This document shows positions 1-64,000 of a DNA stretch of 64,000 nt, piece after piece; positions within the stretch are counted from its first letter, which is position 1, and every line of letters starts with the position of its first letter. The position numbers and the translations under genes were made by a program. Under the pieces are notes generated by a model, which made no database searches, was not told where the DNA came from, and saw only the letters and a program-made list of their open reading frames with translations. Source of the DNA: Bradyrhizobium sp. CCH5-F6 (GTDB lineage: Bacteria; Pseudomonadota; Alphaproteobacteria; Rhizobiales; Xanthobacteraceae); NCBI RefSeq assembly GCF_001556045.1, contig NZ_LSIC01000073.1:62001-126000 (forward strand), given 5' to 3'.

Positions 1-2
1 AG

Positions 3-698
3 CCGCGCCAACTCTCCGGCGGCCAGCGCCAGCGTGTCGCCATGGGCCGCGCCATCGTGCGCCAGCCCAAGGTGTTCCTGTTCGACGAGCCGCTCTCCAA
101 CCTCGACGCCAAGCTGCGCATCGCGATGCGGGTCGAGATCCGCAAATTGCAGCGCCGGCTGAACACGACGTCGATCTATGTCACCCACGACCAGCTGGAG
201 GCGATGACGCTCGCCGACATTCTCGTGGTGATGAATGGCGGCCAGGTCGAGCAGGTCGGCAATCCCCTGGCGATCTACGAGAAGCCGGCGACGACTTTCG
301 TCGCGTCCTTCATCGGCGCGCCGCCGATGAACCTGATGTCGACGCGGCCGGAGGAGATCCGGTCGCAGCTCGCCGGCAGCGCCGCGGCCGACGCCGGCAT
401 TCTCGGCATCCGCCCGGAAGACTTCGTCATCACCGACCAGACCCCGGACGGCGGCGTCGCCCTGCCGCTCACCGTGGAAGCGATCGAGCGCGTCGGCGCC
501 GAAACCTTCGTCTACGGCTCCCGCGAGCAGGAAGACCAGCGCGTCGCGGCCACGCCCGGCGAGCTGCCGCCCGGCGAGATCATCGTCCGCATTCCCGGGA
601 CCGAAGCGCCCGCGATTGGCGCGAGGATCCGCGTCGCGGCGGTGCGGGCGAAGCTGCACCTGTTCAGCGGCGATGGGCGGACGCGGATCGAGACCTGA
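3..698 (+). CDS. ugpC: ABC sugar/glycerol-3-phosphate importer ATPase, UgpC-like (5' truncated)
   Basis: This is the C-terminal part of an ABC importer ATPase of the MalK/UgpC type, which powers uptake of a sugar or glycerol-3-phosphate from the inner face of the cytoplasmic membrane. The frame is already open at base 3, before the first ATG at 42, and encodes the signature LSGGQRQR at the window edge. Walker B ([13 protein letters not shown]) and the switch histidine (THDQ) follow. The TOBE regulatory domain starts near the GAPPMNLM motif, which resembles UgpC more than MalK. Walker A lies outside the window, so this is a partial gene and not a pseudogene. The permease and binding-protein genes are presumably upstream. 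The substrate is inferred and could be another sugar. Confidence 0.85.
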
Positions 699-886
699 CC
701 GGTTCCGCAAGGCCGATCGATCAAAACTGCGAAAACAACCCCATGCACAGTAGAAGGGAGCTTGTTTTCATTGGGGAAATTCAGCGGCATTTTCGTCACC
801 CCCAGGCCTGATCACTGAAAGCATCCGCGCGATGTCCGGGCTCGGCGACGGACGGCCCTGGCCCATCCACAGCCCTCGGCTACGTC

Positions 887-915
887 CTTGAACCCACAAG
901 GGAACGTGCCCATAT
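887..915 (+). promoter_or_regulatory. Possible RpoH (sigma-32) promoter of hsp20
   Basis: CTTGAA at 887-892 and CCCATAT at 909-915 are separated by 16 bases (18 when counted from CTTG). This is close to the heat-shock sigma consensus of CTTG followed by a C-rich -10 element. Transcription would begin near 922 and give a leader of about 63 nt that ends at the hsp20 start. One -10 position deviates from the alphaproteobacterial form, so a housekeeping promoter is also possible. Confidence 0.35.
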
Positions 916-921
916 TGCTGA

Positions 922-984
922 TCAAGGGGTGCCGCTTCCGGGCCCCGACACACCAAAGTCGCTTCTGCGAGGACTTTGTAAACT
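922..984 (+). promoter_or_regulatory. ROSE-type RNA thermometer in the hsp20 5' UTR
   Basis: The leader just before the hsp20 ATG folds into a terminal hairpin: CAAAGTC (954-960) pairs with GACTTTG (972-978). On the loop side TCGCT faces AGGA, leaving G961 bulged. This is the conserved ROSE arrangement, in which a U(U/C)GCU motif sequesters the Shine-Dalgarno sequence. A GC-rich upstream hairpin can form from GGGG (926-929) and CCCC (943-946). ROSE elements melt on heating and release the ribosome-binding site; they were first characterised in Bradyrhizobium small heat-shock genes. Confidence 0.82.
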
Positions 985-1410
985 ATGTCTCGTGTTCCAA
1001 CGCTCTCCAGTCCCTTCCTGCTGGGCTTCGACGAGATCGAGCGCGTGCTCGACCGCGTCGTCAAAGGCGCCGACGGCTACCCTCCCTACAATATCGAGAG
1101 GTGCGGCGGCTCGGATGGCCAGCCCGAGCGTTTGCGCATCACGCTGGCGGTCGCCGGATTTACGCGCGACCAACTCGATGTAACCATTGAGGAAAACCAG
1201 CTCGTGATCCGCGGGCGGCAGCAGGACGACAAGACCCGGCAATACATCCATCGCGGCATCGCCGCGCGCCACTTCCAGCGCACCTTCGTGCTGGCGGAGG
1301 GGATGCTGGTGCTGGGTGCGGACCTGAAGAACGGGCTGTTGTCGATCGATCTGGCCCGGCCAGAACCGGAGAGGATCGTTAAGACAATCGCTATCAATGA
1401 GCACGAATAA
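985..1410 (+). CDS. Small heat-shock protein, Hsp20/alpha-crystallin family
   Basis: This is a 141-residue ATP-independent chaperone of the rhizobial IbpA-like class. It holds unfolding proteins in oligomers for later refolding by DnaK and DnaJ. The alpha-crystallin domain covers about residues 38-127, with the segment ITLAVAGFTRDQLDVTIEEN and the strand LVIRGRQ. The usual C-terminal glycine-leucine motif appears as GADLKNGLLSIDL. The Shine-Dalgarno sequence GAGGA (969-973) is paired in the ROSE hairpin, so translation should rise with temperature. A DUF1150 gene follows after 50 bases and probably shares the transcript. The start at 985 is fixed by the thermometer and the ribosome-binding site. 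Confidence 0.93.
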   Translation: MSRVPTLSSPFLLGFDEIERVLDRVVKGADGYPPYNIERCGGSDGQPERLRITLAVAGFTRDQLDVTIEENQLVIRGRQQDDKTRQYIHRGIAARHFQRTFVLAEGMLVLGADLKNGLLSIDLARPEPERIVKTIAINEHE

Positions 1411-1460
1411 TGGAACGAGTAGCGGACTCGACCGCTTAGTGTTCCAGAGGAGTCGAGACC

Positions 1461-1733
1461 ATGAGTGAAGGTCACGTTGCGTTCGAATACGAAGCCAAGA
1501 ACGTCTCTCCGGAGACGCTGGCAACTCTGGGCGAAGGGCATATCGCCTATGTGAAGCAGATCCGCTCGGAGGACGTTCCGGGCCTGTTTCCCGAGGCGCC
1601 GAAAATCGCGCCGGGCCTCAAGCTTTTCGCGCTCCACGCCGCCGACGGCACGCCGATCATGCTGACCGACAGCCGCGAAGCCGCGGTCGCCAACGCCTGG
1701 AGCAACGAGCTGCAAGCGGTGAGCGTGCACTGA
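1461..1733 (+). CDS. DUF1150 family protein
   Basis: This 90-residue protein matches the DUF1150 family, small cytoplasmic proteins of unknown role found in alphaproteobacteria, often next to Hsp20 genes. The conserved stretch runs from GEGHIAYVKQI through PGLKLFALHAADGTPIML to the end. The ribosome-binding site is AGAGGAG, 8 bases before the ATG. Its position between hsp20 and a strong terminator suggests co-expression under heat stress. No catalytic motif is visible and no function is claimed. Confidence 0.85.
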   Translation: MSEGHVAFEYEAKNVSPETLATLGEGHIAYVKQIRSEDVPGLFPEAPKIAPGLKLFALHAADGTPIMLTDSREAAVANAWSNELQAVSVH

Positions 1734-1766
1734 GCGCTCCAAGAGTCGCAGGAATAGAGTTTCAAG

Positions 1767-1799
1767 CGGGCACGCCTTCACGCGAGGCGTGCCCGTTTT
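1767..1799 (+). terminator. Rho-independent terminator after hsp20-DUF1150
   Basis: CGGGCACGCCT (1767-1777) and AGGCGTGCCCG (1785-1795) form a perfect 11-bp stem with a 7-nt loop, followed by TTTT. It sits 33 bases after the DUF1150 stop codon and ends the heat-shock unit. Confidence 0.92.
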
Positions 1800-1891
1800 G
1801 CTTTGACCCATCAAGGCCATTTTCCCTTGAATGGCTGCCCGCGAAAGACTCTATCGACAACCGTTGTCACCATATTTTCCGAGGGCCTGTC

Positions 1892-2146
1892 TTAAAGGGG
1901 GCCAGCTGTCCGAACTCCACAAAGTTCAATATCACAGAACAGCAAGCTTGATGGACCAGGATCGACGACGTCTCCGATAACGCCACTACCGAAATAGACT
2001 TGCGGCTGCCGCCCGACGGCTTTCTTGCGGCCACGGTAGTAAACGAAGGGGATGCCCGGCTGTATGATTCTTCGATACTTTCTCGGAAACTGATAAGAGA
2101 CGCCCGTCTTGTCGGCGCACTTTGATCTTCGATTCCGTGGCTTCAT
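1892..2146 (-). pseudogene. Truncated ORF coupled to vsr, possible remnant of a restriction-related protein
   Basis: This 84-residue ORF starts with an ATG that overlaps the vsr stop codon (ATGA), so it looks translationally coupled to the methylase-vsr unit. The stretch PFVYYRGRKK...QPQVYFGSGVIGDVV resembles the N-terminal EVE/PUA-like modules of some HNH or McrA-type restriction proteins; this is a weak recollection, not a search result. Such proteins are normally several hundred residues long, and here the frame ends within about 90 residues, close to the point where composition returns to that of the host chromosome. The simplest reading is a gene cut at the island edge. It could instead be an intact small protein. 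Confidence 0.45.
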
Positions 2147-2601
2147 TTTGCGAAAGAACGAGCGGCATCTATCTGTCTCGCGCGAGTGCGGCTTGTAGTA
2201 AGAAATCTTTCAATCGATCGCTCAAGTCGAGCTGGCTTCTTGAGTTCGCACTCCCAAACGGTATGTACGCGCCAACCCAACCGACGCAGTGCGCTTTTGT
2301 TGCGGAGGTCTCGAGCTACGTTATGCTCGAACTTGAGCGTCCAAAAATCGATGCGGCTCTTGGGAGTTGAAGCTTTCTTGCAATTGTGATGGCGATGCCA
2401 AAAACAGCCGTGCACAAAAATGACTGCTCTCAACGAAGGAAAGACGATATCAGGCGTGCCCGGCAAGTCCCGGCGATGGAGGCGGAACCGAAAGCCGAGC
2501 CGATGTGCAATCCTTCTTACAGTTATCTCGGGCGATGTATCGCGTGACCGAACCCGCCTCATCAGAGCGGACCTTCGTTCAATCGATAATCGGTCTACCA
2601 T
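2143..2601 (-). CDS. vsr: Very short patch repair endonuclease Vsr
   Basis: Vsr nicks 5' of the T in T:G mismatches that arise from deamination of 5-methylcytosine, so it protects genomes carrying a C5 methylase. All hallmark residues of the E. coli enzyme are visible at the same or nearly the same positions: E25, the metal ligand D51 in GTPDIVF, H64 and H69 in HGCFWH, and zinc ligands C66, H71 and C74. The length of 152 residues is typical. It starts 4 bases after the methylase stop codon, so the two genes form one unit. The base composition is lower in GC than the flanking chromosome. Confidence 0.93.
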   Translation of the reverse strand: MVDRLSIERRSALMRRVRSRDTSPEITVRRIAHRLGFRFRLHRRDLPGTPDIVFPSLRAVIFVHGCFWHRHHNCKKASTPKSRIDFWTLKFEHNVARDLRNKSALRRLGWRVHTVWECELKKPARLERSIERFLTTSRTRARQIDAARSFAK

Positions 2602-2605
2602 CCAG

Positions 2606-3706
2606 TTATTCTGCCGCTTGACTCATTATCGGAACATCAAGTTTGGCGCGAATACGAGACAGCAATGCGGCGGCCAATATGGGGCTAACGCTGTTCCCGA
2701 TCATTCGAAAGCTGTGCCACACCGTGGGATGGAATCGAAATCCGTCCGGGAAGCCTTGAAGACGGGCCGCCTCCCGAACGGTGATCACCCTATGTTGCGA
2801 TGGATGGATTGGCCGAACGGCTTGGTAGGACCCGCGGTCGGCCCCAGTGCCCGCTCGCAATGTAGGGCACTGCCCCTTCCAAGAAAGCCGGACATGCTTT
2901 CCGACTTCGTCTTTGCCGCCCTGCTTTACAGACGCGAACCTTTTGGAAATCTCTGGACGGTGCGGTGTTTTCTTGTGACCGGTTACAATTTGCGTCCGAC
3001 CCCGCAAGCTCTGTGCGTATCGGGAGCGCTCACTGTCAGCACTCGACCGCCAAAGATCATAGCCGCCAGAATCGGTACCAATCTCAGTAAGGTCGGCGAG
3101 GTCGGATATCGCGTCTCTCACCGTGGCCGGTTGCGATGTGCCAACGAACATTGTCGCATCCATCGGCGCCATGCGATCGGAGTCGAATCCGTAAACAAAA
3201 AGCCGTGGACGTATTGTTGCCGCTCCAAAATCCGCGGGGCTTAGGAGCATCGGCCCAATGACCTTGTAAGTGCTCGGCAGCAATGCGATGCCGCAATCAA
3301 GAACATGCCTGTTATGTGCAAACCCCAGACCCCTAACATTCTCCATGAGGAAGAACTTTGGGCGTAAATCTCGAACAAGTCTGAAGAAGTCCGTTAGTAG
3401 ATCGCGTCGAGGATCGGCAGCATCCTGGCGTCCAATTGCACTAAAGCCCTGGCAGGGCGGTCCGCCAATGATCCCATCAATTGATCGGGGTATTGCCCGC
3501 CTGATCGTTGACGCGCTGGTGCTCGCAATGTCTGCAATTTGCAGCGGAGCAGACGAGAAGTTCCGCGTAAACGAATGAGTAAGGTTTCGATCTATGTCGA
3601 TAGAGAGTGCGGTCTCGAATCCGGCTCGGTGCGCTCCAAGCGTGAAGCCGCCGCAGCCACAGAAAAGGTCGAGCAGGATTGGGCGATCAGCAGCGGCTTT
3701 CGGCAT
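2606..3706 (-). CDS. dcm: DNA (cytosine-5) methyltransferase
   Basis: This enzyme transfers a methyl group from SAM to C5 of cytosine in a specific DNA site. Counting from the ATG at 3706, motif I is LLDLFCGCGGFTLG (11-24), motif IV is GGPPCQGFS with catalytic Cys85, motif VI is MENV (121-124), motif VIII is RPRLF (166-170), motif IX is REAARLQGFPDGF, and motif X is GNSVSP. The target-recognition region between VIII and IX is short. No good Shine-Dalgarno sequence precedes 3706. A TTG at 3778 in the same frame would add 24 residues and is the main alternative start. The gene is divergent from the GHKL ATPase gene and feeds directly into vsr. No cognate type II endonuclease is recognised beside it. 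Confidence 0.93.
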   Translation of the reverse strand: MPKAAADRPILLDLFCGCGGFTLGAHRAGFETALSIDIDRNLTHSFTRNFSSAPLQIADIASTSASTIRRAIPRSIDGIIGGPPCQGFSAIGRQDAADPRRDLLTDFFRLVRDLRPKFFLMENVRGLGFAHNRHVLDCGIALLPSTYKVIGPMLLSPADFGAATIRPRLFVYGFDSDRMAPMDATMFVGTSQPATVRDAISDLADLTEIGTDSGGYDLWRSSADSERSRYAQSLRGRTQIVTGHKKTPHRPEISKRFASVKQGGKDEVGKHVRLSWKGQCPTLRAGTGADRGSYQAVRPIHPSQHRVITVREAARLQGFPDGFRFHPTVWHSFRMIGNSVSPILAAALLSRIRAKLDVPIMSQAAE

Positions 3707-3861
3707 CAGACTAAGGTGTAACAGGTTTTGGTTAAAAAGTTCGATGCCGGGATTGGCTTTAACCTCTGGCTCGCGCAAGTTGTAGGCGACGATTTTAACG
3801 CAAAATACTAGCGGGCTCGGTTAATTGCAACCGACCTAGGGCTCGCGAGCGGGGGATAAAA
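3707..3861. promoter_or_regulatory. Divergent intergenic region between methylase and GHKL ATPase genes
   Basis: The space between the two divergent starts is only about 155 bases, or 83 if the methylase starts at the TTG at 3778. It must carry both promoters, so the two arms of the island are probably co-regulated. No convincing operator palindrome was seen. Confidence 0.4.
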
Positions 3862-5274
3862 ATGGCGAAGAAGGCGGTTCTGACCGGGACTAATCCTTCT
3901 CTGACGATGCGAATCAATAAGCGCTTCTTCGTGGAGATGCTTACCAGAGACATCGAACTCGAAGATGCAATCCTGGACTTACTCGACAATTGCCTCGACG
4001 GAATCATTCGCAGTTCGAAAAAATCGACAACGTCAGCCAAGGCTTTTCGGGGGTATTGGAGCAAGATCACCCTGTCCGCAGATCGATTTACGATCGAGGA
4101 CAACTGCGGCGGCATTCCCCAAAAGCTAATCGAACGGGCGTTTGGCATTGGACGAAACGTTGATCCGAACGAGCATTACAAGACCATAGGCATCTACGGC
4201 ATCGGTATGAAGAGGGCGATCTTCAAGATGGCGCTCGAAGCGTCCGTTGAATCGCACGGCGATTTTGGTTTCGAAGTCAGCATAAACGAGAAATGGCTTC
4301 GTAGCGAGGACCTGTGGCGGCTGGACTATAAGCGAAAGCGCCTTCCCTTTGAGCATGGTACGCGGATTACCGTTACGAAGCTGCGCCCGGAAATCGGGAA
4401 GATGTTTGATACGAAGTCGTTCGTGACGAGGCTAAACTCGTTCATCTCACAGCACTATGCCATTATACTCAACAAAGGCTTCCGAGTTGAGCTTAACGGT
4501 GTCGATGTGGAGCCTGCGCCGGTTGCCATTCTGTCTGCTTCTGCAGAAGAAATTGCGGCGGGTAACGCTGCGATGGCGCCTTACATGCTCAAGTTTGAAA
4601 CACCCACCGTGAAAGCGTCGCTATGGGTAGGCATGTATCGGACTCCTTCTGATTCTGAAGGTGACGAGGAAAGCGAAACGGAGCAGAGACAAACGCGAGA
4701 CAACTCGGGCTGGACGATTATCTGCAACGACAGGGCTATCGTTTCAAATGACACAACGATTCTGACTGGATGGGGTGAGGCAGGCGTTCCTCGATTTCAT
4801 CCCCAGTTCATCGGAATCCGGGGCATTCTTACGCTGGACTCGGATAAACCTCTCGATCTTCCGCTCACGACCACTAAGCGCGGCCTCGATGCATCGTCGA
4901 CTCTCTATCTGAATTTAAAGGAGTACATGCGGGAGGGGACTAAGCGCTTCACGAACTTCACCAACCATTGGAAAGCTGATCGCATTAAAGCAAAGAAGCT
5001 GTTCCAAGATGCGGAGCTCATGGAATTGCCCGCACTCAAGGCACTCCAGAGTAAAGTCACATTCGACGCGTTGCGTAAGCTTCACGGAGCGGAACGCTTT
5101 ACGCCCAATCTTCCGGCCCCAGAGCCAAGCCAGATGAAGCGAATAAGCTTTCTCAAAGATCAGTCAGATATCGCGCGCATTGGCAAAGCGCTCTTGGATG
5201 ATCCTACGGCGAAGCCATCGGACGTAGGTGTCGCGTGCTTTGATGATGTAATGAAGCGGATTTCAAAGAAATGA
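3862..5274 (+). CDS. GHKL (MutL/MORC-like) ATPase of the defence island
   Basis: This 470-residue protein has an N-terminal GHKL ATPase fold. The N box is ELEDAILDLLDNCLDG (about 32-47, with catalytic Glu and Asn43), the G1 box is IEDNCGGI (78-85), and the G2 lid motif is GIYGIGMKRA (110-119). The remaining 350 residues, including an acidic stretch near 270, have no recognised domain. GHKL ATPases of the MutL/MORC type have been linked to restriction-modification operons (Iyer, Abhiman and Aravind, 2008), where they are thought to act as ATP-gated clamps on DNA. No histidine-kinase phosphoacceptor domain is present. The stop codon overlaps the next gene's ATG (ATGA), so the two proteins are probably made together. 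Role in defence is inferred from context. Confidence 0.8.
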   Translation: MAKKAVLTGTNPSLTMRINKRFFVEMLTRDIELEDAILDLLDNCLDGIIRSSKKSTTSAKAFRGYWSKITLSADRFTIEDNCGGIPQKLIERAFGIGRNVDPNEHYKTIGIYGIGMKRAIFKMALEASVESHGDFGFEVSINEKWLRSEDLWRLDYKRKRLPFEHGTRITVTKLRPEIGKMFDTKSFVTRLNSFISQHYAIILNKGFRVELNGVDVEPAPVAILSASAEEIAAGNAAMAPYMLKFETPTVKASLWVGMYRTPSDSEGDEESETEQRQTRDNSGWTIICNDRAIVSNDTTILTGWGEAGVPRFHPQFIGIRGILTLDSDKPLDLPLTTTKRGLDASSTLYLNLKEYMREGTKRFTNFTNHWKADRIKAKKLFQDAELMELPALKALQSKVTFDALRKLHGAERFTPNLPAPEPSQMKRISFLKDQSDIARIGKALLDDPTAKPSDVGVACFDDVMKRISKK

Positions 5275-6317
5275 TTGACGCAACCGAGCTCACCCCGGCA
5301 GGAGCAGCGGGAGCATTCGGCGTAAATTACGCTCTGCGCCCGCACAAGTTCGTTGATCGACGGATTTTCGTGGAAGTGCTGTCTCGCTACGCCGCGTACA
5401 GATCCATTCAGGATTTTGTCTACGTGGGACTCGGCAGCTTCGCCATGGAAGATCACAAACTGATGAATGCGTCGTTTGGCATGGTGAAGTTAATCTCGCT
5501 TGAGATAGATGCGGACGTGTTGAATCGACAGAAGTTCAACTTACCGCTCTCCTGCATCGTACCTACGGCCTACTCGACGGAGGATTTCGTGTCGCAGAAG
5601 GCCGCAATCCTCAAGGCGGCCGGAGTAAGCGCAGATCACAACTCGGCGGTTTGGTTCGACATGACCGATGCCACGACATTGCGGGCTTGTCTGGATACGT
5701 TTGAAGGACTGCTTAGGGTGAGTGAGCCGGATGATGTTGTCCGGATAACTGTGGATGTAGACGAGAAGACATTAGCGAGAGTATCCAAAGAGGTCTCATT
5801 CGAGGAGACAACAGAGCTCCGATTTGAAGCGTTGCGGGAGATGTTGGGTGATCAACTCAAGCCTGGCGCGAAGGCCAAAGACCTCGGCGATAAGTTAGGT
5901 GTCGCTCGCTTGGTCGTCTATGCGTTCAATATGGCGGCAGAATCTGCGTTCAGCGCGGGCGGCCAGTTCGTATTCGAGCCGCTATCCATCACGACTTATG
6001 CCGATGGCCACCGGATGCTCAGCGTCACGGGTGTGGTCATACAACAAGAGAAGGTCAAGAAGTGTCGCGAGCAGATGGGACTGGACTCAGTTCCAGGAGC
6101 CGTCCGCAACTGGGATGAATTGGTCGACGTTGAGATTCCTCAGCTTACCATTTGGGAGAAGCTGACTCTCGACAGGGAAATTCATACGAAGAGTTCGGTA
6201 GACTTGGCTGCCATGATGAATTTCAAACTTCACGAAAGCATCCCGACGACGGCCCTAATTGATGGCTTCCGCAGCTTTCAAAGATTCTACCCAACATTCC
6301 GACACGTAATACTATGA
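5271..6317 (+). CDS. Putative SAM-methyltransferase-like protein, partner of the GHKL ATPase
   Basis: This 348-residue protein is of uncertain family. Residues 48-63 (DFVYVGLGSFAMED) look like motif I of a Rossmann-type methyltransferase, and LISLEID (74-80) gives the acidic end of the second strand. VWFDMTD further on could be the motif IV strand. No DPPY, NPPY or PC catalytic motif of DNA methylases is seen, so methylation of DNA cannot be claimed. Translation is coupled to the GHKL ATPase by a 4-base overlap. The stop lies 15 bases from the end of the convergent PLD-nuclease gene. It may modify a nucleotide, protein or other small target, or only use the fold as a sensor. Confidence 0.6.
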   Translation: MIDATELTPAGAAGAFGVNYALRPHKFVDRRIFVEVLSRYAAYRSIQDFVYVGLGSFAMEDHKLMNASFGMVKLISLEIDADVLNRQKFNLPLSCIVPTAYSTEDFVSQKAAILKAAGVSADHNSAVWFDMTDATTLRACLDTFEGLLRVSEPDDVVRITVDVDEKTLARVSKEVSFEETTELRFEALREMLGDQLKPGAKAKDLGDKLGVARLVVYAFNMAAESAFSAGGQFVFEPLSITTYADGHRMLSVTGVVIQQEKVKKCREQMGLDSVPGAVRNWDELVDVEIPQLTIWEKLTLDREIHTKSSVDLAAMMNFKLHESIPTTALIDGFRSFQRFYPTFRHVIL

Positions 6318-6332
6318 AGCGCAGCGGCTTTC

Positions 6333-7652
6333 CTATCTGCTTTCAAGGCTTAGGAAGCGACGGAGACCGTAAGTCCTTAGCCTCAGAACCAATCGCGATT
6401 CGAGCCCGTCACAAAATTCCTGCGCGTCAATACCTCGACTGTTTGATTTGTAGCGAAATGAGTCGGTCAAGGTCCGCCTTAATTGTGCAGACAGTCTGTT
6501 GGCGTTTGTAGATATGATCGACTCGAATTCTTTGGAGTTTCGGGAGATGCCGGTCTCCAGATGTTCAAGATCGAGTCCCTTCAGGGTGAAGCGCATAAAC
6601 AGCATGCATTGGTCGTTGTCGCGCGAAATGTGGAACTTGACATTCCAATCTTTGAGCGTCGCTAGTGATCGATTGAAGGTGATTTCTTCCACCTTCAAGA
6701 GGTGCCCTCCCAGACGCAAGCGTTCGCTTTGAGGTGTTAGATCCATACCAAATCGTGTAAGCCGCGTCTTATTCAGTGCGGGCCATCCGAGCTTTCCTGT
6801 CTCCGGTGCCACCAACAGGTATCGTTGCCGCTTCGTAAGCACCTCCGCCGCTCCATCAATTATCCACTGCGTGAGGTCTACGTTAGGCGAGGCAAGCAGT
6901 GTGTAATGGGAGTTCCAGGAGGACCACATGTCGCTGCCTAGATGCTGAAGGGTCAGAAACGCTCTGCCGCTCGCAGGCGCTGAACGAACAGCTGATCGCA
7001 GCGTCGAATATACGTTGGCTGTCTTTTCAAGGAGTGCCCGCCGCTCGCGCCGCTCCTTCTCTTCTTTCTCCCAACGAAGTCTCCGCGCTCTAAGCGCCTC
7101 TGCGGTGCGAACGGACGAGTCGACGTCACGGATGGCAGCCTGAAGTTCCTCGAACTTCGCTCGGAGCGGTTCAATCTGCTTTTCCATGTCATCGATCATC
7201 GAAAGGGTAATAGGATGCGAGGATTGCAACCATCGATCCAACTCCTTCCGCACCTCTGCCGCTCTGGCAGGTTCAACGATCAGTACGGAAGCTTCTCGGT
7301 TCTGAAGGCCGCCCTCAGTCAGATTTTGGCTTCCGATCGAGCAGAAGACTTCAGAAGAGACCACTTTGGCATGCAAATTATCGGAATGGCTCAGTTGAAA
7401 GCCAGCCAGGACGATTCGGCGAAGCGTGGCCAAGGAGGATGCGCCGGAGGCAAAGTTCTCTGCCCGGAACGTCGTGAGAATTTTCACGGTTGAGGGCGCG
7501 ACGCCCGTTAAAAGGTCCTCCGCGATGGTCGAAGTCAGGTACGGCGATGCCACAATCAAATTATGTTCAGGCGAACACCGCAATTGCTCTCCTACCGCTT
7601 CCAGCATTGATCGGAGGAGGGGGCGGACTTCTGGGGACGGATCGATTTCCAT
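6333..7652 (-). CDS. Phospholipase D-fold nuclease-like protein with coiled coil
   Basis: This 439-residue protein has one PLD-type catalytic half-site near the N terminus: H94-x-K96-x4-E101 followed by GSQN (107-110). The usual acidic residue of HxKx4D is Glu here. A single motif means an active enzyme would be a homodimer, as in BfiI or Nuc nucleases. Residues about 155-215 are rich in Glu, Arg and Leu and predict a long coiled coil. The C-terminal 220 residues are unfamiliar. It is the only obvious nuclease candidate, apart from Vsr, in the island. It is transcribed towards the GHKL-methyltransferase pair and has its own upstream region. Nuclease activity is inferred. Confidence 0.7.
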   Translation of the reverse strand: MEIDPSPEVRPLLRSMLEAVGEQLRCSPEHNLIVASPYLTSTIAEDLLTGVAPSTVKILTTFRAENFASGASSLATLRRIVLAGFQLSHSDNLHAKVVSSEVFCSIGSQNLTEGGLQNREASVLIVEPARAAEVRKELDRWLQSSHPITLSMIDDMEKQIEPLRAKFEELQAAIRDVDSSVRTAEALRARRLRWEKEEKERRERRALLEKTANVYSTLRSAVRSAPASGRAFLTLQHLGSDMWSSWNSHYTLLASPNVDLTQWIIDGAAEVLTKRQRYLLVAPETGKLGWPALNKTRLTRFGMDLTPQSERLRLGGHLLKVEEITFNRSLATLKDWNVKFHISRDNDQCMLFMRFTLKGLDLEHLETGISRNSKEFESIISTNANRLSAQLRRTLTDSFRYKSNSRGIDAQEFCDGLESRLVLRLRTYGLRRFLSLESR

Positions 7653-7923
7653 GGCGAGCTTCTTAAAAGGAGTGCGCTGAAGTCACGTTTACCCAAGGTG
7701 GCGTCTCCGGCGGCAGCCTTCATCGAGGCTCCGATGGCAGAGGGAACGCGTCACGAGGCTGGTAAACAATGATGAAGAATAGTAGAAAAACGACAGTAAA
7801 ATCAATGACCTTTGCCGGCGCTACAGCAATCCTTTCCTGAGCACCGGTTTATCCAAGTCCTGCCTTAGTCTAGTCCGTCGTCACATCCTCCACGCCGAGT
7901 TCAGGTCGCATAACCTTCCCGCC
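7653..7923. other. Right edge of the defence island, no gene seen
   Basis: About 270 bases between the PLD-like gene and the GH5 gene. No ORF, tRNA, terminator or clear repeat was found. Base composition shifts from mixed to the GC-rich host style across it, so the island boundary probably lies here. No direct repeat matching the left edge was recognised by eye. Confidence 0.5.
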
Positions 7924-8967
7924 TCAACGCACCGCCGGCATCAGCGCCCGCAAAATGTCCGGCTTCCAGGCTTGGCGCTCGCTGTCGAAGGCCGCGAAAT
8001 CGTGGTCGAACTGCCAGTAGGCCCATGCCCAGCCGAGCCGCTCCGCGCTGCGCGCCACGAACGACAGATATCTCGTCCGTGCTTCGGCTGGCGCGGCTTC
8101 GTACACGCCGAACTCGCCGACATAGATCGGGCGCTTCTCCCTTTCGGACCAGGACCGGATCTTCTCGAAATCGGCGCGAGCCTTGCTCTCGTCCTCCGCA
8201 GTGCCCCAATCAAGCGGACCGATTCGCGAGAACGTCGGCGACCACGGCGCGCCCTGATGCGTGAAGCGTATCGGCGCGTAATAGTGAAACGTGACGATGA
8301 GGTTTCGGTCGTCCGACGGCAGGACCAGATCGTCGACAGGCATTTCATCGACGTTGAGAACCGCGGCAATGACCGTCCGCCTTGGGTTGGTGGCGCGGAT
8401 GATGCCGAGACACTCGTTCAGAAGGGCGTTCCAGCTTGCGGACGTCATCTGCCCGCCCGGCTCGTTGAGGACCTCGAAGACGAGCTTCGGATATTTTCCG
8501 GCGTAGCGCGCGGCGATCTGCGTCCAGAACGCTTTCAGCTTCTCGGTGCACTCGGAGACGTCGCGCTGGCAGACATGGGTATCGTGCTCGTCCAGAATGG
8601 GGATGAGCTTTCGGGCGAGCACCTCCTCGATGACGGCATCAAGCCGCCTCAAGACGGTTTCTTCCAGCAGATTTCCCTCGCCCATGAACTTGAAGCCGAA
8701 GAAATTGATGCGGACGTGCGAGAACCCGGCCTTCCTGATCGCAGTGAGGTTATCCAGCCGGAATGGCGCGTTCCGGCCTCCCTCCCAGATGCCGTCGTAG
8801 CCAAGGATGTTGATGCCGCGCCCCAATGCCACGGGAGCGGGCGCGGTGCCCTGCCCGGCCGCGTCGGCCCGGGAGCAGATTGCGAGGACGGATATTGCCG
8901 AGGCGATAGCGAAGGTCACCCACCGGCGGGCGGCGTAGACGGTGCGCATCCTTGTTTTCCCCATCAT
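7924..8967 (-). CDS. Secreted glycoside hydrolase family 5 (cellulase-like)
   Basis: A retaining GH5-type glycosidase of 347 residues. A signal peptide is present: positively charged start, hydrophobic stretch TFAIASAISVLAI, then SRADA as the likely cleavage region. Catalytic acid/base is Glu169 in VLNEPGG and the nucleophile is Glu285 in YVGEFG; HYYAP is also typical. The chosen ATG overlaps the TGA of the upstream O-antigen ligase-like gene (ATGATG), giving translational coupling; Met at 8949 is an alternative. It probably trims or remodels the polysaccharide that the neighbouring polymerase makes. The substrate (cellulose or another beta-glucan) is not decided by sequence. Confidence 0.88.
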   Translation of the reverse strand: MMGKTRMRTVYAARRWVTFAIASAISVLAICSRADAAGQGTAPAPVALGRGINILGYDGIWEGGRNAPFRLDNLTAIRKAGFSHVRINFFGFKFMGEGNLLEETVLRRLDAVIEEVLARKLIPILDEHDTHVCQRDVSECTEKLKAFWTQIAARYAGKYPKLVFEVLNEPGGQMTSASWNALLNECLGIIRATNPRRTVIAAVLNVDEMPVDDLVLPSDDRNLIVTFHYYAPIRFTHQGAPWSPTFSRIGPLDWGTAEDESKARADFEKIRSWSEREKRPIYVGEFGVYEAAPAEARTRYLSFVARSAERLGWAWAYWQFDHDFAAFDSERQAWKPDILRALMPAVR

Positions 8968-10256
8968 TGCCGCAGCTGTTGCTGAGGCACCGGCCTGCAC
9001 ACCGCGAAGAAGAAGGCGACGAGAAGCACCGAGGTGAACATCGTCGAGCGAAGGAACATCGTCTCCGTGAAGTTGGTCTGAAAGCTCAGGACGACGAAGC
9101 CGATGATGAGAGCGCAGTGGCCGCGATCGATCGACCGGGTCGCGATCAAATACAGGACCTTGTCCGAGAACAGGAAAACGCTCGCGACGAACAGCACGTA
9201 TCCCAGAAATCCCGTTTCGATCATCACCGCGATGTAGCCGCTATGATAATTGTCGAGCACCCAGCCATGGTTCTGGTTGAAATAGTCGTAGATCGAAGGA
9301 CGCGTCCAGAATCCGTTGATGCCGAAGCCCAGGAGCGGCGCGTCGTTGAAATGGCTGATCGCATACTGCCAGATGAAGGTCCGCTCCGTCAGATTGATCG
9401 TGGTTTCGCCGAGATGGATGGAATCGTAACCGGTCACATAGAAATACAGGATCAGCAGCGCGGCCAGGATGCACATGATGAATGGCAGCACCGCATAGAC
9501 TTTCATGCAGCGGATCGACCACATCGAGGTGAACAGCAGCGCGCCCGCGGCGACGGCAACGGCACCGGCGCCGCGCGACTCCGAAGCGACGACGCAGGTC
9601 GATGCCAGAAGGAACATCGAGAGGAAGGCAATCCATCCCTGCCCCGTCATCTTCCGATAGCAGGCAAAGAACATCAGATAGGCGCTGATGAAGCCGAGCG
9701 TCTGCTTCGATTCGTATATTCCTTGCCACTGGCCATTGTGCATCCAGCTCTGGTCCACGCCGATCTCGGGCACGAAGACGGCGCAGAATGCCGAGGCGGC
9801 AACCAGGATGAAGAGTCCCAGCGCCGTCGATCCGACGATCTCGTCGATGTCGATGCGCGTGATGAGGCAGTACGCACCGAAGGTCGTCACCACGAGTGCG
9901 GCGCTCTTCATGATCGCCGCGGCGGCGAGGCCGGCCCAGAGAACGGAAATGGCGGCGAAAGCGTAGAAGGCGACCAGCGCGATCAGATCGGGATTGGGCT
10001 CCACCCGCACGCGCGGGCGTACGAAGGCACTGGCGTAGATCAGGATGCCCCACATCAGGAGCGCAACGGCCTGTTGCACATAGCTCCACTCCGCACGAAG
10101 CAGCGCGGGATTGAAGACGCCCATCGACGCGACGACGTTGACGGTGATCGAGACACGGATCACCCCTCTGGCAAGCTTCTCCACGCCGACGCCGGGCGCT
10201 TTCGAGATCGCGCCGTCGCCTGCCGTGGAATCCGCCGCGGGGTGTAGGCTGGTCAT
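8964..10256 (-). CDS. O-antigen ligase/polymerase family membrane protein (Wzy_C-type)
   Basis: This 430-residue integral membrane protein has about ten to twelve hydrophobic segments. It carries the large periplasmic loop typical of WaaL/Wzy/ExoQ-like proteins, with the conserved region GFGINGFW...NHGWVLDNYHSGYI. Such proteins polymerise or ligate lipid-linked sugar repeats on the periplasmic side of the inner membrane. The ATG at 10256 follows GGAAGG at a suitable spacing; the GTG at 10277 is less likely. The overlap with a secreted GH5 gene suggests an exopolysaccharide role rather than classical O-antigen ligation, but this is inference. Confidence 0.82.
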   Translation of the reverse strand: MTSLHPAADSTAGDGAISKAPGVGVEKLARGVIRVSITVNVVASMGVFNPALLRAEWSYVQQAVALLMWGILIYASAFVRPRVRVEPNPDLIALVAFYAFAAISVLWAGLAAAAIMKSAALVVTTFGAYCLITRIDIDEIVGSTALGLFILVAASAFCAVFVPEIGVDQSWMHNGQWQGIYESKQTLGFISAYLMFFACYRKMTGQGWIAFLSMFLLASTCVVASESRGAGAVAVAAGALLFTSMWSIRCMKVYAVLPFIMCILAALLILYFYVTGYDSIHLGETTINLTERTFIWQYAISHFNDAPLLGFGINGFWTRPSIYDYFNQNHGWVLDNYHSGYIAVMIETGFLGYVLFVASVFLFSDKVLYLIATRSIDRGHCALIIGFVVLSFQTNFTETMFLRSTMFTSVLLVAFFFAVCRPVPQQQLRQ

Positions 10257-10379
10257 GAGCCGACCTTCCCGAGGCACGGTTAATAATTGCTTACCGCGCG
10301 GCGCGACCGCCTCCGCGGCCGGCGTTTCCTCGGGCGTTCGGTTTCAGCCGGGGCGGCGAACCGTGTCCCGGAGTGGGCC

Positions 10380-10841
10380 CTAAGCCGCGGTCGCCGGCGG
10401 CAGCGCCAGCACCGAATAGATCGCCTGGGCATCGCGCGAGGCGCGGAGCTTCTTGGCGATGTCCTGGTCGCGCAGGAGGCGCGCGATGCGGGCGAGCGCC
10501 TTGAGGTGATCGGCGCCGGCGCCTTCGGGTGCGAGCAGCAGGAAGACGAGATCGACAGGCTGGCCATCCATCGCCTCGAAATCGATCGGGCGATCGAGCC
10601 GCGCGAACAGGCCGAAGATCTTTTCCAGCTTGGGCAGCTTGCCGTGGGGAATGGCGACGCCATAGCCCACCGCGGTGGTGCCGAGCTTCTCCCGCTGCAA
10701 CAGCACCTCGAAGATCGAGCGTTCGTTCTGCCCGGTCAGCTCGGCGGCCCTGGCCGCGAGCTCCTGCAGCGCCTGCTTCTTGCCATTGACTTTCAATGCC
10801 GGGAGAATCGCCTCGGGTGCGACCAGATCGGTAATCGGCAT
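10380..10841 (-). CDS. ptsN: Nitrogen-regulatory PTS EIIA protein PtsN
   Basis: EIIA-Ntr, the terminal phosphoacceptor of the nitrogen PTS (PtsP-NPr-PtsN), which tunes potassium transport, carbon and nitrogen metabolism. The 153-residue protein has the fructose-type EIIA fold and the phosphorylated His66 in GVAIPHGK. It lies downstream of rpoN and hpf in the order usual for proteobacteria, 226 bases after hpf. No membrane segments are present, as expected for a cytoplasmic regulator. Confidence 0.94.
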   Translation of the reverse strand: MPITDLVAPEAILPALKVNGKKQALQELAARAAELTGQNERSIFEVLLQREKLGTTAVGYGVAIPHGKLPKLEKIFGLFARLDRPIDFEAMDGQPVDLVFLLLAPEGAGADHLKALARIARLLRDQDIAKKLRASRDAQAIYSVLALPPATAA

Positions 10842-11067
10842 GGAAGCTTTCCGAGGTGAATTAAACCGTCAGGTTCCGATGTGGCCGTCTTGGAAGCCAA
10901 GCCTGGCCGGTGTCAATAACACGAAGCAGGAAGAGGACTTAGCCCAAGTCCCCGCAAGATCCTGATGTGGGGCGCTTCTACTCCAACGCAATCCCGGTGC
11001 CAACTCCCGCGTGCGGCTTTGCCGCGGTCATTGTTAAGGGCGGAATCGTAAGGCTTCCCGCCCGGGC

Positions 11068-11673
11068 CTAACCGTCCGCCTTGCCGTCGACCTTGGCTCC
11101 CGGCGGGTCGATCCAGCCCACATTGCCGTCCGCCCGGCGGTAAATGATGTTCACCCGGCCCGACGAACCATGCTGGAATACCAGGCAAGGCGCACCGGTG
11201 AGGTCGAGTTCCATGACCGCCTCGCTGACCGAAAGCTGCTTCAGCGACGTGGTTTGCTCCGCGATGATCACGGGGCTGTACCCGGTGACGTCCTCCTCGC
11301 CCTCGCTGGGGGCCTCGAGCACATAGCTCGTCGCGTCCAGCGCAGCCATTGCTTCGGAGGCGACATGGGCCTTGCGCGCGGAGCGGTCCTTGAGCCGGTT
11401 CTTGTAGCGACGCAGCCGCTTCTCGATCATCACGAGCGCCTGGTCGGCGCTGGCATAGGCATCCGGCGCGTTCGAATCGGCCTCCAGCGTGATTCCCGAA
11501 TCGAGATGCAACGCGCAATCGGTGCGGAAGCCGAAGCCGTCCTTGCTCAGCGTGATGTGACCGGAATAGTTGCCGTCGAAATATTTGCGCAGCATCTCGT
11601 CGGTGCGATCGGCAACGCGGCCGCGCAAGGCCTCGCCGACGCTGATGCTCTTTCCCGAGATTCGAAGAGTCAT
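11068..11673 (-). CDS. hpf: Ribosome hibernation-promoting factor, long form
   Basis: The protein silences ribosomes in stationary phase by binding the 30S subunit and driving 100S dimer formation. At 201 residues it is the long type: an N-terminal S30AE domain (MTLRISGKSI to about residue 105), a linker, and a C-terminal dimerisation domain ending near DGNVGWIDPPG. The start at 11673 (MTLRISG) is preferred over the ATG at 11757, because the family begins here and the longer start would run into rpoN. It sits between rpoN and ptsN. Confidence 0.92.
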   Translation of the reverse strand: MTLRISGKSISVGEALRGRVADRTDEMLRKYFDGNYSGHITLSKDGFGFRTDCALHLDSGITLEADSNAPDAYASADQALVMIEKRLRRYKNRLKDRSARKAHVASEAMAALDATSYVLEAPSEGEEDVTGYSPVIIAEQTTSLKQLSVSEAVMELDLTGAPCLVFQHGSSGRVNIIYRRADGNVGWIDPPGAKVDGKADG

Positions 11674-11757
11674 GTGATGCCTCGCCTGGATTGACCGCCT
11701 AGCCTGGACCGCTCGCGCAGGGGGAAATGAGAGTAGCGCGATTTCGCGCCAGCGCAA

Positions 11758-13383
11758 TCAGGCCGGCTCGGTGTTGCGGGAGCGATCGGACATGGCGGTG
11801 GCAAGGACGTTACCAAGAGCGCTCTGCTTGTCGCGGCGGCGTTGCACCGAGGAGGGAATGCGCATGGCTTCGCGGTATTTCGCGACCGTGCGGCGGGCAA
11901 TATCAATGCCCGAGGCGCGCAAGCGTTCCACGATGGTGTCGTCCGACAGGATCGCCGTGGGCTCTTCCGCGTCGATCAGCTGCTTGATGTGGTGACGCAC
12001 GGCTTCCGCCGAATGCGCCTCGCCGCCATCGGCCGAAGCGATCGAGGCCGTGAAGAAATATTTCAGCTCGAACGTGCCGCGGTTGGTCGCCATGTACTTG
12101 TTGGCGGTGACGCGCGACACCGTGGATTCGTGCATCTGGATGGCGTCGGCGACGGCCTTCAGATTGAGCGGCCGCAAGTGCGCGACGCCATGGGTGAAGA
12201 AGCCGTCCTGCTGGCGCACGATCTCGGTTGCAACTTTCAGGATGGTGCGGGCTCGCTGGTCGAGCGCGCGCACGAGCCAGGTCGCGTTCTGGAGCGCGTC
12301 GGTGAAATAGGACTTGTCGCCGTCCTTGCCGACCTTCTTCGACAGCTCGGAATAATAGGTCTGGTTGACCAGCACACGCGGCAAGGTGTCGCTGTTGAGC
12401 TCGACATGCCAGCCGCCGTCGGGCCCCGGACGGACATAGACGTCGGGCACCATGGTCTGCAGGCGCGCCGAGCCGAACTTCATGCCGGGCTTGGGATTGA
12501 GGCGGCGAATCTCGCCGATCATGTCGGCGATGTCCTCGTCGTCGACGCCGCAGACTTTACGCAAGGAGGCGATGTCGCGCTTGGCGAGAAGATCGAGATG
12601 CTCGACCAGGGCCTGCATCGCCGGGTCGTAGCGATCGAGCTCGCGGAGCTGGATCGCCAGGCATTCGCTGAGAGAGCGTGCGCAGACGCCGGGCGGATCG
12701 AATTTTTGCAGAACGGCGAGGACGTTCTCGACCTCCTGCTGCGACGTGCCAAGACGCTCGGCGGCCTGGCCGAGATCGGGCGGCAGATAGCCGGCCTCGT
12801 CGACGAGGTCGATCAGGTACTGGCCGATCATGCGCTGCGCCGGCGCGGTGAAGGCGACCGAGAGCTGCTCGGCGAGATGGCCCGACAACGTTGTCTCGGC
12901 CGCGACAAAAGCTTCGAGATTGTAGTCTTCGTCACCAGAGGCGCCGCCGCCCCATTCGGTGTAGGTGGTCGGCGCGGCGTCCTGGGCGTTGCGCGCCGCA
13001 GCTTCGGCCGGCTCCTCGGAAAAGACGTTGTCGAGGCCGGTGTCCAGGGTCTGCTCGATCTCGGCGCGGGTGCCGAGATCCTTGCTCATCCACTCTTCCT
13101 GGCCCGGCTCGAAACCGTCGGCGCTGCCGCTGAAGCCGTCCTCGCCCTGACCGTCGCCCTGGCCGCCCTCGGAATCGCCATAACTCCCGGCCTCGGCCGG
13201 AGCTTCTCCTGCGGGGGCCTCGTCACTGGCCCGTTCCAGGAGAGGATTACGCTCGAGCTCCTCTTCCACGAAGGTCGTGAGATCGAGATTGGACAATTGC
13301 AGCAGCTTGATCGCCTGCATCAGCTGCGGCGTCATGACCAGCGACTGCGATTGCCGGAACTCTAGTCTCTGCGTGAGGGCCAT
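11758..13383 (-). CDS. rpoN: RNA polymerase sigma-54 factor
   Basis: Sigma-54 directs polymerase to -24/-12 promoters that need AAA+ activators, including nitrogen-fixation and assimilation genes in rhizobia. The 541-residue protein has the Gln/Leu-rich region I (RQSQSLVMTPQLMQAIKLLQ), an acidic region II (about residues 50-110), the core-binding domain, a helix-turn-helix around VADAIQMHESTVSRVTANKY, and the diagnostic RpoN box ARRTVAKYRE near residue 500. It is 91 bases downstream of lptB and 84 upstream of hpf. Confidence 0.97.
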   Translation of the reverse strand: MALTQRLEFRQSQSLVMTPQLMQAIKLLQLSNLDLTTFVEEELERNPLLERASDEAPAGEAPAEAGSYGDSEGGQGDGQGEDGFSGSADGFEPGQEEWMSKDLGTRAEIEQTLDTGLDNVFSEEPAEAAARNAQDAAPTTYTEWGGGASGDEDYNLEAFVAAETTLSGHLAEQLSVAFTAPAQRMIGQYLIDLVDEAGYLPPDLGQAAERLGTSQQEVENVLAVLQKFDPPGVCARSLSECLAIQLRELDRYDPAMQALVEHLDLLAKRDIASLRKVCGVDDEDIADMIGEIRRLNPKPGMKFGSARLQTMVPDVYVRPGPDGGWHVELNSDTLPRVLVNQTYYSELSKKVGKDGDKSYFTDALQNATWLVRALDQRARTILKVATEIVRQQDGFFTHGVAHLRPLNLKAVADAIQMHESTVSRVTANKYMATNRGTFELKYFFTASIASADGGEAHSAEAVRHHIKQLIDAEEPTAILSDDTIVERLRASGIDIARRTVAKYREAMRIPSSVQRRRDKQSALGNVLATAMSDRSRNTEPA

Positions 13384-13474
13384 GAAGCAAGAACCGTTCC
13401 CAGAAAATTGGTCCGATTTTTGCTTATCCTAGTCCGAGCCCGATGTACACGTCTTGACGAAACGCAAAAACGGG

Positions 13475-14473
13475 CTAGAGGCGGAATTCCTCGCCAAGGT
13501 AAAGACGGCGAACGTCCGGATCGGCAACGATCTCATCCGGAGTTCCCTCGGTCAAGATTTCCCCGGCATAGACGATATAGGCACGATCGGTCAGGCCGAG
13601 CGTCTCGCGGACATTGTGGTCGGTGATGAGCACGCCGATGCCGCGGTTGGTGAGGTGGCGGACGAGGTCCTGGATGTCGCCGACTGCGATCGGGTCGATG
13701 CCGGCGAAGGGCTCGTCGAGCAGCATGTAGTTCGGCCGCGTCGCCAGCGCGCGCGCGATCTCGACGCGGCGGCGCTCGCCGCCGGACAGCGCGATCGACG
13801 GCGATTTTCTCAGGCGCGTGATGTTGAACTCGTCGAGCAGCGAATCCAGCTGCTGCTCGCGCTTCTTGCGCGAGGGCTCGACCACTTCGAGCACCGCGCG
13901 GATGTTCTGCTCGACGGTGAGGCCGCGGAAGATCGAGGCTTCCTGCGGCAGATAGCCGATGCCGAGCCGCGCCCGCTGATACATCGGCAGCTTGGTGACG
14001 TCGTGGCCGTCGAGCTCGATCGCGCCGTCGTCGGCCTTGATCAGGCCGGTGATCATGTAGAACACGGTGGTCTTGCCGGCGCCGTTCGGGCCGAGCAGGC
14101 CGACCGCTTCGCCGCGGCGCACATAGATGCTGACGCCGCGCACCACCTGGCGGCTGCCAAAGGACTTCTTCACGCCATGCACAGCCAGGAAGCCCGGCCG
14201 CTTCAGAAGCTGCGGTCCGCCGGTGCCGTTGGACCTGCTGGCCGCCCTGACGGGGTGAACCGCCTGCGGACGCGACGGCTCGGCCGGGTAGTCTCCCTGG
14301 AACTGGTCGGGTGCGCGCATCGGCTGGTCGCGGGCGGTCGGCGGCGCGTCCCTGACAGGACTGGCCACGAGGCCCCCGACGCTGTCGCCGAGCGAGGTGA
14401 TGTCCTGACGCGCAAATCCTGGCCGGCCGCGCTTGGCGGGGCGCCGACGGAACATGCTGAAGAGATCGACCAT
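13475..14473 (-). CDS. lptB: LPS export ABC ATPase LptB with N-terminal extension
   Basis: LptB hydrolyses ATP in the LptB2FG complex, which extracts lipopolysaccharide from the inner membrane. Motifs: Walker [10 protein letters not shown] (128-136), signature LSGGE (229-233), Walker B LLDEP (251-255), switch His286. The family is normally about 240 residues; this one has 332 because of some 94 extra N-terminal residues rich in Pro, Arg and Ser, with no predicted fold. The ATP core begins at [11 protein letters not shown]. It lies downstream of lptC and lptA. A shorter start inside the extension cannot be excluded, but the extended frame is continuous. Confidence 0.93.
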
Positions 14474-14718
14474 CCCCGCCTTCTAGCCTTGCGCGGTTTT
14501 CCTGCGCGTTTTCCTGCGCGCTCTCTTGCGAAGTTCGCGCGTTCGGCCGCGCCGGCCTTGCGATTCGCCGGTGCAGCATGAGTGAAGGGATGTCTCATGC
14601 CCAGTGAAACACGCCCGAAAAGCGGCGGACCCCGCTTCGAAAGCCCTGCGCGCTAGATACAGTCTCGCCGGGCAAGCTTCAACCTCGGATCGGGGATGTC
14701 CGACACAAGTGATTGAAT

Positions 14719-15420
14719 TTACTTTTGTTTACTTGCGCCCGGCAATTGCATGGGCGGCGCCGCGGCGGGCTTGGCCCCCGGGCCGCAATCATTGCTGCCG
14801 CCCTGCGGCAGCAGCGCCTGCACGCGGCCGTTGTCGGATTCCACGCGCGATACGCCGGTCGTCATGTCGACCATCAGGCGATCGCCGCGCAGCACGTTCC
14901 TGCACTGCGTCAGGACCACTTGGCCGCCCGAGCCGCCGAGCATGGTGATGAGGTTGGTCCTGGTGTCGAACACGGCGGTATCGCCTGTCACCACCTGGTC
15001 CTTCTGGGTCACCACGACATTGCCGCGCGCCTCGAGCCGCTTGATCGAGGAACTGCCGCCCGGCCCCGGCGTCGCCGACTGCATCGGCGCCGATTTCGTG
15101 CCCTTCGCCGCGGGCTGCGGCGCGGCGGGCTTGTCGCCCGAATCATAAAACACCACCAGCGATTTCGAGGTCATGGTGGTGTCGCCCTGCACGACCTTCA
15201 CGTTGCCGGCGAAGGTCGCCTCCTTCTTCTTGTCGCGCATCTCGAGCGAGGCGGCTTCGATCTGGATCGGCTGGTCGCGGTTCTGCGAAAAACCCTGCAT
15301 CGCGTTGGGCACGCCTTGCATCGTGCTCTGTGCGACGGCCGCACCCGTGACGAGCAGCGCGAGGCCGGCGGCAAGCGCGGCCTTGCTGACAACAGCGTCA
15401 CGCGTAAAGCAGTTCATCAT
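14719..15420 (-). CDS. lptA: LPS transport periplasmic protein LptA (OstA-like)
   Basis: LptA forms the periplasmic bridge that carries LPS from LptC to LptD. The 233-residue precursor has a signal peptide (AALAAGLALLVTGAAVAQ) and an OstA-like beta-jellyroll domain, with the telltale segments PIQIEAASLEMRDKKKEATF and KSLVVFYD. The C terminus is long and proline-rich. The ATG at 15420 is chosen; a GTG at 15429 overlapping the lptC stop is an alternative. Translation is tightly linked to lptC. Confidence 0.9.
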   Translation of the reverse strand: MMNCFTRDAVVSKAALAAGLALLVTGAAVAQSTMQGVPNAMQGFSQNRDQPIQIEAASLEMRDKKKEATFAGNVKVVQGDTTMTSKSLVVFYDSGDKPAAPQPAAKGTKSAPMQSATPGPGGSSSIKRLEARGNVVVTQKDQVVTGDTAVFDTRTNLITMLGGSGGQVVLTQCRNVLRGDRLMVDMTTGVSRVESDNGRVQALLPQGGSNDCGPGAKPAAAPPMQLPGASKQK

Positions 15421-15425
15421 GGAAA

Positions 15426-16160
15426 TCACTTTGAATTGGCAGATTTGTTCTGTGGCGTACGTGTCTTGGCCGGCGGTGCAGGCTCGGTGGGCGCCGGCTG
15501 TGCGGCAGCGGGCTCGTCCAGCTTGTCGAGGTGCATCACCACGTTGCCCTCGAAGCGGATGAGTTCGCCGCCTTCCGTGATCCGCAAGCGATCGGCGGTC
15601 AGCGTGCCGTTGGTCAGCTTGACGTCGACGCGTTCATCGGAAGTGACCATGCCCTTGTTCATGTCGACGAAGGCCGAGTTCAGCCGCGCCTCGTAGCCGG
15701 TCGAAGTGCGCAGGAAGATGTCCTTGTGCAGCTCGAGCTGCTGCTGCTTGTTGTCGAAGCGGCCGTTGCGCGCATCGAGGAATAGGGTCGACTGATCCTC
15801 CATCAGCACCTTGGCGCGGAGGTCGGAGAGATCGACATGGTCGGGGTCGGTGATGTCCTGCGTCGCGGCCTTGGCCCAGAGCTCGTAGGGCCGCTGGTCC
15901 GGCGTGAAACCGGCGAGGTGCGGAGATTCCATCGTGATCTTGGTACCCGAGACCACCAGGTTTCCGGAATCGAGCGGCAGCTTCGGAATCAGCATGCGGA
16001 AGGGATTGAACACCGACACGCCGACGATGGCCGCCATGGACAACAGCACCGCGCCCGGCACCGCGACACGCAGAATCCGCACCAGGCGGCTGTGGCGCGC
16101 CGCGCTGGCGAACTTCGCCGCAAGCGCGGCGTCGTAGGTGGGATTCTGGGCCGAATTCAC
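15426..16160 (-). CDS. lptC: LPS export protein LptC
   Basis: LptC is a bitopic inner-membrane protein that receives LPS from LptB2FG and hands it to LptA. The 244-residue protein has one transmembrane helix near residues 32-52 (VAVPGAVLLSMAAIVGVSVF) and a periplasmic LptC/YrbK domain (MESPHLAGFTPDQRPYELWA and beyond). A Pro/Ala-rich tail follows. It is the first gene of the lptC-lptA-lptB-rpoN series. The 157 bases before it hold no gene. Confidence 0.9.
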   Translation of the reverse strand: MNSAQNPTYDAALAAKFASAARHSRLVRILRVAVPGAVLLSMAAIVGVSVFNPFRMLIPKLPLDSGNLVVSGTKITMESPHLAGFTPDQRPYELWAKAATQDITDPDHVDLSDLRAKVLMEDQSTLFLDARNGRFDNKQQQLELHKDIFLRTSTGYEARLNSAFVDMNKGMVTSDERVDVKLTNGTLTADRLRITEGGELIRFEGNVVMHLDKLDEPAAAQPAPTEPAPPAKTRTPQNKSANSK

Positions 16161-16317
16161 CTGGGCTCCTGAAGTCCTGGGCTCCTGACGTATCGCTCGT
16201 CCGGTTGGCGGGCACCCCCATTGTATCCGGCACCGCCCAAATATGCAGCCGGCGACAGGCCGTTACGAAAGTGTCCGAAACGGGGCGGCAATCTCAGGCT
16301 AACCGCCGCACGGGACC

Positions 16318-16932
16318 TCAGGAATGCGCGAAAATGTCCTCTTCCGCCCAGCCCTGGAGGTCGAGCAAGGCGCGGGTCGGCAGGAAGTCGAAACAGGCCT
16401 GCGCCAGCTGGCTGCGGCCTTCCCGGACCAGCATGGCATCGAGCCGCTCGCGCAAGCCGTGCAGATGCAGCACGTCGGAGGCGGCGTAGGCGAGCTGGGG
16501 CTCGGTCAGGCTGTCGGAACCCCAGTCGCTGGATTGCTGCTGCTTGGAGAGGTCGATGTTGAGCACCTCGCGCACGAGGTCCTTGAGGCCGTGGCGGTCG
16601 GTGTAGGTGCGGGTCAGGCGGGAGGCGATCTTGGTGCAGTAGATCGGCCCGGTCATGACGCCAAAGGTCTGGTACAGCACCGCGACGTCGAACCGCGCGA
16701 AGTGGAAGATTTTCGTGACGGCGGGATTGGCCAGCAGCGCCTTCAGGTTGGGCGCATCCGTGTGCCCCTTGGGGATCTGCACCACGTCAGCGCTGCCGTC
16801 GCCGGGCGAGAGCTGGACCACGCAGAGCCGGTCGCGGTGCGGGTTCAGCCCCATGGTCTCGGTGTCGATCGCCACGGCTCCGGTGTAGCGGGCCAGGTCG
16901 GGCAGGTCGCCGCGGTGCAGGCGTACGGTCAT
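16318..16932 (-). CDS. rnd: Ribonuclease D-like 3'-5' exonuclease
   Basis: A 204-residue DEDD-family exoribonuclease for tRNA and stable-RNA 3' maturation. The first catalytic pair is D23 and E25 in AIDTETMGL; IFHFARFDVAVL supplies the second motif and QLAYAASDVLHLHGL the DEDDy tyrosine-Asp motif. It consists of the catalytic domain only and lacks the HRDC domains of E. coli RNase D (375 residues), as is common for short alphaproteobacterial versions. It is followed downstream by lptC on the same strand. Confidence 0.9.
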   Translation of the reverse strand: MTVRLHRGDLPDLARYTGAVAIDTETMGLNPHRDRLCVVQLSPGDGSADVVQIPKGHTDAPNLKALLANPAVTKIFHFARFDVAVLYQTFGVMTGPIYCTKIASRLTRTYTDRHGLKDLVREVLNIDLSKQQQSSDWGSDSLTEPQLAYAASDVLHLHGLRERLDAMLVREGRSQLAQACFDFLPTRALLDLQGWAEEDIFAHS

Positions 16933-17162
16933 GGCGTGTCAAAACCTCGGGTCGAATCGGTGCGTCGATATCATAGGCCAATCGGATGGGTCGCGATGTA
17001 GCCACTGGCGGCAGGTCACGCAAGCGGCGGCGAGCGCGATGACGGTGCCCGCGCCTCCGAGCCACTGCTCTTTTCGAGAAACAGATTTTCAGCGCCCCAT
17101 GGACATCGTGCCGGTCCGCCCTATTGTTGCGGGCTTCCCCCTCCCGCCCTGAATCAGGTGTC

Positions 17163-18434
17163 ATGACCGAACAGACGTCAGCCGCGCCCGCCGACGACCG
17201 ACAGCAACGGCAACGCGGCTTCTCGCGCTATCAGGCGCTCCTCATCGCGCTGCTCGCGTTCACGCAGTTCACGATCATCCTCGACTTCATCATCATGTCG
17301 CCGCTCGGCGCCATCCTGATGCCCTCGCTCGGCATCACGGCCGGGCAGTTCGGCGTCGCGGTGTCGGCCTATGCATTCAGCGCGGGACTCTCAGGCATCC
17401 TCGCTGCCGGCTTCGCCGATCGGTTCGACCGCAAGCGCCTCCTGCTGTTCTTCTATGTCGGCTTCACGCTCGGCACTGCGCTCTGTGCGGCCGCGCCAAA
17501 CTACCATGTGCTGCTGCTCGGCCGGATCGTGACCGGATTGTTCGGCGGCGTGATCGGCGCGGTGGTGCTCGCCATCGTCACCGACCTGTTTCCGCTGCAG
17601 CTGCGCGGCCGCGTCATGGGCTTCCTCCAGACGGCGTTCGCCGCGAGCCAGGTGCTCGGCATTCCCGCCGGACTGTTTCTCGCCAATCACTGGAACTGGC
17701 ATGTCTGCTTCGCGGCGATCGTCGTGGTGTCGATCGCGGCGATCGCGATCATAGCCCTCGTGATGGAGCCGGTCGATGCGCATCTGAAAGTGAGGCAGGA
17801 CAAGAACGCGTTCCGTCATCTGATCGCGACGCTCGGAGAGCCGCGCTACACGCTCGCCTTCGCCGTCACGACGCTGCTGGCGACCGGCGGCTACATGCTG
17901 ATGCCGTTCTCCAGTGCCTTCACCGTGCACAATCTCGGCATCGACATCGCGCATCTGCCGACGATCTATCTCGTCTCCGGCCTGTTCAGCATCGTCACGG
18001 GACCGCTGGTCGGCAGGGCGAGCGACACGTTCGGCAAATATCCGACCTTCGTGTTCGGCTGCGCGATGACCGTGGTCATGGTGCTGATCTACACCCATCT
18101 CGGCCATGTCTCGCTCGCGACCGCGATCATCGTCAACGTCCTGATGTTCGTCGGCATCTTCTCGCGGATGATCCCCTCGCAGGCGCTGATGTCGGCGATC
18201 CCCGATGCGGGCCAGCGCGGCTCGTTCAGCGCGGTCAGCGCCTCGCTCCAGCAGCTCTCCGGCGGGCTCGGCTCGGTGCTCGCCGGCGCGATTATCGCGC
18301 AAGCGCCCGACGGCACGCTGATCCATTTCGACCGGATCGGCTACGTCGTCGTCGCGACGACGATCATCACGCTGGTGATGATGTATTTCGTGCAGAAGTC
18401 GGTCGCGGAGCGGGCGGGGAAGCGGGTGGTGTGA
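17163..18434 (+). CDS. MFS transporter, AraJ/DHA1-like
   Basis: A 423-residue major facilitator with 12 predicted membrane helices. Motif A appears as GFADRFDRKR in the loop between helices 2 and 3; GRIVTGLFGG is the helix 4 motif. The start at 17163 (MTEQTSAAPADD) follows a weak ribosome-binding site; the ATG at 17124 lies in non-conserved sequence. No neighbour reveals the substrate. Drug, sugar or amino-acid efflux are all possible, so only the family is claimed. Confidence 0.85.
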   Translation: MTEQTSAAPADDRQQRQRGFSRYQALLIALLAFTQFTIILDFIIMSPLGAILMPSLGITAGQFGVAVSAYAFSAGLSGILAAGFADRFDRKRLLLFFYVGFTLGTALCAAAPNYHVLLLGRIVTGLFGGVIGAVVLAIVTDLFPLQLRGRVMGFLQTAFAASQVLGIPAGLFLANHWNWHVCFAAIVVVSIAAIAIIALVMEPVDAHLKVRQDKNAFRHLIATLGEPRYTLAFAVTTLLATGGYMLMPFSSAFTVHNLGIDIAHLPTIYLVSGLFSIVTGPLVGRASDTFGKYPTFVFGCAMTVVMVLIYTHLGHVSLATAIIVNVLMFVGIFSRMIPSQALMSAIPDAGQRGSFSAVSASLQQLSGGLGSVLAGAIIAQAPDGTLIHFDRIGYVVVATTIITLVMMYFVQKSVAERAGKRVV

Positions 18435-18507
18435 TGATGGGGGCGCAGAGGCCGATGGTCCGCCTCGATGGGTGAAACCGCTCGAAGCATCTTCGATCAC
18501 GACGAAA

Positions 18508-18801
18508 TTACGAGCGGCGTTGCCAAACCAACGGATCGCGGCTCGTGTGAAAAACCGCGATGACGTAGACCGCATCATGCAGCTCGCGAAACACGACAAT
18601 GTAGGGGAACCGGCGCAGCATAGCTCGACGCGTGTCCTTATAGGCGAACGGAAACTGCCTGGGGTGCTCAGCAATCCGGATCAGCGCTGCGCGCAAGGCG
18701 TCGCGAAATTGCGGCACGACGTGTGGAGCGTGAATGTCGTACCAACGGATTGCATCGATGAGGTCGGCCCGGGCGGCTTGTGTAAAGAGAAGCCTGGCCA
18801 C
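18508..18801 (-). CDS. RelE/ParE-family toxin
   Basis: A 97-residue toxin-like protein with the RelE/ParE fold. Typical segments are FTQAARADLIDAIRWYD in helix 1-2 and the strand FPYIVVFRELHDAVYVIAVFH near the end. It begins with GTG immediately after the stop codon of the preceding antitoxin gene, so it is coupled to it. ParE-type members poison gyrase and RelE-type members cut mRNA on ribosomes; the sequence does not decide between them, although the missing RelE basic triad favours ParE. The pair lies near tRNA-Leu. Confidence 0.85.
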   Translation of the reverse strand: MARLLFTQAARADLIDAIRWYDIHAPHVVPQFRDALRAALIRIAEHPRQFPFAYKDTRRAMLRRFPYIVVFRELHDAVYVIAVFHTSRDPLVWQRRS

Positions 18802-19011
18802 TTATGGCGACCGACGATCCAGCTCCGCGTCGATATCCTCCCAAGGGACGGCTTCGCGGCGGTCCGCGTCGAAGGTCGCGAGCCGACGGTCGAGTTCGGC
18901 CTCGTGAGCCGGGGTTAACGGCACATCGGCAGGGGAGAGGCTGTCCCAAAGCTCACCGATGAGCTCGAGCCGCTCCTTGGGCGTCAAACGGCTGATATCG
19001 AGTGTCGCCAT
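18802..19011 (-). CDS. Antitoxin of a type II toxin-antitoxin pair (addiction-module component family)
   Basis: A 69-residue acidic protein that begins MATLDISRLTPKERLELIGELWDSL in pattern with the putative addiction-module antitoxin family (TIGR02574), which pairs with RelE/ParE toxins. It precedes its toxin gene with no gap. A ribosome-binding site (AAGGGG) lies upstream. It should neutralise the toxin and repress the operon, although no separate DNA-binding motif is clear. Confidence 0.82.
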   Translation of the reverse strand: MATLDISRLTPKERLELIGELWDSLSPADVPLTPAHEAELDRRLATFDADRREAVPWEDIDAELDRRSP

Positions 19012-19205
19012 GATCCGACCCCTTTGGTCCTTTTGCCAACGAAATCACAATCTTCTCAGTCGCGTCGAGAAAAATATCGTGGCTGTGGCAGGCTCCGGAA
19101 AGAGGCGAAGTCCGACAATTCCGGACCTATCTCGCAATATTGAATCAGACTGGATTGCCTCCGACCCCGCGGATTGCGCGTCGCAGGGAATCGGATTGGA
19201 AAAGA

Positions 19206-19292
<87 letters not shown>

Positions 19293-19441
19293 ATGCCGTT
19301 TGGGGCACGGAGGCGGTTACTACGGTTCGGTGACGCCGTTGTCAATTCATGCGTGAAGCCGGTTCGGGATGCCGATTGCGCATCGCAAACCGGGTCGATA
19401 CAAGCCTGACGACACGCTACTCAGCTGCAGGAACCGACCCC

Positions 19442-20407
19442 ATGGCATCGAATCTGGACACGCTCGTCACGGTTTTCGGCGGATCGGGGTTTTTGGGCCG
19501 GAACGTGGTCCGGGCCCTGTGCAAGCGCGATTACCGGGTCCGGGTCGCGGTGCGGCGGCCGGAACTCGCCGGATACCTCCAGCCCTCCGGCAAGGTCGGG
19601 CAGGTCCACACCGTGCAGGCGAACCTGCGCTATCCGGCCTCGGTCGAGGCGGCGCTGCGTGATTCGCACGTCGCGATCAACCTCGTGGGCGTCCTCACCG
19701 AGGGCGGCGCGCAGACCTTCGACGCCGTCCAGGCCAGGGGCGCCGAGACCGTCGCCAAGGCGGCGGCCGCGGCCGGCGCCAGGCTGGTGCATGTCTCCGC
19801 GATCGGCGCCGATGCGCAGTCGCCCTCGAGCTACGCCAGGGCCAAGGCGGCCGGCGAAGCCGCGGTGCTGGCCGCCGTGCCGTCGGCGACGATCTTCCGC
19901 CCCTCCGTGATATTCGGGCCCGAGGACCAGTTCACCAACCGCTTCGCGGCGCTGGCCCGGATCTCGCCGGTGCTGCCGTTGATCGGCGGCGACACGAAGA
20001 TGCAGCCGGTCTATGTCGGCGACGTCGCCACCGCGATCGCCGAGGCCGTCGACGGCAAGACCAAGGCGGGCGCCACCTACGAGCTCGGCGGGCCGGAAGT
20101 GCTGACCATGCGCGAGATCATCGAGACCATCCTCGACATCACCGACCGCGAGCGGATGCTGATTCCGCTGCCGTTCGGCCTCGCCCGCTTCCAGGCCAAC
20201 TTCCTGCAATTCGCGCCGGGCGCGCTGAAGCTGACGCCGGACCAGGTCACGCTGCTCGTGCGCGACAACGTCGTGTCGGATGCGGCGAAGGCAGCCGGCC
20301 TGACGCTGGAAGGGCTCGGCATCACGCCGGATTCGCTGGAGGCGATCGCCCCGCAATATCTGTGGCGCTTCCGCGCAGCCGGCCAGTTCCAGCGCAAGAG
20401 CGCGTGA
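19442..20407 (+). CDS. NDUFA9-like NAD(P)-binding protein (complex I associated SDR family)
   Basis: A 321-residue atypical short-chain dehydrogenase of the NDUFA9 type. The nucleotide-binding motif is VFGGSGFLGRNVVRAL (about 10-25). Such proteins are linked to respiratory complex I assembly or to quinone biosynthesis; the classical YxxxK is present as SYARAKAAGE. The ATG at 19442 (MASNLDTLV) is chosen over 19349, because the upstream part lies close to the tRNA and is not family-like. It is convergent with uppP. Confidence 0.87.
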   Translation: MASNLDTLVTVFGGSGFLGRNVVRALCKRDYRVRVAVRRPELAGYLQPSGKVGQVHTVQANLRYPASVEAALRDSHVAINLVGVLTEGGAQTFDAVQARGAETVAKAAAAAGARLVHVSAIGADAQSPSSYARAKAAGEAAVLAAVPSATIFRPSVIFGPEDQFTNRFAALARISPVLPLIGGDTKMQPVYVGDVATAIAEAVDGKTKAGATYELGGPEVLTMREIIETILDITDRERMLIPLPFGLARFQANFLQFAPGALKLTPDQVTLLVRDNVVSDAAKAAGLTLEGLGITPDSLEAIAPQYLWRFRAAGQFQRKSA

Positions 20408-20511
20408 GGCCGGTTAACGTCTCCCGTTTGCGGGCAGCGTAGGCCGCCTCTGGCGGCCGTCCTCGAGAACCCCTCCCCAGCCCTGGGAGCCGCACCAACC
20501 GGGTTGCTGCT

Positions 20512-21318
20512 CTACCGTCCCAGCGCCAGCGCGATCAGGCCGAGCGTTCCGACGATGACGCGCCACCAGGCGAACACCACGAAGCCGTGACGGGTGAGGT
20601 AAGTCAAAAACGTCTTCACCACGATGATGGCGGTGATGAACGACACCACGAAGCCGATCGCGACGATGTTGATGTGGTCCATCGTCATCTCGGCACGGCT
20701 CTTGTAGAAGTCGTAGGCGAACGCGCCGATCATGGTGGGGATCGCAAGGAAGAACGAGAACTCCGCCGCGGCGCGCTTGTCGGCTCCCAGCAGCATCGCC
20801 GCGACGATGCTGGCGCCGGAGCGCGACACGCCGGGGATCATCGCCACGCACTGCGCGATGCCGATATAGAGATACATCAGCAGCGGAAATCTGGTGGCGT
20901 CATGCTCGCGCGGCTTGAGATCGAGCTTGTCGACCCAGAGCAGGATGGCGCCGCCGACGATCAGCGTGAAGCAGATGACCCATGGATTGAACAGCAGGCT
21001 CTTGATGTACTTGCCGGCGACGAGGCCGACGATGACGGCCGGCAGGAACGCCACCAGCACGCCGATCACGAAGCGCCGTGCATCAGCGTCGCCCGTGAAC
21101 AGGCCGATCACGACGTCCCACAGCTTCCTGAAATACAGCCCGACGATCGCGAGGATCGCGCCCAACTGGATCAGGACCGTAAACGAATCCCAGAACGCGC
21201 CTTCGCCGAGATGGAAGAAGCGCTCCGCAAGCAAGAGGTGGCCGGTCGAGGATACGGGAAGGAACTCGGTCACACCCTCGATGATGCCGAGGATCACTGC
21301 CCGTATTGCGTCTGACAT
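20512..21318 (-). CDS. uppP: Undecaprenyl-diphosphatase
   Basis: UppP (BacA) dephosphorylates undecaprenyl pyrophosphate so that the lipid carrier can return to peptidoglycan and polysaccharide synthesis. The 268-residue protein has about eight membrane helices, the catalytic motif EGVTEFLPVSSTGHL (14-28) and the second motif PGVSRSG near residue 160. Overexpression gives bacitracin resistance in other bacteria. It is divergent from the GST gene and has its own promoter region. Confidence 0.96.
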   Translation of the reverse strand: MSDAIRAVILGIIEGVTEFLPVSSTGHLLLAERFFHLGEGAFWDSFTVLIQLGAILAIVGLYFRKLWDVVIGLFTGDADARRFVIGVLVAFLPAVIVGLVAGKYIKSLLFNPWVICFTLIVGGAILLWVDKLDLKPREHDATRFPLLMYLYIGIAQCVAMIPGVSRSGASIVAAMLLGADKRAAAEFSFFLAIPTMIGAFAYDFYKSRAEMTMDHINIVAIGFVVSFITAIIVVKTFLTYLTRHGFVVFAWWRVIVGTLGLIALALGR

Positions 21319-21488
21319 ATTTACGATCCATTTCGGCTGGAAAAGCGGGGCCCTTCTCGCCTATTCGTTCCCATGCCGCAATCGCAAAAATGCGACATCA
21401 CGACCTTGCTTCGCGGTTTTGTCGGACTAGTGTGGCGCCGCACAAACATTGATGGATTCTTAAGCACCATCAAATAGTCAAAGGCTTC

Positions 21489-22181
21489 ATGTTTACGCTG
21501 TTTCATCATCCGTTCTGTCCGCATTCGCGCTTCATCCGCCTGATCGCGGGCGAATACGGGCTCGACCTGAAGCTGGTCGAAGAGCGCAGCTGGGAGCGGC
21601 GCGAGGCGTTTCTGCTGCTCAACGCCGCCGGCACGACGCCGGTGCTGGTGGACGAGGAACAGCCGCCCGTACCGGGCGCGGCGATCATCGCCGAATATGT
21701 CGACGAGGCCTATGGTGCCGCGATGGGCCCCAAGCGGTTGATGCCGGAGACGCTCGCCGAGCGCGTCGAGGTGCGCCGGCTGATGGCCTGGTTCAACGAG
21801 AAATTCTTCGAGGAGGTTTCGCACCCGCTCGTCACCGAGCGCATCTACAAGCGCTTCATGAGCGAGGAGAACGGCGGCGGCCCGCCCTCGGCCGACGTGA
21901 TGCGCGCGGCAAAGGCGAATGTACGCTATCATCTGGCCTATATCGGCTGGCTGGCGCAGACGCGCAACTTCCTCGCCGGCGACCGGCTCACCTACGCGGA
22001 TCTCGCCGCCGCGGCGCATCTCTCGGCGATCGACTATCTGGGCGACGTGCCATGGAGCGAGGACGACGCGGCAAAGACGTGGTACGCGCGGGTGAAATCA
22101 CGCCCGTCGTTCCGTCCGCTGCTGAGCGAATGGCTGGCCGGCGTGCCGGCGTCGCGGACCTACGTGGACCTGGATTTCTGA
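21489..22181 (+). CDS. Glutathione S-transferase family protein
   Basis: A 230-residue cytosolic GST. The N-terminal thioredoxin-like domain starts [17 protein letters not shown] and contains the glutathione-site segment GTTPVLVDE; the all-helical C-terminal domain follows from about residue 85, with the N-capping box [11 protein letters not shown]. It probably conjugates or reduces electrophiles. Its end overlaps the probable start of queG in another frame. Confidence 0.88.
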
Positions 22182-23305
22182 GTGCCGATCCGGCTGAACT
22201 GAAGTCGGCGCTCACACGCGAGGCGCGCGCGCTCGGGTTCGACTGCATCGGCGTCACGGCACCCGGCACGATCGAGCGCGCCGGACAATACTTCCTCGAA
22301 TTCATCGCCTCGGGCGGCCATGGCGACATGGACTGGCTCGCCGCGCAGCCGGAGCGCCGCGTCGATCCGCGCGGACTCTGGCAGGACGTGCGCAGCGTGA
22401 TCATGCTCGGCGTCAATTACGGCCCCGACTCCGATCCGCTGGCGATTCTCAAGCAGCCCACGCGCGCGGCGATCTCGGTCTACGCGCAGGGCGACGACTA
22501 TCACGACATCATCAAGAAACGGCTGAAGGCGCTGGCACGCTGGCTGGTGGCAACCGCGCCGTCGGACGTGAAGGTGTTCGTCGACACCGCAGCGGTGATG
22601 GAGAAGCCGCTGGCGCAAGCGGCGCATCTCGGCTGGCAGGGCAAGCACACCAACCTCGTCTCGCGCGAGTTCGGTTCATGGCTGTTCCTCGGCGCGATCT
22701 ACACCACGCTCGACCTGCCGCGCGACGACGCCGAGATCGACCATTGCGGTTCGTGCCGGGCCTGTCTCGACATCTGCCCGACGGCGGCATTTCCCGCGCC
22801 CTACAAGCTCGATGCGCGGCGCTGCATTTCGTATCTCACCATCGAGAACAAGGGGCCGATCCCGCACGAATTTCGCAAGGCGATCGGCAACCGCATCTAT
22901 GGCTGCGACGATTGCCTCGCCGCCTGCCCCTGGAACAAGTTCGCGCAGGAAGGGCGCGAGGCCAGGCTCGCCGCGCGCGACGAATTGCGCGCACCTCGTC
23001 TTGCCGAGCTCGCACGGCTCGACGATGCGGCGTTCCGCGCGCTGTTCACGAAGTCGCCGGTGAAGCGCATCGGCCGCGACCGCTTCTTGCGGAACGTGCT
23101 GATTGCGATCGGCAACTCGGGCGAGGTCGCGCTGGCGGAAGAGACGCGGCGATTGCTGGGGGACGCGAGCCCGCTGGTGCGTGGCGCTGCGGTGTGGGCA
23201 TTGGAGCAGTTGGTTTCGCGAGATGAGTTTGCGACGATCAAGAGCGCTGCGATAGCCGACGAGCACGACGAGAGCGTGCGAGCGGAGTGGCACGCCGCAT
23301 CCTAA
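22130..23305 (+). CDS. queG: Epoxyqueuosine reductase
   Basis: QueG carries out the last step of queuosine tRNA modification, reducing epoxyqueuosine with a cobalamin and two [4Fe-4S] clusters. The cluster motifs are [16 protein letters not shown] and [10 protein letters not shown]; a HEAT-like repeat region ([12 protein letters not shown]) ends the protein. No ATG lies downstream of the GST stop until well inside the conserved domain, so the start is uncertain. The ATG at 22130 overlaps the end of the GST gene by 52 bases and gives 391 residues. The family domain begins at about [10 protein letters not shown]. Confidence 0.9.
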
Positions 23306-23313
23306 CTCTCCAC

Positions 23314-23417
23314 TGTCATGCCCCGCGAAGGCGGGGCATCAAGTACGCCGCGGCCCATCGATTCGATCACGACCGCCTCGGAATACTGGATCGCCCGGTC
23401 AAGCCGGGCGATGACAC
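23314..23417. repeat. Intergenic palindromic repeat, family A copy 1
   Basis: CCCCGCGAAGGCGGGGC forms a hairpin at the left end, and GCCCGGTCAAGCCGGGC forms another at the right. The central part (AGTACGCCGCGGC ... GGAATACTGGATC) recurs in the copy at 24903-25026. The two copies lie in the same orientation around the thioesterase and SnoaL-like genes. Short mosaic repeats of this kind are frequent in Bradyrhizobium intergenic DNA. Confidence 0.8.
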
Positions 23418-23488
23418 CTGTTGTGTAGCGACGACGAACGCTCTCGCCGCCCTTGATTTCCCTGCGCGTTTCTTCAATCTCGCGCGTC

Positions 23489-24286
23489 ATGACAAACATG
23501 CCTTTCTTCACCCGCGACGGCGAGACATTCCACCCGACGGAAGTCGCCAATGGCCCGTGGGATCCGAAGTCGCTGCACGGGCGCGTCATCATCGGCCTGC
23601 TCGGCTTCGCCATCGAGGAACGACATTCCGGGCCCGAATTCGTGCCGGCGCGGCTCACCGTCGACATGTTTCGGCTGCCCACCATCGACAAGCCGATCCA
23701 GGTGACGACGCGCCTCGTGCGCGACGGGATGCGCATCCGCGTGGTGGAAGCAGAGTTCGTCTCCGGCGGCGTCAGCATGGCGCGCGCCTCGTGCCAGCTG
23801 CTGCGGCGGACGCAAAACCCTGAAGGCAATGTGTGGTCGCCGCCGAACTGGGACGCGCCGAAGCCGGCCGAGATTCCCAAGCCGACCGATCCCAGGCTCG
23901 GCATGAACGGCAAATGGGCGACGCGGCCCATCGTCGGCCACATGGGTTCGCTCGGACCGCGACGGCTGTGGATGAGCGAGGTGCGCGAGCTCGTCGCCGG
24001 CGTGCCGATGACGCCGTTCGTCCATGTCGCAACCGGCGCCGATTTCGCCAGCCCGTTCGCCAACGCCGGCGACAAGGGGCTCGGCTACATCAACAGCGAC
24101 GTCACGATCTATCTGCACCGCCTGCCGATCACGGAGTGGATCGGCTTCGAAGTCGTGAACCACCACGCCACGGACGGCGTCGCGATCGGCGAATGCTGGC
24201 TCTATGACGAACAGGGGCCGATCGGCACCGCCACGGTCGCAGCGCTGGCGCAGCGCAAGCCGATGGTGAATCCATCGAAGCGATAG
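23489..24286 (+). CDS. Acyl-CoA thioesterase-like double hotdog protein
   Basis: A 265-residue protein with two hotdog-like halves, related to TesB-type thioesterase-like proteins. Segments typical of the family are RLTVDMFRLP and IYLHRLPITEWIGFE...GVAIGECWLYDEQG in the second half. It probably cleaves acyl-CoA esters or binds acyl groups. The start at 23489 (MTNMPFF) is preferred to 23453, whose first residues lie outside the conserved part. Repeats flank it on both sides. The substrate is unknown. Confidence 0.72.
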   Translation: MTNMPFFTRDGETFHPTEVANGPWDPKSLHGRVIIGLLGFAIEERHSGPEFVPARLTVDMFRLPTIDKPIQVTTRLVRDGMRIRVVEAEFVSGGVSMARASCQLLRRTQNPEGNVWSPPNWDAPKPAEIPKPTDPRLGMNGKWATRPIVGHMGSLGPRRLWMSEVRELVAGVPMTPFVHVATGADFASPFANAGDKGLGYINSDVTIYLHRLPITEWIGFEVVNHHATDGVAIGECWLYDEQGPIGTATVAALAQRKPMVNPSKR

Positions 24287-24291
24287 CTCAC

Positions 24292-24399
24292 CGCCGTCAT
24301 TCCGGGGCACGCGTAGCGTGAGCCCGGAATCCATCGAGCAGCAAGAATGGTGTCGAAATGGATTCCGGGTTCGTGCTTCGCACGCCCCGGAATGACCGC
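24292..24399. repeat. Large inverted intergenic repeat between convergent genes
   Basis: GTCATTCCGGGGC at the left is matched by GCCCCGGAATGAC at the right, and GCCCGGAATCCAT by ATGGATTCCGGG inside. The whole forms one long cruciform-capable element between convergent genes, and could act as a bidirectional terminator. It is of a different family from the repeats on either side. Confidence 0.8.
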
Positions 24400-24414
24400 A
24401 TGGAGAGAGCCGGC

Positions 24415-24882
24415 TCAGCGCAAATGCCGCTGCATCTCCGGCCGCGCCTTCAGCTCAGCGCCCTGCCTGCCAGCGATCTTCGCAATTCTTTCAGGCGCGA
24501 ACTTCAGATCGACGAACGCCGGCGCGGTGTTGGCGACCTCGTGATAGCTCGCGATCTTGCCGACGCGCAGCGTCATGATCGCGACGCCCTCGAACATCGC
24601 GCGCGCGCCGTTTGCTTCCGGCAAAGTCGATTTGTAGCTGAAGGTGTAGCGCGCATAGAGCGTGGTGCCGTCGGTGACGGGATCGTGCATGTCCCAGCGG
24701 AAATCCGTCGCCGTGCGATAGAACCAGTCGTCGATCAACGCCGCGATCTTCTCGCGACCGGCGAAGGCGCCGTAGAAGACGTCGTGATAGACGCCGTCCT
24801 CGGTGAACAGTTCGGCGAACGCCTTGCCGTTGCGCTGCTCGACCGCGTCGCAGAAGGCGCGCAGCATGGCGGTGGTGGTCAT
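24415..24882 (-). CDS. SnoaL-like/NTF2-fold protein
   Basis: A 155-residue protein of the NTF2-like SnoaL superfamily, which includes small cyclases, isomerases and ligand-binding proteins. Typical segments are LRAFCDAVEQRNGKAFAELF, the strand YHDVFYGAFAGREKIAAL and the final AIMTLRVGKIASYHE. The ATG at 24882 has a good ribosome-binding site (GGGAGG); upstream ATGs lie in repeat DNA. No specific reaction can be assigned. Confidence 0.78.
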   Translation of the reverse strand: MTTTAMLRAFCDAVEQRNGKAFAELFTEDGVYHDVFYGAFAGREKIAALIDDWFYRTATDFRWDMHDPVTDGTTLYARYTFSYKSTLPEANGARAMFEGVAIMTLRVGKIASYHEVANTAPAFVDLKFAPERIAKIAGRQGAELKARPEMQRHLR

Positions 24883-24902
24883 TGTTGCCTCCCTTCCCAT
24901 TG

Positions 24903-25026
24903 CTGTCGTGCCCCGCGAAGGCGGGGCATCCAGTACGCCGCGGCTCCTCGGTTCAACCGCGACGGCCTCTGGAATACTGGATCGTCCGCCCCAGTGCGCA
25001 AGGGCGCACAAGGCGGACGATGACAT
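24903..25026. repeat. Intergenic palindromic repeat, family A copy 2
   Basis: This copy matches the element at 23314-23417 through GTGCCCCGCGAAGGCGGGGC and the GGAATACTGGATCG core. It differs at the right end, where GTCCGCC ... GGCGGAC replaces the GCCCGG hairpin around an inserted GTGCGCAAGGGCGCAC hairpin. Confidence 0.8.
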
Positions 25027-25045
25027 CGAATGCCGGGCAACAGTT

Positions 25046-25834
25046 TCACCCGATCTCGGCGACCGCGGCAAGAAGGCGCGCGATGTCCTGCGGGCGGGAG
25101 AGGCGGTGATCGCCGTCCTGGATCAGGGTCAGCACGACGTCGTCGGCCGGCAGGCGGTGGGTCAGCGCAAACGCGTGCTGCCACGGCACATCAGGGTCTT
25201 TCGCGCCTTGCAGGATGCGGACCGGGCAGCCGAGATCGATCGCGCTGCCGAGCACGAGATGGTTGCGGCCCTCCTCGATCAGGTTCCGCGTGATCGGATA
25301 GGGCGAGCCGTCGCCGTACTCCGACGGCCGCAGCCAGACGCCTTTGGTCTCGATCTCTTTCTTCACTGCGGGCGGAAAATTCTTCCACATCAGCTCCTCG
25401 GTGAAGTCGGGCGCCGGCGCGATCAGGACGACGCCGGCCAGCGAGGCCTTGCCGGGACGCTTCTTGATCTCGCGCGCGAGCAGGAGCGCCATCCAGCCGC
25501 CCATGGAGGAGCCGATCAGGATCTGCGGGCCGTCGCAATATCGCTCGAACACCGCGACGCTCTCCTCCAGCCAGCGCCCGATGGTTCCGTCGGCGAAGTC
25601 GCCGCCGGATTCGCCGTGGCCGGAATAGTCGAACCGGACCATTGCGCGGCCGTGATCACGTGCGAAGGCGTCCAGCGCCAGGGCCTTGCTGCCCTGCATG
25701 TCCGACTTGAATCCGCCCAGCCAGACCAGTCCGGGCCCCTGTCCACGCCGACTGCGTACCGCGATCCGGCGGGCGGACAGCCCCTCGCCCACATCGATGA
25801 AGTCGAGCATGGCATCGGGATTTGCATCGGTCAT
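25046..25834 (-). CDS. Alpha/beta hydrolase
   Basis: A 262-residue serine hydrolase of the alpha/beta fold. The nucleophile elbow is GSSMGG, with the oxyanion region WLGGFKSD nearer the N terminus. GAKDPDVP carries the acidic residue and QDGDHRLSR the catalytic His. It resembles the palmitoyl-thioesterase ABHD10-like subgroup, but the substrate is not known. The start at 25834 (MTDANPDAML) avoids an upstream extension of poor quality. It is divergent from infC. Confidence 0.82.
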   Translation of the reverse strand: MTDANPDAMLDFIDVGEGLSARRIAVRSRRGQGPGLVWLGGFKSDMQGSKALALDAFARDHGRAMVRFDYSGHGESGGDFADGTIGRWLEESVAVFERYCDGPQILIGSSMGGWMALLLAREIKKRPGKASLAGVVLIAPAPDFTEELMWKNFPPAVKKEIETKGVWLRPSEYGDGSPYPITRNLIEEGRNHLVLGSAIDLGCPVRILQGAKDPDVPWQHAFALTHRLPADDVVLTLIQDGDHRLSRPQDIARLLAAVAEIG

Positions 25835-26070
25835 GGAACGTTTACTCTGGCTGTGCGGTTTGAGCTGTCCCGGCGCGGTCGCAGGATGCAACCTGATGCC
25901 GACATTGGCCCTTTGGGACGCTTGCGGAACAGAAGCAAGGTGTCTATGTCGTCAGCGTGCCCAGGCGTGACCAAAATGCCTCGCATTTAACGGTTTTTCA
26001 CGTTTGCACGAGCGACTTGCTTGCCGGCTAACGCTTCTTCCTTCAGAATACCCGCTTCCTTCACAACATT

Positions 26071-26085
26071 GGAGAACCACCCATT
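26071..26085 (+). promoter_or_regulatory. infC ribosome-binding site and ATT start codon
   Basis: GGAGAA (26071-26076) lies 6 bases before an ATT at 26083 that opens the IF-3 frame. The next in-frame ATG is at 26224, after the conserved N-terminal domain begins. An AUU start is the known autoregulatory feature of infC in E. coli: IF-3 rejects non-canonical starts and so limits its own synthesis. Confidence 0.85.
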
Positions 26086-26622
26086 CGCCGTCCTAATAAA
26101 GCTCCGCCCGCTGCCAGCAAAGACGGGCCGCGCATCAATGATGATATCCGCAATGCGCAGATCCAGCTGATCGACCAGACCGGTGAGAACAGGGGCACGG
26201 TCGAGACCGTCCTCGCCATCCGGATGGCTCAGGAAGTCGGCATGGATCTGGTCGAAATTTCGCCGAATGCCAGCCCTCCCGTCTGCAAGATCATGGACTA
26301 CGGGAAGTACAAGTATTCCGCTCAGAAGAAAGCAGCGGAAGCGCGCAAGCGGCAGAAGACGGTCGAGATCAAGGAGATCAAGCTCCGCCCGATGATCGAC
26401 GACCACGATTACGACGTGAAGATGCGCGCGATGCAGCGGTTCTTCGAAGAGGGTGACAAGGTCAAGATCACGTTGCGCTATCGTGGTCGCGAAATGGCGC
26501 ACCAGGAGATCGGCACCAAGCTGCTGGACAAGATCAAGACCGACGTCGCCGAGCTCGCCAAGGTCGAGCAGGACGCAAGGTTCGAAGGTCGCCAGGTCGT
26601 CATGGTGCTGGCGCCGCGCTGA
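26083..26622 (+). CDS. infC: Translation initiation factor IF-3
   Basis: IF-3 binds the 30S subunit, prevents premature 50S joining and proofreads the start codon and initiator tRNA. With the ATT start the protein has 179 residues and begins (I/M)RRPNKAPP, followed by the family segment [15 protein letters not shown]. The C-terminal domain includes [17 protein letters not shown] and [15 protein letters not shown] start at 26224 would remove about 47 residues of the N-terminal domain and is not credible. A terminator follows. rpmI and rplT lie further downstream, past a minus-strand gene. Confidence 0.95.
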
Positions 26623-26650
26623 TTGCAGCTGTTTGGGGCTTGGGAGTTCA

Positions 26651-26683
26651 ACGGCCCGTCCGGATGTCCGGCGGGCCGTTTTG
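26651..26683 (+). terminator. Rho-independent terminator of infC
   Basis: ACGGCCCG (26651-26658) pairs with CGGGCCGT (26672-26679), followed by a short T run. It lies 29 bases after the infC stop and abuts the end of the convergent secreted-protein gene, so it may serve both. Confidence 0.85.
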
Positions 26684-26685
26684 AT

Positions 26686-27087
26686 TCAGGTCCGCGTCGC
26701 CCGCCAGGTGCCGCTGCACTGGTCGCCGGAGATGACACCTCTCCACGAGCCGGCGCCGTTCACGCCGGCAAGCCGGCCGCCGCCGCTGGCGTGGGAGGCG
26801 CCGACCGAGACCTGGACAGCCACAGCGCCGGAGCGGTTGATCCGGCCCGAGACCCGGCCGCCGCCCGCGGACGAGACGCGGCTGCCTGTTACGGTGAAGG
26901 GAACGCTGTAGCCGGAGCTGCAATTGCCTCTGGTGGTGGCGAAAGTGACGTTCCAGACTCCGTCATAGCCGCCGCGGGCCTCGGCGGTCGAGGGCAACGC
27001 GGCTGCGGCGAGCACGGTGAGGAGCGCCAGGCGGCGCGGGCGAGCAAAGACGGACGAGAACGAGATCGATTGCGGGAAATGGGCCAT
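26686..27087 (-). CDS. Small secreted protein of unknown function
   Basis: A 133-residue precursor with a signal peptide (LALLTVLAAAALPSTAEA). The mature part begins RGGYDGVWNVTFATTRGNC and contains repeated Gly/Ser stretches with a WRGVISGDQCSGTWRATR end. The two cysteines could form a disulfide. YDGxWxV near the start is shared by small periplasmic proteins of rhizobia that resemble lipocalin-like strands. It is inserted on the opposite strand between infC and rpmI. Function unknown. Confidence 0.7.
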   Translation of the reverse strand: MAHFPQSISFSSVFARPRRLALLTVLAAAALPSTAEARGGYDGVWNVTFATTRGNCSSGYSVPFTVTGSRVSSAGGGRVSGRINRSGAVAVQVSVGASHASGGGRLAGVNGAGSWRGVISGDQCSGTWRATRT

Positions 27088-27360
27088 TTTGGTCCTGCTT
27101 CAGGCGGCACGGCTTGGACATGAGGCGGCAACACCGGATAGTCGCCGGGCCGGTTCCGCCGGTTCATCGTTGCCAATCGGCCCGTCCTCTGTCATAAGCC
27201 CAGCCTTCATCGCCCGGCTGATCAAGGGCTGCCGTGGCGGTGTCTCGTGCGGGTTTTGCGCTCGTTCGCAAAACTTGAGCACAATCAACGCTCTAACGAG
27301 CATTTTAGACGGCCAACCGCCTTCACGGGCGGATTTCTGTTGTGGCCATAGGAGAGCCAA
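27088..27360 (+). promoter_or_regulatory. rpmI-rplT leader with inverted repeats
   Basis: The region before rpmI has no gene. It contains a perfect inverted repeat GTTTTGCG (27253-27260) and CGCAAAAC (27267-27274), and a second hairpin close to the ribosome-binding site (CCGCC TTCAC GGGCGG). The ribosome-binding site is AGGAGAG before ATG 27361. In other bacteria L20 represses rpmI-rplT by binding such leader structures; whether this holds here is inference. Confidence 0.45.
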
Positions 27361-27561
27361 ATGCCCAAGCTGAAGACCAAATCGGGCGCTAAAAAGCGCT
27401 TCAAGGTGACTGCCACCGGCAAAGTGATGCACGCCCAGCGCGGCAAGCGTCACGGCATGATCAAGCGGACGAAGAAGCAGATCCGTCAGCTCCGCGGCAC
27501 CCGCGTGCTGTTCAAGACCGACGGCGACAACGTCAAGAAGTACTTCTTGCCGAACGCCTGA
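27361..27561 (+). CDS. rpmI: Ribosomal protein L35
   Basis: L35 (bL35) of the large ribosomal subunit, 66 residues, strongly basic. The family pattern [20 protein letters not shown] and [20 protein letters not shown] is complete. rplT follows 80 bases downstream, as is usual, and the two genes are probably co-transcribed. Confidence 0.98.
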
Positions 27562-27641
27562 TCGCGTCCACGATCACTGCCACCTCGCGCCGCATTCGCG
27601 CGGCGATCCGAAAACCAAGTCATCTCTGAAGGATTTTTGTC

Positions 27642-28001
27642 ATGTCTCGCGTCAAACGCGGTGTGACCGCCCACGCCAAGCACAAGAAAGTCTACAAGGC
27701 CGCCAAGGGCTTCTATGGCCGCCGCAAAAACACCATCCGCGCCGCCAAGCCGGCGGTCGAGAAGGCGATGCAATATGCCTTCCGTGACCGCAAGCGCAAG
27801 AAGCGGACGTTCCGCGCGCTCTGGATCCAGCGCATCAACGCGGCCGTCCGTCCGTTCGGCCTGACCTACAGCCGATTTATCGACGGCATGGCCAAGTCCG
27901 GGATCACCGTGGACCGCAAGGTGCTGTCGGATCTCGCGATCAGCGAGCCCGCCGCGTTCCAGGCGATCGCCGAGAAGGCCAAGGCTGCGCTGGCGGCGTA
28001 A
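27642..28001 (+). CDS. rplT: Ribosomal protein L20
   Basis: L20 (bL20) is needed for early assembly of the 50S subunit. The 119-residue protein has the long basic N-terminal helix ([20 protein letters not shown]) and the globular C-terminal domain ([20 protein letters not shown]). The last codons form the first unit of a 28-bp tandem duplication that continues after the stop codon. Confidence 0.98.
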
Positions 28002-28056
28002 CGCGGCGACGGCTGCGCTGGCGGCTTAACGCGGTCAGGGCTGCGTTGGCGACCTG
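27983..28056. repeat. 28-bp tandem repeat at the 3' end of rplT
   Basis: Two nearly identical 28-bp units start at 27983 and 28011 (GGCTGCGCTGGCGGC, then T/G TAACGCGG), and a degenerate third starts at 28039. The first unit contains the last codons and TAA stop of rplT; the others lie outside the gene. It looks like a local slippage duplication of the gene end. Confidence 0.75.
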
Positions 28057-28065
28057 AGGCTTGCG

Positions 28066-28491
28066 TTAGCGGGCCTTCTGGCCCGTAGCCTTCGGTGCGC
28101 GCTGCGCGTAGCGCTTGGCGACCTCTGCCCGACAGAAAGCAGCAAACGAGACATACATGGTACCGGACTTGTTCCGGTATTTCTGGTCGCAGGCGCGCAT
28201 CTCCCTTTTGTAGGCCTGCTGCTGCGCCGTGTTGAGTCCGGGCAGGAAGTCGGCCTCGCATTTCCTTTCGACGGCAGCGCCAAGCTCGACATCGCCGCTC
28301 GCGCCCGATTGGCAGTCCCGAAACACCTTCATCGCGCTTTCGCAGCTGGTCTGCTTGTTGATGGCGTCGACGACCTCGTCCGACGTCATGGATGTTTCCA
28401 TGCAGACCATGGCGTGCGCAGGGGTGCCAGGGTTCGACAAAACGATGGCCAGAAAGGCAGAAAGCACGGCAAGGCAAGATCTCGAGATCAT
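28066..28491 (-). CDS. Secreted cysteine-containing protein of unknown function
   Basis: A 141-residue precursor with a clear signal peptide (CLAVLSAFLAIVLSNPGTPAHA) and a mature domain with six cysteines (VCMET, TSCES, DCQS, KCEAD, ACDQK, FCRAE), probably in disulfides. It is helical, with a basic C terminus, and acts in the periplasm or outside. It is divergent from pheS and convergent with rplT. No family was recognised. Confidence 0.7.
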   Translation of the reverse strand: MISRSCLAVLSAFLAIVLSNPGTPAHAMVCMETSMTSDEVVDAINKQTSCESAMKVFRDCQSGASGDVELGAAVERKCEADFLPGLNTAQQQAYKREMRACDQKYRNKSGTMYVSFAAFCRAEVAKRYAQRAPKATGQKAR

Positions 28492-28641
28492 CGGGGTGGT
28501 CTCCTCGTCTTCCCTTCGTGCCGTGCCGATGCGCCAGGTTCAACCCAACCTGCCGCGGCCCGAAATGACCGGCTTTTTGCTTGACGTTACTGCCTTCGGG
28601 CGGCGACAACCCAGCCGAATTTTGGCAGCAAGGATTTGACT

Positions 28642-29724
28642 GTGTCCAACCTCGCAACGCTCGAAACGTCCATTCTCGACCAGATCGCCGCCGCCGGAGA
28701 CGAGGCCGCCCTCGAGGCGGTGCGCGTCGCCGCCCTCGGCAAGAAGGGCTCGATCTCGGCGCTCCTTGCCACGCTCGGCAAGATGTCCCCGGACGAGCGC
28801 AAGACGCAGGGCGCCGCGATCAACCTCACCAAGGACAAGGTCAGCGAGGCGCTCGCCGCGCGGCGCGACGTGCTGAAGTCGGCCGCGCTCGATGCGCGGC
28901 TGGCGTCCGAGACCATCGACGTCACGCTGCCGCTGCGCGATGCGCCGACCGAGGCCGGCCGCATCCATCCGCTAAGTCAGGTCTGGGACGAACTGACCAC
29001 GATCTTCGCCGACATGGGATTCTCGGTGGCCGAAGGTCCCGATATCGAGACCGACGACTACAACTTCACCAAGCTGAATTTCCCGGTCGGCCATCCCGCG
29101 CGCGAAATGCACGACACCTTCTTCTTCCATCCGAAGGAGGACGGCTCCCGCATGCTGCTGCGAACCCACACCTCGCCGGTGCAGGTGCGCACCATGCTGA
29201 GCCAGAAGCCGCCGATCCGCGTCATCTGCCCGGGCCGCACCTACCGCATCGATTCGGACGCGACCCATACGCCGCAATTCCACCAGGTCGAAGGCCTCGT
29301 CATCGACAAGACCTCGCATCTCGGCCACCTCAAATGGATCCTGCACGAGTTCTGCAAGGCCTTCTTCGAGGTCGACCACATCAACATGCGCTTCCGTCCC
29401 TCGTTCTTCCCGTTCACAGAGCCGTCGCTGGAAGTCGACATCCAGTGCCGCCGCGACAAGGGCGAGATTCGCTTCGGGGAAGGCGAGGATTGGCTCGAGA
29501 TTCTCGGCTGCGGCATGGTGCACCCGAACGTGCTGCGTGCCTGCGGCATCGATCCCGACGAGTACCAGGGCTTTGCCTGGGGCATGGGCATCGACCGCAT
29601 CGCCATGCTGAAATACGGCATCGCCGATCTGCGCCAGCTGTTCGACAGCGACGTCCGCTGGCTGTCCCATTACGGCTTCAAGCCGCTCGAAGTGCCGACG
29701 CTTGCTGGGGGGCTGAGCTCGTGA
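28642..29724 (+). CDS. pheS: Phenylalanyl-tRNA synthetase alpha subunit
   Basis: The catalytic subunit of the alpha2-beta2 PheRS enzyme that charges tRNA-Phe. The N-terminal coiled coil leads to class II motifs: motif 2 region ([16 protein letters not shown]), [11 protein letters not shown], and motif 3 ([18 protein letters not shown]). Length 360. GTG at 28642 is chosen because AAGGA lies 7 bases upstream; the TTG at 28636 is too close to it. The partner pheT lies downstream, separated by a DUF559 gene. Confidence 0.97.
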
Positions 29725-29759
29725 GGGCGGCGATCGGCCATACGAAGACTCTCTCCGTT

Positions 29760-29798
29760 CCCTCCCCCCTTGTGGGGGAGGGTCAGGGAGGGGGGTAG
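29760..29798. repeat. Half-copy of the GC-rich palindrome flanking the DUF559 gene
   Basis: The sequence CCCTCCCCCCTTGTGGGGGA and the following GGGTCAGGGAGGGGGGTA match the right part of the full palindrome at 30175-30227. It lies just before the DUF559 start. Confidence 0.85.
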
Positions 29799-29804
29799 CC
29801 GCGG

Positions 29805-30275
29805 ATGCCGCACGCAGTTGTAAGCGAACGTCAGCGCAGCCGGGCGAAACAGCTTCGCCGAGCGATGACGCGCGCCGAAACACTGCTATGGCGCCACCTG
29901 AAAGCTAACCGCATGGATGGTGTTGGCATCCGTCGCCAATCGCCAATCGGAAACTACATCGTCGACTTCGTGTGCTTCTCCTCAAAACTCATCATCGAGC
30001 TCGATGGAGAATCCCATGATTTCGAGGAACGTCAGAAGAAAGATGGGCGTCGTGACGCTTTCTTCGCAGCCGAAGGCTTTCAGGTTCTGCGCTTCACCAA
30101 CGATCAGGTGATGACGAACCTTGAGGGAGTTGTTGAGGCAATTCGCCAGGCAACTTCTGTCAGAGCCCGCGGCTTACCCCCCTCCCTGACCCTCCCCCAC
30201 AAGGGGGGAGGGTCAGGGAGGGGGGTACAAGATCAATTCGTAAACACCGACAAGAGCCGAGGCACACAGCCATGA
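29805..30275 (+). CDS. DUF559 endonuclease-like protein between pheS and pheT
   Basis: A 156-residue protein with a DUF559 domain, a PD-(D/E)XK-type fold related to Vsr. Core motifs are [22 protein letters not shown] and the catalytic-like [21 protein letters not shown], then RVLRF-like [11 protein letters not shown]. The last 35 residues ([17 protein letters not shown]) are translated from a GC-rich palindromic repeat and are unlikely to belong to the fold. The stop overlaps the pheT ATG (ATGA). The gene is bracketed by repeat copies, which marks it as a late insertion in the pheST operon. Activity is unproven. Confidence 0.85.
30175..30227. repeat. Perfect 24-bp-arm palindrome inside the end of the DUF559 gene
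   Basis: TACCCCCCTCCCTGACCC and six further bases form the left arm (30175-30198); ACAAG is the loop; the right arm (30204-30227) is its exact reverse complement. It encodes the tail of the DUF559 ORF and ends 44 bases before pheT. In RNA it would form a very stable hairpin. Confidence 0.92.
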
Positions 30276-32680
30276 AATTCACCCTCTCCTGGCTGAAGGA
30301 TCATCTCGAGACCGACGAGCCCTTGGAAAAACTCGCCGAGAAGCTCACCATGATCGGACTCGAGGTCGAGAACATCGAGGACAAGGCGAAGGCGCTGAAG
30401 CCGTTCACCATTGCGAAGGTGATCTCGGCCGAGCAGCATCCGAATGCGGATCGCTTGCGCGTCTGCATGGTCGACACCGGCGATGGCGGCGCGCCGGTGC
30501 AGGTGGTGTGCGGCGCGCCGAATGCGCGTGCCGGCCTCGTCAGCGTGTTCTCCCCGCCCGGCACCTACATTCCCGGCAAGGATATCACGCTCGGTGTCGG
30601 CACCATCCGCGGCGTCGAGAGCCGCGGCATGCTGTGCTCGGCGGCGGAGCTGCAGATCTCGAACGACCATAACGGCATCATGGAATTGCCAGCGGATGCG
30701 CCGGTTGGCTCTGCCTACGCCGAATGGGCAGGGCTCGGCGATCCCGTGGTCGAGATTAACCTGACGCCGAACCGGCAGGACTGCACCGGCGTGCACGGCA
30801 TCGCGCGCGACCTTGCCGCCGCCGACATGGGCAAGTTCAAGGACCCGACCATCAAGCCGATCAAGGGCGAATTCCCGTGTCCGGTGAAGGTGACGGTCGA
30901 GGACGCCGCGCTGTGCCCGGGCTTTGCGCTCCGCCTCGTGCGCGGCGTCAAGAACGGACCGTCGCCGGAATGGCTGCAGAAGCGGCTGACCGCGATCGGT
31001 CTGCGCCCGATCAACGCGCTGGTCGACATCACCAACTTCATGACCTTCGACCGCGCGCGGCCGCTGCACGTGTTCGACGCGAAGAAGGTCAAGGGCAGCC
31101 TCGTGGTGCGCCGGGCCCGCGACGGCGAGAGCCTGCTCGCACTCGACGGCCGCACCTACAAGCTCGATCCCTCGATCTGCGTGATCGCGGATGAGAACGG
31201 CGTCGAATCGCTCGCCGGAATCATGGGCGGCGAGGCCTCTGGCTGCGACGAGAACACCACCGACGTGCTGATCGAATCGGCGCTCTGGAACGAGATCAAC
31301 ATCGCCCAGACCGGCCGCAAGCTCGGGATCAATTCAGATGCGCGCTACCGCTTCGAGCGCGGCGTCGATCCCGCCTTCATGGTGCCGGGGCTGGAGCTCG
31401 CGACCAAGCTGGTCATGGAGATGTGCGGGGGCACGCCATCCGAGACCGTCGTGGTCGGCAAGGCCTTTGGCGACGACCGCCTGATCGAATTCCCCATCAC
31501 CGAGGTCAAGCGGCTCTCCGGCATCGACGTGCCGCAAACCGAGATGAAGCGCATCCTGACCCATCTCGGCTTCATGATGGCCGGCCCGGGTCCGGTCGTG
31601 AAGGTGGCGGTGCCGTCCTGGCGCACCGACGTGCACGGCAAGGCCGACATCGTCGAGGAGATCGTGCGCATCTTCGGCGTCGACAAGGTGCCGGAGACGC
31701 CGTTCGAGCGCGGCGAGGACGCGCGCAAACCGGTGCTCACCCCGCTCCAGCTCCGCACCCGCCGCGCGCGGCGCGCGCTGGCGAGCCGCGGCATGGTCGA
31801 GGCCGTGACGTGGTCGTTCATCGCCAAGCCTGCGGCGGAATTGTTCGGCGGCGGCCAGCGCGAGCTGGAAGTGGCCAACCCGATCGCGTCGGACTTGTCC
31901 GACATGCGCCCGACCCTGCTCGCGGGCCTGACCGCGGCCGCGCAGGCCAATGCCGATCGCGGCTTCGGCGATGTCGCGCTGTTCGAGGTCGGTCAGATCT
32001 TCAGGGGCGATCGCCCGCAGGACCAGTTCATGGCGGCGAGCGGCGTACGCCGCGGCTTTGCGTCCTCTGAAGGTCTCGGACGGCACTGGACCGGGTCGAC
32101 GCAGGCTGACGCCTTCGATGCCAAGGCCGACGCGCTGGCGGTGCTGGCAGCCAGCGGTGCGCCGATGCAGGCGCTGCAGATCGTCGCCGGCGGACCTGGA
32201 TGGCTGCATCCGGGGCGCTCCGGCACGATCCAGATCGGTCCGCAGAACGTGCTCGGCTATTTCGGCGAGATGCATCCGCGCGCGCTCGAGGCGCTCGGCG
32301 CCGACGGTCCGCTGGTGGTGTTCGAGGTGATCCTCGACCGCATCCCGGAGGCGAAGAAGAAGCCGACCCGCGCCAAGCCGCTGATTGAGCTCTCGGCCTT
32401 CCAGCCGGTGTCGCGCGACTTCGCCTTCATCGTCGACCGCGCCGTGAAGGCCGGCGATATCGTCCGTGCCGCGCAAGGCGTCGACAAGAAGCTGATCACC
32501 GGCGTGAACGTATTCGACGTCTACGAGGGCAAGGGCATCGACGACGGCAAGAAGTCGATCGCCATCGCAGTGACGATCCAGCCGCGCGAGAAGACGCTCA
32601 CCGACCAGGAGATCGAGGCGGTCGGAGCCAAGATCGTGGCGGAAGTCACGAAGAAGACCGGCGGTACCCTGAGAGCATGA
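30272..32680 (+). CDS. pheT: Phenylalanyl-tRNA synthetase beta subunit
   Basis: The 802-residue beta subunit of PheRS: N-terminal tRNA-binding (EMAP-like) domain ([21 protein letters not shown]), B3/B4 editing domain ([22 protein letters not shown]), B5 domain, synthetase-like core ([18 protein letters not shown]) and C-terminal FDX-ACB anticodon-binding domain ([15 protein letters not shown]). The start overlaps the DUF559 stop by 4 bases. Its last codons lie in an intergenic repeat. Confidence 0.98.
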
Positions 32681-32721
32681 TGCCGAAAAGCGTGACGCGG
32701 TTTTCGGACGACATCATGCTC
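32673..32721. repeat. Palindromic repeat overlapping the pheT stop codon
   Basis: GAGCATGATG (32673-32682) pairs with CATCATGCTC (32712-32721), and CCGAAAA with TTTTCGG inside. The pheT stop TGA lies in the left arm. This element type (GCATGATNCCGAAAA...TTTTCGG...ATCATGC) is common in Bradyrhizobium and Rhodopseudomonas genomes. Confidence 0.85.
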
Positions 32722-32735
32722 CAGAAGCAACCAGC

Positions 32736-33506
32736 ATGAGCCTTGCGGACTTTCTTCCGAAGGACGTCAGCCTCACCATTGCGATGGCGCTCTGCGCCGT
32801 CGCTTTCGTTTCGGGCACGGCGCGCGGCTTCTCCGGCTTCGGCTCGGCGCTGATCTTCATGCCGCTGGCGAGCAGCATCGCTGCGCCCCGGCTCGTTGCA
32901 GCCCTGCTGCTCGTCATCGATTTCGTCGCGGCAGCCCCGATGCTGCCTGACGCATGGCGCCAGGCCGACCGCAAGGCGACCGCGGTGATCGTGCTGGGCG
33001 CACTGATCGGCGTTCCGATCGGAACTTATCTCCTCAGCGTGCTCGAGCCCGTCACCACGCGCTGGATCATCTCCTGCTTCGTCGCGGCGCTGCTGCTTCT
33101 GTTGCTGTCGGGCTGGCGCTATCGCGGCAAGGACCACGCCTGGCTCTCTGTCGGAATCGGCGGCCTGTCCGGTTTCTGCAGTGGCCTCGCGCAGACCGGC
33201 GGCCCGCCGATCGTGGGCTACTGGCTCGGCCGCCCGATCGCGCCGATCGTCGCGCGCGCCAACATCGTGCTGTTCTTCGGCGCCTCGGATTTCTTCTCGA
33301 TGGTCAGCTACGCGTCGACGGGTCTGATCAGCCGCGAGTCGCTGGTGCTCTCGCTGATCGTCGGGCCGGTCTATGCGATCGGCGTCGCCTTCGGCGCGTC
33401 GCTGTTCGGCCGCGCCAGCGAGAAGGTGTTTCGCGGGATCTGCTATGCGCTGATTGCGACGGCGGTGGTTGCCGGACTGCCGGTGCTGGACGGGATTTTG
33501 CGTTAA
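32736..33506 (+). CDS. TauE/SafE family permease
   Basis: A 256-residue membrane protein with about eight helices in two related halves, each with a conserved Gly-rich segment (GTARGFSGFGSALIFMPLAS, then GGLSGFCSGLAQTGGPPIVG). The family exports sulfite, sulfoacetate or related organosulfur anions. No sulfur-metabolism gene lies beside it, so the substrate is open. Confidence 0.85.
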   Translation: MSLADFLPKDVSLTIAMALCAVAFVSGTARGFSGFGSALIFMPLASSIAAPRLVAALLLVIDFVAAAPMLPDAWRQADRKATAVIVLGALIGVPIGTYLLSVLEPVTTRWIISCFVAALLLLLLSGWRYRGKDHAWLSVGIGGLSGFCSGLAQTGGPPIVGYWLGRPIAPIVARANIVLFFGASDFFSMVSYASTGLISRESLVLSLIVGPVYAIGVAFGASLFGRASEKVFRGICYALIATAVVAGLPVLDGILR

Positions 33507-33534
33507 ACCTCCGTTGTCGGTGGCTTAGCTGCCC

Positions 33535-34923
33535 TTACTGCCGCGGCGCGCGGCGCTTCTTGGTCGACTGTGTCGGCACGTCCGCCGAGTCGTCCTTGAG
33601 CGCGCCGATCTTGCGCAACGCCGCGTCCGCCGCGCGTTCGCCGCTTTCCCAGGCGCCGTCGACGGTACCCCACAATGTCTCATGGGTGGCTTCGCCGGCG
33701 ATGAACACATTGCCGATCGGCTCGCTCAGGATCTTGCGCGAGAGCTGACCGCCGGGCGAAGACGCCGACATCGCGCCCATGACATGGGGCGAGGCATTCC
33801 AGCGCGTCGCGCTGGTCTTCTGCACGGCGGAAGCGGCTTCGCTGCCGAACAGTTTCGTGATCCACTCCTTCGCGAAGGCGGCCATGGCCTTCTCGCCCTG
33901 CTCGGAAAGATCGCGGCCGAAGGAGCCGCCGACATCGATCGAGCACAGCGAGGAGCCGCCGATATTGGCGAACATGAGCGCCGTGCGCGTCGAGTTGCTC
34001 TGTTCGATGAGGATATCGTCACGCGACAGGCCGAGCGGATTGCCCGGCAGTTGCAGAAAGATGTGATCGTAGCTGCCGAGGCCGAGCTTCGATGCCGCGT
34101 CCAAGGTCCGTTTGGGCATGTCGGGTGCGAACTTGATCGCGCCCGATGTCAGCACGTTGGTCGAGACCGTGACGATGGCGGCACGCGCCGCGATCCTGCC
34201 GGCTTGTGTCTCCACGCTGACGTCGCGGTTGCTCCAGGCGATGCGGTTTGCCGGCGTCGACAGCGCCACCGGGGTCTGCTCTGCGAGCCTGGTGATCAGG
34301 GTGCCGAGGCCCTGACGACAGGCGATCGCCGCGTTGCGGTCCTGCGCACGTCCCTTGTCGATCGCGGACAGCTCCTTCAGGTCCTTGCCGGCAAAGTTCG
34401 GGCCCAGCATGAACTCGACCGCGCCGGCCCAGTCGCCGAGATCTTTCGGCAGCGCGGACGCGCAGGATGTATCCAGCTTGCCGCGCGCGGCCTCGTCGAT
34501 GGCGCGGTTGGCGCGCACCAGCGCTGCCAGGAACTGCTCGGTCTCGCCCGCGCGCGCGTTGCGGCGGCCGATGCGCATCTTCTGGCCCGATGGCGCCGGC
34601 AACACGTCCAGCCCGGCGCTGCGCGCCAGCCGGATCATCGGATTGGTGTCGGCATTGTGCATCCAGCGTGCGCCGCGGTCGAATGGCGTATCGAAGGTGG
34701 TGCTGTCCGTGATGCAGCGGCCACCGATCTGGCCCGCGGCTTCCACCACGATGACCTTGCGGCCCGTCGCCATGATGCGCCGCGCTGCGGCAATGCCCGC
34801 AACTCCCGCCCCGATCACGACGATGTCCGCCTCGCGCGGCAGGGGCGCGGCGCTCGCGCCCAGGACCGGCATCGCCGCAAAGGCCGCCGACGCCGAAAGG
34901 AAACCGCGGCGCGTGATTGTCAT
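33535..34923 (-). CDS. Tat-exported FAD-dependent amine oxidase
   Basis: A 462-residue flavoprotein of the monoamine oxidase family. It begins with a Tat signal (TRRGFLSASAAFAAMPVLGA), so it is folded with FAD before export to the periplasm. The dinucleotide-binding motif is IVVIGAGVAGIAAARRI (34-50), followed by GGRCITDSTTFDTPFDRGARW and the C-terminal FAD motif (FIAGEATHETLWGTVDGAWESG). It probably oxidises amines or amino acids. The ATG at 34923 is chosen because it gives the Tat motif at the N terminus. Confidence 0.88.
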   Translation of the reverse strand: MTITRRGFLSASAAFAAMPVLGASAAPLPREADIVVIGAGVAGIAAARRIMATGRKVIVVEAAGQIGGRCITDSTTFDTPFDRGARWMHNADTNPMIRLARSAGLDVLPAPSGQKMRIGRRNARAGETEQFLAALVRANRAIDEAARGKLDTSCASALPKDLGDWAGAVEFMLGPNFAGKDLKELSAIDKGRAQDRNAAIACRQGLGTLITRLAEQTPVALSTPANRIAWSNRDVSVETQAGRIAARAAIVTVSTNVLTSGAIKFAPDMPKRTLDAASKLGLGSYDHIFLQLPGNPLGLSRDDILIEQSNSTRTALMFANIGGSSLCSIDVGGSFGRDLSEQGEKAMAAFAKEWITKLFGSEAASAVQKTSATRWNASPHVMGAMSASSPGGQLSRKILSEPIGNVFIAGEATHETLWGTVDGAWESGERAADAALRKIGALKDDSADVPTQSTKKRRAPRQ

Positions 34924-35115
34924 GTCATGGTTTCCGGGGACTTGCGGCAAACGGGAACAGCCCGCGAACCTTGCCGTATCTGACGTTGCACGGCAACCAT
35001 CACGGTGAATCAATCGTGCTTGATCTCACAGAGTGATGAACCGAATTGCAACACGTTTCGACCATGATACAGAAGGGAAAAAGGCGGCTGGAAAAGGCCG
35101 TGGGGGGAGTTCGAC

Positions 35116-36093
35116 ATGGGGACGGTCCTGGATTCGGTCGGCAAGCTGATTGCCGCGTACCTCTCGAAGGAGGTGCCGGGCTATGAGCCGTTCACACCAA
35201 GCGATCCCGAGCATCTGCGCGGCGTCATCGAGCCCGGCGACGTGCTGCTGGTCGAAGGCAACAACCGCATCTCCGGCATCATCAAATATCTGACGCAGTC
35301 GACCTGGTCGCATGCCGCGCTCTATGTCGGCCCGGTCGCGGGTGCGGAGGAGCCCGACGGCGAGCCGCATGTGCTGATCGAGGCCAATATCGGCGAAGGC
35401 GTCACCTCGGCGCCGCTGTCGAAATATTTCCCCTATCACACCCGCCTCTGCCGCCCGGTCGGGCTGTCCTATGAGGACCGCACCACGGTCTGCCGCTATG
35501 CGATCAACCGCATCGGCTTCGGCTACGATACCAAGAACATCGTCGACCTGATGCGTTATCTGTTCCCGATGCCGATACCGCAGCGCTGGCGCCGGCGCAT
35601 GATCGCGATCGGCTCCGGCGACCCGACCAAGATCATCTGCTCGGCGCTGATCGCGCAGGCCTTCGACGCGGTGCGCTATCCGATCCTGCCGAAGATCACC
35701 AAGGCCGGCAGCCGTGCCGCCCGCCGCGAGATCCTGCACATCCGCGATTCCTCGCTCTACATGCCCCGCGACTTCGACATCTCGCCCTATTTCGAAGTCG
35801 TCAAACCCACCATCGTGCACGGGTTCGACTACACCGCCCTGCACTGGGCCGACAAGCAGAAGCCGCTCGAGGAGGTAGCGGGCTCATTCGGTGTGTTTCC
35901 AGAAACGGTCTTGGCGCCGCCGCTCGTTCCTGAAGCGATTGACGAAGAGACGCCGGCTGAGATTCGGCTTACGCAAATGATGGATGAAGCCGCGGAGATC
36001 AACGCCACTTTCTCCGAGCATTTTGTGCAGCTGAACGAACTCGCGCAATATCGGGCAGGGCGTCGCAGAGATATGTGCGAGGTCGCGGCGTAG
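35116..36093 (+). CDS. YiiX/YebB-like papain-fold (permuted NlpC/P60) hydrolase
   Basis: A 325-residue cysteine hydrolase of the permuted NlpC/P60 type. The order is His first (H66 in STWSHAALYVG) and Cys later (C175 in KIICSALIAQAF), as in YiiX and LRAT-like enzymes. It begins with PGDVLLVEG, typical of the family. Such proteins cleave amides of lipids or peptides. There is no signal peptide; residues 1-20 may be amphipathic. It has a strong ribosome-binding site (GGGGGAG). Confidence 0.82.
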   Translation: MGTVLDSVGKLIAAYLSKEVPGYEPFTPSDPEHLRGVIEPGDVLLVEGNNRISGIIKYLTQSTWSHAALYVGPVAGAEEPDGEPHVLIEANIGEGVTSAPLSKYFPYHTRLCRPVGLSYEDRTTVCRYAINRIGFGYDTKNIVDLMRYLFPMPIPQRWRRRMIAIGSGDPTKIICSALIAQAFDAVRYPILPKITKAGSRAARREILHIRDSSLYMPRDFDISPYFEVVKPTIVHGFDYTALHWADKQKPLEEVAGSFGVFPETVLAPPLVPEAIDEETPAEIRLTQMMDEAAEINATFSEHFVQLNELAQYRAGRRRDMCEVAA

Positions 36094-36161
36094 CTTCGCT
36101 GTCGACCCCGCGAAAGCGGTCATTGCGAGCCTATGCGAAGCAATGACAGCGGAATACCGTG

Positions 36162-36437
36162 CTAACGCTCCGCCCGGCCGATCACCGCCATCAGCTCCGC
36201 GATCTTTTCGCGCTGATCGGCCTTGTCGCCGCTCGCAATCGCGTGCTCGACGCAATGGGCGACGTGATCCTTCAGGACCTCCTCCTCGACCCGGCGCAGT
36301 GCGGCACGCACGGCCGAGATCTGCGTCACGATGTCGATGCAGTAGCGGTCTTCCTCTACCATTTTCGACAGGCCGCGAACCTGGCCCTCGATCCGGCCGA
36401 GACGTTTTCCGACGGATGTCTTGATGTCCTTGCGCAT
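36162..36437 (-). CDS. csoR: Copper-sensing repressor CsoR
   Basis: A 91-residue all-helical repressor of the CsoR/RcnR family. The Cu(I) ligands C33, H58 and C62 have the same spacing (25 and 4) as in the Mycobacterium tuberculosis protein (C36, H61, C65), which favours copper over nickel. Cu(I) binding releases DNA. It is divergent from the copper P-type ATPase, with a clear operator between the genes. Confidence 0.9.
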
Positions 36438-36445
36438 GCGGTCTA

Positions 36446-36464
36446 TATACCCCTACCGGGTATA
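36446..36464. promoter_or_regulatory. CsoR operator between csoR and the copper ATPase
   Basis: TATACCC CTACC GGGTATA is a perfect palindrome with 7-bp arms and a 5-bp G/C-rich centre. It matches the known CsoR-type site (TAxCCCnnnnGGGTA). It lies 9 bases upstream of csoR and 18 before the ATPase start, so one site can control both. Confidence 0.85.
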
Positions 36465-36481
36465 GGTTTCAAGACCGGAGC

Positions 36482-38938
<2,457 letters not shown>

Positions 38939-38946
38939 GGACACTG

Positions 38947-39034
38947 CGTAGTCCGGATGGAGCGCAAGCGAAATCCGGGTTCTGCCAACAAATCGAGACT
39001 GCCCCGGATTGCGCTTCGCTCCATCCGGGCTACG
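38947..39034. repeat. Inverted intergenic repeat between copA and nikR
   Basis: GTAGTCCGGATGGAGCGCAAGCG at the left is mirrored by GCGCTTCGCTCCATCCGGGCTAC at the right, with CGAAATCCGGG and CCCCGGATT forming the inner stem. It sits in the copA-nikR gap and may act as a terminator for copA. Confidence 0.8.
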
Positions 39035-39074
39035 GTTCATGGACTATACAGGCGGCACGCACGGAGAGGACCTG

Positions 39075-39521
39075 ATGCAGCGGATTACGATCACGATCGA
39101 GGACGATCTCCTGGCGGAGATCGATGCCGCAGCCGAGGCGCGTGGCTACCAGAACCGCTCCGAGATCATCCGCGATCTCGCCCGCGCCGGCCTGCAGCAG
39201 AGCACGGAAGACACGGCGCAGACCGGCCAATGCGTGGCCGGTCTCGTCTATGTCTACGACCACGCCGCGCGCGATCTGTCAAAACGCCTGGTGCAGGAAT
39301 TCCACGGACATCACGATCTCGCGCTGGCGACGCTGCACGTCCATCTCGACGATGACAATTGCATGGAGATGACGGCGCTGCGCGGCGATGCCGACGAGGT
39401 CAGGCATTTCGCGGACCACATCATCGCTGAACGCGGCGTGCGCTACGGCCGCGTGGTGATGATCCCGACCGGAGAAGGCAAGCCGGCAAAGGCGCGGAAG
39501 CACGGGCACCGGCATGGCTAG
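39075..39521 (+). CDS. nikR: Nickel-responsive regulator NikR
   Basis: A 148-residue ribbon-helix-helix repressor. The N-terminal RHH segment (MQRITITIEDDLLAEIDAAA) is followed by an ACT-like nickel-sensing domain. Nickel ligands H77, H88, H90 and C96 match the spacing of E. coli NikR (H76, H87, H89, C95). The ATG at 39075 has a good ribosome-binding site (GGAGAGG). No nik transporter gene is adjacent, so it acts at a distance. Confidence 0.92.
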   Translation: MQRITITIEDDLLAEIDAAAEARGYQNRSEIIRDLARAGLQQSTEDTAQTGQCVAGLVYVYDHAARDLSKRLVQEFHGHHDLALATLHVHLDDDNCMEMTALRGDADEVRHFADHIIAERGVRYGRVVMIPTGEGKPAKARKHGHRHG

Positions 39522-39638
39522 CTGGGCGCTTGCGTGCCCCCGACCGGGACACGGTCGTGCCTGGGGCAGCCGGTCGCCCTTGCCGAAGCCGCATTGGGTG
39601 TCTACCTCTCGCGAAGTGTTGACCTGAGAGGATCCCCC

Positions 39639-40379
39639 ATGCTGGATGCCGCCATCAAGGCGCTGTCGCAAATGATCTCGCCGCCGATGCGCTCGATCCT
39701 GTGGCGATCGATCGGCCTTGCGCTGGTGCTGATCACCGTGCTGGCGATCGGTTTGCAACGGCTGCTCAGCTGGTTTGCGACCTCCGGTGAGGTCTGGCTC
39801 GAAGGCCTGCTCGGACCGGGCTGGCATTCATCGATCGAAGTCCTGTCGTGGATCGTCTCGATCGCGGCGGGCCTCGGCGTCGTGTTCGGCGGCATCTTCC
39901 TGATGCCCGCCATCACCTCGCTGGTGGCGAGCCTGTTCGTCGACGACGTCGCCGACATCGTCGAGCGCGAGCATTATCCGGCCGAGCGGCCGGGCGTGGC
40001 GCTGCCCTTGGGCCAGGCGATTCTTGAAGGCGTCAGGACTGCCCTGCTGACGATCGTGGTCTATCTGGTCGCGTTGCCGCTGGTGCTTTTCGCCGGCGCC
40101 GGCTTCCTGGTCTTCTTCCTCGCCGCGGCCTGGCTGCTCGGCCGCGAATATTTCGAGCTCGCGGCGATGCGCTTCCGCCCGCCGGAGGAAGCCAAGGCGA
40201 TGCGGCGCGACAACGCCGCCACCATCTTCACCGCCGGGCTCTTCATCGCCGCCTTCGTCTCGATCCCGATCGTCAATCTGGCTACGCCGATCTTCGCCAT
40301 GGCCTTCATGGTCCACATGCACAAGCGCCTGTCCGGCCCGCGGCCCGAGCTGATCGAGCCGGCGCGGCAGGTGCGGTGA
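39639..40379 (+). CDS. CysZ/EI24-like membrane protein
   Basis: A 246-residue EI24-family membrane protein with about four to six hydrophobic segments (LALVLITVLAIGL, WIVSIAAGLGVVFGGIFLM, TIVVYLVALPLVLFAGAGFL). CysZ members carry sulfate into the cell. The conserved LLGREYFELAAMRFR follows. The sulfate role is not shown by context. It ends 4 bases before the convergent emrB-like gene. Confidence 0.82.
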   Translation: MLDAAIKALSQMISPPMRSILWRSIGLALVLITVLAIGLQRLLSWFATSGEVWLEGLLGPGWHSSIEVLSWIVSIAAGLGVVFGGIFLMPAITSLVASLFVDDVADIVEREHYPAERPGVALPLGQAILEGVRTALLTIVVYLVALPLVLFAGAGFLVFFLAAAWLLGREYFELAAMRFRPPEEAKAMRRDNAATIFTAGLFIAAFVSIPIVNLATPIFAMAFMVHMHKRLSGPRPELIEPARQVR

Positions 40380-40382
40380 CGC

Positions 40383-42011
40383 TTACGTCACCGTCAGTCC
40401 GCATTTGCGCAGCAGCATCCTGGCGAAGCCGAACGGCGCGGGCGTGAATGGGCCCGTCGGCGCGCGGGTGACCAGCGCGACGATTGCGAGCGCGGCTATC
40501 GCCAGCCAGAAGCACAGCCAGAAGCCGTCGATATAGGCGAGCACATTGGCCTCGCGCTGGACGATGCCCGCCAGCGTGCCGACCGCGCGCGGCTGCGCCG
40601 ATCCCGTGCCGTGGGCGGCGAAGCGATCGGCGAGCTGCTTCAGTCTCTGCACCACATCGGCATCGCCGACTGCAAGGTTCTGGCCGAGATAGAAGGAATG
40701 GACCTGCTCGCGCACGCGCAGCCAGGTGCCCATCAGCGCCACGCCGATCTCGGCGCCGCCGAGCCGCATGATCTGGATATAGGCGGCAAAGGAGGTGGCA
40801 CGGCTCGGATCGGAGTTGGACAGCAGCGTGATGATCAGCGGCAATAGCGTCAGCGACTGCCCGATCGCCTGGAGCAGCACGATGCCGATGAAATCCTCGC
40901 GCGCCCAGACGTGGGTGAGTTGCGTGCCCCAGAGATTGGCCGCGGCGAAGCAGGCAAAGCCCACGACGACCACCGTCCGCGCATCGAAATGCCGCAGCAG
41001 CCAGATCGAGACCGGGACCAGCAAGAACATCGGCAAGGCGCCATGGGTCAGCAGCAGCATGCCGCTCTGCTCGGGCCTGAGCAGCGCGATGGTGGCGAGG
41101 AAGTTCGGCACCAGCGACGCATTGGACAGGCTCGTCAGCGTGTAGAGCAGGATCAGGACCAGCCCGAAGCCGATGTTGCGCGAGAACAGCACGTTCACAT
41201 GCGCCCAGGGCTGCCTGACCAGCGATTCGTTGACGAGAAATGCCAGAAACAGCACCGCGCCCGCTGCGAGCAGTGCCATCACCGTGCCGGAGCCGAGCCA
41301 GTTCAGCCGGTTGCCCTGGTCGAGCCCGGCATAGATCATCGAGACCGAGGCCCCGAGCAGCAGCATGCCGCCCCAATCGGCCTCGCGCAGCAGCGCGCGG
41401 TTCACCGGCTCGTTCGGCGTGCCGAGATAGACCATCAGGCCCATCAAGGGCGCGATCACCACGCCCTGCCAGTATAGCCATTGCCAGCCGAGATGGTCGA
41501 CATAGAAGCCGACCAGCGAGGTCGATGTGTCCAACGCGAAGCCGACGCGGATCGCATAGATCGAGATTGCCGGCAGCCACCAGCGGATCGGCAGATTGCG
41601 GAACACGATCATCAGCGTCGCCGGCACGAAGGTGCCGAGCAGGAGGCCGTGCACGACGCTGAGCACGAGCAACGTCGTGTATTCGTGCACGAAGGGAATG
41701 ACGAACGAGACGGCGGCGTAGACGAGGCTGGGGATGCCGAGGACGCGGCGCAGGCCGAACACCGTGGCGAGCCAGGCCACCGCAGGCGCGATGAAGATCT
41801 GCGAGCCGATGCCGGCCGTCGAGAGCCAGGCGCCCTCGTCGAAGCCGAGCGAGAATGCGCCGCGCAGGTCGGGCAGGCCGACCGTGGTCAGCCGGCTGTC
41901 GAAATTGGCGAGGAACGAGCCGAGCAACACCGCCGCGACGGCGAACAGGGGCTGCGGCGCGACGCCGCCGCGCGAGAGCGGCCCGCGATCGGCATCGTCA
42001 TTTTCCGCCAT
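40383..42011 (-). CDS. emrB: EmrB-like MFS multidrug transporter (DHA2)
   Basis: A 542-residue DHA2-family transporter with about 14 membrane helices. It should work with the adaptor gene just upstream and an outer-membrane TolC to expel drugs from the cell. Typical signs are LGSFLANFDSRLTTVGLPDL in helix 1 and the stretch SLTLLPLIITLLSNSDPSRA late in the protein. The ATG at 42011 overlaps the end of the adaptor gene by 14 bases. Substrate unknown. Confidence 0.87.
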   Translation of the reverse strand: MAENDDADRGPLSRGGVAPQPLFAVAAVLLGSFLANFDSRLTTVGLPDLRGAFSLGFDEGAWLSTAGIGSQIFIAPAVAWLATVFGLRRVLGIPSLVYAAVSFVIPFVHEYTTLLVLSVVHGLLLGTFVPATLMIVFRNLPIRWWLPAISIYAIRVGFALDTSTSLVGFYVDHLGWQWLYWQGVVIAPLMGLMVYLGTPNEPVNRALLREADWGGMLLLGASVSMIYAGLDQGNRLNWLGSGTVMALLAAGAVLFLAFLVNESLVRQPWAHVNVLFSRNIGFGLVLILLYTLTSLSNASLVPNFLATIALLRPEQSGMLLLTHGALPMFLLVPVSIWLLRHFDARTVVVVGFACFAAANLWGTQLTHVWAREDFIGIVLLQAIGQSLTLLPLIITLLSNSDPSRATSFAAYIQIMRLGGAEIGVALMGTWLRVREQVHSFYLGQNLAVGDADVVQRLKQLADRFAAHGTGSAQPRAVGTLAGIVQREANVLAYIDGFWLCFWLAIAALAIVALVTRAPTGPFTPAPFGFARMLLRKCGLTVT

Positions 42012-43134
42012 TTGCGCCCTTGGTGTCGATGCTGGTGACCACCGACATGCCCGGCACCAGCCGCGCCAGCAGCGGCTGGTCGTCGTCGAACTGAATGCGC
42101 ACGGGAATGCGCTGAACGACTTTTGTGAAATTGCCCGTCGCGTTGTCGGGCGGCAGCAGCGCCACCTGTGCGCCCGTTGCCGGCGCAATGCGCGCGACCC
42201 TGCCGCGCAGCGTCTCGCGCGGAAAACTGTCGACGGTGATCTCGACCGGCTGGCCCGGTGCCACGTGCGTGAGCTGGGTCTCCTTGTAGTTCGCGATCAC
42301 ATAGACCTTGGGCAGCGGCACCACGTTGATGAGGTTGGTGCCGATATTGACGTAATCGCCGGGCTGCACCTGGCGCTCGCCGACAACGCCGTCGAACGGC
42401 GCGGTGATCTTCGTATAGCCAAGCTTGAGCCTCGCACCCGCAAGAGTCGCCTTGGCCGCCGCGACATCGGCGGCGCGCTGCTTCCTGGTGCCTTGCAGGA
42501 CCTCGAGCTGGTGCTGCTGGGCCGCGATCACGGCGCGGCTCGCGCGCACGTCGGCCTGCGCCTTGGCGTAAGCGGCCACTGCCTGCTCGAGGCGCTGCCG
42601 CGTGCCGGATTCGGTCTGCGACAGGGACTGCTGGCGCTCCTGCTCCTGTCGCGCCTCCACTTCCAAGGCTTCTGCGGAGAGACGCGCAGCCTGGGCCTGC
42701 GCGATCGTCGCATATTGCAGCTCGATCTGGTTGGCGAGATTGTCGAGCGCGGCCTGCGCCGCGGCGACGGCGGCTTCGGCCTGCGCGACTTGCGCCTCGT
42801 AATCGGCGGGGTCGATCTGGATCAGGAGATCGCCGGCCTTGACGCGCTGGAAATCGGTGACTCCTACGGTGAGCACTTCGCCCGAGACGCGGCTCGACAG
42901 CCGCGTCAGCTCGGCGCGCACATAGGCGTCATTGGTGGTCTGGACCACGGCATTGCCGACCCATTCGTCGAAGCGCAGCGTCGCCAGCGCGACGAAGGCG
43001 AGCGCAACGACGACTGCAAACAGCGGGATCGCGAGCCGGCTCCAGAGCGAGGTGGCGGGGCGCTGCGTCGGCTTCGGTGGTGGGGCAGGCGCTGCGGCGG
43101 GAGGCGACGATGGAACTTGCTCTTGTTGACTCAC
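41998..43134 (-). CDS. emrA: EmrA-like HlyD-family membrane fusion protein
   Basis: A 378-residue periplasmic adaptor. One N-terminal helix (LAIPLFAVVVALAFVALATL, about 32-51) anchors it. The periplasmic part has paired lipoyl half-motifs (TNDAYVRAELTRLSSRVSGEV and FDGVVGERQVQPGDYV) around a long Gln/Ala-rich coiled-coil hairpin (about residues 115-225). It overlaps the transporter gene, so the two are made together. Confidence 0.9.
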   Translation of the reverse strand: MSQQEQVPSSPPAAAPAPPPKPTQRPATSLWSRLAIPLFAVVVALAFVALATLRFDEWVGNAVVQTTNDAYVRAELTRLSSRVSGEVLTVGVTDFQRVKAGDLLIQIDPADYEAQVAQAEAAVAAAQAALDNLANQIELQYATIAQAQAARLSAEALEVEARQEQERQQSLSQTESGTRQRLEQAVAAYAKAQADVRASRAVIAAQQHQLEVLQGTRKQRAADVAAAKATLAGARLKLGYTKITAPFDGVVGERQVQPGDYVNIGTNLINVVPLPKVYVIANYKETQLTHVAPGQPVEITVDSFPRETLRGRVARIAPATGAQVALLPPDNATGNFTKVVQRIPVRIQFDDDQPLLARLVPGMSVVTSIDTKGANGGK

Positions 43135-43164
43135 GACTGAACCTCAAACGAACTCACCGCGATC

Positions 43165-43917
43165 TCACACCGTCTTCTCCGGCCACCGGCAGAGATCGTT
43201 GATCAGGCAGACCTCGCAGCGCGGCTTGCGCGCGAGGCAGGTGTAGCGGCCGTGCAAAATCAGCCAATGATGGGCATGCAGCATGAACTCGGCCGGGATG
43301 ACCTTTTCGAGGCCGAGCTCGACCTCGAGCGGCGTCTTGCCCGGCGCAAGTCCGGTGCGGTTGCCGACCCGAAACACATGCGTGTCGACCGCCATGGTGT
43401 GCTCGCCGAAGGCCATGTTGAGCACGACGTTCGCCGTCTTGCGTCCGGCGCCGGGCAGCGATTCGATTTCAGCACGGGTGCGCGGCACCTCGCCGCCGAA
43501 CTCGGTCAGCAGCTTTGCCGACAACGCGATCACGTTCTTCGCCTTGGTGCGATAGAGGCCGATCGTCTTGATGTACTCGCGCAGGCGCTCCTCGCCGAGA
43601 TCGACCATTTTCTGCGGCGTGTCGGCGACCTCGAACAAGGCGCGCGTCGCCTTGTTGACGCCGGCATCGGTCGCCTGTGCCGACAGCACCACGGCCACCA
43701 GCAGCGTGAACGGATTGACGTGCTCGAGCTCGCCCTTCGGCTCCGGATTGGCCTTGCGGAAACGGCTGAAGACCTCGCGGACCTCGGCCGGCGTCCAGGG
43801 TTTTGCAGCTTTGAGCGATTTCTTCGCAGGCGCTTTCGGTTTGGCCGCGACCGGCTTTGCCTTTTTATTCGGCACCGCCGCTTTGCGCGGGGCCGGCTTG
43901 CGGGTGATTTTCGCCAT
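43165..43917 (-). CDS. nth: Endonuclease III
   Basis: A base-excision-repair glycosylase/AP lyase for oxidised pyrimidines. The helix-hairpin-helix with catalytic Lys is LPGAGRKTANVVL; the catalytic Asp is in AVDTHVFRV. The [4Fe-4S] cluster ligands near the C terminus are spaced C-x6-C-x2-C-x5-C. The first 40 residues are a Lys/Ala/Pro-rich tail. The ATG at 43917 is chosen. It is divergent from the DUF2244 gene, with starts 22 bases apart. Confidence 0.96.
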   Translation of the reverse strand: MAKITRKPAPRKAAVPNKKAKPVAAKPKAPAKKSLKAAKPWTPAEVREVFSRFRKANPEPKGELEHVNPFTLLVAVVLSAQATDAGVNKATRALFEVADTPQKMVDLGEERLREYIKTIGLYRTKAKNVIALSAKLLTEFGGEVPRTRAEIESLPGAGRKTANVVLNMAFGEHTMAVDTHVFRVGNRTGLAPGKTPLEVELGLEKVIPAEFMLHAHHWLILHGRYTCLARKPRCEVCLINDLCRWPEKTV

Positions 43918-43939
43918 GATCGGGATATACTGAGGGACG

Positions 43940-44473
43940 ATGAGCACAGGCAACGAAATAGAGCGCAGCGATTCCCAAGACCCGCGCGACGTGCAGATCT
44001 TCTCTGCGCTGCTGACGCCACACCGCTCCCTGAACCGCACCGGCTTCCTCGCCTTGATGGTGTTCGTGAGCGTGGTCAGCTTCGTTGCGGGCCTCGCTTT
44101 CCTGATGATGGGGGCGTGGCCGGTGTTCGGTTTCTTCGGCCTCGACGTTGTCGTGATCTGGTGGGCCTTCAAGGCCAATTTCCGCGCCGCGCGCGCCCGC
44201 GAGGAAATCGTGGTGACCCCGTCCGAACTGCGGGTGCGCCGCGTCAGCCATCACGGCCAGGTCGCCGAATGGACGTTCAATCCGCTCTGGGTCCGGCTCG
44301 ACATGGAGATCGACGAGGACTTTGGCATCGAGCATCTCTATTTGATCTCGCGCGGTCATCAGATCCAGATCGCCCGCTTCCTCGGCCCCAATGAAAAGGC
44401 GAGCTTTCACAAAGGCTTGGTCGAGGCGCTGAACGCCGCCAGGCGCGGCCCGACCTATAATCCGATCACCTGA
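43940..44473 (+). CDS. DUF2244 family membrane protein
   Basis: A 177-residue protein with two hydrophobic helices (GFLALMVFVSVVSFVAGLAFL and GAWPVFGFFGLDVVVIWWAF) followed by a cytosolic domain typical of DUF2244 (EEIVVTPSELRVRRVSHHG, AEWTFNPLWVRL). The family is common in alphaproteobacteria and has no known function. It shares a short divergent promoter region with nth. An Ada-like gene follows on the same strand. Confidence 0.85.
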   Translation: MSTGNEIERSDSQDPRDVQIFSALLTPHRSLNRTGFLALMVFVSVVSFVAGLAFLMMGAWPVFGFFGLDVVVIWWAFKANFRAARAREEIVVTPSELRVRRVSHHGQVAEWTFNPLWVRLDMEIDEDFGIEHLYLISRGHQIQIARFLGPNEKASFHKGLVEALNAARRGPTYNPIT

Positions 44474-44528
44474 TTCCGGGTCGGGAATCGGGTGGTTTCG
44501 AGCCATCCCTTCTCCTACATTTCCGGTC

Positions 44529-45425
44529 ATGATGACCCTCGCGATACATGACCAGCGCCTGGCCAAGCCGGGCACCCAGAACGCCGCGTTGCGCGACTAT
44601 GATTCGGTGCGCCGGGCGATCGCCTTCATCTCGGCGAACTGGCGCGCGCAGCCGACCATCGAGGCGATGGCGGATGCGGCCGGCGTCACGCCGGATGAGC
44701 TGCACCATCTGTTCCGGCGCTGGGCCTCGATCACGCCGAAGGCCTTCATGCAGGCCCTCACCCTCGACCACGCCAAAAACCTGCTGAGGGATTCCGCCAG
44801 CATCCTCGACGCGGCACTCGACTCGGGCCTGTCGGGACCGGGCCGGCTGCACGATCTTTTCGTCACGCACGAAGCGATGTCGCCGGGCGAATGGAAGAAC
44901 GGCGGTGCCGGCCTCACCCTGCGCTACGGCTTCCATCCCTCGCCGTTCGGCACCGCGATCGTGATCGCCACCGATCGCGGGCTGTCCGGACTCGCCTTCG
45001 CCGATCCCGGCGAAGAGAAGATCGCACTCGCCGACATGACGCGGCGCTGGCCGAACGCCACTTATGTGGAAGATCACGAAGGCACCGCGCCGCTCGCGGC
45101 GCGTGTCTTCGACCCGAAGCTGTGGCGACCGGACCAGCCGCTGCGCGTGGTCCTGATCGGCACCGATTTCGAGGTACGGGTGTGGGAGACGCTGCTGAAG
45201 GTTCCGATGGGACGCGCGGTGTCCTATTCCGACATCGCCTGCAACATCAACAGCCCGAAGGCCTCGCGCGCCGTCGGCGCGGCGGTCGGCAAGAACCCGG
45301 TTTCCTTCGTCGTGCCCTGCCACCGCGCACTCGGCAAGAGCGGCACGCTGACGGGCTATCACTGGGGCATCACGCGGAAGCAGGCAATGCTGGGCTGGGA
45401 AGCCGGGCAGCTGGGGATGCAATAG
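44529..45425 (+). CDS. AraC-HTH/O6-alkylguanine-DNA methyltransferase fusion (Ada-like)
   Basis: A 298-residue fusion. Residues about 20-100 form an AraC-type DNA-binding domain (FISANWRAQPTIEAMADAAG). Residues about 120-295 form an Ogt/Ada C-terminal methyltransferase with the suicide cysteine near residue 264 in VVPCHRAL. The N-terminal zinc/methylphosphotriester domain of true Ada is absent. It repairs O6-methylguanine directly by taking the alkyl group. The start may be either of two adjacent ATGs (44529 or 44532). Confidence 0.88.
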   Translation: MMTLAIHDQRLAKPGTQNAALRDYDSVRRAIAFISANWRAQPTIEAMADAAGVTPDELHHLFRRWASITPKAFMQALTLDHAKNLLRDSASILDAALDSGLSGPGRLHDLFVTHEAMSPGEWKNGGAGLTLRYGFHPSPFGTAIVIATDRGLSGLAFADPGEEKIALADMTRRWPNATYVEDHEGTAPLAARVFDPKLWRPDQPLRVVLIGTDFEVRVWETLLKVPMGRAVSYSDIACNINSPKASRAVGAAVGKNPVSFVVPCHRALGKSGTLTGYHWGITRKQAMLGWEAGQLGMQ

Positions 45426-45433
45426 GGTCGATG

Positions 45434-45525
45434 TCGTAGGGTGGGTTAGCCGGAGGCGTAACCCACCTCTTCTATTTCCGTTACGGCAAAGATGGTGGGT
45501 TACGCTGCGCTAACCCACCCTACGA
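45434..45525. repeat. Inverted repeat between convergent ogt-like and gpmA genes
   Basis: TCGTAGGGTGGGTTAGC at the left is matched by TAACCCACCCTACGA at the right, with an internal GCGTAACCCACC / GGTGGGTTACGC pair. Convergent position suggests a bidirectional terminator. GTAGGGTGGGTTAGC repeats are frequent in Bradyrhizobium. Confidence 0.85.
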
Positions 45526-45533
45526 GATCTCGA

Positions 45534-46157
45534 CTAACCCGCCAGATCCAGCTTCGAAGCCACGGTCGAATCGGCATTGAGCCGGTAGATGATCGGCACG
45601 CCGGTGGCGAGCTCGCGCTTCAGGATGCCTTCGGGCGAGAGCTTCTCCAGCACCATGATCAGCGCGCGCAGCGAATTGCCATGGGCGGCAACCAAAGTGC
45701 GCTTGCCGTTGAGCACGGCGGGCAGGATTTCCTGCACGTAATAGGGCAGCGCGCGCGCCAGCGTGTCCTTCAGGCTTTCGCCGCCGGGCGGCGGTACGTC
45801 GTAGGAACGGCGCCAGATCAACACCTGGTCCTCGCCCCATTTCTTGCGCGCGTCGTCCTTGTTGAGACCGGAGAGATCACCGTAGTCGCGCTCGTTCAAG
45901 GCGAGGTTCTTCGAGGTCGGCAGACCGGTCTGGCCGAGCTCGGCGAGGATGAGATCGAGCGTGTGCTGCGCGCGCGTCAACACCGAGGTGAAGGCGACGT
46001 CGAATACGAGACCCTGTGCCTTCAGCTTGCGGCCGGCTTCCTTGGCTTCGTTCACGCCGAGCTCGGTGAGATCGGGGTCTTTCCAGCCCGTGAACAGGTT
46101 CTTCAGATTCCATTCGCTCTGGCCGTGGCGCACGAGCACGAGAAGACGTTCGCTCAT
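45534..46157 (-). CDS. gpmA: 2,3-bisphosphoglycerate-dependent phosphoglycerate mutase
   Basis: This glycolytic enzyme interconverts 3- and 2-phosphoglycerate. The 207-residue protein shows the phosphohistidine motif [10 protein letters not shown] (His11), [13 protein letters not shown], and the second catalytic region [10 protein letters not shown]. It is somewhat shorter than E. coli GpmA (250), as usual in rhizobia. The ATG at 46157 ([12 protein letters not shown]) is chosen. It lies 23 bases after dapB and is likely co-transcribed with it. Confidence 0.95.
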
Positions 46158-46180
46158 TGACTGCTTTCCGTTTGGTTCGA

Positions 46181-46996
46181 TCAGAAATCGGCGAGGCCGA
46201 GCACGTCGGCCATCGAGTAATGTCCCGGCGTCTTGTCGTGCGCCCACAACGCCGCCTTCAGCGCGCCATGGGCGAACAGCATGCGGTCCTCCGCCTGATG
46301 CGACAGCGTCAGGCGCTCGAACGGGCCGAGGAAGGTCACGCTGTGGTCACCGGCGACGGTTCCGCCGCGCAAGGAGGCAAAACCGATATTGCCCGGCCGG
46401 CGGGCGCCGGTGATGCCGTCACGACCACGCTCGGAATGGTCATCGAGGGTTATGCCGCGGCCGGCGGCTGCGGCCTGGCCCAGCATCAATGCCGTGCCCG
46501 AGGGCGCATCGACCTTCATGCGGTGGTGGCTTTCCACGATCTCGATGTCGAAACTCTGGTCGAGCGCCTTGGCAACGCGCTTGACCACGGCGGCGAGCAG
46601 GTTGACGCCCAGGCTCATATTGCCTGACTGCACCACGACCGCGCGATTGGTGACGCTCTTGATCACGGCGTTGTCGGAGCCCGACAGCCCGGTCGTGCCG
46701 ATGACGTGGACGATGCCGCGCTCGGCGGCGATCGCGACATTGGCGATGGTCGCCGCCGGCACCGTGAAGTCGAGGATGCCGTCTGCATCCCTCGACATCG
46801 CCCAGAGATCGGCGGACAGCTTGATACCGTTGGCCGGCAGGCCTGCGAGCAGGCCGGCATCCTTGCCGAGCAGTTCCGAACCGGGCGCCTCAAGCGCGCC
46901 CGCCAGCACCGCGCCCTTGCTCTCGGCAATCGCTCGCACCAGCGCCCGGCCCATCCGGCCGCCGGCTCCTGCAACAATCAAGCGCATGTCGGACAT
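46181..46996 (-). CDS. dapB: 4-hydroxy-tetrahydrodipicolinate reductase
   Basis: DapB reduces hydroxytetrahydrodipicolinate with NAD(P)H in lysine and diaminopimelate synthesis. The 271-residue protein has the Rossmann motif [16 protein letters not shown] and the catalytic/substrate segment [16 protein letters not shown]. The start may be 46996 (MSDMRL) or 46987. gpmA follows at once. Confidence 0.96.
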
Positions 46997-47133
46997 GGTC
47001 GATCCTTTCAATGGCCCTATTACCGGTCGCGGGCCGTTTGGGCAACCGATGGAACCAGGGGGATGCGCTGACGGGGGTTTAACCGCGGGCGGGCAATTGC
47101 GGGCTCTCGCAGACCAAAGGCAAAATCATCAGA

Positions 47134-48177
47134 TCAATGCGATTGAACCGGAAGTTCCCAGCGCTCTCTCAGCACGACCTGGCCGGCGTGCTCAACAGTA
47201 TATTCGGCCTTGTAGGTGCCCTGCTCCCAGCCATTGGCGGGGCGCTTCCGACCCGTGGATAGAAAAGCTTGCGCTTTATTGTTCTCGACGGGCGCAGCGT
47301 TGTTTTCGGCGATCACCTTGCCGGAGGGCCCGCTGAGGACAAGTCGCTGAACGTCGCCTGATTTCAAACCGATGATACGCACAAAGGCGACGATTGCCGC
47401 CGACGCCGCCGAAGGCAATTCGGCGTCCGTCCTTCCGTCCTCGATGAATTCCATCGTCACCGGGGTCGTCGCAAAACCCGTGTTCAGAACGGCCCGTTCC
47501 TGGTAGCGAAGCCGCGCCTGCAGTGCAGGTTCCCACAGCATCTCTCCTCCGCCACAGGATTCCGGGCTCGCGCCGTGGGCAAAAGGATCTGTGATCGAAC
47601 CGTCGTGCCGGACCGTGAAGTGGAGGTGAGGATACTCGGTCAAACCCGATAGACCTACCCGGCCCAGCGGCTGCCCTCGTGTCACGGTGTCGCCGGGCTT
47701 CACCCGAAGACTGCCCGTTGCGAGATGACAATATTGCGTTTCCCAATGATCGTCGTGCTGGACCAGAACGCCATTGCCGCATTCGACGTCACGAACAGCC
47801 TCGCGCGCGCCTTTGTGGAACGCTCCGTCCGGCAGATTTTCCCGAGTTCGAAGGACGCGTCCGCTTGCGGACGCGAGAACGTCAACGCCAGCCCGTTGCG
47901 CCTGCAGCGAGGGGAGCCGAAAGTCAGTTCCGTTGTGCCCATCGTATGTCAGCGTGCCGCATTTGAAGTCCCTTGCGGCCGGTGATGGGTCCCGATCCGT
48001 ATAGTTTTGGATGTAGCAGGTCTTCCCGGGCTCGCAGGCGATCGGCATTCCCAGCTGGATGCGCTCGGCAAGGCCATGTCCAGGGGTTGCGAGCACTGGG
48101 ATCACAATCACGGTCGAAAGAAGGAAGGCGGTTGTTGCGGGCGAACGGGTTGGTGTCATCATGAACGCTTCGAACAT
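47134..48177 (-). CDS. M23 (LytM-type) metallopeptidase, last gene of the RTX secretion operon
   Basis: A 347-residue secreted protein. The signal segment is AFLLSTVIVIPVLATPGHGLA. The LytM core has the zinc ligands in GHNGTDF and PHLHF, with QYCHLATGSLRVKPGDTV and GQPLGRVGLSG between them, as in peptidoglycan endopeptidases. The C-terminal 130 residues are beta-rich and unassigned. It lies 41 bases after the LuxR-type gene on the same strand. The start could also be Met6 or Met7. Confidence 0.83.
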   Translation of the reverse strand: MFEAFMMTPTRSPATTAFLLSTVIVIPVLATPGHGLAERIQLGMPIACEPGKTCYIQNYTDRDPSPAARDFKCGTLTYDGHNGTDFRLPSLQAQRAGVDVLASASGRVLRTRENLPDGAFHKGAREAVRDVECGNGVLVQHDDHWETQYCHLATGSLRVKPGDTVTRGQPLGRVGLSGLTEYPHLHFTVRHDGSITDPFAHGASPESCGGGEMLWEPALQARLRYQERAVLNTGFATTPVTMEFIEDGRTDAELPSAASAAIVAFVRIIGLKSGDVQRLVLSGPSGKVIAENNAAPVENNKAQAFLSTGRKRPANGWEQGTYKAEYTVEHAGQVVLRERWELPVQSH

Positions 48178-48218
48178 CGATCTTGAAGTCGTCGATCAGG
48201 TCTCTCCAAATATTGCAC

Positions 48219-49445
48219 CTATCCGATCAACCGAGAGACGGATGCAAACTGGCGGACCGACTTCTCGCGCAGGCCAGAGCCGAACGGCGATTGCGTGAGA
48301 TGATGAAGTACAAAGAACTCGGATTGTCGGTTGATTCCCAGTTTGAGCATTATGCGCTTGGTGTAGGTTCTCACCGTTGCTTCGGTTAGCCGCAGTTCAG
48401 CACCGATCTTTCGCGGACACTTGCCTTGAAGGATCCGAGTGACGATCCGCTCTTCCGCGAAGTTCAAGCCGAAAGCCGCGGCAATACGGTGCGCTCCCGA
48501 AACCTCATCGAACTGCGGCACGATGACAAGCGCCTTTCCGGTATCACAAGGCGGCGGCGCAGCCCCGATTCTGGCAAAGGCGAACCGCTCACGCTCGGTT
48601 GAAAGAGGCACGGTTGTATCCAGCCACTCCCGATCGGCGCGCGAACCCAATGATTCGCGAACCGCCTCCCTCAAGGCAGCAGTCACCGAACTGTTATGCC
48701 CGGCCAGCTTGTCTCCATTCGCCTTGAGGAGATCGCCTTTGGCCATCAGCGATTGCGCGCTGCCGTTGATTTCGTGAATGCGAAGATCTTCGTCGACGAT
48801 GAGGGCAGGAAATGCCAAGACTCCAAGCCAGGTCGCCGCATCTTCCTGGCGCTGCTGCAATCGCACCAGATCGTGGGCGGTCTCCCAGATCGCACGCACC
48901 GCGCGCACGAGGCATGGAACCTCGGCCCGCGTAAGTCCCGATTGACGCCATCCCGCGACGAAGACGACGGTTACGCCCTCGCAAGCGGCGAACCGTCCTA
49001 TCACGGAATGACCATTGATATCCGGCTCGGGCCCGATCAGCTTTCGCACGAAAGTGGTGCGCAGATGGACCGGTTCGAGCAGCGTACAGCCTGTACTGGC
49101 GCCCTTTCGAGCAATTCGCGCCACCATGGCCGTGCACGAAGGATCGATGGTCGCCTGCCCGATCCGCGCCTGCAGCAATCGTTGGCCGGAAGCTCGACGC
49201 ATCGCCGCGGCAATATAGCAGCTGCGGCATTCAAGCAGCTCGGCAATCCCCCTCCCGAAATGCTCCATCGCCATCTGGCCGATACTCTCGTCGGCAGGGC
49301 TCGCAAATTGTTCTACCAGGCCCTCAGTATCGATCGTCGAGCGTGCGCTCTCCGTGGGATAGAACCCGATTCCATTCTGCCAGTGGGGCAGTACCTTGCC
49401 ATTCTCGTGCAAGCGCTCCTCCCGCAATATCGATGCCGCCGGCAT
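48219..49445 (-). CDS. LuxR-type HTH transcriptional regulator
   Basis: A 408-residue regulator with a C-terminal LuxR-type helix-turn-helix (FAEERIVTRILQGKCPRKIG then EATVRTYTKRIMLKLG, about residues 325-375). The N-terminal 300 residues contain a PAS-like segment (FPALIVDEDLRIHEINGSAQ) but no recognised autoinducer-binding pocket. It lies 12 bases after the type I adaptor gene, inside the operon, so it probably regulates the RTX secretion genes. Confidence 0.8.
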   Translation of the reverse strand: MPAASILREERLHENGKVLPHWQNGIGFYPTESARSTIDTEGLVEQFASPADESIGQMAMEHFGRGIAELLECRSCYIAAAMRRASGQRLLQARIGQATIDPSCTAMVARIARKGASTGCTLLEPVHLRTTFVRKLIGPEPDINGHSVIGRFAACEGVTVVFVAGWRQSGLTRAEVPCLVRAVRAIWETAHDLVRLQQRQEDAATWLGVLAFPALIVDEDLRIHEINGSAQSLMAKGDLLKANGDKLAGHNSSVTAALREAVRESLGSRADREWLDTTVPLSTERERFAFARIGAAPPPCDTGKALVIVPQFDEVSGAHRIAAAFGLNFAEERIVTRILQGKCPRKIGAELRLTEATVRTYTKRIMLKLGINRQSEFFVLHHLTQSPFGSGLREKSVRQFASVSRLIG

Positions 49446-49457
49446 TGCGCCAGCAGC

Positions 49458-50822
49458 CTAACTCTCCCTGAAAGCGCGGTGGATCCGCAGCACCATGGGC
49501 TGCAGCAAATACTCCGCAAAGGTTCTTTCTCCCGTCTCGACGAACACCTCGACGGGCATTCCGGGCAATAATGACGAAAGGTAATATGCTGTCTGCGTGG
49601 TGGTCCCTAGCTCGAGTTCCGCCATGTAGGAGGCGACGCCCGTCTTCGGGTCATTCAGCGCATCCGCGGCAACTGCAACGACCTTCGCATCCAGCATCGG
49701 TATCCGGCGGATGTTCAATGCGAGGACGCGCACGCGCGCCGTCTGTCCGACATAAACCTCCTGCCTGTCCGTCGGCTTCAGCGTCGCCTCGATGACAAGC
49801 CGATCTTGAAGGGGGACGATTTCCAGAAGAGTTTCCCTGGGCGCAAGCACGGCACTGAGATCCCTGCTGTTGAGGCCGACGACCTTCCCACTTTCAGGTG
49901 CACGCAGTTCGGATCGAACAAGCTGATCACGCAACGCGGCAATTCGATGTCGAAGATCGCCAATCTCCTGGCTGGTGGCGTGCAGCTGCTTTGCGATGTC
50001 CCGATTCTGGTTCAACTCCAGCTGTCGACGCCTATCGTCCAGTTCGGCGATCTTTGTTCGTGCCTGCGAGATTGATGCTGCATTGCGAGCGATCTGCCCT
50101 TCCGTTTCAGCCTGGCTGCGTTGTAGAGCCAGTAAACGCGGCTTCCGCGCGAGCCCCTTGGCGAGCAGGGAACTCGTATCCGCGATTTCTTCCTTCAAAA
50201 GGGCAAGTTGCTGTTCTGCCCCCTTGGTGTCGCCCTCCAGGCCGCGGATGGTATCCTCCAGTTGCAGCATCTGTTGATCAATCTGCTTTCGCTCGCCGTC
50301 GATCGCCGTCAACCGCGCCGCAAACTCGGCCCGCTGGGTCAGTACGGCAACGCCCGCGGCCGCAGCAGATCTCGTTCGCAGCTCATCCGGAAATCGTATC
50401 TCTTTTTCGCCGGCCTGTTCGGCGGCCAATCGCGCTTCCATGGCAAGGTCCGCAAACAGCTTCGTCTCGAGCGAACCGAGCATCGCCTCGATCTGCGTGG
50501 TATCGAGCCGCGCAATCACTTGACCGGCCTGGACACGATCATTCTCTCTGACCAGGATCGACTTGATGATGCCTCCCTCGAGGTGCTGCACGGCTTTGCG
50601 CTTTGAATGCACTTTGATGAAGCCGGACGCCACGACAGCGCTGCGGAGCGGAACGGTGGTCGCCCAGACGCCGATGCAGCAGAACTGCAGAACGAGCAAC
50701 ACGCACCCCCACACCACGATGCGCCGCATGTCGGAGCGTGGTTCATTGAATGTTGCCCACCGCTCGCCGGTCACGGCATGGCGTGGAATGACGATGTTGC
50801 GAGCATGGCCTTGCGACGTCAT
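49458..50822 (-). CDS. Type I secretion membrane fusion protein (HlyD/PrtE)
   Basis: A 454-residue adaptor of a type I secretion system. One transmembrane helix near residues 32-52 (IVVWGCVLLVLQFCCIGVWA) anchors it. The long periplasmic coiled coil covers about residues 110-300, flanked by the lipoyl halves (VVASGFIKVHSKRKAVQHLE, LRAPESGKVVGL). The start overlaps the end of the exporter ABC gene by 4 bases. It connects the exporter to an outer-membrane TolC, not encoded here. Confidence 0.9.
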   Translation of the reverse strand: MTSQGHARNIVIPRHAVTGERWATFNEPRSDMRRIVVWGCVLLVLQFCCIGVWATTVPLRSAVVASGFIKVHSKRKAVQHLEGGIIKSILVRENDRVQAGQVIARLDTTQIEAMLGSLETKLFADLAMEARLAAEQAGEKEIRFPDELRTRSAAAAGVAVLTQRAEFAARLTAIDGERKQIDQQMLQLEDTIRGLEGDTKGAEQQLALLKEEIADTSSLLAKGLARKPRLLALQRSQAETEGQIARNAASISQARTKIAELDDRRRQLELNQNRDIAKQLHATSQEIGDLRHRIAALRDQLVRSELRAPESGKVVGLNSRDLSAVLAPRETLLEIVPLQDRLVIEATLKPTDRQEVYVGQTARVRVLALNIRRIPMLDAKVVAVAADALNDPKTGVASYMAELELGTTTQTAYYLSSLLPGMPVEVFVETGERTFAEYLLQPMVLRIHRAFRES

Positions 50823-52591
50823 CGACTCGCTCCTCCGGTCCTGAGCACGCGGGACTCTTGTTCGCGGTGACCGTCGGTCGACTTCGATATCGGCGTGACC
50901 TCGGATAGACGGAGGGGCAGAACCTTGCTGGGCGGGCCAAAGGCGAGCTGCATGCCGTCTCTCAGCAGCAATACGGCATCCGCGATCGTCAGGAGGCGGG
51001 GCCTGTGCGTCACGATGACCAGCGTTGCGCCGCGCGCCCTGACCTGCAAAGCCGCAGAGCAGAGCGCTTCCTCGCCTTCCGGGTCAAGGTTGGCATTTGG
51101 TTCGTCCAGCAGCATCAGCTTGCGGTGGCCGAAGAACGCTCGCGCGAGGCCAATCCGCTGGCGCTGACCACCTGAGAGCTTGCTGCCGTCGCGACCGATC
51201 TCCGTCTGATAGCCAGATGGCAGGGAAAGGATCATGTCATGCGCGTGCGCGAGCATCGCTGCCGCGGTGATGTCTTCGTCGCGCGCGCTTTCGTCGAATC
51301 CGGCGATCGCCTCTGCGACGGTGCCGCCCACGAGCTGCACGTCCTGGGGAAGATATCCGACGAACTTGCCGAGCTGATCAGCATCCCAATTATGGAGAGC
51401 GGCATGATCCAGCCGGATCGTGCCGCTACTCGGCAGCTCGAGGGCCGCCATCAGCCGCAGCAGGGTCGATTTTCCGGCGCCCGTCGGACCTATGACGACG
51501 ACGATTTGCGAGGGTCGGCACTCGAAATTTATACCCGCGAGAATGGGGCGTTTGGCTCCAGCGGGCCTGTAGGCCACGCGATCGACGACCAGCCTGCCGG
51601 ACGGCATCGGAAGCAATGTCTTTCTCTTTCGCGCCAACACCGGCGCAGCGGCGGCCTGGACCTGTGTCCATGCCTCCTGCGCGGATGTGAGCGCGCGCCA
51701 GGCTGAGATCAGGCTTTCCATCGGCTGGAGCGTGCGCGCGATCAGCAGTGAACTCGCGATCAGGCTGCCCGACAGCACCTCGTTTTGAAGAACCAGCCAA
51801 GCGCCCGCTCCAATCGCCGCAATCTGCAGGATCGTCCTGATCATGCGCGCGGCAGCGCCGATCGCGTAGACACGTTCACTGGCTCGAACGACGGGCGACA
51901 GTGCCTGATCGTTGAGCCGCATGAATTCCCGAACTGCGCCGAGAGTCCACCCCATCGCGCGCACGAGGCTGGCATGCCGGACGATCCCGTCCAGGGCAGC
52001 CTGCGTCCGCAGTGCGGCTCCCGACGCCTCGGCCGTTTCGGTGCGCGCGATCCGCCGGCTGATGATGCCCAACACCAGCAGAATTGCCGTCCCCACCAGG
52101 GCAATGGCCCCATACCAAACGTGGAGAAGGAATAGAATGAGAATGAAGGCAGGAAGAAACGGCGCATCGATGAGCGTCGTAACGGTGCCGCTCGCCAAGA
52201 AGGTTCTCAGTTCGCGGACCTTGACGAGATCGTGCGTCCCTCCATCGCCGCGACTTGCCGCGTCCACGATGGTGCCTTCGAGGACGATCGGAGCGACGCA
52301 CCGCTCGAAGCCAACGGCGAACCGGCTGAGGAGGCGGCTGCGCAGGATATCGAAAGCGGCGCTGAACACGAGAGCCGCTGCGGCGATCATCGTGAGACCG
52401 ACAAGCGTTTCAACGCTGCCGCTGCTGATCACCCGGTCGAACACCTCGATCGAATAGAGGGGAACGACCAGGAGCAGCAGGTTCACCGAGATACTGAAGG
52501 CCACGACCCACACGACTGCGGACCGCCCCGGAATCAATCCGAGCAGCGATCTCTTACCAGGCGCTGGGCCCTCAGGCGGACGCAAATACAT
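50819..52591 (-). CDS. Type I secretion ABC transporter (PrtD-like)
   Basis: A 590-residue half-transporter with a six-helix membrane domain and a C-terminal ATPase. Walker A is GPTGAGKST near residue 368, the signature is [17 protein letters not shown] near 470, and Walker B is LMLLDEPNANLDPE. It lacks the N-terminal C39-like domain of HlyB, as do PrtD/AprD exporters. It lies 88 bases after the RTX gene and is the natural exporter of that protein. Confidence 0.93.
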   Translation of the reverse strand: MYLRPPEGPAPGKRSLLGLIPGRSAVVWVVAFSISVNLLLLVVPLYSIEVFDRVISSGSVETLVGLTMIAAAALVFSAAFDILRSRLLSRFAVGFERCVAPIVLEGTIVDAASRGDGGTHDLVKVRELRTFLASGTVTTLIDAPFLPAFILILFLLHVWYGAIALVGTAILLVLGIISRRIARTETAEASGAALRTQAALDGIVRHASLVRAMGWTLGAVREFMRLNDQALSPVVRASERVYAIGAAARMIRTILQIAAIGAGAWLVLQNEVLSGSLIASSLLIARTLQPMESLISAWRALTSAQEAWTQVQAAAAPVLARKRKTLLPMPSGRLVVDRVAYRPAGAKRPILAGINFECRPSQIVVVIGPTGAGKSTLLRLMAALELPSSGTIRLDHAALHNWDADQLGKFVGYLPQDVQLVGGTVAEAIAGFDESARDEDITAAAMLAHAHDMILSLPSGYQTEIGRDGSKLSGGQRQRIGLARAFFGHRKLMLLDEPNANLDPEGEEALCSAALQVRARGATLVIVTHRPRLLTIADAVLLLRDGMQLAFGPPSKVLPLRLSEVTPISKSTDGHREQESRVLRTGGASR

Positions 52592-52679
52592 GACCGGCAG
52601 GCAATATCACCGACTGACTCATACAGACTTCAGAAATGCAGTGGCGGGGCGGATCGGTAGCCGCCCCGCCGAACGGGCC

Positions 52680-53981
52680 TCAGACGACTTCAATGACCGT
52701 GGACCCCGCGGCCACATTGATGTCATCGATCGTCGTGAATGGCGTTGCGCCTCCGGTCACGCCGTCGAGTTGGATCGTTCCGAAGCCGAAATCGAGCACA
52801 GTGTTGGTGCCATCATCGCTGACGACGACCGTGGTCGGGTCGAAGCCCGGTGCAGCATCGACCTGGATCAGATCACCATCGGTAAGACTGAAGTCCGTTA
52901 TCTCGTCATCACCGAAGTTGGTGGCGGTATCGTCGCCGAAATGATAGGTGTCGGCGCCCGCCCCACCCGTCATCACGTCGTCTCCCGTGCCTCCGTCGAG
53001 GACGTCGTTGCCGTTACCGCCATCCAGCTCGTCATCGCCTGCGCCGCCGGCGAGCGTATCGTTGCCGTTTCCGCCCGCGAGCGTGTCGGCGCCGTCACTG
53101 CCGTTCAACGTATCGTTGTTGTCGCCGCCGGCAAGAGTGTCATCGCCCGCGTCGCCGTTCAGCGTATCATTGCCGGTGCCGCCACTGAGTTCGTCGGCGC
53201 CGTCACCGCCGTTCATGGTGTCATCTCCGGCGCCGCCCGACATGGTGTCGTCTCCGGCGTCGCCGAACATCGTGTCGGTCCCGGCGCCGCCCTCCATGAG
53301 GTCGGCTCCGGCGTTTCCATTCATGGTATCGTTGCCATCGTCGCCGTTGAGCGTGTCATTGCCGGCGCCGCCGTTCAGGACGTCGTCGTCGGCACCGCCA
53401 TTCAACGTGTCGTTTCCGAGACCGCCATTCAGCGTGTCATTGCCCTCGTCGCCGTTGATGACATCGTCGCCGAGGCCTCCGTTCGCCGTGTCGTTTCCGA
53501 GGCCGCCATGCAGCGTGTCATTGCCGGCATCGCCATTCAGCGTATCGTTGCCTGCGTCTCCCCAAAGGGTGTCGGCTCCGGCGCCGCCGTAGACGGCGTC
53601 ATCGTCATCTCCACCGTGGATGGAGTCGGCGCCTGCGTCACCATAGAGCTGATCGTTCCCCAGGCCGCCGTCGATCGTGTCATTGCCTGCGTTGCCGTGG
53701 ATCGTGTCGAGGCCGGCATTGCCCGAAAGATTGTCGTCTCCCGCACCGCCGTTGACGGTATCGTCGCCGTCGCCACCGGCGATCGTATCGACACCGGCAT
53801 TGCCATTCAGCGTATCGTCGCCGGCACCGCCATCGATGTTGTCGTCGCCCGCGCCTCCGTTCACGAGGTCGGCGCCGTCCAACCCGGTGATCGTATCGTT
53901 GCCTGCCAACCCGTTGATCTGGTCGTCAGCTGCCGTTCCAGGAATGATATCGTCGCCTGCCGTTCCGTTGATGAGTGCCAT
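52680..53981 (-). CDS. RTX calcium-binding protein, 38 nonapeptide repeats
   Basis: A 433-residue type I secretion substrate. From residue 6 to about 347 the protein is an uninterrupted run of 38 nonapeptides of the pattern GGxGxDxLx (such as GGAGNDTLN and GDAGNDTLN), which folds into a calcium-binding beta-roll outside the cell. There is no N-terminal domain. The last 86 residues contain a region like FSLTDGDLIQVDAAPGFDP and a C-terminal tail ending in hydrophobic residues (STVIEVV), fitting an uncleaved secretion signal. The ATG at 53981 has AAGGAG upstream. It is the first gene of the secretion operon. Confidence 0.92.
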   Translation of the reverse strand: MALINGTAGDDIIPGTAADDQINGLAGNDTITGLDGADLVNGGAGDDNIDGGAGDDTLNGNAGVDTIAGGDGDDTVNGGAGDDNLSGNAGLDTIHGNAGNDTIDGGLGNDQLYGDAGADSIHGGDDDDAVYGGAGADTLWGDAGNDTLNGDAGNDTLHGGLGNDTANGGLGDDVINGDEGNDTLNGGLGNDTLNGGADDDVLNGGAGNDTLNGDDGNDTMNGNAGADLMEGGAGTDTMFGDAGDDTMSGGAGDDTMNGGDGADELSGGTGNDTLNGDAGDDTLAGGDNNDTLNGSDGADTLAGGNGNDTLAGGAGDDELDGGNGNDVLDGGTGDDVMTGGAGADTYHFGDDTATNFGDDEITDFSLTDGDLIQVDAAPGFDPTTVVVSDDGTNTVLDFGFGTIQLDGVTGGATPFTTIDDINVAAGSTVIEVV

Positions 53982-54479
53982 GACTTCCGCTCCTTGATTC
54001 AAGGTTTTCGTGATGCGGGTAGGCTTGCCTCCGGTCAGGGACGTGTGCCTTGCTTGGGCTGATCTCTCATCGTCCCTGTTGTACAGTTCGAGCAAAGCAA
54101 CCTTGAATGAAAATTGGGCAGGGTCGCAATCCCCATTTGGGGACAAAAGAATCCTTGGAACAAAGCTGAGTGAGGAGCGCGACGGGAGCAGGTGGCGCGG
54201 CGACTTTCCCCTTCAGGGAAAGTGCTGGAACCGGCTCCACTGCATCCGGCTTGTATGTACCTGGGCGCCGATCTCGCCACAATTTGGCGAGACGACGGAC
54301 AGGCGAAGGGCGTTCGCTGATCAGCCCGTCATTCACGTGAAGAATGACGGCGCGCAGCCGCCATTCTAAAGCGGAATGGGCTTAAGTTGAATCGATTGCC
54401 GCGGCTCGTTCACCTCTCCCGCAAGCGGGAGAGGGAGTTCACTTCCCCCTGTAGCTATTTGACCTGATCTCATCACGCT
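53982..54479. promoter_or_regulatory. Upstream region of the RTX operon with three inverted repeats
   Basis: No gene was found in these 498 bases. They contain three perfect inverted repeats: TCTCGCCA (54272-54279) with TGGCGAGA (54285-54292), CCGTCATTC (54326-54334) with GAATGACGG (54342-54350), and CTCTCCCGC (54414-54422) with GCGGGAGAG (54425-54433). The first may be an operator for the LuxR-type regulator; the others resemble dispersed repeats. The RTX promoter should lie between about 54000 and 54270. Confidence 0.45.
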
Positions 54480-54785
54480 TTAAGACGGCTGCGGACCGTC
54501 ATAACCCTCGATGATGATGAGGTCGGCGATCGAGTGCGGCTGCCGCACCTTGATGTTGGCCTGATATTCCGGCGAGTTGTAGCAGGCGAGCGCGGTCTCG
54601 TAGTCCGGGAATTCGATCACGACGTTGCGGTTGCGGCTGGCACCTTCGACGGTGGTGAACTTGCCGGCGCGGACGACGAAACGGCCGCCCCATTTCTTGA
54701 AGATCGGACCGTTGGCGACCGCGTAGGGTTTGTAGCCCTCGTCATTGCTCACGTCGACACGCCCGATCCAGTAACCCTTTGCCAT
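54480..54785 (-). CDS. DUF1330 domain protein
   Basis: A 101-residue protein of the DUF1330 family, a dimeric alpha/beta barrel-like fold. The typical run is MAKGYWIGRVDVSNDEGYKP, then GGRFVVRAGKFTTVEGA and FPDYETALACYNSPEYQ. No enzyme activity is established for the family. A pyrF gene lies upstream on the same strand, 19 bases away. Confidence 0.88.
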   Translation of the reverse strand: MAKGYWIGRVDVSNDEGYKPYAVANGPIFKKWGGRFVVRAGKFTTVEGASRNRNVVIEFPDYETALACYNSPEYQANIKVRQPHSIADLIIIEGYDGPQPS

Positions 54786-54804
54786 CGTCGTTCTCCCTTG
54801 TTGA

Positions 54805-55515
54805 TTAGCTGAGCGCTTGCGCGATTTCGGCCTGGATCGCGTCGGCCGCCGCCTTGGGGTCGGCGGCCTCGAGGATCGGCCGCCCGACGACGAGATAGTC
54901 GGCGCCTGCAGCGATCGCGCGACCCGGCGTCATGACGCGCTTCTGGTCGCCGGTCGGTGAGCCCGCCGGACGGATACCAGGCGTGACGAGGCTCATCTGA
55001 TGCCCGACGATCTTGCGCAAGGCACCCACCTCTTCCGGCGAGCAGACGAGTCCATCGATGCCGAGCACCTGCGCCTGCTGCGCGCGCGCTTCGACCAGCT
55101 CGGAGACGCCGAGCCGATATCCGGCCGCGTGCAGATCGTCGTCATCGTATGAGGTCAGCACAGTGACTGCGAGAATCTTCAAGCTCGATGCGCCACGGCC
55201 TTCGACTGCCGCCTTCATGGTCTGCGGATAAGCGTGGACGGTGAGGAAAGTCGCCCCCAGCCTGGCGACACTCTCGACACCGCGCATCACCGTGTTGCCG
55301 ATGTCGTGCATCTTGAGATCGGCAAACACCTTCTTGCCCTCGCCGGCGAGCTTGCCGATCAACGGCAGGCCGCCGGCATAGGCGAGCTGATAGCCGATCT
55401 TGTAGAAGGTGACGCTGTCGCCGAGCCTTGCGACCATCGCCTCGGCAGCCTCCGGGCTCGACACGTCGAGCGGAACGATCAGGCGGTCCTTGGGGGCGAT
55501 TTCGGCTGGCGTCAT
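54805..55515 (-). CDS. pyrF: Orotidine 5'-phosphate decarboxylase
   Basis: PyrF makes UMP from OMP in the last step of pyrimidine synthesis. The 236-residue TIM barrel has [18 protein letters not shown] at the start and the catalytic run [13 protein letters not shown] (Asp-x-Lys-x-x-Asp). The end has VTPGIRPAG and [10 protein letters not shown], both phosphate-binding. It follows the FMN reductase gene by 6 bases. Confidence 0.96.
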
Positions 55516-55521
55516 GTCACC

Positions 55522-56100
55522 TCACATCATGCGTTGGGAAAGGTCGATCAACTGCGCTACCAGCTCCTTCAGCGCGGCGATATCGCCCTCGTTCTTCAGC
55601 CTGTCCATATCGTCATAGGCCTGGTCGGCAAAGGCGAGCGTGAGCTGGCTGGGAATGACATTGGCGTGGCAGGAGGAGAGGATCAGCCGCAAGGCCTGGA
55701 GCGCGCGGGCCGCACCGAGCCGGCTCTGCGAGGCGCCAGCGAGCGCGAAGACGCGGTTGCGGAACACCTCGCCGCGCGCCTCGTGCAACTCGTGCACGCG
55801 GCTGACCCAGTCGATCGCGTTCTTGAGAAGCGGCGGCACCGAGGCGTTGTATTCGGGCGAGACGATGAGGACGCCGTGATGGGCGCCGATCATGCGCTTG
55901 AGATTGATGGCGTGCTTGGGCACGCCGGATTTGGCCTGGAGATCGCCGTCGTAGATCGGCAGCGGAAAATCGGCCAGCGAGATGCGGGTGACGTCGACGC
56001 CGGCCTGGGCGAATTCATACGCGGCGACCGCTGCAAGCTTCGCATTGTGCGAGCCGGTGCGCAGCGAGCCGGGAATGATCAGGATTTTGGGAGCAGACAT
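55522..56100 (-). CDS. NADPH-dependent FMN reductase
   Basis: A 192-residue flavodoxin-like reductase. The FMN phosphate loop is GSLRTGSHN and the second FMN contact is SPEYNASVPPLLKNAIDW. The family includes azo-, chromate- and quinone reductases. The start at 56100 (MSAPKIL) is chosen over 56139. It is followed by pyrF and DUF1330 in the same orientation. Confidence 0.9.
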   Translation of the reverse strand: MSAPKILIIPGSLRTGSHNAKLAAVAAYEFAQAGVDVTRISLADFPLPIYDGDLQAKSGVPKHAINLKRMIGAHHGVLIVSPEYNASVPPLLKNAIDWVSRVHELHEARGEVFRNRVFALAGASQSRLGAARALQALRLILSSCHANVIPSQLTLAFADQAYDDMDRLKNEGDIAALKELVAQLIDLSQRMM

Positions 56101-56157
56101 CCAATCCCATGCGTTCGGCGAAACGAGCCCGCCGCGCAAGAGCAGGAGCCGGCGGAA

Positions 56158-56757
56158 TTAATCCTTGCGATACACCCAGACGCGGGCCGGCGGAAGGTTC
56201 ATCCAGATCCGTTCCGAAGCCTCTGTGGACACGCCGGGAAGCGATTTCGGGATCGGCGGCACCACCGCATAGGTGAACTGGATGAAGGGCGCGCCGGGCG
56301 CGAGAGCGGTGAAGGCGTCACGGATGAGCCGCAGCCGCGTCAGCATCGGTTTTGTGACCAGCGGCAGGCCCGAGACGACCGCGCTGGCCGGCGCGCTCAG
56401 CACATTCCAGAGCGTGTCGCGCAGGCGATAGGCATCGCCCTGCACCACCTTGGCTTGTGGGTAGCGGTCGCGCAGCAGCGCGCAGAAGCCGGGATTGTAT
56501 TCGACGAGGACGAGACGCTTCTGGTCGACGCCGCGCTCGATCAGGGCCGAGGTGATCGCACCGGTACCGGGCCCGAGCTCGACCACCGGGGCGTCCGAAT
56601 CGACATCGACATAGTGAGCCATGGTCCGGGCCAGGAGCTTGCCTGACGGCATGACCGCGCCCATGTGCAGTGGTTTTTCGATCCACGACCTGAGAAAGCG
56701 CACCTCGTCATCGAGACGAGGCTTCTTCAACGCACGCGCGGACGATGGCAATGGCAT
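56158..56757 (-). CDS. pmtA: Phospholipid N-methyltransferase PmtA
   Basis: PmtA methylates phosphatidylethanolamine towards phosphatidylcholine at the inner membrane. The 199-residue protein has the SAM motif I VVELGPGTGAIT (58-69). In Bradyrhizobium japonicum the pmtA gene lies downstream of dnaJ, and its phosphatidylcholine product is needed for full symbiosis with soybean. The layout here (dnaK, dnaJ, pmtA) is the same. The gap to dnaJ is 88 bases. Confidence 0.88.
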   Translation of the reverse strand: MPLPSSARALKKPRLDDEVRFLRSWIEKPLHMGAVMPSGKLLARTMAHYVDVDSDAPVVELGPGTGAITSALIERGVDQKRLVLVEYNPGFCALLRDRYPQAKVVQGDAYRLRDTLWNVLSAPASAVVSGLPLVTKPMLTRLRLIRDAFTALAPGAPFIQFTYAVVPPIPKSLPGVSTEASERIWMNLPPARVWVYRKD

Positions 56758-56845
56758 GTCGGGACCGGACGGGACCGCGGGACCGCGGCGTGTCAGAAAA
56801 TGGTCATAAAGACGTATAGGCCGAAGGCGGTACGGTCAAGACGAG

Positions 56846-57985
56846 TCAATTCGCCCGATTGCCGAAGAAATCCTTGACCTTCGCGAAGAAGCCCTCGGAT
56901 TCCGGCTGAGTGTTGCCGGAGGAGAGCTTGTCGAACTCGGCCAGCAATTCCTGCTGCTTCTTGGTGAGGTTCTGCGGGGTTTCGACCACCACCTGGACGT
57001 ACATGTCGCCCATCTGGCGCGAACGCAGCACCGGCATGCCTTTTGATGCGATGCGGAATCGGCGGCCGGACTGGGTCCCGGGCGGCACCTTCACCTTGGC
57101 CTTGCTCTTCTCGATCGTCGGCACCTCGAATTCGCCGCCGAGCGCTGCCGTCACCATCGAGATCGGCACCCGGCAATGCAGATCGGCGCCGTCGCGCTGG
57201 AAGAACTGGTGCTGGGCCAGCGACAGGAAGATGTAGAGGTCGCCGGGCGGGCCGCCCCGGACCCCGGCCTCACCCTCGCCGGCGAGCCTGATCCGTGTAC
57301 CATCCTCGACGCCTTGCGGAATATTGACCGAGAGGGTCCGCTCCCGTGTGACGCGCCCCTGGCCCGAGCAGGACGGGCAGGCATCCTCGATCATCTGACC
57401 GCGGCCCTGGCAGCCGGGACAGGTCCGCTCGAGCGTGAAGAAGCCCTGCGACTGCCGCACGCGGCCGGCGCCGCCGCAGGTCGAGCAGGTCTTCGGCTTG
57501 GTGCCGGCCTTGGCGCCAATCCCCGAGCAGGCCTCGCAGGTGACCGAGACCGGGATCTCGATCTGCGCGGTCTTGCCGCCAAAGGCTTCCTCGAGGGTGA
57601 TTTCCATGTTGTAGCGCAGGTCGGCCCCACGCTCGCGGCCGCCGCGGCCGCGCTGTCCGGCCATGCCGAACAAGTCTTCGAAGATGTCGGAGAAGGAGGA
57701 GGCGAAGCCCGCGCCGAAACCGGCGCCCCCGCCGCCAAAGCCGCCACCCTGCTCGAATGCGGCGTGGCCGTAGCGGTCGTAGGCAGCGCGCTTGTCCTTG
57801 TCCTTCAGGACCTCATAGGCCTCGTTGATCTCCTTGAACTTGACTTCGCTGGTCTCATCCCCGGGATTGCGGTCGGGGTGGAATTTCATCGCCAGCTTGC
57901 GGAACGACGATTTCAGCTTGGACTCGTCGGCGTCGCGTTCGACTTCCAGGGTTTCGTAATAGCAGCGCTTGGTGGACGTGGACAT
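56846..57985 (-). CDS. dnaJ: Chaperone DnaJ
   Basis: The Hsp40 co-chaperone that delivers substrates to DnaK and stimulates its ATPase. The 379-residue protein has an N-terminal J domain with HPD (36-38), a Gly/Phe-rich linker, four zinc-binding CxxCxGxG motifs ([32 protein letters not shown]) and C-terminal substrate-binding domains. It lies 245 bases downstream of dnaK, with a 10-bp-arm palindrome in the gap. Confidence 0.97.
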
Positions 57986-58156
57986 GATGAGCTCGGTCTA
58001 TCCAATCGCGATTCAAGTTGGGGCGAAACAACGCTGACACGCGACGACATGAGCACCCTTCCGCCTTGCGGCAGGGCGCTGCCTGGCAGCGCTGAGAATA
58101 ACGGCTGGAGATTGATCGATCGTAGCGGAAGCGTGCTCCTGCGACCTCGACACGAC

Positions 58157-58181
58157 GGCCTCCCCCGCGAAGGGGGAGGCC
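58157..58181. repeat. Palindrome between dnaK and dnaJ
   Basis: GGCCTCCCCC (58157-58166) and GGGGGAGGCC (58172-58181) form a perfect 10-bp stem with loop GCGAA. There is no T run on either strand, so it is more likely a processing or attenuation site in the dnaKJ transcript than a strong terminator. Confidence 0.75.
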
Positions 58182-58230
58182 GAAGAAGCGTGTGGGGTCC
58201 AAGCCGCCCGCATCGTCACCCTCTCGGGGT

Positions 58231-60132
<1,902 letters not shown>

Positions 60133-60237
60133 GGTCCTGATATCCTTCTTTTTGCGGCAGGTTGGCTGGGCCCAGAAGGCACCCGAACCGAAACCCCCTA
60201 AGATCAAACATCCGCGATATTGCGATGATTGAGGCTC

Positions 60238-60265
60238 ATATAGGAGGGGGGGAGGGGCCCGCAAG
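60238..60265 (-). promoter_or_regulatory. RpoH (sigma-32) promoter of dnaK
   Basis: On the minus strand CTTG (60265-60262) and CCTATAT (60244-60238) are 17 bases apart, a full match to the alphaproteobacterial heat-shock consensus CTTG-N17/18-CYTATNT. Transcription would start near 60231, about 100 bases before the dnaK ATG. No CIRCE element was found here, so RpoH control is favoured over HrcA. Confidence 0.75.
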
Positions 60266-60526
60266 GACCGAAGCTACGTTTCTGCCGCGAAAACATTGGG
60301 TTTTGAAAGATGATGTCCGGCCTCCACCGCCCTTGCGGGTGAGGAATTATTAACAGGTCCGGGCCATGGCAAGCCCCCGCTACCGCAACCCGCTCCGCCC
60401 TGTTGCGGCAGGGCCAAAGCCGCTAAAAGGCGGACTGGCCGGACAGCCCGCGCAGCTGCTTCGCGCGACAAAGCGGCCCGGTCGCCGACCATCGAACGGC
60501 CTCAATGTGAACCAATCAGAGTGCCC
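60266..60526. other. Intergenic region upstream of dnaK, no gene seen
   Basis: The space between the dnaK promoter and the secreted-protein start holds GC-rich short inverted repeats (GCCCCCGCTACC region) and presumably the promoter of the plus-strand gene. No ORF or RNA gene was recognised. Confidence 0.5.
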
Positions 60527-61468
60527 ATGAAGCTGATCCGCCCCCTCGCCGCGCTCACCCTCCTCGCCGTAACAGCGTTTCCGGCCATCGCCGCCGACGC
60601 CGTCTTCCCACCTGGCTTGCGTCTCGGCATGGTGCCGTTGATCGGCCTCAGCACGGCAAAAACCTTTCCGGGCTTCGAGAGCGAGGACGGCAACGTCAAG
60701 GTGCTGATCACCGAGCTGCCGCCGGCGGCCTATGGCGAGGTCGTGAGCGCCTTCAATTCAAATCCCGCCGGGGCCAACGGCGTCAAGCAGGACAAGATCG
60801 AGACCCCCGCCGGTCTCGCCTATTTCACCACCGAAAGCGGCAAGGCCGGCGATACGCCGGTGAAGCGCTATTCGATGATCGTGCCCGGTGCCGGCTTCTC
60901 CGGCTATGTCGCGGTGCAGATTCCCGAGAATGCGACCAAGATCTACACGGATGAAGCGGTGCGGCAGATGTTTGCGAGCGCCGTGACCCGCAAGCAGGTT
61001 TCTGCCGAGGAGCAGATCGCGCTGATGCCGTTCAAGATCACGGATCTCGCCGACTTCAAGGACATCCGGACCCTCGCGCCGGGCAGCAGCATCATCCTGG
61101 CCGACGGCGACGAGAGCACGGGCTACGAGTCGAGGCCGTTCATGATCCTCGGCGTGATCGGCGCCACCCCGCAGCAGGCGGACGACCGCGCCCGCTTCGC
61201 CCAGGAGGCGGCGCTCCAGATCCCCGGCGTGCGCGAGTCGCGCATCACCATGTCGGAGCCGATCCGCATCAACGGCCAGCAGGGATTCGAGACCCGGATC
61301 GATGGCGTCAGCGGCAAGGACAAGGTGCCGGTGACCGTGGTGCAGTGGATCCGCTTCTCGACCGGCGGCGCATCCTTGCGCATCATCGCCAGCGCCCCGC
61401 GCGACAAGTGGTCCGCCGCCTTCACCCGCTTCCGCGCCGTGCGCGACGGTATCCAGCCGAAGGGCTAG
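60527..61468 (+). CDS. Secreted protein of unknown function
   Basis: A 313-residue precursor with a signal peptide (LIRPLAALTLLAVTAFPAIAADA, cleavage after AIAADA or AIA). The mature part is soluble and beta-rich, with segments such as FPPGLRLGMVPLIGLSTAKT and GFETRIDGVSGKDKVPV. No domain was recognised. The ATG at 60527 is chosen; a GTG two codons earlier (60521) is an alternative. Divergent from dnaK. Confidence 0.72.
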   Translation: MKLIRPLAALTLLAVTAFPAIAADAVFPPGLRLGMVPLIGLSTAKTFPGFESEDGNVKVLITELPPAAYGEVVSAFNSNPAGANGVKQDKIETPAGLAYFTTESGKAGDTPVKRYSMIVPGAGFSGYVAVQIPENATKIYTDEAVRQMFASAVTRKQVSAEEQIALMPFKITDLADFKDIRTLAPGSSIILADGDESTGYESRPFMILGVIGATPQQADDRARFAQEAALQIPGVRESRITMSEPIRINGQQGFETRIDGVSGKDKVPVTVVQWIRFSTGGASLRIIASAPRDKWSAAFTRFRAVRDGIQPKG

Positions 61469-61600
61469 CTGCATCCGCAAGCGATATGCGCTCCCTCCCT
61501 CGCTTGCGTGGGAGGGCTGGGGAGATGGCTGTCTCAACAGCGACGGTTCTCCCAGAGAGAAGAACCCTCACCCGGCAGCGTTGCGCACCATGAAGATCGA

Positions 61601-62218
61601 TCAGTTCGGCGCGCCGCTCGACTCATTGTTGTTGGCCGCCGACGCGGCCTTCGCGCCGCCCTTGGCGACGCCGACCAGCGCCGGGCGCAGCACGCGCTCG
61701 CCGATGGTGTAGCCGGCCTGCATGACCTGAACCACGGTGCCCGACGGCACCGACGGATCGGGCACTTCGTACATCGCCTGGTGGAAGTTCGGGTCGAATT
61801 TCTGGCCCTGCGGATCGAGCTTCTTCACGCCATGCTTTTCCAGCGCGCTGTGCAGCGAACGCTCGGTGAGCTCGACGCCTTCGATGAGCGCCGTCAGGCC
61901 GGGATCGGCCGCAGCACGCGCCTCGGCCGGAACGGCATCGAGCGCGCGCTGGAGGTTGTCGGCGATGTCGAGCACGTCACGGGCAAAGCCGGTGATGCCG
62001 TAGAGGCGGGCGTCGGCGACTTCCTTGCTGGTGCGCTTACGGAGATTCTCCATCTCGGCCAGCGTCCGCAGCATCCGATCGCGCGCCTCGGCGGCCTCCT
62101 TCTGCAACGTCTCCACCGAACCGGGCTCGGGATCATCGGGCATGACGTAGGGTTTCGACACCACCGGCTCGCCGGTCGCGGCAGTCGTGTCTTGGGGTTG
62201 CCGGTCTTGCTCGGTCAT
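61601..62218 (-). CDS. grpE: Nucleotide exchange factor GrpE
   Basis: GrpE releases ADP from DnaK. The 205-residue protein has an N-terminal disordered tail, a long dimerising helix ([20 protein letters not shown]) and a beta domain ([20 protein letters not shown] then [20 protein letters not shown]). It lies 93 bases after hrcA. The partner dnaK is about 1.5 kb further left. Confidence 0.96.
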
Positions 62219-62311
62219 CGGCTAATCTCGAACTCGTTTCCAGGGATTGTTGGCCCGGATATCGTGCCTAACCCGGCGAAAATCAAGCGCCCGTGATCGG
62301 GGAAGCGCGGG

Positions 62312-63400
62312 TCAGCCCCCCAGGAGGCGGCTGACGATGCGGGCGGCGTAGTCCACGGTCGGGATCACGCGGGCATAATTCAGCCGCGTCGGGCCGATCA
62401 CGCCCAATACGCCGACGATGTGTCCTGCGGCATCCCGATACGGCGAGATGATGGTGGAGGACCCCGACAGCGAAAACAACTTGTTCTCGCTGCCGATGAA
62501 GATACGCACCCCCTCAGCGGTTTCGGCCCGGCCGAGCAGGTCGATCACGCCGCGCTTGGTCTCGAGATCGTCGAACAGCAGGCGAACCCGCTCCAGATCC
62601 TCCAGCGCGTGCAGATCTTCGAGCAGATTGGCATGGCCGCGGACGATGAGCTGGCGATCCTCGTTCTCGCCGCCGGACCAGCTGGCGATGCCGGCCGAGA
62701 TCACTTTTTGCGTCAGCTGATCGAGCTCGGCGCGGGCCGCGCCGAGCGCGGTCTCGAGCTCGAGCCGCGCCTCGGCCAGCGTACGGCCGCGGATGCGGGC
62801 ATTGAGGAAATTGCCGGCCTCGGCGAGCGCCGAGGAGGGAACTCCGGGCGGCAGCGTCAGCACGCGGTTTTCGACCTGGCCGTCCTCGCCGACGAGGATC
62901 ACCAGCGCTTTCTCCGGTTCCAGGCGGACGAACTCGATATGCTTCAGCCGCGCATTGGACTTTGGCGTCAGCACGACGGCTGCGGCGCGGGTCAGGCCCG
63001 ACAGCCGCATCAGGGCCTGGTCCAGCGCCGCCTCGACGGACTGTGCTTCGCCGACGGAGGAGAGCTGGCTCTGGATCGACTGCCGCTCGGCCTCGTTGAG
63101 ATCGCCGACCTGCATCAATGCATCGACGAAGAAGCGCAGGCCGAGTTCCGTCGGCAGCCGGCCGGCGGAGGTGTGGGGCGCATAGATCAGTCCGAGCTGC
63201 TCCAGATCGGCCATGACGTTGCGGACCGAGGCCGGCGACAGCGGCGTCGCGATCAGGCGCGAAATATTACGCGAGCCGACCGGCTCGCCGGTCGCAAGAT
63301 AGCTTTCGACGATTTGACGAAAGATGTCGCGAGAACGCTCGTTGAGCTGGGCAAGGCCTGCGCGCGGCGCGATCAGATGGATCGGATCGTGATGGGCCAC
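62312..63400 (-). CDS. hrcA: Heat-inducible transcription repressor HrcA
   Basis: HrcA represses class I heat-shock genes by binding CIRCE. The 362-residue protein has an N-terminal winged helix ([20 protein letters not shown] and [19 protein letters not shown]), a GAF-like domain and the C-terminal [19 protein letters not shown]. No CIRCE element is seen at hrcA, grpE or dnaK in this window; its target is probably groESL elsewhere. Divergent from rph. Confidence 0.96.
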
Positions 63401-63566
63401 AGACGGTAACTCCTCTCAGATGCTTATAATTTGTCCATCCGGGACGCTTCTGACAAGCGTTGCATTTGCGGCCTCCATATCAGGGGTGAAAAAACCTTGC
63501 CGCCCACCCTCGCCCCACCTACAAGCACCGCGAACAGCCTTTTCCCGTGAGTTTTGGAGGATTCCC

Positions 63567-64000
63567 ATGCGGCCAAGCCGCCGTGCGCCCGACGAATTGC
63601 GCCCCGTGACGCTGGAGCGCGGCGTGGTCAAATATGCGGAAGGCTCGTGCCTGGTGAAATTCGGCGATACCCACGTGCTGGTCACCGCCACGCTGGAGGA
63701 CCGCCTGCCGCCGTGGCTGAAGGGCCAGGGCCGCGGCTGGGTCACCGCCGAATACGGCATGCTTCCGCGCGCGACCTCGGAACGGACCCGCCGCGAGGCG
63801 GCCGCCGGAAAGCAGAGCGGCCGCACCGTCGAGATCCAGCGCCTGATCGGCCGCTCGCTTCGCACCATCATCAATCTCGAAGCGCTCGGCGAGCGCCAGA
63901 TCACGGTCGATTGCGACGTGCTCCAGGCCGACGGCGGCACGCGCACGGCCTCGATCACCGGCGCCTGGGTCGCGCTGGCCGACTGCATCAACTGGATGAA
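63567..64000 (+). CDS. rph: Ribonuclease PH (3' truncated by window end)
   Basis: RNase PH trims tRNA 3' ends by phosphorolysis. The N-terminal 144 residues are present: [19 protein letters not shown] at the start, then [20 protein letters not shown] and [20 protein letters not shown], and [20 protein letters not shown]. The ribosome-binding site TTGGAGGA precedes the ATG. The frame runs off the end of the window, so it has no stop codon here. Confidence 0.96.

Follow-up and report, generated by a model that had tools for sequence, protein, structure and literature searches.

A conserved gene trio of prokaryotic MORC ATPase, PF20553 methyltransferase-fold protein and C5 DNA methylase as a predicted restriction-like immune module

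In eukaryotes, ATPases of the MORC kind silence genes, and human MORC2 and C. elegans MORC-1 topologically entrap DNA (PMC11185635); in plants, MORC ATPases are also involved in immunity (PMC5651269). The eukaryotic proteins have been proposed to derive from bacterial restriction systems by Iyer, Abhiman and Aravind (2008, PMC2292703). In that paper, an S5 motif, GhXhhpXXRhl, is said to set MORCs apart from other GHKL proteins, and a minority of the MORC gene neighbourhoods are described as having methylases or restriction enzymes and no helicase.

The locus described herein is an island of reduced GC content at positions 1892-7652 of the window (the whole 64-kb stretch of DNA analysed). It comprises five intact genes and one fragment, as a sequence-only reading of this DNA had noted and as gene calls (by a heuristic method), family matches and GC values confirm. 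GC values, measured in successive segments, run from 0.49 to 0.58 within the island; in the flanks they are mostly 0.60-0.69, with dips there as well (e.g., 0.55 at 9001-9500). An empty-site comparison with a genome carrying a 75% identical ligase gave no insertion boundary, because that genome has only positions 7918-10288 of the window in common. The core of the island consists of a C5 cytosine DNA methyltransferase on the minus strand (2606-3778; DNA_methylase PF00145, E 1.2e-57), which begins with a TTG codon and whose true start may lie further in, and two plus-strand genes that overlap by 4 nt. These two encode a GHKL ATPase (3862-5274; HATPase_c_3 PF13589, 31.1 bits against a cut-off of 25) and a 348-aa protein of methyltransferase fold (5271-6317; Methyltransf_35 PF20553, E 2.5e-60).

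These three genes, i.e., GHKL ATPase, PF20553 protein and C5 DNA methylase, form the conserved unit. According to profile counts, they lie together inside 5 kb in 67 of the 80 best genome loci out of 332 (68 of 80 when all ORFs are counted instead of thinned gene calls) and in 61 of 67 viral loci, many of which are near-identical prophages. Beyond recognised phages, the trio is spread over genomes that belong, by title, to many phyla. A C5 methylase occurs at most 5 kb from the GHKL gene in 68 of the 80 genome loci and 66 of the 67 viral loci. Around the genome loci, methylase matches are 17.5 times denser within this distance (72 in 678 kb) than beyond it (3 in 496 kb), an association that exceeds chance. 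The PF20553 gene is an even more constant companion, present in 77 of the 80 genome loci versus 68 for the methylase; the profile used for this count contained the L001 and L002 copies, both independently confirmed by Pfam. The trio set took in 127 of 150 loci; thinning at 90% GHKL identity reduced it to 99. In all 99, which were picked for closeness, the spacing between the GHKL and PF20553 genes is -60 to +20 bp, with -4 in 56 of them. A reverse search starting from PF20553 reached eight genomes beyond the three chosen centres, seven of them with upstream sequence (one apparently already in the first set); the MORC gene adjoins PF20553 in all seven, and the methylase is there too in six. Twelve of the 80 genome loci, some of them at contig ends, are entirely without methylase or without PF20553, and eight of these are cyanobacterial by title. 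C5 methylases were found elsewhere in all nine genomes checked among the twelve, and likewise in 10 of 14 control genomes. Replacement of the C5 enzyme by an alternative DNA methylase was considered and rejected, the large neighbours in L009, L010, L013, L022 and L038 being a kinase, antiporter, WD40 protein or glycosidase.

The assignment of the GHKL protein relies on the S5 domain. The motif is GWTIICNDRAI at residue 283 of the window protein, and it is found in 96 of the 99 trio proteins and 154 of the 158 GHKL matches, against 6 of 599 unclassified ORFs longer than 350 aa, 4 of 149 methylases and 0 of 140 PF20553 proteins, a control set that contained no other GHKL families. Residues D39, N43, D80, G110, G113, G115 and K339 are invariant in all 99 trio proteins; of ten GHKL motif positions, nine are identical throughout, and T167 is conserved in 83. 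When solved structures were searched by profile, MORC3 was the sole one reached, weakly (E 0.053). Because it has the motif that Iyer et al. took as uniting the MORCs, the protein is classed from its sequence as a prokaryotic MORC, which bears out the earlier proposal of a MORC-type ATPase.

The fold of the PF20553 protein resembles Trm1 and other nucleic-acid methyltransferases. The usual catalytic motif of DNA amino- or C5-methylases was not seen in it by eye, and there is no DNA C5 methylase among the 50 VIA matches listed, which excludes nothing. A role as specificity subunit was rejected: after correction for MORC and the methylase core, the protein does not co-vary with the variable region of the methylase (partial correlation -0.08, a value reached by 486 of 500 permutations), and recognition by PF20553 is therefore not supported. 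MORC co-varies weakly with the same region (partial correlation 0.196; 0 of 500 permutations). No paper on PF20553 or Methyltransf_35 was found in the literature searched, i.e., that outside subscription journals.

Beside the methylase, on the minus strand, stands a gene for a Vsr mismatch endonuclease (2143-2601; TIGR00632, 146.1 bits, cut-off 97.85). As a common accessory of the trio, Vsr lies no more than 5 kb from the GHKL gene in 34 of the 80 genome loci; four other loci have HhH-GPD glycosylase-like genes and no Vsr. It is followed by an 84-aa ORF on the same strand (1892-2146), for which the sequence-only reading offered no explanation beyond its truncation. This ORF matches a profile of six neighbour proteins (E 9.9e-12), including one from Tagaea, to which it is 60% identical over 75 columns and whose gene stands after vsr in L003. 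Pieces of homology across 2168-1861 fall in shifted frames, and the later part of the gene is missing. Judged by these alignments, the ORF is the putative broken start of a gene that is intact in Tagaea and related to HNH-nuclease genes. The HNH nature is assigned through relatives: Pfam HNH_2 occurs in three family members (L018, L033 and L075), and the Tagaea homologue aligns with the L075 protein until that domain begins (E 1e-9). The intact homologue itself has no Pfam, PADLOC or NCBIfam match and the fragment no Pfam match; the last 70 residues of the former look, by eye, like what we take to be an HNH pattern.

We consider it rather probable that the trio, often accompanied by Vsr, is a mobile immune module resembling restriction, most likely one by which DNA without the module's methyl mark is restricted or trapped. 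The methylase would mark the cell's own DNA, and MORC and its PF20553 partner would act on unmarked DNA as one complex. ATP-driven closure of the MORC dimer would clamp such DNA, blocking its use and passing it to a nuclease, while Vsr would repair the T:G mismatches that arise when 5-methylcytosine is deaminated. At the present locus, an HNH-type gene that was once linked is apparently broken and the opposite flank carries a putative PLD nuclease gene, so that one local nuclease may have taken the place of another. By analogy with eukaryotic MORCs, we tentatively suggest a nuclease-free form of this immunity, in which MORC-PF20553 would close round foreign DNA without the C5 mark and trap or compact it, HNH and PLD nucleases being optional and exchangeable; this could be an ancestral form of MORC silencing. 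No endonuclease was recognised in the trio core, and none of the Vsr, HNH-type, glycosylase, PLD and DrmD genes was present with 29 of the 68 trios from genomes and 54 of the 61 from viruses.

A rather doubtful alternative is an integrated five-gene system in which the GHKL protein switches on the PLD protein as its dedicated cutter. The PLD gene (6333-7652, minus strand) encodes one HKD-like motif (H94-x-K96 and GSQN 107-110), a coiled coil and a beta-rich end, and it scores narrowly below the PLDc_2 threshold (PF13091, 26.7 versus 27 bits). The domain shares its fold with the PLD-type restriction enzymes SauUSI and BfiI, a likeness seen over about the first 160 residues. Also in favour, the closest relatives of GHKL (96%), PF20553 (93%) and PLD (82%) probably occur together in a single, very close relative, where PLD would then stand with the trio as it does in the window. 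At L195, in another genome, a 4-nt overlap joins a PLD homologue to an HNH_2 gene, with type I restriction-modification genes adjoining. Against this, a PLD profile built from 22 sequences, which may miss remote homologues, found no PLD gene within 5 kb of GHKL in any of the 80 genome or 67 viral loci. In the stretches retrieved, homologues are also seen where the trio is absent: two viral loci adjoin terminase and portal genes, and the one homologue among 385 whole genomes of the Tagaea class has no trio in 16 kb. The proposed co-occurrence of all five genes thus holds for methylase, GHKL and 348-aa protein, often with Vsr, and fails for PLD, whose casting as the system's nuclease is not borne out.

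Other readings drop the attack on foreign DNA. PF20553 could be a second DNA or RNA modification enzyme under MORC control, protection then coming from modification; its Trm1-like fold and the lack of co-variation with methylase specificity agree with this, but no usual DNA-methylase catalytic motif was seen by eye, and the gene keeps closer to MORC than to the methylase; we regard this reading as unlikely. Quite unlikely, in our judgement, is a non-immune unit in which the methylase shields a mobile element from restriction and MORC silences transcription. Its occurrence in many viral contigs and prophages and the silencing by eukaryotic MORCs fit, whereas the spread over phyla outside recognised phages and the presence of the MORC-PF20553 pair in a DISARM-annotated operon do not; P2-like phages moreover have reported anti-phage gene hotspots (PMC9122126), of which the prophage site of the trio may be one. 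That operon, on a Microvirga plasmid (Dcm-Vsr-DrmD-MmeI-MORC-PF20553-DrmA-DrmB-DrmC), raises the idea of a DISARM remnant left after helicase loss. The window shares with DISARM the C5 methylase and a neighbouring Vsr; its PLD protein is weakly DrmC-like (PADLOC profile, E 1.5e-10, residues 31-160). This origin is nevertheless very improbable: trios are usually helicase-free, profile searches gave no match to DrmA, DrmB or DrmD across the window's first 16 kb, and within 5 kb DrmD occurs at one of the 80 genome and one of the 67 viral loci and DrmA and DrmB at none, both results having been obtained with one-sequence DrmA and DrmB profiles seeded from L001 that could miss remote members.

As an immune module, the trio may be a compact relative of animal and plant MORC proteins. 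Two E. coli P2-like prophages have it as their sole annotated cargo in the interval from the portal gene to the replication genes, which would open the proposed ancestral function of MORC to direct testing in a laboratory strain. Queries of this type reach a coverage of at least 80% in 47 of 5,426 E. coli genomes. Annotation would also gain. Phage PfAC20, recorded in PMC11878078 as having an incomplete system with the methylase only, has all three genes, and the generic RefSeq names in the two E. coli records ('ATP-binding protein' for MORC, 'O-methyltransferase' for PF20553) could be replaced.

Among named systems, PADLOC-DB 2.0.0 yields no family at E 1 for the GHKL or PF20553 protein of the window, in keeping with the initial impression that no standard defence set is present. 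It likewise yields none for the Tagaea and E. coli L150 copies of both or for the Pf-phage PF20553 protein; the Pf-phage GHKL protein matches MzaB weakly (E 0.0011). The MzaB model NF041932 (cut-off 850 bits) does not match the window protein at E 1 and matches relatives weakly (25.3 bits in L137, 14.6 bits in E. coli L150). The BbrUII/HgiDII family (NF050001), whose cognate methylases are C5 enzymes (PMC5867850), matches weakly across the GHKL region (19.3 bits in the window, 34.5 bits in L137), far under its 550-bit cut-off and with a model of 659 positions as opposed to a 470-aa protein plus partner here. With type II restriction-modification the window has a DNA methylase in common. The trio is unnamed in the resources searched, which comprised sources other than subscription journals and DefenseFinder models. 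The MORC/paraMORC operons of Iyer et al. (PMC2292703) differ in that about 70% of the neighbourhoods described there have an SFII helicase, while DrmD, profiled from two seeds and the only helicase family in our search with any depth, is near 1 of 80 loci here. The text of that paper, figures excluded, nowhere uses the term O-methyl, so that by this name at least it gives no description of the PF20553 partner. MORC-linked restriction-modification operons are already known in outline, and the trio shares with them a GHKL and S5 ATPase with the MORC motif, a C5 methylase, Vsr and sometimes an HNH gene.

In the window, the island, whose GC is lower than most of its surroundings, carries a broken ORF (1892-2146), vsr (2143-2601), a C5 DNA methylase gene (2606-3778) and a PLD-family gene (6333-7652) on the minus strand; the plus strand holds a GHKL ATPase gene (3862-5274) and a 348-aa gene (5271-6317), which share 4 nt. 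The families proposed for these genes in the sequence-only reading were borne out, with one addition: Pfam places the 348-aa protein in PF20553 (Methyltransf_35, "putative O-methyltransferase"). Among the window proteins, PADLOC matched the methylase and Vsr; its matches to the PLD protein (DrmC, DpdK) were weak, and it gave none for the GHKL or the PF20553 protein. The island is flanked by ORFs of 90 aa (1461-1733) and 358 aa (7924-9000), the latter presumably cellulase-like, judging from its sequence. A two-gene block at 7918-10288 shows 77% DNA similarity to another genome, and this similarity breaks off sharply at either end of the region compared. Elsewhere in the window, ARAGORN reports a 94-nt tRNA-Asp (30766-30859), unreported by Rfam at the gathering score and possibly false or odd.

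The conserved unit is a trio of GHKL ATPase, PF20553 protein and C5 methylase. A GHKL-alignment scan of one genome per species yielded 332 relatives, the best 80 of which were examined together with flanks of up to 10 kb. In 77 of these 80 loci PF20553 was found no more than 5 kb from the GHKL gene; at that distance the methylase was found in 68, both in 67 and Vsr in 34, making Vsr a frequent companion. Their record titles span proteobacteria, Bacillota, cyanobacteria, planctomycetes, Chloroflexi, acidobacteria, Nitrospirales, Verrucomicrobia and several candidate phyla. Among 67 GHKL relatives on viral contigs, many of them from near-identical prophages, PF20553 accompanied 62, the methylase 66 and both 61. 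The five-gene set first proposed thus held for the methylase, GHKL and 348-aa genes, and often for Vsr, but not for the PLD gene, which was near GHKL in none of the 80 genome loci (within 5 kb) and none of the 67 viral ones.

The reverse search, starting from PF20553 in whole genomes of three groups, gave 5/385, 3/369 and 3/299 positives, the chosen centre genome being counted each time. Without the three centres, eight genomes remain, one apparently the Stenotrophomonas genome of the forward set; one contig starts within the PF20553 gene, leaving seven assessable for neighbours. A GHKL gene adjoins PF20553 in all seven (both genes being broken in one), and the methylase is also present in six. 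The ten loci of a viral scan anchored on PF20553 all lie on contigs known from the GHKL scan. Two GHKL genes occur in eight loci (L004, L015, L030, L056, L061, L063, L067, L069), some with two facing modules. In five others (L144-L147, L149) the methylase adjoins a GHKL protein of greater length (L144, 573 aa; L145, 581 aa; L149, 586 aa) without PF20553, a simplified or fused variant.

Prokaryotic and eukaryotic MORCs are united by the S5-domain motif GhXhhpXXRhl (Iyer et al. 2008, PMC2292703). The window GHKL protein carries a fitting GWTIICNDRAI at residue 283, and we assign it to the MORCs on sequence grounds. The motif is present in 154 of 158 GHKL matches, the exceptions being four single copies (L042, L057, L061, L068), and in 96 of the 99 trio proteins kept as non-redundant; in controls that include no other GHKL family, it occurs in 6/599 unclassified ORFs above 350 aa, 4/149 methylases and 0/140 PF20553 proteins. 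Against solved structures, the GHKL profile matched MORC3 alone, weakly (E 0.053). Position 39 is Asp in all 99 trio proteins; the equivalent residue in MORC, MutL and Hsp90 is glutamate.

The smallest natural forms are found in prophages and phage. In E. coli EC77 (all three families confirmed by Pfam) and elppa5, the trio is all that is annotated between the portal gene and the replication endonuclease gene of a P2-like prophage; the elppa5 replication gene is annotated as incomplete. Used as a DNA query, the P2-type trio was at least 80% covered in 47 of 5,426 E. coli genomes, and all three genes are annotated in the best 20 of these 47. Another 206 genomes matched partially, with the methylase alone in 24 of 30 sampled down the ranking. 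Hotspots of anti-phage genes have been reported in P2-like phages (PMC9122126), in a paper whose main text contains neither the word methyltransferase nor GHKL. In the filamentous phage PfAC20, GHKL, PF20553 and methylase genes are consecutive (Pfam-confirmed); the available text of the PfAC20 paper records the methylase alone, as an incomplete system (PMC11878078). On a Microvirga terrae plasmid (NZ_CP102847.1), an MmeI-like gene and a MORC-PF20553 pair lie between DrmD and DrmA of a DISARM-annotated operon, possibly a hybrid defence operon.

Accessory genes vary. Mutually related proteins, one of which was scanned and contains HhH-GPD (L049), are encoded about 1.2 kb from the GHKL gene in three loci and 5.1 kb in a fourth (L016, L037, L043, L049). 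As Vsr is absent from all four, these glycosylase-like genes may provide an alternative repair of deaminated 5-methylcytosine. One blastp cluster of neighbours, 0.05-1.7 kb from GHKL, occurs in six genome loci (L003, L015, L018, L033, L042, L075). Among the members scanned, Pfam finds HNH_2 in those of L018, L033 and L075 and no match in that of Tagaea (L003), which directly follows vsr and whose end is HNH-like by eye only. At the corresponding place, the 84-aa fragment of the window is a broken homologue (60% identity over 75 columns). The HNH_2 neighbours at L033:9002-9934 and L075:12401-13306 match the HNH part of the NCBI model for phosphorothioated-DNA restriction endonucleases (92.9 and 68.5 bits; cut-off 180). 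The PLD protein of the window has a restriction-type PLD domain, and its gene faces the trio from the side opposite the broken gene. At L195:7588-9725, a PLD homologue overlaps an intact HNH_2 gene by 4 nt and adjoins type I restriction-modification genes, perhaps as a separate two-nuclease unit. Given this overlap, and the broken HNH-type homologue and PLD gene in the window, the nucleases of these loci look exchangeable. A search for five accessory families (Vsr, HNH type, glycosylase, PLD and DrmD) left 29 of the 68 genome trios, and 54 of the 61 viral ones, with no match.

The methylase would mark self DNA, and the MORC-PF20553 pair may act on unmarked DNA, with MORC clamping DNA in an ATP-gated manner by analogy with MORC2 and MORC-1 (PMC11185635). 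The DNA could then be passed to a nuclease, or silenced without one. MORCs in restriction-modification operons are a class known since 2008. The family databases and literature searched gave no name for the trio, for PF20553 as its near-constant member beside MORC, or for the trio's location in P2-like prophages of E. coli.
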